Notes under the pieces: model-generated
Database searches by the model: none
The model's input: the letters and a program-made list of their open reading frames with translations, nothing else
What the model was told of the DNA's origin: nothing
Made by a program: the position numbers and the translations under genes
Shown here: positions 1-25,378 of the stretch, piece after piece
Numbering within the stretch: position 1 is the first letter of the stretch
How the letters are laid out: the number at the start of each line of letters is the position of its first letter
IMG/VR virus record: IMGVR_UViG_3300031788_000341
Location: 1 to 25,378 of that record
DNA length: 25,378 nt
Reading direction: 5' to 3' (one strand)
Origin: a virus

Positions 1-1401
1 CCCACCGACAAAAACAGGTGTTGTTGTTGTGTAATCTTGGACATTCCCAAAGGTATTCGCTCCCGCCAGCGATGCGGCTCCGAGATTAGCTAGGGCGCAT
101 GGGGCTGTTGTGCAGCCTGTTCCGCCGTTTGCTACAAGAACTGTGCCAGTTACATTAGCTGCTGTGCCTGTAGTATTCTGATTCAAAATTGGTACATCTG
201 CTGCTACAATAGCACGAAACGTAGGAATACCGCTTGAACCATTTGGAGAAGCAAGAAAAAGATTCTGAAGTTGACTATTCAAAGAAGCTGTCAAAGCGCC
301 TGTTGTTGCCACAGGACTGTTTGTGACAGTGAAGATCGACGGCATAACAAGCCCAACGGTTGTAACTGTGCCAGGATTAACATCAGTGAACGTACAAGTT
401 GTACCAACACAACTTACCACAGGACCGTTAAACGTATAAGCTCCGGTACCGCCGTTAATTGAAGAAATACCTACATTCTGCGGCACCCAACTTCTAACAC
501 CGAGAGTAGTAGAAGAAAGCACGTAACCTGTAGATGCAGGGTTTCCAAGCGCCGCCTCGAAATCTGTGTATGGATGTGTAGAGGCTGTTCCAAGTCCAGA
601 GACTTGAGTATTAGAGATTGTAAGACTTGGAAGCGTAGTCACAGAATTGGTAATATAGCCAGCAGGATTTGTAGCATTGTATGGCGTAAAACCAAGGGCG
701 ACTTGTTTGTTGTTAAACGTGTTCCAGTCAGTTGAACTGATACATCCGGTAGTTGAAGTGCCTGCGGTCGTACAAGTGATGTTAGGTGTTGTGCCACCGC
801 TAGAAACGATAGGTGCCGAGGCAGTAACAGCAATCACAGCGCCTCCAACTGTACCTATACAGTTCCAGCTTAAGCTGTTATAATACTTCTGACACGAAGC
901 ACTCGTATTCCAATATGTCCCACCCACAGGCTGCTGATTGATTGTCTCTATATCAGCATATCCATAAGCTCCAGCTACAGCTAAAAACCTTGGCGCTGGA
1001 ATAATCGCAGGTATCATAGAAGTAAGACTCTGAGTGCTACCGACAGCCGCTATAGTAAAAACACCACATTTCGTAGAAGCATTAGGACAGATTGTATACT
1101 GCCATGTGCTTCCACTAGGTGTGATAGCGGCATTTTGATACACACTAAACGAAAACGTTCCAGCGCCACCAAGAGAGATCGGTCCTTGAGTCGTTACAGC
1201 TTGCGAAAGAGGAACTCCGTTAATGTTGTAGATGCTGATGTTCTGCTGCGAAGGATTAGGTACAAACTGTGCTGAGATCGTGCCGTTCGTCCACGTTGTA
1301 CCATCGCTATCAATTACAGTTCCTGAGACTGTGGTAGTTTGAGCAAAAGAAACGCTGCCCATACAGAGCAGCGTTCCTAGCAAAGCAAGTAGTTTTTTCA
1401 T
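1..1401 (-). CDS. Tail-fibre-like protein with Sec signal peptide, 3' end outside window
   Basis: The frame is open from an ATG at 1401 to the left edge: 467 codons with no stop on codon-by-codon reading. A strong Shine-Dalgarno (GGAGGG) sits just upstream, within the 9-base gap after the ATP-grasp gene. Residues 1-21 (MKKLLALLGTLLCMGSVSFA, then Q) form a textbook Sec signal peptide with a basic start, a hydrophobic core and an SFA/Q cleavage site. The mature part is rich in Thr, Gly, Ser and Val, with few charges. It begins with a beta-type segment (SGTVIDSDGTTWTNG) and ends in the window with NGGTGCTTAPCALANLGA, a variant of the GGTGATTAxxARxNLG motif common in phage tail fibres. Cysteines come in five close pairs (spacings 6, 10, 9, 4 and 4). 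Position after the ejection proteins fits a receptor-binding fibre. The signal peptide is odd for a virion protein; it may instead be a phage-encoded secreted protein. Confidence 0.8.
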   Translation of the reverse strand, partial: MKKLLALLGTLLCMGSVSFAQTTTVSGTVIDSDGTTWTNGTISAQFVPNPSQQNISIYNINGVPLSQAVTTQGPISLGGAGTFSFSVYQNAAITPSGSTWQYTICPNASTKCGVFTIAAVGSTQSLTSMIPAIIPAPRFLAVAGAYGYADIETINQQPVGGTYWNTSASCQKYYNSLSWNCIGTVGGAVIAVTASAPIVSSGGTTPNITCTTAGTSTTGCISSTDWNTFNNKQVALGFTPYNATNPAGYITNSVTTLPSLTISNTQVSGLGTASTHPYTDFEAALGNPASTGYVLSSTTLGVRSWVPQNVGISSINGGTGAYTFNGPVVSCVGTTCTFTDVNPGTVTTVGLVMPSIFTVTNSPVATTGALTASLNSQLQNLFLASPNGSSGIPTFRAIVAADVPILNQNTTGTAANVTGTVLVANGGTGCTTAPCALANLGAASLAGANTFGNVQDYTTTTPVFVGG

Positions 1402-1410
1402 ACGGCCCTC

Positions 1411-2718
1411 CTAGAGCCAGCAGTTAGTCTCAAGAAACTGATACCGCTTGAGAGTGCTTTTGTTGATGTCAGTACGAAGTTGCATGTTTGGAATCTGAAT
1501 TTTATCAATAGCTCTGTCACAACGTCCAGCGGCTTCTTGAATAGACGAACCTACGCCAATAGGGGCGCAAACAAAACCATAATTACCACTGGTGATAAGG
1601 GTTTTCTTGTTCTTAGAAAGCATCACATCATACATGTAAGTGTTACAAAGCTGTTCAAGGTTCTCAGGATCAAGCCCTTCTATTGGAATGTCTTTAGTTT
1701 TTGGCAGACGTATCTCGGTAGGATACGGCGGCACAGACAATAACACCGACACTCCAAACGGCGCCTCCCATTTAATCTCAGGTGTCTGCATAGAGGCTAT
1801 TTTCTGAAGCATATCAGCATAGCCATGACCATACATCGAAGCTATCGTGGGATCGGCAAGATAACCAAAACGTGGCGTCCATTCTAATCCATAGGCTTGA
1901 TCTTCTGTCAGGATAGTGTTAAGATCGATCATGCCGGTAAAGCTCACACTCCGAAGGATCGGAATAATCTTCTTCAGCCCGTCACAATAAAGCTTAGAAT
2001 CTTCAGAAATCGCAAACACAAGATTTCCGCTGCATCCTGTGTTTGGGCCTTTGTTATCGTTCATGAACTTTTTCTCTTCAAGCGTGCAGGTAAGCATGTA
2101 GAAATTTTCACCGTTAAAAAATCCTGCTACAGAAGCCTCAGTGCCTTTTACAAATTCTTGCAGCAAGAACGGCATGTTTTTAGATTGCTTGTACAACAAG
2201 TCAATTACCTTGAGCATATCAGAAGCGTCTTTAGCTACGTAGGTTAATGACTTGTCTTCGCTTCCACCTGGGCCTTCGTAAGGCTTGTAAACGTATCGTT
2301 TACCTTCTTTCTTGATAAACGCCTTTGCCGCTCCTGTCTCGGTAAATTCCTGATATGGCGGCATCTTAATACCGACTTGCTCCATCGCCTCAATGCCTGC
2401 TTTTCTATCATCCTCGAACGTATGTTCAAACGTTCCATCTCCAATAGTAGGCGCATCCTGTCTTGACGCATCTGCTTGCCTAGCTCTGCCGGTAAGATCA
2501 AACAACGACAAATCATAACCTTTATACGACGGATACCCATATCCAGCCACCGTTCTGCGATGATCTAGCGATAGCTTCTTGGGGGACGGAATAAGTCCCC
2601 CAAGAACATCCTCATAGTCTGATTTGGACAAGTAGTAATCTACGTCATGGCCTTCTGCTAAGAGACGTAGCACAAACCACGCTCCCATGCCGTTATACGA
2701 GGACATTGCTATCTTCAT
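1411..2718 (-). CDS. PurD/GARS-like ATP-grasp ligase
   Basis: This 435-residue protein resembles phosphoribosylamine-glycine ligase, which joins glycine to phosphoribosylamine in purine synthesis. Visible ATP-grasp parts are YKPYEGPGGSEDKS (144-157), QEFVKGTEASVAGFF (187-201), NKGPNTGCSGN (222-232, the counterpart of the PurD DxGPNTGGMG loop) and EWTPRFG (279-285, like PurD EFNxRFGDPE). The C-terminal part (TSGNYGF at 376-382, then IQEAAGRCDRAIDKI and MQLRTDI) follows the GARS-C pattern. The N-terminal part (SSYNGMGAWFV) lacks the usual GxGxREH motif, so the substrate may differ from PurD's. I chose ATG 2718 over an in-frame TTG at 2730, because GGAGG lies 5 bases upstream of 2718 and the TTG falls inside it. 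The gene starts one base after the stop of the preceding gene. The fold is fairly sure; the reaction is not. Confidence 0.8.
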   Translation of the reverse strand: MKIAMSSYNGMGAWFVLRLLAEGHDVDYYLSKSDYEDVLGGLIPSPKKLSLDHRRTVAGYGYPSYKGYDLSLFDLTGRARQADASRQDAPTIGDGTFEHTFEDDRKAGIEAMEQVGIKMPPYQEFTETGAAKAFIKKEGKRYVYKPYEGPGGSEDKSLTYVAKDASDMLKVIDLLYKQSKNMPFLLQEFVKGTEASVAGFFNGENFYMLTCTLEEKKFMNDNKGPNTGCSGNLVFAISEDSKLYCDGLKKIIPILRSVSFTGMIDLNTILTEDQAYGLEWTPRFGYLADPTIASMYGHGYADMLQKIASMQTPEIKWEAPFGVSVLLSVPPYPTEIRLPKTKDIPIEGLDPENLEQLCNTYMYDVMLSKNKKTLITSGNYGFVCAPIGVGSSIQEAAGRCDRAIDKIQIPNMQLRTDINKSTLKRYQFLETNCWL

Positions 2719-2719
2719 G

Positions 2720-3088
2720 CTAGCCTCCAAAAGCTACTTTGTAATACATTTTCTTCCAGAAAAATACCCACTTAACATGGATTAATTCACGGATCAGATA
2801 GACCAGAGAAGGTTTAGGAAGTTTTACTCTTTTATACTGACCTCTCCAAAAACCAAAATCAGCATACTCTACGGAAATATTCTCTCCATCGAGAGGAATT
2901 TTGATGTAGAGTTTCCTATCTCCTACTCTGACAATAAGAACGTGTTTTGGAAAAACAGAACCCCATCCTCGGATAATAGATATACCCTGTGGAATAGGAT
3001 CACATTCTTGTCGCTCTTTGATTTCTTGGAAAGCATCTAGGGGAATTTCCTGATCCCCTAGATCAAAGTTAGTACGTGTAATAGGCAT
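2720..3088 (-). CDS. Hypothetical protein, 122 residues
   Basis: I do not recognise a family. The start chosen (MPITRTNF) is the second in-frame ATG: AAAAGGAG stands 7 bases upstream of it, while the first ATG at 3106 has no such site and would precede the Shine-Dalgarno. The protein is mixed alpha/beta in appearance, with a central beta-like stretch (HVLIVRVGDRKLYIKIPLDG, about residues 49-68). The C-terminus is basic and aromatic, including FGFWRGQYKRVKLPKP and HVKWVFFWKKMYYK. No signal peptide or clear membrane segment is seen, although the C-terminal 30 residues could associate with a membrane or nucleic acid. It lies between a His-rich mini-gene and the ATP-grasp gene and is probably co-translated with the latter. 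Confidence 0.7.
   Translation of the reverse strand: MPITRTNFDLGDQEIPLDAFQEIKERQECDPIPQGISIIRGWGSVFPKHVLIVRVGDRKLYIKIPLDGENISVEYADFGFWRGQYKRVKLPKPSLVYLIRELIHVKWVFFWKKMYYKVAFGG
2724..2728 (-). promoter_or_regulatory. Ribosome binding site that fixes the ATP-grasp start
   Basis: On the minus strand GGAGG stands 5 bases before the ATG at 2718. It overlaps the stop codon region of the upstream gene (stop at 2720-2722), so translation of the two is probably coupled. It argues against the longer TTG start. Confidence 0.75.
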
Positions 3089-3120
3089 TTTCCTACTCCT
3101 TTTCATTGCATCGGTTATTG

Positions 3121-3294
3121 TTACTGGTGACAGTTCTCTGGCATATCGTGTTGATCAGTGTGGCCGGTCTTTTTCTTGTGAACACTGTCACCACTGTTGG
3201 CGCCGTGATGCTGTGCGTGGTTTCCTGCTTGCTGTACACGCTCCTGCATTGCTTTTGCTTCTTTGAGTGAAAGTCCTGCGGATTGTCCTGACAT
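3121..3294 (-). CDS. Histidine-rich small protein, 57 residues
   Basis: The reading frame starts at ATG 3294, preceded by AAGGAGG 4 bases upstream, which is nearly the ideal Shine-Dalgarno, and ends at TAA 3121-3123. It fills most of the gap between the 614-residue protein and the 122-residue protein. The product is hydrophilic. The N-terminal half looks helical (LSLKEAKAMQERVQQAG) and the rest is rich in His, Lys, Asp and Gly (AQHHGANSGDSVHKKKTGH). Seven of 57 residues are histidine and there is one cysteine, so metal binding is possible. I recognise no family. The ribosome site and the fit between neighbours are the main evidence that it is a gene. Confidence 0.72.
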   Translation of the reverse strand: MSGQSAGLSLKEAKAMQERVQQAGNHAQHHGANSGDSVHKKKTGHTDQHDMPENCHQ

Positions 3295-3298
3295 GTTA

Positions 3299-3305
3299 CC
3301 TCCTT
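3299..3305 (-). promoter_or_regulatory. Strong ribosome binding site for the 57-residue gene
   Basis: AAGGAGG on the minus strand, 4 bases before ATG 3294, just after the stop (3308-3310) of the upstream gene. It is one of the strongest sites in the window and supports the mini-gene as real. Confidence 0.75.
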
Positions 3306-3307
3306 GT

Positions 3308-5152
3308 TTAGTCGTTGATTGTTTTAGCAGGGTATACCTGATTAGCTATGATGTTCCCTGCTCCTGGAATAGCCTGTTGTAGAAGATCCTTGGCAAGCGG
3401 CTTGATATTATGCTTGCCTGTCTTGGTAGACTTCGTTGTGAAATTAATCGCATCTTGACCAGTACGAACCGCATCACCTGCGATCGGCCCCATGAGAGCA
3501 AGTGCGAGTCTGTCACCATGAGATGCGGTGATAAAACCATGCATGATACCCCATGAGCCAAAGTATGAGAGCATGTCAAGATACTCGGCGACGTACTGAG
3601 CTACGCTCTGAGGATGAGTTAGATGTTTGTAGTCACTTTGCATACCTTGTAATGCCCTGTCTGGAGAAGCTGTGCGAGCAAAAGTCTCGGCGGCTTTAAG
3701 CATCGGTGCCATCATTGGAAACATCAAGCCGACTGTGCCAGCAAGGCGCGCGATACCGATATAGTCTCCTGCTTCAAACTTCTTCTGTAACTCACGACGC
3801 ATGAAGCGTTGTTGGCTTGAGACATAGCCATGAAACATTGTTAACATACGTGTCCAAGGATTACGAGTCGCATTTAGAGAGCGATCAAACGGACGCGAGA
3901 TGAAAATGCGATCATTTGTAAAGTAGTACATTCCTTTGATCTTTTCTTCTCGTGTAAGCTCACCTTTGCGTTTAATGATTTCTTCAGGATCAAGACCAAG
4001 CTCTTTAAGCTCAAGGATAGCGCTCTTGTCACCTTCTACAGCTTTGGATGCCCAGTAGTTAGTAGCGTGATACCCCATTAGCGCCGAGGCTTTAAGCTGT
4101 GCCTTACGGATAAAGTTGAATCCTGGGTTATGAAAAATTTGCCCATACAAGCGTCCTGCTTCTGGCATTTCGATCTTAGTAGCAATACGGCCAGTCTCAT
4201 TCAACATGTCCTCTGAAAGCATGTGAAAATTCTGTGAAGCAAACACAGCAGAAGCATCCATAAGTTCTTTGATCTCGCCGTTACCCATACCACCCATAGC
4301 TTTAGAGATGCTTTCTAGCGGCGTAGACAGAAGCGGATTCATAAACGTGCTTATGTGATTCACTGCAATCATAGGAGCAAGATACCACCGAGCACGTTGG
4401 GAAGCAAAACGCTCAATAACATTAGTACGTTCATGGACGTTAGAAGTATCAAACTTCTTCAAGTCCACGTGTAACGGCTCCATGTCGTTTGCTGTTCTAT
4501 ATTTATTCTCAAGCTGCAAAGCTTTCTTCATGTCAATCTTGACTTTAGATTGATCCACACCAGATAACGAAGCTCCTAGTTCGTTAACTTCCAGAGTCCT
4601 TGTGGCATCGTGAAACTGGTTCGAGGCAATATTAAGCAATGCATTCGCATGAGCCTCGGCAACAGGATCACCGCTCTCGTACAGAGGCATTATATCACCA
4701 ATCAGCAGAGCATTGTTCTTACCAATGTTCTGATCATGTGAAAGCAGCCGAGCCTGTGCTATGATCTTACTCGAATACTCCGGCAACGTCATGTCAGCAT
4801 TCTTAGGATCAAGACCGATAATCTGTGCAGTATGAGAGGCGGTAGGATGATTTTGGTTCTTCAGATCAGAATGAATCTTTCCAAGCGTAGACTGAAGTTG
4901 TGTAGAATCGTTCTTGATAACTTCATGCACGGCGTTAGCAGGCTTGTAAAGCTCATTCAAGATCTGCTGGCGTTTAAAGTCATAGTCTTTGAGTCTCGCT
5001 CCAGCTTTCATAGCCTCAGGAGAAAGCTTAAACTCTTCCTCTTGAGCAATAAAAGTCTCTCCAGCCATTTTCTTAACGCCAGAGCTACCGAGTTTATCCA
5101 TTGCCCCACGAGAGAGATTACTGATCGCGTCTACTGCTCCACCGATAGCCAT
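3308..5152 (-). CDS. Putative internal virion / DNA-ejection protein, 614 residues
   Basis: The start ATG overlaps the stop of the 917-residue gene by one base (TAATG), so the two are probably co-translated. The sequence is largely helical and Ala/Lys/Met-rich. Hydrophobic stretches lie near residues 254-275 (YLAPMIAVNHISTFMNPLL), 462-485 (GIARLAGTVGLMFPMMAPML) and 527-560 (FGSWGIMHGF and LALALMGPIAGDA). Long soluble helices with late hydrophobic segments, encoded after the tail nozzle and adaptor genes, match the position and style of podovirus internal virion proteins. In T7 these form the channel that carries DNA through the cell envelope. No lysozyme, transglycosylase or protease motif is evident. 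The assignment rests on position and composition, not on a recognised motif. Confidence 0.6.
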   Translation of the reverse strand: MAIGGAVDAISNLSRGAMDKLGSSGVKKMAGETFIAQEEEFKLSPEAMKAGARLKDYDFKRQQILNELYKPANAVHEVIKNDSTQLQSTLGKIHSDLKNQNHPTASHTAQIIGLDPKNADMTLPEYSSKIIAQARLLSHDQNIGKNNALLIGDIMPLYESGDPVAEAHANALLNIASNQFHDATRTLEVNELGASLSGVDQSKVKIDMKKALQLENKYRTANDMEPLHVDLKKFDTSNVHERTNVIERFASQRARWYLAPMIAVNHISTFMNPLLSTPLESISKAMGGMGNGEIKELMDASAVFASQNFHMLSEDMLNETGRIATKIEMPEAGRLYGQIFHNPGFNFIRKAQLKASALMGYHATNYWASKAVEGDKSAILELKELGLDPEEIIKRKGELTREEKIKGMYYFTNDRIFISRPFDRSLNATRNPWTRMLTMFHGYVSSQQRFMRRELQKKFEAGDYIGIARLAGTVGLMFPMMAPMLKAAETFARTASPDRALQGMQSDYKHLTHPQSVAQYVAEYLDMLSYFGSWGIMHGFITASHGDRLALALMGPIAGDAVRTGQDAINFTTKSTKTGKHNIKPLAKDLLQQAIPGAGNIIANQVYPAKTIND

Positions 5153-7905
5153 TACTGAACCTCCGCACTAGCCATTACTTTACGTACTCTAGCCATTAAC
5201 TTGGCTACTTTGTGAGCATCGCCGCTGAGATAAGCATCCATCTCTTGATCGTGAAGAAGCTTTAACGAACTTTCGTAGCGTGTGCGCGCTTCAATAGCAG
5301 CCTTTGACTTGCCAGGATAGAACTCTTTGCCTTTAGCAATGTCGAGTTTGTGCGCGCTCTCAATCAACCTAGAATCACGTTGCCACTTAGAAAGCGAGTT
5401 TTCTCCGTGTATTCCAGGTTGAGAGGAGCTAAACACATTCCGTTTACCGTACTGTTTATACCACTTCGAGCGTGTGAAAATATCTACATGGTTTTGAATC
5501 GCTTGACCAAACTCATCAATCTTCGCTGTAGTAGGACGTGAGCCAAGGAGCTTACTCATCTTAGGACTGTTCATCAAGACTTCTTCAAGCTTGTTTGCTA
5601 CAGCTTTAGGAAGTTTGCTTCTGTATGAGTGCATGTAGGCTAAGAAGTTTGTATAGTCTCCGCCTTGAGTGTTAGCTTTCTCGAAGGTTAAGCCGTAGTC
5701 TTTGAGAGGATTGAAGTAAGTTCTCAAATCATCAGCTAGTGCATGTGCAACGCTAACGTCATCATCGTTCTTGCCAGCTATATCGGCGACGTACTCTTGC
5801 CAAAACTTAGCAGAGCTCTTGCCACCTTTAGCTCTTGCTGCTGCATCTGCGGCGACGTTCCAATTAAACGAGATGCCCATTTGATAGCCAGTAACACGTC
5901 CAGTCTTGTCGTAGTCATAACGAGACTCCACACGTCGTGAAGCAGTCTCGATAGGCTGATTCTTTGCAACGTTCTCTGGACCTGTGACAAGCTTATCCTC
6001 AGCAGCTTTTCTGACAGCTTCGGTACGACGTTTAAGCATCGTAGCTTCTGCTACTTTTTTTGCTTTCTCAGCGCCACCAGGATGCTCTTTGAAAGCTTCT
6101 TGCTGCTTCGCAAGCTCCTGTTCCCACTCCTGTTTTCCAGCAGGAGTCTTCATATAATCTTCAAGCAACTCCTGTCCTTTCATCTGCTGTACTTCAGGAA
6201 CATGAAGATCCATCTCTATGGCGGCTTGGTTAGCTTGGGTGTGCAGAAACTCTATCAAACCTTTAAATTCTCTTGACTGTGGATCAAGATCTTTCAGCAT
6301 CAATCCACGTTCTTTGAGATAGTTATGAATCATCGTCACAGCAGAAAATACAGGTTTATAGTGCGCAGGATCGTTCTTGATCTGAGCCTTGGCCCATGCA
6401 ATATGCTCTGCTTCAGTAATAGGCGCACGCTCTGTCATAACAACTCGTGCAAGAGCTTCTTCGTAGATAGAGTGTTGAAGTGACATTCCTCCAGCAGCGA
6501 TATTCGATGCCATTTCACGGCGGTGAGCTTCTAAGTACTCGTCAGGAGTAGCAGAACGCTTTCCTTGCATCCCAAGTTCAGCCTCACGCTCCGCCGCTGA
6601 CATAGAAGCTTTCTCAGCTCCTTCAGGAAGCATATCAACTAACTTAGACACGCCTTTACCTGCAAACGAGAACAGTGTTCCCGCAGCAGCAAACTGTAAC
6701 ACCGTCTTCCAAGCATCTTTTTCATCCTTCGCATCAACAGTAAGATCATTAAAGATAAGACCTTCAGTTCCATAGGTTAACATCTTAGCAGCAGTTTGGC
6801 CTAGTTTCGTAGCACCAAGAGTCTCAGTAAGATTCTTGATAATTGGAACACCTTCTCCAGCCTTACCGACTAAGCCTATGCCAAGCTCTGAGGCTTTGCC
6901 GATAGCGCCAAAGAGAGGAAGTAGCATAGCATTCTCTACCACAAACGAGGATGCTTTCTCAGTAAACGTTCTCGCGGGAGTTACATCACGCCAGAAGCTT
7001 TGCTGAGAGGATATATCGTGCATCCACTTAGAACCACCAGTGGGATTACGTTCGCCGGTTTCTTCGATAGTTTCGGATACTCCTGTGAGTAGGCCGTCTT
7101 CTTTCACACGATTGTGCATGTTTACAAACAGGTTGTAGAAACCTGTCAAGCCTGTCAGATCACCACTCTTGATTGAGTCCTCAAAGGCTACAATAGGAAG
7201 CCCAGCAACGTTTGTGATACTGCGTACAGCATTCATTGTAGAAGCAATGGCGCTATCTTCACCATGCAAAGCGCCTTTGAAAAAGCCTCCGCTGTACGCC
7301 TGCGAAGGATCATAAGATAAACCAGTCTTCCAAGCATTACGAAGCCATATGTCCTTAGACAGAGGAGGAGCACCCATCTTCTGATACAGCGGCGCCAGCG
7401 TTTCATCGTAGTATTTTGATGCTATCTGCGTTTTTGTAGCGTCGTCTTTGCCAGAGAATACCGGCGCTTCCTGTGCCCAACGACTCATACTGTTTGCTAG
7501 ACCGTCATATGGATCGTCAAACAGAAACGGATTCAAGCTGGTGTCTTTCACAGCTTGAATCTTCTCGCTATCGTGTAACGAGTTCAACGAATGATACTTC
7601 TGCCTAATCTCCGAGACCTGAGACTGGCGGATAAAATTACCCATCTCTTCTTGCAACGCGCCACGAAGATTAACGCTTGTGCTAGTCTGATTTTGACTTG
7701 TCCGGGTCGAAGAATCTTTCGAGCTTCCTGGCATCTTTATTAACGGAGTCAACGGTTTGCTCGACGTTATGGCTGAGGATACCTTCTCCGTAGTGCGCTT
7801 TAATAAGGAGTCTGTCTGTTGTTGAAACGCCAGACTTCCAGGGAGCGCCTGTTCTGGGGTCGAGGTCGGTACTTGGGGTTGTGCTTGTGCTAGCTGCTCC
7901 GCCAC
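5152..7905 (-). CDS. Putative large internal virion / ejection protein, 917 residues
   Basis: Translation appears to begin at a GTG (7903-7905) with AAGGAG 6 bases upstream. This puts the first 74 codons inside the end of the 522-residue gene, in a different frame. That overlapped segment is low in complexity (Gln, Ser, Thr, Pro, Ala-rich: AEQLAQAQPQVPTSTPEQA), and ordinary-looking protein begins around residue 80. Two hydrophobic regions lie near 320-360 (SSFVVENAMLLPLFGAIGKA, then GIGLVGKAG) and 398-424 (LQFAAAGTLFSFAGKG). A charged helical region follows (about 500-660), with many Lys/Glu/Ala. Size and place parallel the large ejection proteins of T7-like phages (gp15/gp16). I see no peptidoglycan-cleaving motif. 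A shorter form from ATG 7644 is possible but has a weaker ribosome site. Confidence 0.62.
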   Translation of the reverse strand: MAEQLAQAQPQVPTSTPEQALPGSLAFQQQTDSLLKRTTEKVSSAITSSKPLTPLIKMPGSSKDSSTRTSQNQTSTSVNLRGALQEEMGNFIRQSQVSEIRQKYHSLNSLHDSEKIQAVKDTSLNPFLFDDPYDGLANSMSRWAQEAPVFSGKDDATKTQIASKYYDETLAPLYQKMGAPPLSKDIWLRNAWKTGLSYDPSQAYSGGFFKGALHGEDSAIASTMNAVRSITNVAGLPIVAFEDSIKSGDLTGLTGFYNLFVNMHNRVKEDGLLTGVSETIEETGERNPTGGSKWMHDISSQQSFWRDVTPARTFTEKASSFVVENAMLLPLFGAIGKASELGIGLVGKAGEGVPIIKNLTETLGATKLGQTAAKMLTYGTEGLIFNDLTVDAKDEKDAWKTVLQFAAAGTLFSFAGKGVSKLVDMLPEGAEKASMSAAEREAELGMQGKRSATPDEYLEAHRREMASNIAAGGMSLQHSIYEEALARVVMTERAPITEAEHIAWAKAQIKNDPAHYKPVFSAVTMIHNYLKERGLMLKDLDPQSREFKGLIEFLHTQANQAAIEMDLHVPEVQQMKGQELLEDYMKTPAGKQEWEQELAKQQEAFKEHPGGAEKAKKVAEATMLKRRTEAVRKAAEDKLVTGPENVAKNQPIETASRRVESRYDYDKTGRVTGYQMGISFNWNVAADAAARAKGGKSSAKFWQEYVADIAGKNDDDVSVAHALADDLRTYFNPLKDYGLTFEKANTQGGDYTNFLAYMHSYRSKLPKAVANKLEEVLMNSPKMSKLLGSRPTTAKIDEFGQAIQNHVDIFTRSKWYKQYGKRNVFSSSQPGIHGENSLSKWQRDSRLIESAHKLDIAKGKEFYPGKSKAAIEARTRYESSLKLLHDQEMDAYLSGDAHKVAKLMARVRKVMASAEVQ

Positions 7906-9250
7906 TTTGTACTCCTTCGCCTACTTTAACTGTGGGAATCTGAAGACGCGAATCGGTTACATCTACACCGAGACCTTTTGCTATGACGTTACGATTGAGA
8001 GTAAAAGCGTTCTTGGCTTGTTCATCCATAGCGTCCATGCTTTGAAGCTGACGCCGGATCTCAGCACCACGACTCGCGCTTGCTTTATCTAACTCATTGT
8101 TTAGTGCTTGACGACTTTTCTGATTCTCGGTGATAGCTGTCTCATAATTCTTCTGAGACTCGTTAAAAGCTTTAAGCACTTCAACTGGATTACCTTGTTT
8201 AAGCATTTCAAGAGAACGATCAGCACTTTTCCTGTAGGCTTCGAGACTAAGAGAAGCTGCGTTATTCTTATCATCCTGCTTATTTTTAAGAAGCTGCGTG
8301 TCGATCTTAGAATCAGCCTCTATAGCTGCCTTACGAAGATCAGCGGCTTTGTTAACTTCTGCCACGTTGAGATTACCTTCCGCCCGCATTTTTTCAACCC
8401 AAAGAGGACCGAGAGCTTTGACAGTTTCAAGACGTTCTTTATTCTGGTTCTGAATAGCTGCGATTTGATTTTGTGCTAAGACGTTTGCCGCCATCCCCTG
8501 TGGCTGGCCTTTAGCAAAAGCTTCGCCAGCGACTTTACCACGAGCCTCGTTCTGTCTTTGCTGCTCTTCTTTCATTATTTGGCGCTTCTCTTGCCATGAG
8601 TGAGCCTCCTTCATCGCAGACATCGCAGCCATATGCGCTGGAGTTTTATTCGATTCAGGATCAGTATAGCTGATATCAAAACCTTTGACTAGTTCTTTTC
8701 TTCTCTTAGGATCAGCAAGGATAGCCTCTTTAGTCTTTGTATTTTGATCAATCATCTCCTGAGCCTTTGTCGCCATAGCTTTGTACTGAGCTTGAGCAGG
8801 ATCGTCTGGTTTAGAATTCTGCATCAAAGACTGAGCAGACTCTAATTGCTGTTTGGCTTCGTCAATCATTTGTTGAGATTGTATAAGCTTAAGTGCAGAG
8901 TCTTTGATCTCGTTCTGCTTAATCTGCGCTTCCTTCGTGACGACAGCGCCGATAGCATTGGTAGCGCCTGTGATAGCATTACCGATGCCTTGAAGCTTTG
9001 CGGCCTTTCTGCCAACAACTTGACGCTGATCCATCGGCCTGTCTTGATGAGGACCAATAGGCTGCTGTAACGACGAAGGCACCTGCATAGCATGTCCACC
9101 TTGCACAGGCGTTGTCGCTGATTGAGTCAAGCCCTGTGGAAATGGCAAGGAGATATTCTGAATCAGACTTGCAATATCAAGTCCGCCGTTAGCTTGTGCC
9201 GAGGGTGTTGCTGGTACACCTTGTACTTCTGCTGCGCTTGGAAAAGGCAT
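7682..9250 (-). CDS. Putative internal virion protein, coiled-coil rich, 522 residues
   Basis: ATG 9250 has AGGAG 6 bases upstream. The N-terminal 75 residues are low in complexity (Pro, Gln, Ser). A short hydrophobic, Gly/Ala-rich stretch follows (GIGNAITGATNAIGAVVTK, about 87-105). The long middle (about 105-425) is dominated by Gln, Ala, Lys and Glu in heptad-like patterns, so it is probably extended helix or coiled coil. The C-terminus is again Thr/Ser/Gly-rich with an ordinary soluble end (FFDPDKSKSD). The last 75 codons are shared with the start of the next gene in another frame. The order 252-522-917-614 residues after the tail genes suggests a role as an ejection or core protein, by analogy with T7 gp14 to gp16. 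No catalytic motif seen. Confidence 0.65.
   Translation of the reverse strand: MPFPSAAEVQGVPATPSAQANGGLDIASLIQNISLPFPQGLTQSATTPVQGGHAMQVPSSLQQPIGPHQDRPMDQRQVVGRKAAKLQGIGNAITGATNAIGAVVTKEAQIKQNEIKDSALKLIQSQQMIDEAKQQLESAQSLMQNSKPDDPAQAQYKAMATKAQEMIDQNTKTKEAILADPKRRKELVKGFDISYTDPESNKTPAHMAAMSAMKEAHSWQEKRQIMKEEQQRQNEARGKVAGEAFAKGQPQGMAANVLAQNQIAAIQNQNKERLETVKALGPLWVEKMRAEGNLNVAEVNKAADLRKAAIEADSKIDTQLLKNKQDDKNNAASLSLEAYRKSADRSLEMLKQGNPVEVLKAFNESQKNYETAITENQKSRQALNNELDKASASRGAEIRRQLQSMDAMDEQAKNAFTLNRNVIAKGLGVDVTDSRLQIPTVKVGEGVQSGGAASTSTTPSTDLDPRTGAPWKSGVSTTDRLLIKAHYGEGILSHNVEQTVDSVNKDARKLERFFDPDKSKSD
7912..7917 (-). promoter_or_regulatory. Ribosome binding site inside upstream gene, supports GTG start at 7905
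   Basis: AAGGAG on the minus strand, 6 bases before GTG 7903-7905. It lies within the coding sequence of the 522-residue protein and is the main reason to accept the 224-base overlap. Confidence 0.65.
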
Positions 9251-9259
9251 TTTTAACTC

Positions 9260-10018
9260 CTATGCATAAGTTGAAAGACCGGGAAGATCGTTCGCGCCAG
9301 TAGAACCAAGTGAAGAAGGCACAGGACTGGCGCCGCCGAAAGAACCCATCTTTGATGCTACACCCATGCCTCCTGTGACCTCATCAAGCCCCATAACATC
9401 TCCTGCTACAGAACCAACGTCACCAAGAACCTGTCCGATCATATTAAGCGGGCTAGAGTCTGACACCTGCTTCGCTGCTGTAGGAGCAATGCCCATAAGC
9501 ATTTGCTCAGTCATTTGCTCTTGGTTTTGTATCAGCGAATTACTTTCTCCTGCAATCATACCTGTTTCCTGGGCCTGAAGGTTTGCATTACCGATTGCTG
9601 CAACAGAGGAATTAGATCCTACCCCTCCAGCACCAAGAGACATATCAAGGTTAGACTGAGCCTTAGCTTCTTGAGGCTGAAGGCTCTGGATATAGTTCTG
9701 CAACACAACAGAGTTTGTGCCACTCATAGAGTCGAGAAAAGAATTTAACGATCCTCCTACGCCAGCGCCGTAAATATCACCAAGCTGATTCCCTAGCGCC
9801 CCACCCCCATTAACAGAAGGAACAACAGAAGTCGGCATTGCTCCTGTGGATGCTGTCGCAGGAATCAATGGATTCGATGTAGTTGCTTGCGCTGTTCCTG
9901 TGCCTGCTATTGGATTAGGAGTAGCGATAGCAGGAAGCTTAGCCTGTGTTCCAGCGCCAGGAGTGGTTTGGTTGTTTCCTGCTGGATTCGAGTACGGCAC
10001 CATGTTATTTGTCGCCAT
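9260..10018 (-). CDS. Putative small internal virion protein, 252 residues
   Basis: The ATG at 10018 follows the previous stop by one base (TAGCATG), with a GGGGAA ribosome site in front. The first 70 residues are low in complexity (Thr, Pro, Gly, Asn, Ala). A more ordered segment follows at about 90-170: NSFLDSMSGTNSVVLQNYIQ, LQPQEAKAQSNLDMSLGAGG and SVAAIGNANLQAQETGMIAG. A Gly-rich tail contains hydrophobic turns (LGDVGSVAGDVMGLD). Small, Gly/Ala-rich and first in the row of putative ejection proteins, it occupies the place of T7 gp14. I cannot name a family with confidence. Confidence 0.6.
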   Translation of the reverse strand: MATNNMVPYSNPAGNNQTTPGAGTQAKLPAIATPNPIAGTGTAQATTSNPLIPATASTGAMPTSVVPSVNGGGALGNQLGDIYGAGVGGSLNSFLDSMSGTNSVVLQNYIQSLQPQEAKAQSNLDMSLGAGGVGSNSSVAAIGNANLQAQETGMIAGESNSLIQNQEQMTEQMLMGIAPTAAKQVSDSSPLNMIGQVLGDVGSVAGDVMGLDEVTGGMGVASKMGSFGGASPVPSSLGSTGANDLPGLSTYA

Positions 10019-10019
10019 G

Positions 10020-10781
10020 CTAATTCCCCATTCTCAGGCGAAACCTGCGAGTTGTGGTAGATTGATCTCGGTTACGTTGTGAGGTACGCTGGAAGATAAG
10101 TCCCGGCGCTCCTTCGATACCGCTGCTGGTTTGAAACTTTTGATCGCCGTATAACGATGTGTGAAGTTCGTTCTTTTTATTTGCTAGATTCACCTGCGGC
10201 GCAATTCTGATAGCTGCGGCATATTCTACAATCTCCATCCACTCATCAGCCATCATGATCTGCTGCGCCGAGAATGCTGCTGTGCTTGGAGCATCGTCAA
10301 TAACAACCTGCGTCAGTGGATGCTGAGTCTGATAACGCATAAACACAGGATACGCACTGTCTGGCATTGATGCAATATAAATCTGGTTATTATTCCGTGT
10401 CCAGTACATCGGTAAACCAGGAATGTTAAGCAAGACCTCGATTGAGTCTACGCTACGATACTTCAAATCGTAGCCTGCGTTTGTTACAAGATTTCCTGGC
10501 CCTGGAGCGGCGTAACCGCTGTTGTAGACGAAGAAAGAATTAACTTTACTAAGATCCAACGGCGCTTCAAGAGCTTGCAAGAAGAAACTCGGTGTGTAGT
10601 TATTCTGATACGCTACTAGATTAGTAATCGGTCCCGTATCCTCAAGCAACGGGTGTTTGTAATCTGTGGTCAACTCAAGCACTGCTTTCCTGATAGCCTC
10701 CATCATAATGACAGGCGCCACGGTACGATTCATCAAAAGTCCACTGATTCCTGTCGTACAATCCTGAGCAACAAAACTCAT
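10020..10781 (-). CDS. Putative head-tail adaptor / tail tubular protein A-like, 253 residues
   Basis: ATG 10781 has AAGGAG 6 bases upstream. The N-terminal helix (MMEAIRKAVLELTTDYKHPLLEDTGPI, residues about 26-52) recalls the helical start of podovirus adaptor proteins that bind the portal (T7 gp11, P22 gp4 class). A beta-rich middle follows (VFMRYQTQHPLTQVVIDDAP), then a helix with WMEIVEYAAAIRIA and a basic C-terminus (RNRDQSTTTRRFRLRMGN). Location next to the putative nozzle gene agrees with the usual pairing of adaptor and nozzle in short-tailed phages. The order here (nozzle first, then adaptor) is reversed relative to T7. The call rests on context plus a loose sequence resemblance. Confidence 0.55.
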   Translation of the reverse strand: MSFVAQDCTTGISGLLMNRTVAPVIMMEAIRKAVLELTTDYKHPLLEDTGPITNLVAYQNNYTPSFFLQALEAPLDLSKVNSFFVYNSGYAAPGPGNLVTNAGYDLKYRSVDSIEVLLNIPGLPMYWTRNNNQIYIASMPDSAYPVFMRYQTQHPLTQVVIDDAPSTAAFSAQQIMMADEWMEIVEYAAAIRIAPQVNLANKKNELHTSLYGDQKFQTSSGIEGAPGLIFQRTSQRNRDQSTTTRRFRLRMGN

Positions 10782-10791
10782 AGTAGACTCC

Positions 10792-11184
10792 TTAGAATAC
10801 GTACACTGTAGCGTTTACTGTGTTATCAGATGGTGTGATTGTGATCAAATTCTCGTCCGGCGCTGACGGTTGCCAGATGCGTAAATCTTTGTCTGAACTC
10901 ACGACGTGTGCTCCGATTGGTTGACGAAGAAGCTTGTGGTTAATCACTAATGATCCTGACGCCGGCCATGTATAATCATTATCTGTCGTTCCTGTGGCGC
11001 CAATGCGAATAAGATTCCCTGAACCGTTTCCTTTGTCAAACTTATTGTATTGTCCTGTCGCATCCTTACTATTCGGAGTTCCCATGTCAATATTACCTGT
11101 GAGAACTTGCTGGGCTGACTGAACCCACTGTCTGTGTGAGTTATCAAGCTTATGTGCGAAAGTGTTTGGATCATAAGGAAGCAT
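10792..11184 (-). CDS. Small probable virion protein, 130 residues
   Basis: The ATG at 11184 shares a base with the stop of the 960-residue gene (TAATG), implying coupled translation. The N-terminus appears helical (DPNTFAHKLDNSHRQWVQSAQQVL), followed by a beta-rich, low-charge domain (LIRIGATGTTDNDYTWPASGSLVINHKLL) ending in ITPSDNTVNATVYVF. No cysteine, signal or membrane segment. I do not recognise the family. Being sandwiched between the nozzle and adaptor genes suggests a tail or neck component. Confidence 0.62.
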   Translation of the reverse strand: MLPYDPNTFAHKLDNSHRQWVQSAQQVLTGNIDMGTPNSKDATGQYNKFDKGNGSGNLIRIGATGTTDNDYTWPASGSLVINHKLLRQPIGAHVVSSDKDLRIWQPSAPDENLITITPSDNTVNATVYVF

Positions 11185-14066
11185 TATACTGGCCTCTGTG
11201 CTGGATCAAATGAACCGAACCATGCTACTTTAATAACTCGAAGTTGTGCAGTCCCGTTATCAGGAAGTCCTGAGACAACAATCTGAAGTTGTGGAGCATG
11301 CACGGTAAAAGCTCCAGAAGAATTTACGGTTGTTGGAAAAATCTGAAGTTCGATAGGATTACTGTTCAATGTGTTAAACTGGGTTGCTGAAAGAGTCACT
11401 ACAGCAAATACTACACCACTGAAACTAAAGGTTACTTGCACATCCTCAGAAAAGTCTCCTACCAGCGAAACATACAACGCGTCGATTGTTATATCTCTCC
11501 CAAAAGCAAGTTCCTCTTGTGCAAACGTCACACTACTTGCTTGAGAGATAGCGTTTATATTCGTCAAACCTTCTTGCAAAGCAAAAAACTGTGGCGGAGC
11601 AGTAGTTGAACTAAGAAACGAACTGGCTTCAAGTTGTATACCTACGACAGAAAGACTTTGATTATATTTATTAGCCCCTGCTGAAGTATTACTAGAAGCA
11701 AAAACTCCAAGAAACTCTGTCGCAAGAACAGGTCGTACAAGAGTATTTGGAATGATTACTGGATAGGTAAACGTAACCCAGGAAGCGTTACTTGTGTTAT
11801 AAGCAAAGATATTTACATTGGTTACTCTTTGGAGACCTATACCTTGTGAAGGTACGACAGCCGGAGCCAGAAAATTCACAAGAACAAAAGTATCACCACC
11901 TATGTAGACTGAACAAGTGTTCGCGCTGAGTAACTTAAAAGAGTTACCTGAAGCAATTGCTTGAAAAAGCAAGGCTTTTATCTTCGCACCGATTGAAGAT
12001 ATAGAAGAGGAGATTTGGTAAACATCCGAGTTACCAACGTAAGCTCCAGTCTGGTCATATTGACACACAAGACTTGAAATCTGCGCTCCTTCTCCTTCAT
12101 CGCCGAGACCGATGTGAGCAATAGCAAAAGGAAGAGTAGCATTACCAGTCGGAGTTGCATAGCTAATTCCTTCTGAGCGGATGATAAACGCCGTGCCACT
12201 TGTGACAATGAGCCCAGAAAGATAATCAGCTATATCAGCAAGTTGCTCAAAGCCAGCACCAGTAATGTTACCTGTGAGATCCAGTGGATTCCAGTTATCA
12301 AGCTTTCCTGCTGTAGTCCAAGCAAAGATCATATCTGTCGATTGAATTACGGTTCCCGGCGCAGGAATAAGACCAAGTCCAATCAGAGAACCGGTGAACT
12401 TTCTAAGTACACGCACACCTTGATATGTAGTGGAAACTACGAAAGCACCAGGACCGCCATATTTGATAATCGCAGGTCCAATATTACCTATGTAGAGTGT
12501 TCCACCAACAGCTGTGATCGAAGCTTGTGTTGGAAGCAGAGTAGAAAGTACAGTACCACTTCCAGCTCCATCTGAACCACCTGTGAGATTTCCAAAAAGT
12601 GGCTCATGAAAAGGAAAGAAATAATAAAACAAATCCGGCCCAGTAATCGTTGAGCGATCTTGAACAGTGATGCTATTTCCTATGGCACCAGGAATAATCG
12701 CTGTAAGCACTAAAGCACTGTGACCGCTGTCAACTTCTGCTGTCACATTTGCATCAGGAGGATAAGTTCCAGTACCTTTTATATCTGAAGCCATCGTATT
12801 TAAAATAAACGCTGGTCCTGTAGTAAGCGTTGGTACTGGTGCAGCAGATAAAGCCATAAACGATAAAGGACGACAAAGATAACCTGTGTTCGCATCTCCG
12901 GCAGATATAAGTTCAAAAGAAACAACAGAACCACCAGGCCCAACCTCAGTGATTAAAACTTGCGCATTTGCTCCTGTATAACCTGAAACTTGCCCAATCA
13001 ATTCATATAGCTCTCCAACATTAAAACCAGCTCCTCCCCCACCAAAACAAGAGATCAAAGGCCCGATACTTAATGTATCGTCTGTAAAATTATGTCTCAC
13101 CCCGCCTGCCGCAACCTCTATAACTTGACAAAGTGTAACCCCAGCAAGAGTGGGTGTTGTTGGAGTAATACCGTTACTCTCAACAGTGTATGTAGCAGTA
13201 CCGCTCGGCCCATTAATATTAAGTATCACATCGCTATTCTGTGTATATACAAGAGCCGCAGCTCCTACTGCATAGTTCCAACCAGCTACACCAACACTAA
13301 CCGGAAGATAGGAAACGTTCACGTAGTTAGCGGTAAAAGAATCTGGTACAAGAGTGAAACCTATGATATTGCCACCGCCTCCAACAGCAGTAACAATGAT
13401 TTGAGCGGTTACATTCGTTCCTTGTTGAATCCAATAAGTCGAACCGACTGAGTAGTTAATACCTCCTGTTACAGTTAAAGCCGTAATAATTCCAGGAAGA
13501 CTAAAAGCAGTATTCGAGGGACTTCCAGAAGTTGCACCTGTGAGAGTTGTTACTCCAGTTATAGTAACCGTCGCCCCAGTTCCCGGCGTTGCAGAACTGG
13601 TAGTCTGAAGCTGCAACGAGATTGATGCCGCCGTGTCTGGTGTTAAACTATTAAACAATGTATAATTTAGCGTATCATTATAAAACGTCGCCGGATTTCC
13701 AGGAATCCAAGAAGTCATGTAGAACGTATATGCTACTCCAGTAGGAGAACCTGCTACTGCGACAGCAGTATAACCAAGAGCGTAGTTTAATGTACCATAC
13801 TTAGGACTATAAAAGTTTCCAAATCCAATCAGCGTCACACCAACAATACCGTTCCAGAGAACAGGAATCTGCACTGGAACAAGCGATGCTGCGACTAACT
13901 TATTGTCTACTACTATGAAGCCATCGCACTGTGTAAAACACCGTGGATCAATGTAAGCTGGCGGCGCAGACGAATCCACGCCGCCAAATGGAGCTTCTAT
14001 TCCACCATAGGTAACCTCAAGTCCGATGTTACCGTTTGAGAGTTCCTCTGTTTTGATATGCCCCAC
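11184..14066 (-). CDS. Probable tail nozzle / tail tubular protein B-like, 960 residues
   Basis: Starts at GTG 14066 with GAGG 6 bases upstream. The product is large, poor in charge and rich in Gly, Thr, Val, Ala and Ser: almost wholly beta structure. N-terminal part (1-130) contains IGLEVTYGGIEAPFGGVDSS and DGFIVVDNKLVAAS. Two related Gly/Tyr repeats lie at about 195-240 (LTVTGGINYSVGSTYWIQQG) and 345-395 (FNVGELYELIGQVSGYTGAN). A segment at 441-470 (LVLTAIIPGAIGNSITVQ) resembles the AxxPGxxGNxIxV pattern of tail sheath or adhesin domains. The second half has blade-like repeated strands ending in LRVIKVAWFGSFDPAQRPV. Size and position next to the adaptor fit the podovirus nozzle (T7 gp12, P22 gp10 class). 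Specific motifs for that family are not clear, so this is inference. Confidence 0.62.
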   Translation of the reverse strand: MGHIKTEELSNGNIGLEVTYGGIEAPFGGVDSSAPPAYIDPRCFTQCDGFIVVDNKLVAASLVPVQIPVLWNGIVGVTLIGFGNFYSPKYGTLNYALGYTAVAVAGSPTGVAYTFYMTSWIPGNPATFYNDTLNYTLFNSLTPDTAASISLQLQTTSSATPGTGATVTITGVTTLTGATSGSPSNTAFSLPGIITALTVTGGINYSVGSTYWIQQGTNVTAQIIVTAVGGGGNIIGFTLVPDSFTANYVNVSYLPVSVGVAGWNYAVGAAALVYTQNSDVILNINGPSGTATYTVESNGITPTTPTLAGVTLCQVIEVAAGGVRHNFTDDTLSIGPLISCFGGGGAGFNVGELYELIGQVSGYTGANAQVLITEVGPGGSVVSFELISAGDANTGYLCRPLSFMALSAAPVPTLTTGPAFILNTMASDIKGTGTYPPDANVTAEVDSGHSALVLTAIIPGAIGNSITVQDRSTITGPDLFYYFFPFHEPLFGNLTGGSDGAGSGTVLSTLLPTQASITAVGGTLYIGNIGPAIIKYGGPGAFVVSTTYQGVRVLRKFTGSLIGLGLIPAPGTVIQSTDMIFAWTTAGKLDNWNPLDLTGNITGAGFEQLADIADYLSGLIVTSGTAFIIRSEGISYATPTGNATLPFAIAHIGLGDEGEGAQISSLVCQYDQTGAYVGNSDVYQISSSISSIGAKIKALLFQAIASGNSFKLLSANTCSVYIGGDTFVLVNFLAPAVVPSQGIGLQRVTNVNIFAYNTSNASWVTFTYPVIIPNTLVRPVLATEFLGVFASSNTSAGANKYNQSLSVVGIQLEASSFLSSTTAPPQFFALQEGLTNINAISQASSVTFAQEELAFGRDITIDALYVSLVGDFSEDVQVTFSFSGVVFAVVTLSATQFNTLNSNPIELQIFPTTVNSSGAFTVHAPQLQIVVSGLPDNGTAQLRVIKVAWFGSFDPAQRPV

Positions 14067-14078
14067 TAGAAGCCTCGC

Positions 14079-14354
14079 TTACTTAGTACCGAGATACAAG
14101 TCAACTTCACCAGTAAATGTGCCGCCGAAGGTTACAGGTCCAGAGAGCCAACCAAGTTCTCCGAACGTTATCTGTTGTGTACTAGCAGTCCATGTCCAAG
14201 TGTAAAGTCTGCCAGCTTCGTCTGTGATTGTAAAGGTGTTCGTGGACGTACCACCTGTCCACGAGCCACCTTTGACTTTGACGTTTAACGTACCGAAAGG
14301 AGTTGATCCAGCTTGTGTTACCTTCCAGATACGGCCTGTGAAATCATTTGCCAC
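14079..14354 (-). CDS. Small beta-rich probable virion protein, 91 residues
   Basis: GTG start at 14354 with AAAGGAGG 6 bases upstream, a strong site. The protein is all-beta in appearance, with Trp, Thr and Gly alternating (KGGSWTGGTSTNTFTITDEA, YTWTWTASTQQITFGELGW). It has no cysteine, no signal and no membrane segment. Position between head and nozzle genes suggests a head completion, decoration or tail component. No family recognised. Confidence 0.65.
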   Translation of the reverse strand: MANDFTGRIWKVTQAGSTPFGTLNVKVKGGSWTGGTSTNTFTITDEAGRLYTWTWTASTQQITFGELGWLSGPVTFGGTFTGEVDLYLGTK

Positions 14355-14369
14355 AAGCTACCTCCTTTC

Positions 14370-15074
14370 TTAGTTAAGGTTATAGGAGCAATTCAACATC
14401 ACTCCATAAAAATTGATCGTACCGCCAGAGCCGGCGGTGAGATTGATATTAACAAGAACTGCTGTGTCTCCTGCTTGTGCTGGTACAATCATTGCAGGCG
14501 AGGTTACAGGAATGTTTGTAACCTGAGGCTGTGCGCCAATAGCAGTAGGCAGACCGTTTGCACCAAGCGCGATTATATTAGTCACAACCGGTGCTACAAG
14601 ATTCTGAAACTGTGTCTTTGTAAGTGCAGCTGTAGCTGCGCCTGCTGTTACAGCCAGCACTTGATAGACTACATCTATCGAGTTGACTTGCCAACCTTTA
14701 GCAAGCGGCCCACGCTGAACATTACCAAGAGTTGCAAGCTGTGCTGCTGTGAGAGGCGGAAAACCAGCAGAAAGTCCTAGAGGCCCACCAGTATTTGCTA
14801 CAGTAGAAGGACCAGGAACAGAAGCAGCAGTTCCAAACTGTTCTTGATCAATCGCTGATGATGCGTAAACACCAGAGCGCAAAGTTGTTGCTTCTGGAGA
14901 TTTGAAAAACTTAGCTGCCGCAGTAGAAGGAACTGTTACGTAAAGCAATCCTTGTGCGGGAGCCGCAGGTCTGGTTGCCACAGCAGCAAAGTCCACAAAC
15001 TCGTCTGCGCCAATCCAAAGATGTGCGTCAGACTGTGGAGTTCCTTGTTCCCATTTACCCTCAGTAAAACTCAT
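14370..15074 (-). CDS. Probable virion protein of unknown role, 234 residues
   Basis: ATG 15074 is preceded by GAGGAG 7 bases upstream. The N-terminal 60 residues (WIGADEFVDFAAVATRPAAP) look like an attachment or arm region. A second domain from about 125 (RGPLAKGWQVNSIDVVYQVL onward) is mixed with a beta-rich end (AVLVNINLTAGSGGTINFYG). Low charge and high Ala/Thr/Gly content are typical of phage surface proteins. It is encoded soon after the capsid gene with only a small CxxC protein between, so a head decoration or neck role is likely. Nothing indicates an enzyme. Confidence 0.62.
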   Translation of the reverse strand: MSFTEGKWEQGTPQSDAHLWIGADEFVDFAAVATRPAAPAQGLLYVTVPSTAAAKFFKSPEATTLRSGVYASSAIDQEQFGTAASVPGPSTVANTGGPLGLSAGFPPLTAAQLATLGNVQRGPLAKGWQVNSIDVVYQVLAVTAGAATAALTKTQFQNLVAPVVTNIIALGANGLPTAIGAQPQVTNIPVTSPAMIVPAQAGDTAVLVNINLTAGSGGTINFYGVMLNCSYNLN

Positions 15075-15098
15075 TTTGTCACTCCTCGCGGCACGCCG

Positions 15099-15380
15099 CT
15101 AGATTAGAAAATCTTCTACTTCTTCTGCAAAATCTGGATGACGAAGCTTATCTACAGGAACGAGTTCTTCTTTGCCGTCGGTCAAGACTTGTGCTATCCT
15201 AACATCCCGTTCACCGATAAGTCCCAGTTTACCATTAGAGTCCTGACATTCAGGACCAAGCAGCAAGCCTCGTTCCCATTTCATAACTGCTATCTTCGTT
15301 TTCTTGTCACACCGATCGCAGTAATGCCACGGTCCTGTCCAGAAGGTATGTCGAAGTCCGGTTTGTGCAAAGAAGCTCAT
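15099..15380 (-). CDS. Small CxxC (degenerate zinc-ribbon) protein, 93 residues
   Basis: ATG 15380 has AAAAGGA upstream. Residues about 16-47 carry WHYCDRCDKKTKIAVMKW and GLLLGPECQD. This looks like a zinc ribbon with one intact CxxC knuckle, but in the second knuckle the expected CPxC reads GPEC, leaving one cysteine. The adjacent histidine (WHYCDRC) could be a substitute ligand. Small CxxC proteins of this shape occur among phage head genes, but their role is mostly unknown. The C-terminal half is acidic (FAEEVEDFLI). The gene follows the capsid gene after an 83-base gap holding two hairpins, so its expression may be set lower than the capsid's. Confidence 0.68.
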   Translation of the reverse strand: MSFFAQTGLRHTFWTGPWHYCDRCDKKTKIAVMKWERGLLLGPECQDSNGKLGLIGERDVRIAQVLTDGKEELVPVDKLRHPDFAEEVEDFLI

Positions 15381-15401
15381 TTAGAATCCTTTTAGCAGAT
15401 C

Positions 15402-15425
15402 GGGGCCGGGAGCAGGCTCGACCCC
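15402..15425 (-). terminator. GC-rich hairpin downstream of capsid gene
   Basis: On the minus strand GGGGTCG pairs with CGGCCCC (7 pairs including one G-T) around a 10-base loop. No run of T follows, so it is not a standard intrinsic terminator. It may slow polymerase, mark an RNA processing site or protect the 3' end of the capsid message. Confidence 0.35.
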
Positions 15426-15434
15426 TTTCCACTA

Positions 15435-15458
15435 TTCGTAATGATGCTCTATTACGAA
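15435..15458 (-). terminator. Perfect 8-base inverted repeat just after capsid stop
   Basis: TTCGTAAT and ATTACGAA flank an 8-base loop, beginning 5 bases beyond the capsid stop codon (15464-15466) in transcription order. It is AT-rich without a T-run. Together with the GC-rich hairpin 10 bases downstream it forms a tandem stem-loop pair in the longest head-module gap, a common place to tune expression after a highly made capsid protein. Function is inferred. Confidence 0.4.
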
Positions 15459-15463
15459 ACTGT

Positions 15464-16423
15464 TTACGGTCCCTGAGTCCCCCAGACTCCCTGCCACCGT
15501 GGGCACCAAGCAGCAACTCTCATACGAGTCTTCTGCTTGATAGCGTCGGTATCAAAATCATCATCAAAGTCTGTAGTAGGCTTTTCACGATTAATGACTT
15601 CCAGAGCATGATCCGCCTTATCTGCGACAAGATACCATGCGCTAGGAGAGTTAAGCCACGGAACCTCGATGTTCTTGTAATCCTCAGGCAACAGAGAGTT
15701 GATGGTGTTATCTGCTGTATAAGGCTTACCAGAAGAACCGAGGATCTCACGAACTAGGAAGCGTAATTCAGGAGGCGTGATCAAGTTAACCCAACGCAGT
15801 CTGATCGGGAAACCCATGTTGTCAATCATACGCGCTGCGTGATTAGTGGCAAGTTGCAGACCAGCAACCGAGAAATCTACGTCCACCGAGGGACGGTTAG
15901 GATATGTACCCGGCGCTGAGATAACACCCGCTGCTCCAGGAGCGATCTGCGTAGCCTGTGCTCCGCCGAGAAGAGCGTGAGTATTGTAGAACAAAGGATT
16001 ACCGTCAAAAGTCGTAACCGCTGACGTGAAGCCTTGATTAAACACATTCCACGCGATCATCTCTTTGGTGAACGCTGCGCTACGAGCAAGCAACGTCGGT
16101 CCTTTCTTGCCGACAAGACCGTATCTGTCATCATCGTACAATTCCTTGGAAGTTCTAATACCCAAGGAATACGTGAGTGGCTCGACTCTCTTGGAAGCGC
16201 CCTGCTTCATTTCTGTATAAGCGGTCGAACTATTTTCAGGTTTTTCTTGAAGAACCGAAATCCCGGCCATTTCAAGCTCTTGCTCGTACTCAAATTCCGA
16301 ATCTACCTCGTGAAAGACTTTCGGATAATCTGAAGCTTTGAGCTGGTTATCGAGGCTGTCAAAGTAGATTTTCCTCAGCCCCGGCTGCATTAGTTGTGAA
16401 AACTTCGCTCGTACTTGAGGCAT
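15464..16423 (-). CDS. Major capsid protein (HK97-fold type, Mu gpT-like)
   Basis: 319 residues, starting at ATG 16423 with AAAGGAG 7 bases upstream. The early region has VRAKFSQLMQPGLRKIYFDS and YPKVFHEVDSEFEYEQELE. The middle has VEPLTYSLGIRTSKELYDDD (80-99), which fits an HK97-type E-loop and spine helix region. FDGNPLFYNTHALLGG (139-154) matches the conserved segment with an LFxxxHxLxGG shape in Mu gpT-type capsid proteins. The C-terminus has WYLVADKADHALEVINREKP and MRVAAWCPRWQGVWGTQG, like the P-domain end of this class. It self-assembles with the scaffold and portal into the prohead. It lies directly after a decoration-like gene and is followed by hairpins that may define the message end. 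No protease gene is seen nearby. Confidence 0.85.
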   Translation of the reverse strand: MPQVRAKFSQLMQPGLRKIYFDSLDNQLKASDYPKVFHEVDSEFEYEQELEMAGISVLQEKPENSSTAYTEMKQGASKRVEPLTYSLGIRTSKELYDDDRYGLVGKKGPTLLARSAAFTKEMIAWNVFNQGFTSAVTTFDGNPLFYNTHALLGGAQATQIAPGAAGVISAPGTYPNRPSVDVDFSVAGLQLATNHAARMIDNMGFPIRLRWVNLITPPELRFLVREILGSSGKPYTADNTINSLLPEDYKNIEVPWLNSPSAWYLVADKADHALEVINREKPTTDFDDDFDTDAIKQKTRMRVAAWCPRWQGVWGTQGP

Positions 16424-16440
16424 GTTAAATCTCCTTTGAG

Positions 16441-17064
16441 TTAGTTAATCTGGATCGCGGTTGTAAGGAACTGAAAGTAAACAGGATAGTTAAGACCCGA
16501 GCCAAGAGGAAGAGCCACGATCTGTACAACCGCAGAGCCACCTGTTTTGGACTTGTCTACATACCAAGTTCCATCACCTGTGCTCTTGGTCAAGCCATAG
16601 CTTTTACCAATGTCAGACTGTACTGGAGTCCAATCAGCAGCGAGAGCGCCGGTAAGATTGTCAAACAACGCCGAGAAGATGCTGTCTTGATTCGGCGTCA
16701 TGTAGAGAGTACGCCCATCGGATACAGGAGTACCGATAGCAATATTGACACCGCTCGGTTGTCCAGGAACGTTGCCATAAGTTGCAATGGCGATATTGCC
16801 TGTAATTCCACCAAACGGAGGCACAGGCGCTCCAGCACCGGCGCTACCGAGATTAAGTCCAAAGGATTCTGAGATACCCAGAATCCCAGCTGCTACAGTC
16901 GTGCCATCCCAAGCTTGTACAAAACCTGAAGCGTTCAACTGTACCGGAGTTCCAGATAGAAAAGTCTGCCCCGCCGCTTCGTTATTGGAGACAGTATATG
17001 GCGTGGTTCCCGCCTTCTCCAACACTTGAATAATCGGCAGATGAGTAGTGAGGTTTGCCGCCAT
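16441..17064 (-). CDS. Putative head decoration / cement protein, 207 residues
   Basis: ATG 17064 with GAGGAG upstream. The early part VSNNEAAGQTFLSGTPVQLN then GFVQAWDGTTVAAGILGISE follows the typical pattern of phage capsid-stabilising proteins: a strand pair reading xxxGxPVxLN followed by G(I/V)Axx. The rest is beta-rich with Gly/Ala/Thr (GNIAIATYGNVPGQPSGVNI) and ends in a strand (YPVYFQFLTTAIQI). It is immediately upstream of the capsid gene, the usual place for decoration proteins, which bind the outer capsid after expansion. No cysteine or membrane segment. Function is inferred from pattern and position. Confidence 0.65.
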   Translation of the reverse strand: MAANLTTHLPIIQVLEKAGTTPYTVSNNEAAGQTFLSGTPVQLNASGFVQAWDGTTVAAGILGISESFGLNLGSAGAGAPVPPFGGITGNIAIATYGNVPGQPSGVNIAIGTPVSDGRTLYMTPNQDSIFSALFDNLTGALAADWTPVQSDIGKSYGLTKSTGDGTWYVDKSKTGGSAVVQIVALPLGSGLNYPVYFQFLTTAIQIN

Positions 17065-17121
17065 AGTACTCTCCTCTGTTTTCTGCTTTGGGGCATCCTG
17101 CTATGCCGCGTTAAGGTTTAG

Positions 17122-17733
17122 TTACATAATCGGATCGTAATAATCCAATCCACCACCGAGAGTGGGAGTTTCTCCAAGCTCAAACGTGCCTTTTACACGA
17201 GCTGAAGGAGGACGCCTGTTATTACCAAGTTGACGCTGAGAAAGCTCTAAGCCTCTACGACGTTTGCCATAGAGAATACGCTTGTGAACTCTCATGCACA
17301 CTACGTCAACGTACATGTAGTGGCCCTCGGAGTTAAACGGTAGAGGAATCTTGAAATCAGGATGAATGTGCTCTGGCTTTAGATACTCGTAACCTTCAGC
17401 CAAAAGTTGACCAATACGACGATTATCTGTTGAAGCCCACACACATTCAAACTCAGGATCTTTCAACTTCATGTTCATGTAATCAGGAAGATCATGGTCG
17501 ATTACAGGAATGTACATTTGCATGTTGTAAGAGTCGGCTTCGGTGATTTTAGACCAGTCCGGCTCTTGTGGTTGCGCCGCAGCTACAGCGGCAGCACGAT
17601 TTTTCTTGAGAATTCCTTCAATCACTTTCTCAAGTTCGGAAGCGTTTTTCGTAGGCTCAAGCATCGCAGCAGCAAGTTCTTTTGCTTGCGCAGGTTCCGT
17701 TATAGCAGGAGTTTTATGGTTAATTTCAGACAT
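17122..17733 (-). CDS. Head-module protein of unknown function, 203 residues
   Basis: The ATG at 17733 shares a base with the scaffold gene's stop (TAATG). The N-terminal 60 residues are helical and Ala/Glu/Lys-rich (AKELAAAMLEPTKNASELEK). The central domain has YMNMKLKDPEFECVWASTDN, RRIGQLLAEGYEYLKPEHI and HYMYVDVVCMRVHKRILYGK. The pattern of a W/Y strand, a short RRIxxLxxxGYE helix and a following strand recurs in proteins beside phage capsid genes whose role is unsettled. A basic segment (YGKRRRGLELSQRQLGNNRR) precedes the C-terminus. I cannot assign a function. Confidence 0.65.
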   Translation of the reverse strand: MSEINHKTPAITEPAQAKELAAAMLEPTKNASELEKVIEGILKKNRAAAVAAAQPQEPDWSKITEADSYNMQMYIPVIDHDLPDYMNMKLKDPEFECVWASTDNRRIGQLLAEGYEYLKPEHIHPDFKIPLPFNSEGHYMYVDVVCMRVHKRILYGKRRRGLELSQRQLGNNRRPPSARVKGTFELGETPTLGGGLDYYDPIM

Positions 17734-18464
17734 TAAGCGTACCCAATCCCTTCTTCGTCCAGTATCTTAGCGTAATCAGCAGGTTTCATTCCAAGAAGAC
17801 GAGCTGTTTTGAGAACTAATGGATCATTCTCAAGGCCACGGAGAGTAGAGGCTTTGTCGTCAGCAGCACCGCTTGAGCCAGCAGAACCATTAGAGGTTCC
17901 GTTTGTGCTTGTAGATCCAGCGAAGCGACTCTTGATCTTGCCTTCTACAATCTCATCATTGTGACGACCAAGAACTGTAAGATAACAGTTCTTGATAACA
18001 GAGGGATCATTCCGAGCCTGAAGCGTTTGACCGGCGATAAGAGTGTCGATTTCTTTTTTGATGTCGCCGTGGTAGTACTTGAATTCTTTCTCATCTTCAA
18101 ACACTTCACGACGAATATTAGCAGCATTCAGTGTCAAGATAGCCGAAGTATGTCCCTGAGTAGCCTTGGCTATAGCAGCTTTTGGATCAGTCAGAAACAA
18201 TTCCTCAATCTCAGCATCAGTTTCTTCTTGCGTCCTAGAGTTCTTGAGCCTCAACGCTGTTGCTGCTTCGGCGTCTTCCTTGTCTTTATGCGCCTTAGAC
18301 TGCGTTTCCATGATACTCTTAAGTCCATTAAGAGTCTCCATCAGCTTCGGCATCTGCGCCGCTGCATCAGCACCAGCTTTGATCTGATTCTGAAGCTCGT
18401 CAGGAAGAGTGAACTCCTCTGTTCCATCTTCCTTTGGTTTTTTCTGCCATGAAAATAGTGCCAT
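17733..18464 (-). CDS. Putative scaffolding protein, 243 residues
   Basis: The ATG at 18464 overlaps the preceding stop (TAATG). The sequence is charged and helical almost throughout: ADAAAQMPKLMETLNGLKSI, QEETDAEIEELFLTDPKAAI and KEFKYYHGDIKKEIDTLIAG. A Ser/Thr/Gly/Asn linker near 185-205 is followed by a C-terminal helical region (LRGLENDPLVLKTARLLGMK, PADYAKILDEEGIGYA). High helix content, low aromatic content, size and location between portal and capsid fit internal scaffolds that guide prohead assembly and leave before packaging. No protease motif. Family-level homology was not recognised directly. Confidence 0.65.
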   Translation of the reverse strand: MALFSWQKKPKEDGTEEFTLPDELQNQIKAGADAAAQMPKLMETLNGLKSIMETQSKAHKDKEDAEAATALRLKNSRTQEETDAEIEELFLTDPKAAIAKATQGHTSAILTLNAANIRREVFEDEKEFKYYHGDIKKEIDTLIAGQTLQARNDPSVIKNCYLTVLGRHNDEIVEGKIKSRFAGSTSTNGTSNGSAGSSGAADDKASTLRGLENDPLVLKTARLLGMKPADYAKILDEEGIGYA

Positions 18465-18781
18465 TAGAGTTCGCCCCTTTCTTGTGAAGCTTGATACTGT
18501 TCCAGCTTACTTGCTACTCGTTCATTTCGATCTTCGATTTCTTTTAACACTTGTGGAAGTTGAAGAACCGAGTTAAAAGACTTGAGTTGCGTTACTTGAA
18601 TCCTTGTTTTAGCTGCAATAACCTCATCAGAGTCTAACAGATTTAAAGCGCACATAGCTTCATACGCTTCTTGTCTCACTCTACTTAGGTAAGCCAGTAC
18701 CGGCTGGAACTCCTCCCGCTCCCACAACTCCTGAAGGGACTTGCGATACGGGAGAAGATCCCCTACTTTGCTGATTTCCAT
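18464..18781 (-). CDS. Small helical protein overlapping portal gene, 105 residues
   Basis: ATG 18781 with GGAG 6 bases upstream lies inside the portal coding sequence, so the two share 101 bases in different frames. The product is strongly helical and charged (SLQELWEREEFQPVLAYLSR, VRQEAYEAMCALNLL) with coiled-coil character (LKEIEDRNERVASKLEQYQA). A small helical protein between portal and scaffold suggests a head assembly factor. The ordinary look of its N-terminal residues, against the low complexity of the portal tail in the shared bases, suggests this frame is the more constrained one. No family recognised. Confidence 0.65.
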   Translation of the reverse strand: MEISKVGDLLPYRKSLQELWEREEFQPVLAYLSRVRQEAYEAMCALNLLDSDEVIAAKTRIQVTQLKSFNSVLQLPQVLKEIEDRNERVASKLEQYQASQERGEL

Positions 18782-20633
18782 TACCTGCTCCTGCTCCAGG
18801 CTGTGCCTGAGCCATTTTCATGGCAGCTTCGACAATCTGTTCCACGGAAGGAAGCTGTGTTTCAGTATTGTCTGAGTTAAAAGAACGCAGCAAAGCTTGC
18901 ATAGTAGCCCTTGTTGCAAGAAGAGATTCGCAGTAGTACATTTTAAGGTCGGGTGGAATGTTCGGAGTAGTGATTGCTTGGATCATTTGAGACTGTGAAG
19001 CGTAGTAGCGATCCAGGCGATCAGAGAGCAAGATGCCGTTCTGACGCTCAAGTTCTTTGTTCATAGAGGCGCTAGATGGACGAAGCCGTAGTCCAAGAGT
19101 GCCGTCTTTATAGAGTTCCAACGCTTTCTTAAGCTTATCAGCGGAGTTGTTATACTTCTTAAGCTTTTCTCCAATTCCAAAGTGTGAATACATCGTCAAA
19201 AACTTACCGCCAAGCTTAACATGTGATGAGCGTATATCACCAGTTCGGAGACTGTTTCTGTTGTTTTGTTGCATCATCACCATGCTAGTACCAGCGGCGC
19301 TGTAGATACCGCGCTTCTGGTTTACAATGCCGCCGCCAGTACCACCCATCGCAGGATCTACGCCAGTACGTTCTTTAGCGATAGCCATGTGAAATTGATC
19401 AGGACCATCATTGTAGCCGACGTCTACTCCAGTCTTAATCCACTCTACCTCATCCTTACGTCCAGGAATAGCGACACCAGGAAAAATATCAAGTATCGAA
19501 GAGAGCTTCGACTCGGGATCCACACGCCATGCTCCGAGCATAGCATAGTTACGATTGTCTGTGCGCCAGTTGTTGTTCTGCGAAAGCTCTTTCTGTACCA
19601 TATGAATCATCTCAGCAAACCCAGTGCCAAGATAAGACTCGTCATCGTAGGCAAGCTTCGAGTCCTGGTACGGAAGCATATTCTTGGGATAGTTATTAAA
19701 CACTATCCATAAAATCTTCTCAGTCGCCTTGTGGTACTTCGCCTGAAACGCATACGTCAAGCCGTTCAGAATAAATGTAAAGTGGACATTATACACATAC
19801 CAGCGAGCAGCGCCAGTATCGACTCCACTAGAATCAATAGAAAATTGCGCATTTATCTCACGTTCCATTTCTGTTTCTTGCACGGCGTCAGGACGATTGA
19901 GCAAGTCGTCTATGTCAGATTGTTTGTAATAAGGACTCTTGGATTTAAGATCCTTAACAGCCCAATAATCAAGAGATTCAATATGACCCATGAATTTCAT
20001 GTTTTCGAGCTTCGGAACTGAAGGATCAAAGATGAATCTGTTCAGCGGCATCAGTTCAGGATGAGGGCCATCACGTTTTGTGAAGATATGGTCTGTAGAT
20101 GTAACCGGCTCTTCTCCTAGTCCACCGCTGCCATAGAGACGCTCAACCTGTTCCTCATACTCGTATGGAGAGTAGATAACTCCTGTGCCATATTTAATAG
20201 CGCTATGCCACGAACTCTGCTCGACCCTGTATAAATCAAGCTCGTCAGGATCATAAGCCATGTCCATGAGGAAGTTTTGAATTATGCTCTTGAGTTCCTC
20301 TGTATCCTTCGTCGGCAAATCCCCAGACATTACCGCAGACCACAACGGATCGTACATATAAATGCCGCCCATAACACGAGCGAGCAACTCATCACAGGCA
20401 GTGCCGATAACAGGAATTACCAGATTCGCAGCGCCAGGCCAAGGAAAGTCCTTCGTCTCATTCTTAGGCTTAGCCTTGTATAACCGCACATACTCAGGCA
20501 GCTTCTCAGTCCTGAAAGTCTGCAAGCGTCTATCAAGATGAGCGCATTTATCCTTGATAAACATACACAGGTCAGCGTAGTTATCCTTGCCAAAAAGCTT
20601 CTCGGTAACTAACGTAGGCGGTTGATAGGGCAT
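18681..20633 (-). CDS. Portal protein
   Basis: 650 residues from ATG 20633, coupled to the upstream gene by a one-base overlap and preceded by AAAGGA. Residues 63-78 read FPWPGAANLVIPVIGT, close to the FPWPGAxNxxxPxI block near the N-terminus of many podovirus portal proteins, followed by a helix (ACDELLARVMGG). Further parts are the wing-like ITSLDY/DHIF region, the stem/crown region with EMIHMVQKELSQNNNWRTDN and DGPDQFHMAIAKERTGVDPA, and C-terminal helices ending at about 612. The last roughly 35 residues are Gly/Pro/Ser/Val-rich and overlap the next gene. The portal forms a dodecameric ring at one head vertex through which the terminase pumps DNA. Confidence 0.88.
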   Translation of the reverse strand: MPYQPPTLVTEKLFGKDNYADLCMFIKDKCAHLDRRLQTFRTEKLPEYVRLYKAKPKNETKDFPWPGAANLVIPVIGTACDELLARVMGGIYMYDPLWSAVMSGDLPTKDTEELKSIIQNFLMDMAYDPDELDLYRVEQSSWHSAIKYGTGVIYSPYEYEEQVERLYGSGGLGEEPVTSTDHIFTKRDGPHPELMPLNRFIFDPSVPKLENMKFMGHIESLDYWAVKDLKSKSPYYKQSDIDDLLNRPDAVQETEMEREINAQFSIDSSGVDTGAARWYVYNVHFTFILNGLTYAFQAKYHKATEKILWIVFNNYPKNMLPYQDSKLAYDDESYLGTGFAEMIHMVQKELSQNNNWRTDNRNYAMLGAWRVDPESKLSSILDIFPGVAIPGRKDEVEWIKTGVDVGYNDGPDQFHMAIAKERTGVDPAMGGTGGGIVNQKRGIYSAAGTSMVMMQQNNRNSLRTGDIRSSHVKLGGKFLTMYSHFGIGEKLKKYNNSADKLKKALELYKDGTLGLRLRPSSASMNKELERQNGILLSDRLDRYYASQSQMIQAITTPNIPPDLKMYYCESLLATRATMQALLRSFNSDNTETQLPSVEQIVEAAMKMAQAQPGAGAGNGNQQSRGSSPVSQVPSGVVGAGGVPAGTGLPK

Positions 20634-20959
20634 TAGCTTCCTTTTACACCTTTGTATTCCTTGGCTACTGATGCTTGACGAGATGCTCTATGCGTCTCAG
20701 GAGTGGTATCAAGATTCTTGTGCAGATAAGTACTTTCTCTTACTACTCTTGATCTTTCTGGAGTGCTGGGATCAGTCGTCATAATCCCGTACATTTCACG
20801 ACTACTTATATCCTTAGCGATTCCAGTCTTGTTGCCTTTGTTCTGTTTGACAAGCCTGTTAGACGTTACTTCGTCTTGCGCAGTCTCTCTCATGCCCTGT
20901 TGCTGAGAGGCTATACGTTTCTTTCCTTCGGCCTTCACATCAATACTATCGTCTGACAT
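20633..20959 (-). CDS. Small hydrophilic protein upstream of portal, 108 residues
   Basis: I chose the ATG at 20959 (MSDDSIDVKAEG). AAAGGAGG lies 6 bases upstream of it, whereas an earlier in-frame ATG at 20965 directly abuts the GGAGG and is too close to be used. The stop shares a base with the portal start (TAATG). The protein is highly charged and polar, with Lys, Arg, Glu, Gln, Thr and Ser dominating (KKRIASQQQGMRETAQDEVT, SRVVRESTYLHKNLD), no cysteine and no hydrophobic core, so it may be natively unfolded. Family not recognised. Tight coupling to the portal suggests an accessory or assembly factor. Confidence 0.6.
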   Translation of the reverse strand: MSDDSIDVKAEGKKRIASQQQGMRETAQDEVTSNRLVKQNKGNKTGIAKDISSREMYGIMTTDPSTPERSRVVRESTYLHKNLDTTPETHRASRQASVAKEYKGVKGS

Positions 20960-20965
20960 CTCCAT

Positions 20966-20970
20966 CCTCC
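20966..20970 (-). promoter_or_regulatory. Ribosome binding site choosing the start at 20959
   Basis: GGAGG on the minus strand, 6 bases before ATG 20957-20959. Another ATG at 20963-20965 begins immediately next to it, so ribosomes should start at 20959. Confidence 0.65.
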
Positions 20971-20972
20971 TT

Positions 20973-21233
20973 TTACTTCACTTCCTCGGTCTGCGCGGGT
21001 ACAGAAGTTGTAGTAATTTCACCTGTTGTGATCGACTTCATAGCAGGAAGCTTCGGTGTTGGAAACTGCGCTGCGTAGCTTTTGAAATCAGCTACAAGCA
21101 AGTTCATAAACTTGTAAAAAAATGTATACCACGGATTACCGTTTGGTGCAGGTAAAGCCTGCACCAAAGCCGAAGCGATCTGATTAGCGACATAAAAGAT
21201 AAGAAGCCACTGCTCAACTTGAGTCGTGTTCAT
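20973..21233 (-). CDS. Small membrane protein, holin candidate, 86 residues
   Basis: ATG 21233 with GAGG 6 bases upstream. A hydrophobic helix near residues 8-27 (QWLLIFYVANQIASALVQAL) is followed by PAPNGNPWYTFFYKFMNLLV, a second amphipathic or hydrophobic stretch, and a Thr/Pro/Glu tail. Small size, one or two hydrophobic helices and a neighbour with a membrane anchor are consistent with a holin or other lysis factor. No endolysin is encoded in the window, so this rests on topology only. Some phages place such small membrane proteins beside the terminase. Confidence 0.6.
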   Translation of the reverse strand: MNTTQVEQWLLIFYVANQIASALVQALPAPNGNPWYTFFYKFMNLLVADFKSYAAQFPTPKLPAMKSITTGEITTTSVPAQTEEVK

Positions 21234-21243
21234 GTTAAACCTC

Positions 21244-21528
21244 TTACACTGTTACTTGCTCGTCGATTCTTCTAGTCCCAACGTTTGAACCAGTACGTAC
21301 TGCTGCGTTATAACCATTCTTCCACTCTTCAAGACGCCCAAGTTGTACTTCATGTGCTGTAAGTCTCGTATCAAAATGTGCGTGATCTGAGGCATTTGTC
21401 TTCAATCCTTCTACAGCAGTTGCAACTTTCTCAGACAATGTTCCCCACATCACACCACCGACTCCCACTACACCAACAAGAGTGATGACAGAGACAATCG
21501 CTGATATAGCAGCCCAGTTAATCTCCAC
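21244..21528 (-). CDS. Small membrane-anchored protein, holin/spanin-like, 94 residues
   Basis: GTG 21528 with AGGAG 5 bases upstream. Residues 7-29 (AISAIVSVITLVGVVGVGGVMW) form one clear membrane helix at the N-terminus. A soluble helical part follows (LSEKVATAVEGLKT, LTAHEVQLGRLEEWKNGYNA), with coiled-coil character. The membrane anchor plus outer coiled coil resembles inner-membrane spanins and phage signal-anchor holins. It could as well be a membrane-anchored assembly or exclusion protein. It sits beside another small membrane protein, which strengthens the lysis idea. No lipoprotein partner gene was seen. Confidence 0.6.
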   Translation of the reverse strand: MEINWAAISAIVSVITLVGVVGVGGVMWGTLSEKVATAVEGLKTNASDHAHFDTRLTAHEVQLGRLEEWKNGYNAAVRTGSNVGTRRIDEQVTV

Positions 21529-21536
21529 TTTTTCTC

Positions 21537-23405
21537 CTATGCTGCTGATGCAGCCATACGACGTACGAACTTAGCACGTTGCTTGGACATGAAGTCTTCG
21601 ATATGTTCTTGAGAGCGTGTGTCAAATTTCCACACTTGAGGACCGTAGCTTATAACATCAAGCAAGTCGATTAAACCTTTTCGCTGACCATAGTTTTCAG
21701 CTTCTTCTTTGAACTCGGTGCAGTTGTTAGCATCCAGCCAGAGTTCGTGCGCCTCGACCGTAGGGATAAAGTTCTCGATTCTCTCAGCCTTGGCGCCAGC
21801 ATTCTGTGGAGTCTTGAGAGGAAGAAAAACAATCGCTGCTATCTCAGGTCGCGAACCTTTATGGTCTGCGACAAACTCGTTGAGATGATAGAGCAAGTAC
21901 TTCTGCGCTGCTACAGCCTCGACGTAGACCTTTGTAAGCTTCCATTTCACAGCAAAGAAAAAGACAGCTTTGACAAACTCCTTGATGTCTACAGCCTTAG
22001 CCCACTGATCGAGCAGATAGATTCTACGAGGATCACGACTCACACCAGTCACCGCGATAGCATGACGGCATCGTCCTTCTTTACCTGCCTCTTGTCCAAG
22101 GTGTGAGCCACCATGATTAGGATCGACAACCATGTAACGATCGAGGTTACGTGGGAATATATCTTTTTCTACATCTCCATCAGCTACGTGATGACGGATA
22201 GTTATTCTGTACTGCTGAGGCTGCGAAAGCTCAAAGAGACGTGACGCTGAGGATTCTTTGGGAATCGAAAGAGCGCCAGTAACTTTCTCGAAATTGAAAT
22301 ATCTAAAGTCCGCCATATTAAACCTGGCTTTAGTCGGATCAATAGGATAGTTGAGAAATTGACAAGAAAAATGATAGCTACCAAGACGGCGCTTCCAGCG
22401 TAGAAGCTTCTCACGTGTGAAAGCCTCAGGAAATATAGGCTCGCCGAAAGGATGAAGAGCACAGCATCCACCAAGAGCAGAGTGTGTTGTCCAAGAGAAA
22501 TAAGGTTCTTCCTTGCGGATGTGGCTATTAAGATCATCGTGACTCCATCTGTTTCCTACTACGATTTCATCAAAGTCTCGTCCGGGATTATCGGGATCAC
22601 TATCTGTGGCGCCGACAAGAATCTGGTGGTAGTCGATTGTGTCTGCCATGACGACTGAGGATTTTCTTGCTTCTCTTCCGACAAGATCATCCTGGACCAC
22701 AACGTTATAGTGTCTGGACTGCAAAGCCGCTCCAACACCGATAAAATCAAACGTTCCTTCGCCCTGTCCACGCCCGGCTGGAGTTCTACGTTGATGCAAA
22801 CTCTCATTCGTCCATGTCTCTTTCTCGGTAGGCATTATCTCTGGAAAGAGATGCCTAAAGAAGGTGTTGTTCTCGTAGTGATTTGAGATACGAATACCTA
22901 GTTTGATAGCGTTCTTAATTGTCTCAGAGACCAAGAGGATACGAATGTCTTGAGAATGCGTTCGTCGCATCCATTCAATATACAAGTCTGAATATCCGAT
23001 ACTGGTGAAGAAATCTTCTTCCCGTTTACCGAATGGTAAAGCACGCCAGATTGGAAAACACTCGCTGTAGACAGTAGATTTAAAGTGATCTCTAGGTATT
23101 TCAATTCCTTCTTTAAGGCCATCTTTCATCACCGTGAGACACATTTGATAGTGGAGGTTCTTGGATTTGTCAGGGTTTTTAGAGAAGCGGTTCTTACCCA
23201 TGACCACGGTGGCGAAGTAGTATAGATCCATCAGAGCATTAGCGCGAAAGATTTGCTTTTTCTCGTCTGAGGTCTTGGCTATGTCTGTGGGTATCAGATT
23301 ATAACCTAAGATCGTAGATCTAGGTACGAAAGTATCTCCAGTCTCTCCTATCTCTAGGGAGCGGAGAATCTCTCGTACCTTCTGATCTACTTCACGCTGA
23401 CTCAA
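21537..23405 (-). CDS. terL: Terminase large subunit (TerL)
   Basis: 622 residues from TTG 23405. No in-frame ATG or GTG gives a full-length protein, and an in-frame TAG lies just upstream. The ATPase domain shows a Walker A variant PRDHFKST (104-111; PRGHGKS is usual), Walker B YNVVVQDD (233-240) and a coupling segment VVGNRWSHDDL (282-292). The nuclease domain has D428 in YMVVDPN, E496 in VYVEA and D583 in LLDVISYG, the expected metal-binding acids. Together these mark the motor that cuts concatemers and packages DNA through the portal. Length is normal for the family. The ribosome site is weak (AGAAAG), so translation is perhaps coupled to the Ig-like gene ending 18 bases upstream. Confidence 0.93.
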   Translation of the reverse strand: MSQREVDQKVREILRSLEIGETGDTFVPRSTILGYNLIPTDIAKTSDEKKQIFRANALMDLYYFATVVMGKNRFSKNPDKSKNLHYQMCLTVMKDGLKEGIEIPRDHFKSTVYSECFPIWRALPFGKREEDFFTSIGYSDLYIEWMRRTHSQDIRILLVSETIKNAIKLGIRISNHYENNTFFRHLFPEIMPTEKETWTNESLHQRRTPAGRGQGEGTFDFIGVGAALQSRHYNVVVQDDLVGREARKSSVVMADTIDYHQILVGATDSDPDNPGRDFDEIVVGNRWSHDDLNSHIRKEEPYFSWTTHSALGGCCALHPFGEPIFPEAFTREKLLRWKRRLGSYHFSCQFLNYPIDPTKARFNMADFRYFNFEKVTGALSIPKESSASRLFELSQPQQYRITIRHHVADGDVEKDIFPRNLDRYMVVDPNHGGSHLGQEAGKEGRCRHAIAVTGVSRDPRRIYLLDQWAKAVDIKEFVKAVFFFAVKWKLTKVYVEAVAAQKYLLYHLNEFVADHKGSRPEIAAIVFLPLKTPQNAGAKAERIENFIPTVEAHELWLDANNCTEFKEEAENYGQRKGLIDLLDVISYGPQVWKFDTRSQEHIEDFMSKQRAKFVRRMAASAA

Positions 23406-23423
23406 CGTTAGCTACTTTCTAGG

Positions 23424-23933
23424 TTAGACAGTTTGTGCGAACGAGCCGCCGGTGACGTTAGAGGCAGGCACGATACCAGTCTCCGTGACAGTGCCAACGA
23501 CAGTGGCGACAGAGCCATCGACGTTAACATAAGTCCAAGTGACTGTGATAGCTTCACTGCCGCCAGTCGGCGTCGCTGTAATAGGAATCACGGCGGTCAT
23601 GTTAAGACCAGTCAGATCTGTAGGATCAAGCGTGATCGGGAAGTTAACCGGATCGCTAGAGACGACCGAGGCAGCAGAAGCGAGCGTGGTAAACGCAGCG
23701 CCGCTGAAGGTGGGAGTGATTGCAAACTGAGGACTGTTGCCGGGTGTGATGGGAAGCATTGGATCTCCTGATTGTTGGAATCTACCGCCAACTACGGTGC
23801 TAGGAGGGAAAGGACTGATAAACTTGAGAATTTCATGCGCAAGCATACGAAGCTCATGCAACTGCTCAATAACGAACTTCTCAAACTCTTTTTCGTAACG
23901 AGTTTTCTCGTTACGAATTTCAATAAAAGGCAT
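23424..23933 (-). CDS. Coiled coil plus Ig-like domain protein, 169 residues
   Basis: ATG 23933 with AAAGGA upstream. Residues 1-40 are charged and helical (EKTRYEKEFEKFVIEQLHEL). A Pro/Gly linker follows (PFPPSTVVGGRFQQSGDP), then an Ig-like beta domain from about 66 to 155: FAITPTFSGAAF, SSDPVNFPITLDPTDLTGLN and ITVTWTYVNVDGSVATVVG. Ig-like domains on phage structural proteins usually bind surfaces. An internal in-frame ATG at 23759 (residue 59) has AGGAG 5 bases upstream, so a 111-residue form with only the Ig-like part may also be made. It lies between the small packaging genes and TerL. Role unknown; decoration or adhesion is a guess. Confidence 0.65.
   Translation of the reverse strand: MPFIEIRNEKTRYEKEFEKFVIEQLHELRMLAHEILKFISPFPPSTVVGGRFQQSGDPMLPITPGNSPQFAITPTFSGAAFTTLASAASVVSSDPVNFPITLDPTDLTGLNMTAVIPITATPTGGSEAITVTWTYVNVDGSVATVVGTVTETGIVPASNVTGGSFAQTV
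23765..23769 (-). promoter_or_regulatory. Internal ribosome site before an in-frame ATG (23759)
   Basis: AGGAG on the minus strand, 5 bases before ATG 23757-23759, inside the 169-residue gene and in its frame. It could yield a shorter protein carrying only the Ig-like domain. Confidence 0.5.
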
Positions 23934-23941
23934 AGAATCCT

Positions 23942-24169
23942 TTACTTCGTTGCTACAACAGTTACCGTAGTCGCGGCGGTAGCAGCAGGAACTGTCGGTG
24001 CTGGACCAAGCTGTGCTTCGATAACCTGAAGCATCTGTGCTACAGAGTTAATGAGCTTCCCTGCGGTGGCTTGAGAGTTAGGATTCTTCACAAAAATCGA
24101 CGCCGCCATAGAACCCATTAGCAGCGTATCTTCGAGGATCTCATCGAGATTTTTAAAGCTAAATGCCAT
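23942..24169 (-). CDS. Small Ala/Val-rich protein, 75 residues
   Basis: ATG 24169 with AAAGGAG 9 bases upstream. The first 60 residues look helical (NLDEILEDTLLMGSMAASIF, KLINSVAQMLQVIEAQLGP), with moderate hydrophobicity but no clear membrane span. The C-terminus is an Ala/Thr/Pro/Val repeat (PTVPAATAATTVTVVATK). No motif known to me. It lies between the GNAT/mini-gene and the Ig-like gene, 8 bases before the latter. Possibly a small structural or assembly protein; function unknown. Confidence 0.6.
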   Translation of the reverse strand: MAFSFKNLDEILEDTLLMGSMAASIFVKNPNSQATAGKLINSVAQMLQVIEAQLGPAPTVPAATAATTVTVVATK

Positions 24170-24193
24170 TTTCTTCTGCTCCTTTTGTTACGG

Positions 24194-24268
24194 TTATGGT
24201 ATGTCTGTTGTCATAATCTCTGCCCAGTACATCCACTCGAAGCAGAGATTACAGGGATTGAGTTTCAT
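24194..24268 (-). CDS. Possible mini-gene with CxxC, 24 residues
   Basis: Begins at ATG 24268, overlapping the GNAT stop by four bases (ATGA), with GGGAG 8 bases upstream, and ends at TAA 24194-24196. The peptide is MKLNPCNLCFEWMYWAEIMT followed by TDIP. It has one CNLC motif and three aromatic residues in a short run. It fills most of the 95-base gap and stops shortly before the next Shine-Dalgarno. The coupled start and the ribosome site favour a real gene; the small size and the inverted repeat lying inside it argue for caution. Confidence 0.35.
   Translation of the reverse strand: MKLNPCNLCFEWMYWAEIMTTDIP
24214..24251. repeat. Perfect 10-base inverted repeat, 18-base loop
   Basis: TAATCTCTGC at 24214-24223 and its exact complement GCAGAGATTA at 24242-24251. 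It sits between the GNAT gene and the 75-residue gene. There is no T-run after it on the minus strand, so it is not a standard terminator. It could be a protein-binding site, an RNA stem that hides or exposes the downstream ribosome site, or a processing signal. Confidence 0.5.
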
Positions 24269-24708
24269 CGCCGTCGCTCCCACATGATAGCGTCTTGAAA
24301 ATCGCCATAGAAATCAGGTACGTATTGCACGACTTTGAAACCGAGAGACTGATGAAAGTTGATCGAGGCGACGTTGTCTACATGACAGTGAGAGTTAATT
24401 ATGCCAATAGAAATCTCGCTCTCTGTAGCAATCTTAAAGAGTCTAGTCCCAAGCCTCATCTTGCGATACTGTTCGTTTACTGCCACAGAATAAAAGTACC
24501 ACATTCCTGTGTTAACAGAGGAAGACTTTAGTACAAGCACAGCGGCGAGATCGTTCTGTTCATCTCGTGCTGTGTAGATAGCGACGTAGCCATTTGAAAG
24601 CATCTGTCGCCACTCTTCTTCATCCATCTTATGATGCTCATCAAAATTAACATCATCAAAATGAGCAAGCAAGACGTCTGTCAAGACTTCTTTTTGAATC
24701 TTCATCAT
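24265..24708 (-). CDS. GNAT-family N-acetyltransferase, 147 residues
   Basis: Starts at an ATGATG whose first ATG (24708) overlaps the previous stop by four bases. Motif A of the GNAT fold is SVAVNEQYRKMRLGTRLFKI (74-93). In RimI-type enzymes this reads RxxGxGxxL; here the first glycine is replaced by Arg85 (RKMRLGTRL). Motif B is NVASINFHQSLGFKVV (112-127). The family moves an acetyl group from acetyl-CoA to an amine of a protein or small molecule; the substrate cannot be read here. Its place between the terminase subunit genes suggests timing with late expression. Acetylation of a virion or host protein is possible. Fold is sure, substrate unknown. Confidence 0.85.
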   Translation of the reverse strand: MMKIQKEVLTDVLLAHFDDVNFDEHHKMDEEEWRQMLSNGYVAIYTARDEQNDLAAVLVLKSSSVNTGMWYFYSVAVNEQYRKMRLGTRLFKIATESEISIGIINSHCHVDNVASINFHQSLGFKVVQYVPDFYGDFQDAIMWERRR

Positions 24709-25378
24709 TGCACACTCTCTGTCGTCGGCGGCATAGCCTCAAGCAACGCCGCGCCGGTGTCAGCGTCTTCTAACACAGCCCGCTCCAACGCTTCAAGCGC
24801 CTGTTGCTGATCCACGGCGCTGAGAGTATGACTATTCGAGAACTCTCTGTTTGCTTCTATGGCAGCCGCCGTGTGCTCTCCTAAGAACGCTGTTACAGCA
24901 TCTCGCGGATTCATGGGTCCGGCGGCGCGCGGCGCTGGAGCAACGCCACGAATAGCAGAAATAATACTCCGTGACGCTTCGTCAGCTCTCTCAAAATCAA
25001 ACGCATCCACAGGTTTGATCTCTGTTCTAGAAACTTTGGCGAACGTTCCCTCGCGGTCCAGCAAGTCTTGAACGATAGCAGCTTTGTGCTTACGCTCGGC
25101 AAGTGTAGTTGCTTTCGCTCGGATTTCATTCGCCAAACTCTGCCATGCTTCAGGTAGAAGCATAGTCAACATCTCTTTACGCTGCTCACGAATAATATCG
25201 GACTTTGAAGCATGATCTACGATGATACCGTGAGTGATAGCAAGACGTACAATTTGGTAGTCGGGTTTTTGTTTTAGATGTTGAAGACGGTGTTTGCTGA
25301 TGCATAGCATCGCAGCTTGAGCTGCTTCAGGAATGCCTGCGTTTTCCATCTGCGCCATTAAAGTGTAACGTTGTTGCT
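24705..25378 (-). CDS. Probable terminase small subunit, 5' end outside window
   Basis: The frame is open to the right edge. An ATG at 25358 would give 217 residues, but no ribosome site precedes it, and the codons upstream (QQRYTL before MAQMENAG) look like continuing protein, so the gene probably starts outside. The visible N-terminal part (IPEAAQAAMLCISKHRLQHL then KQKPDYQIVR) fits a helix-turn-helix, as in DNA-binding terminase small subunits. A long charged helix region follows (KSDIIREQRKEMLTMLLPEA, AKATTLAERKHKAAIVQDLL), which could be the oligomerisation part. The tail is Ala/Glu-rich. TerS recognises phage DNA and loads TerL, which lies four genes downstream. The call is from context and the possible HTH. 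Confidence 0.6.
   Translation of the reverse strand, partial: QQRYTLMAQMENAGIPEAAQAAMLCISKHRLQHLKQKPDYQIVRLAITHGIIVDHASKSDIIREQRKEMLTMLLPEAWQSLANEIRAKATTLAERKHKAAIVQDLLDREGTFAKVSRTEIKPVDAFDFERADEASRSIISAIRGVAPAPRAAGPMNPRDAVTAFLGEHTAAAIEANREFSNSHTLSAVDQQQALEALERAVLEDADTGAALLEAMPPTTESVQ

Follow-up and report, generated by a model that had tools for sequence, protein, structure and literature searches.

Two large phage genes share DNA in two reading frames

How can two large neighbouring phage genes share a long stretch of DNA in two reading frames, how is the downstream gene started, and why is such an arrangement kept? These questions are raised by the virus record IMGVR_UViG_3300031788_000341, whose 25,378 bases are referred to here as the window. 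Gene A (9250..7682, minus strand) starts at an ATG and encodes 522 aa, and gene B (7905..5152, minus strand) starts at a GTG inside gene A and encodes 917 aa. The region that they have in common (7682..7905, minus strand) spans 224 nt, and in it the gene B frame is +1 relative to that of gene A. Gene A is preceded by a gene for a 252-aa protein (9260..10018, minus strand), and gene B is followed, with a 1-nt overlap, by a third gene of 614 aa (3308..5152, minus strand). Gene names other than those of TerL and the major head protein were assigned from position or weak matches; the 252-aa protein, A and B are T7 gp14-, gp15- and gp16-like by position only.

The initial annotation had read this locus as two separate genes sharing 224 nt in two frames, a reading that is confirmed by the ORF coordinates, a second contig, the relatives and the selection acting in the two frames. 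The +1 relation of the frames also holds, so that a −1 shift would not fuse A and B. The second IMG/VR contig (3300028909_000034; 46,168 bases) could be compared with the window over 12,456 nt and shows a single mismatch. Since the two differ only at the distant position 1492 and are identical at the junction, a missed base, for which the initial annotation had recommended a check, is very unlikely as the source of the overlap, with the proviso that this contig may share reads with the window.

The overlap is retained among distant relatives

A scan of viral contigs with gene B gave 28 loci, 25 of which reach the junction. Excluded were L014, L027 and L032, which are cut off at or before the junction, and L011, L013, L019, L030 and L033, which were taken as duplicates from their identical gene coordinates rather than from a comparison of their sequences. 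This left 20 distinct loci, among which L009 represents the window and L035 nearly repeats L029. Extra viral scans with A3 and A4 returned only contigs that had already been found. Overlaps of 89–239 nt, all of them +1, were present in 18 of the 20 distinct viral loci, and with a 104-nt +1 overlap in L057 the long +1 overlap occurs in 19 of 21 lineages overall. For eight loci (L012, L015, L017, L018, L020, L023, L025 and L036) the gene B start was moved from the first in-frame start toward a ribosome site; when first in-frame starts are used instead, the long overlaps measure 89–251 nt. The contig of L057 was binned to a Sulfuriferula MAG; it may stem from a prophage or from a free phage, or the binning may be wrong.

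In the two loci that lack a long overlap, L028 and L034, genes A and B are in 1-nt contact only. The overlap is therefore dispensable, which counts against a selected arrangement. In a tree rooted at its midpoint, one side of a branch with support of 100/100 is made up of the four long-overlap members that form the window clade; L034 groups with L020, which has the overlap (99/99), and L028 with L031 (87/80, not well supported). With this midpoint root only, the tree fits two losses of the overlap, in L028 and in L034. Gene B identity to the window is 58–69% in L010, L012 and L015, and 22–28% in the other 16. The overlap thus has the look of an arrangement that is old and under selection rather than of a sequencing slip. 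It resembles the same-strand overlapping genes of dsDNA viruses in its +1 phase and its terminal position, but it differs from them in being kept between proteins that are only 22–28% identical and in its length, 224 nt as compared with a median of 14 nt (interquartile range 8–26) for +1 overlaps of virus genes (PMC8903798).

Both frames are constrained within the window clade

The initial annotation had suggested that substitution rates be compared in each frame among relatives. Between L009 and L010, third positions of gene A changed at 0.33 per codon in the overlap and at 0.51 nearby. When the three pairs among L009, L010 and L012 were pooled, synonymous change at conserved codons of gene A amounted to 0.245 in the overlap, a value as low as in none of 377 segments of equal length (mean 0.565), and the corresponding value for gene B in the same three pairs was 0.206, which was likewise reached in none of 769 segments (mean 0.504). 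The drop in gene A synonymous divergence begins at the internal GTG start. Pairwise tests found this drop to be significant in all four pairs for gene A (p 0.0083 or less) and in three of four for gene B; the gene B synonymous rate was not lowered between L012 and L015 (p = 0.41).

We further determined omega by counting changes according to their effect in both frames. For the pooled three pairs of L009, L010 and L012, the two-frame omega was 0.42 (0.24–0.66) for gene A and 0.57 (0.35–0.89) for gene B. Both intervals lie below 1, and purifying selection acts in both frames within the window clade. In the clade of L017, L018, L023 and L036, where the overlap covers about 31 codons, omega was 0.76 (0.43–1.39) for gene A and 1.55 (0.73–4.51) for gene B, neither of them different from 1.

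The openness of the frame under codon shuffling alone is weak evidence. Synonymous-codon shuffles of gene A left the +1 frame open in 11% of cases for the window, 3% for L010, 18% for L012 and 14% for L015, and in 4–92% at loci outside the window clade, which for the window is too weak a result and counts against the overlap being more than chance. It is by its conservation and by the selection in two frames, not by shuffling, that the overlap goes beyond chance. What joins the two large virion-type genes is a well-supported dual-coding junction, long and conserved, and the phage family that carries it has poor matches elsewhere.

Probable initiation of gene B inside gene A

The internal GTG had been described as having a good ribosome site, and indeed the sequence AAGGAG (7912..7917, minus strand) lies 6 nt before it, within gene A codons. 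Translation of gene B is most likely initiated on its own, from this Shine-Dalgarno site. A Shine-Dalgarno-like match of at least 5 nt, at a spacing of 6–12 nt, precedes the internal start in 14 of the 18 overlapping loci, a count that is favoured by the shifted starts, as 8 of the 18 were chosen partly for this feature.

It is highly improbable that gene B truly starts at ATG 7644 (residue 88), past the gene A stop, and that the GTG reading is an annotation artefact. This ATG is present in the sequence, and the first gene B residues are of low complexity and were modelled at low confidence, as would suit such a reading. A Met matching it is found in three of the four members of the window clade but is missing in L015, and both the onset of the gene A synonymous constraint at the GTG and the frequent ribosome sites before the internal start speak against it. 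Lowered synonymous change does not name its own cause, and with a ribosome site nearby it might also reflect an RNA or DNA element instead of coding in the second frame. This, too, is very unlikely, as the constraint in the window clade spans the overlap with a protein-level signature in both frames, and the +1 frame is free of stops across the overlap in 18/18 loci; the RNA folds of six start regions did not exceed those of shuffled sequences in stability (z 0.54 to 1.59), which also counts against an RNA element. A fusion of A and B produced additionally by programmed +1 frameshifting is hardly to be expected. Although the frames stand in the +1 relation in all 19 long-overlap lineages, a constant phase is expected from common descent, and the gene B frame meets a stop no more than 57 nt before its start in 17 of the 18 loci, and 135 nt before it in L023. 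Moreover, programmed frameshift pairs have a second frame without a start of its own, whereas gene B has its own start, the GTG with AAGGAG at 6 nt.

The position of the gene B start is nearly fixed

A further question is how the overlap arose, for which the initial annotation had proposed a backward extension of gene B across an end of gene A that was older. From a conserved proline of gene A (P250 in the window) to the gene B start, the distance is 194–215 codons in all 18 overlapping loci (198 in the window), and from the gene A stop to a conserved tyrosine of gene B it is 25–41 codons in 17 of 18 (75 in L021). The stretch between start and stop measures 73–80 codons in the window clade and 30–52 elsewhere, the extra length being present in both frames. 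The start is thus nearly fixed and only the length of the tails varies, so that backward growth did not find support. The extra length in the window clade would rather fit an expansion inside an old overlap that lengthened both tails than a start migrating backwards.

Some observations do agree with backward growth: in the window it is the gene A frame that has the marginally more genome-like codon usage (−0.11 v −0.16), and judged by omega this frame is slightly more constrained than the gene B frame. Against it stand, besides the near-constant start and the location of the extra length between start and stop, the places of L034 and L028 within overlapping groups on the midpoint-rooted tree and the codon usage of the family, which is nearer to the rest of the locus in the gene B frame in 15 of 18 loci (a tie in L031, the reverse in the window and L026). 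On balance we regard backward growth as unlikely. By the logic that codon usage can point to the newer frame (PMC3744397), these values, although mixed, hint that the gene A tail may be the newer one.

The overlap probably encodes flexible tails

The AlphaFold2 models of both proteins had low confidence overall, with a mean pLDDT of 60.4 and a pTM of 0.31 for gene A, and 65.6 and 0.39 for gene B. Gene A can be divided into an N-half, a low-confidence hinge (residues 236–265), a helical C-half (257–427) and a tail from about residue 448. Apart from the hinge, model confidence was below 50 at residues 441–460 and 488–503 of gene A, and in gene B at residues 1–23 and 40–93. Every ten-residue block of the two tails encoded by the overlap averaged below 70. 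As had been stated from the sequence of the window, the first 74 residues of gene B are of low complexity (53% S/T/Q/P; at 3.60 bits their entropy falls among the lowest 3% of 74-aa segments of both proteins) and the gene A tail is ordinary (3.88 bits against a mean of 3.85). In these models the gene B start appears to sit where the helical C-half of gene A gives way to the tail, and the shared DNA probably codes for a flexible C-terminal tail of gene A together with a flexible N-terminal tail of gene B. From this it would seem that a long overlap can persist over extended periods when it is housed in flexible protein tails.

Genes A and B as putative ejection proteins

The label of ejection proteins that the initial annotation had given to A and B is plausible by gene order; convincing homology or a fold match was not obtained. 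The order in the window is TerL (21537-23405), a probable portal (18681-20633), the major head protein (15464-16423) and then a 253-aa gene, the 252-aa gene, A, B and the third gene. TerL and the major head protein were recognised by PHROGs matches, and the portal by weak matches only (PHROGs, Pfam). Genes A and B of the window had no match in PHROGs or Pfam, gene B had none among PDB sequences, and gene B and the neighbouring 253-aa gene had none in 50,697 phage records, of which three were matched by TerL at 23–26% identity. Twenty family members each of A and B gave scattered weak PHROG matches only; the best values were 0.0019 for A, to a single family annotated as 'virion structural protein', and 0.0027 for B. 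Foldseek searches with the low-confidence A and B models returned no match with E ≤ 0.001.

A and B lie after the head and connector genes, which is the T7-type position, and by this gene order they are plausibly internal ejection proteins. They are like T7 gp14-gp15-gp16 in this position, and the models here are large and mostly helical, but the sequence and fold matches are not convincing and a long overlap connects the second and third proteins. An overlap of this kind is not known between T7 genes 15 and 16.

Elsewhere in the family, the TerL on the contig of L017 (L070, 64-2682) carries an in-frame, intein-like insertion of about 245 aa, with Hom_end_hint and Hint matches below Pfam's cut-offs.

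The overlap belongs to an exchanged cassette with one edge inside gene A

Sequence comparisons of the loci reveal that the second half of gene A, the overlap, gene B and the third gene form a cassette that is exchanged as a block, with a break near codon 247–256 of gene A. Across 190 locus pairs, the identity of the gene A C-half tracks that of gene B (Spearman 0.39) and that of the N-half does not (−0.10). In 18 pairs with a similar gene A N-half (≥0.55) and an unrelated gene B (<0.35), the C-half was unrelated (<0.25) in 18/18, although these pairs share a few lineages and the thresholds were set after the data had been seen. Neither a similar C-half (≥0.45) beside an unrelated gene B nor an unrelated C-half (<0.25) beside a similar gene B (≥0.55) occurred in any of the 190 pairs.

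DNA similarity stops at gene A codons 247–256 in six comparisons, involving L010, L015, L022, L023, L029, L035 and L036. The left edge of the cassette in the window lies at 8483..8579 (minus strand; codons 224–256), where similarity to L007 ends at 8579 apart from an island at 8483-8521, and similarity to L007 resumes at 3294, just past the stop of the third gene. It likewise resumes just beyond the third gene in L010, these right edges having been set against the gene ends in the window and L010. TerL, outside the cassette, was detected in 16 of 22 records, with a best match of 63–100% identity; some of the records are fragments and one is the window's twin.

The break coincides with the low-confidence hinge of the gene A model. 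In T7, according to PMC8954989, a hinge in gp15 splits a flexible N-part, which gp14 is presumed to stabilise, from a C-part that the N-terminal part of gp16 stabilises. This fits the exchange point inside gene A, and a break between the two halves is what such contacts would predict for a gp15-like gene A. The gene A C-half, overlap, gene B and third gene are inherited and exchanged as a unit, probably because their products, which may be in physical contact as are the gp15 C-part and gp16 N-terminus of T7, work together as internal ejection proteins. We consider it likely that this explanation holds as a whole, combining a conserved dual-coding junction, an independent start of gene B, flexible tails and a co-exchanged block of putative ejection proteins. 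The overlap is in this way tied to a recombination unit whose edge falls within a gene.

Beside the cassette lies an ATP-grasp gene (1411-2730, minus strand), with a GARS_A match above Pfam's cut-off, which is also found in L002 and L057. The gene after it (1-1401, minus strand) has a signal-peptide-like beginning and no Pfam match, and may encode a fibre.

A short motif recurs in the tails of several virion-type proteins

Within the overlap, codons 12–15 of gene B (7861..7872, minus strand) encode VPTS, an N-terminal motif that recurs in the family; in the 252-aa protein of the window the motif stands at residue 52. Motif tests used 19 or 15 representatives. The pattern [VI]P[TAS][STA] occurred in the first 80 residues of gene A in 12/15, of gene B in 10/15 and of the 252-aa type in 10/15, against shuffled means of 1.3, 1.2 and 2.2, and 0 of 2000 shuffles scored as high, statistics that are weakened by the homology of the rows and by the pattern having been defined after the sequences had been viewed. 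In the corresponding N-terminal 80 residues none of 13 third-gene, 14 adaptor-position or 3 ATP-grasp proteins carried it, and 1 of 10 large tail proteins did. The gene B proteins lacking it in this region were those of L015, L024, L025, L026 and L031, some of them near misses. The pattern was widened for the portal test, and this looser form, [VI]P[TASQ][SAGT], stood within the final 60 residues in 10 of the 11 probable portals (the window's twin being one of them), as against 1.2 on average in shuffles. The gene B motif lies inside the overlap in 7 of 10 cases and beyond it in L028, L034 and L029, and is therefore not a mere by-product of gene A codons.

It is conceivable, albeit doubtful, that VP[TAS][STA] is a shared docking or packaging signal for assembly of the core on the portal, and that carrying it is part of the reason for the start of gene B inside gene A. 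Internal proteins of phage T4 carry a capsid-targeting sequence, to which the VP motif would be analogous as a short N-terminal signal common to several packaged proteins. The VP motif differs in that its looser form also occurs in the C-tail of the probable portal, and the two are likened here by their putative role. Should the VP motif indeed serve in packaging, the question of how podovirus-like core proteins find the portal would have a testable answer.

The window holds a second long +1 overlap (18681-18781, minus strand), in which the end of the probable portal gene and a 105-aa ORF (18464-18781) share 101 nt. With the start nearest to the conserved position, this overlap measures 98–122 nt in 11 of 12 loci, including the window's twin (L069 gave no match). 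The portal tail within it holds a GGVPAG-like motif.
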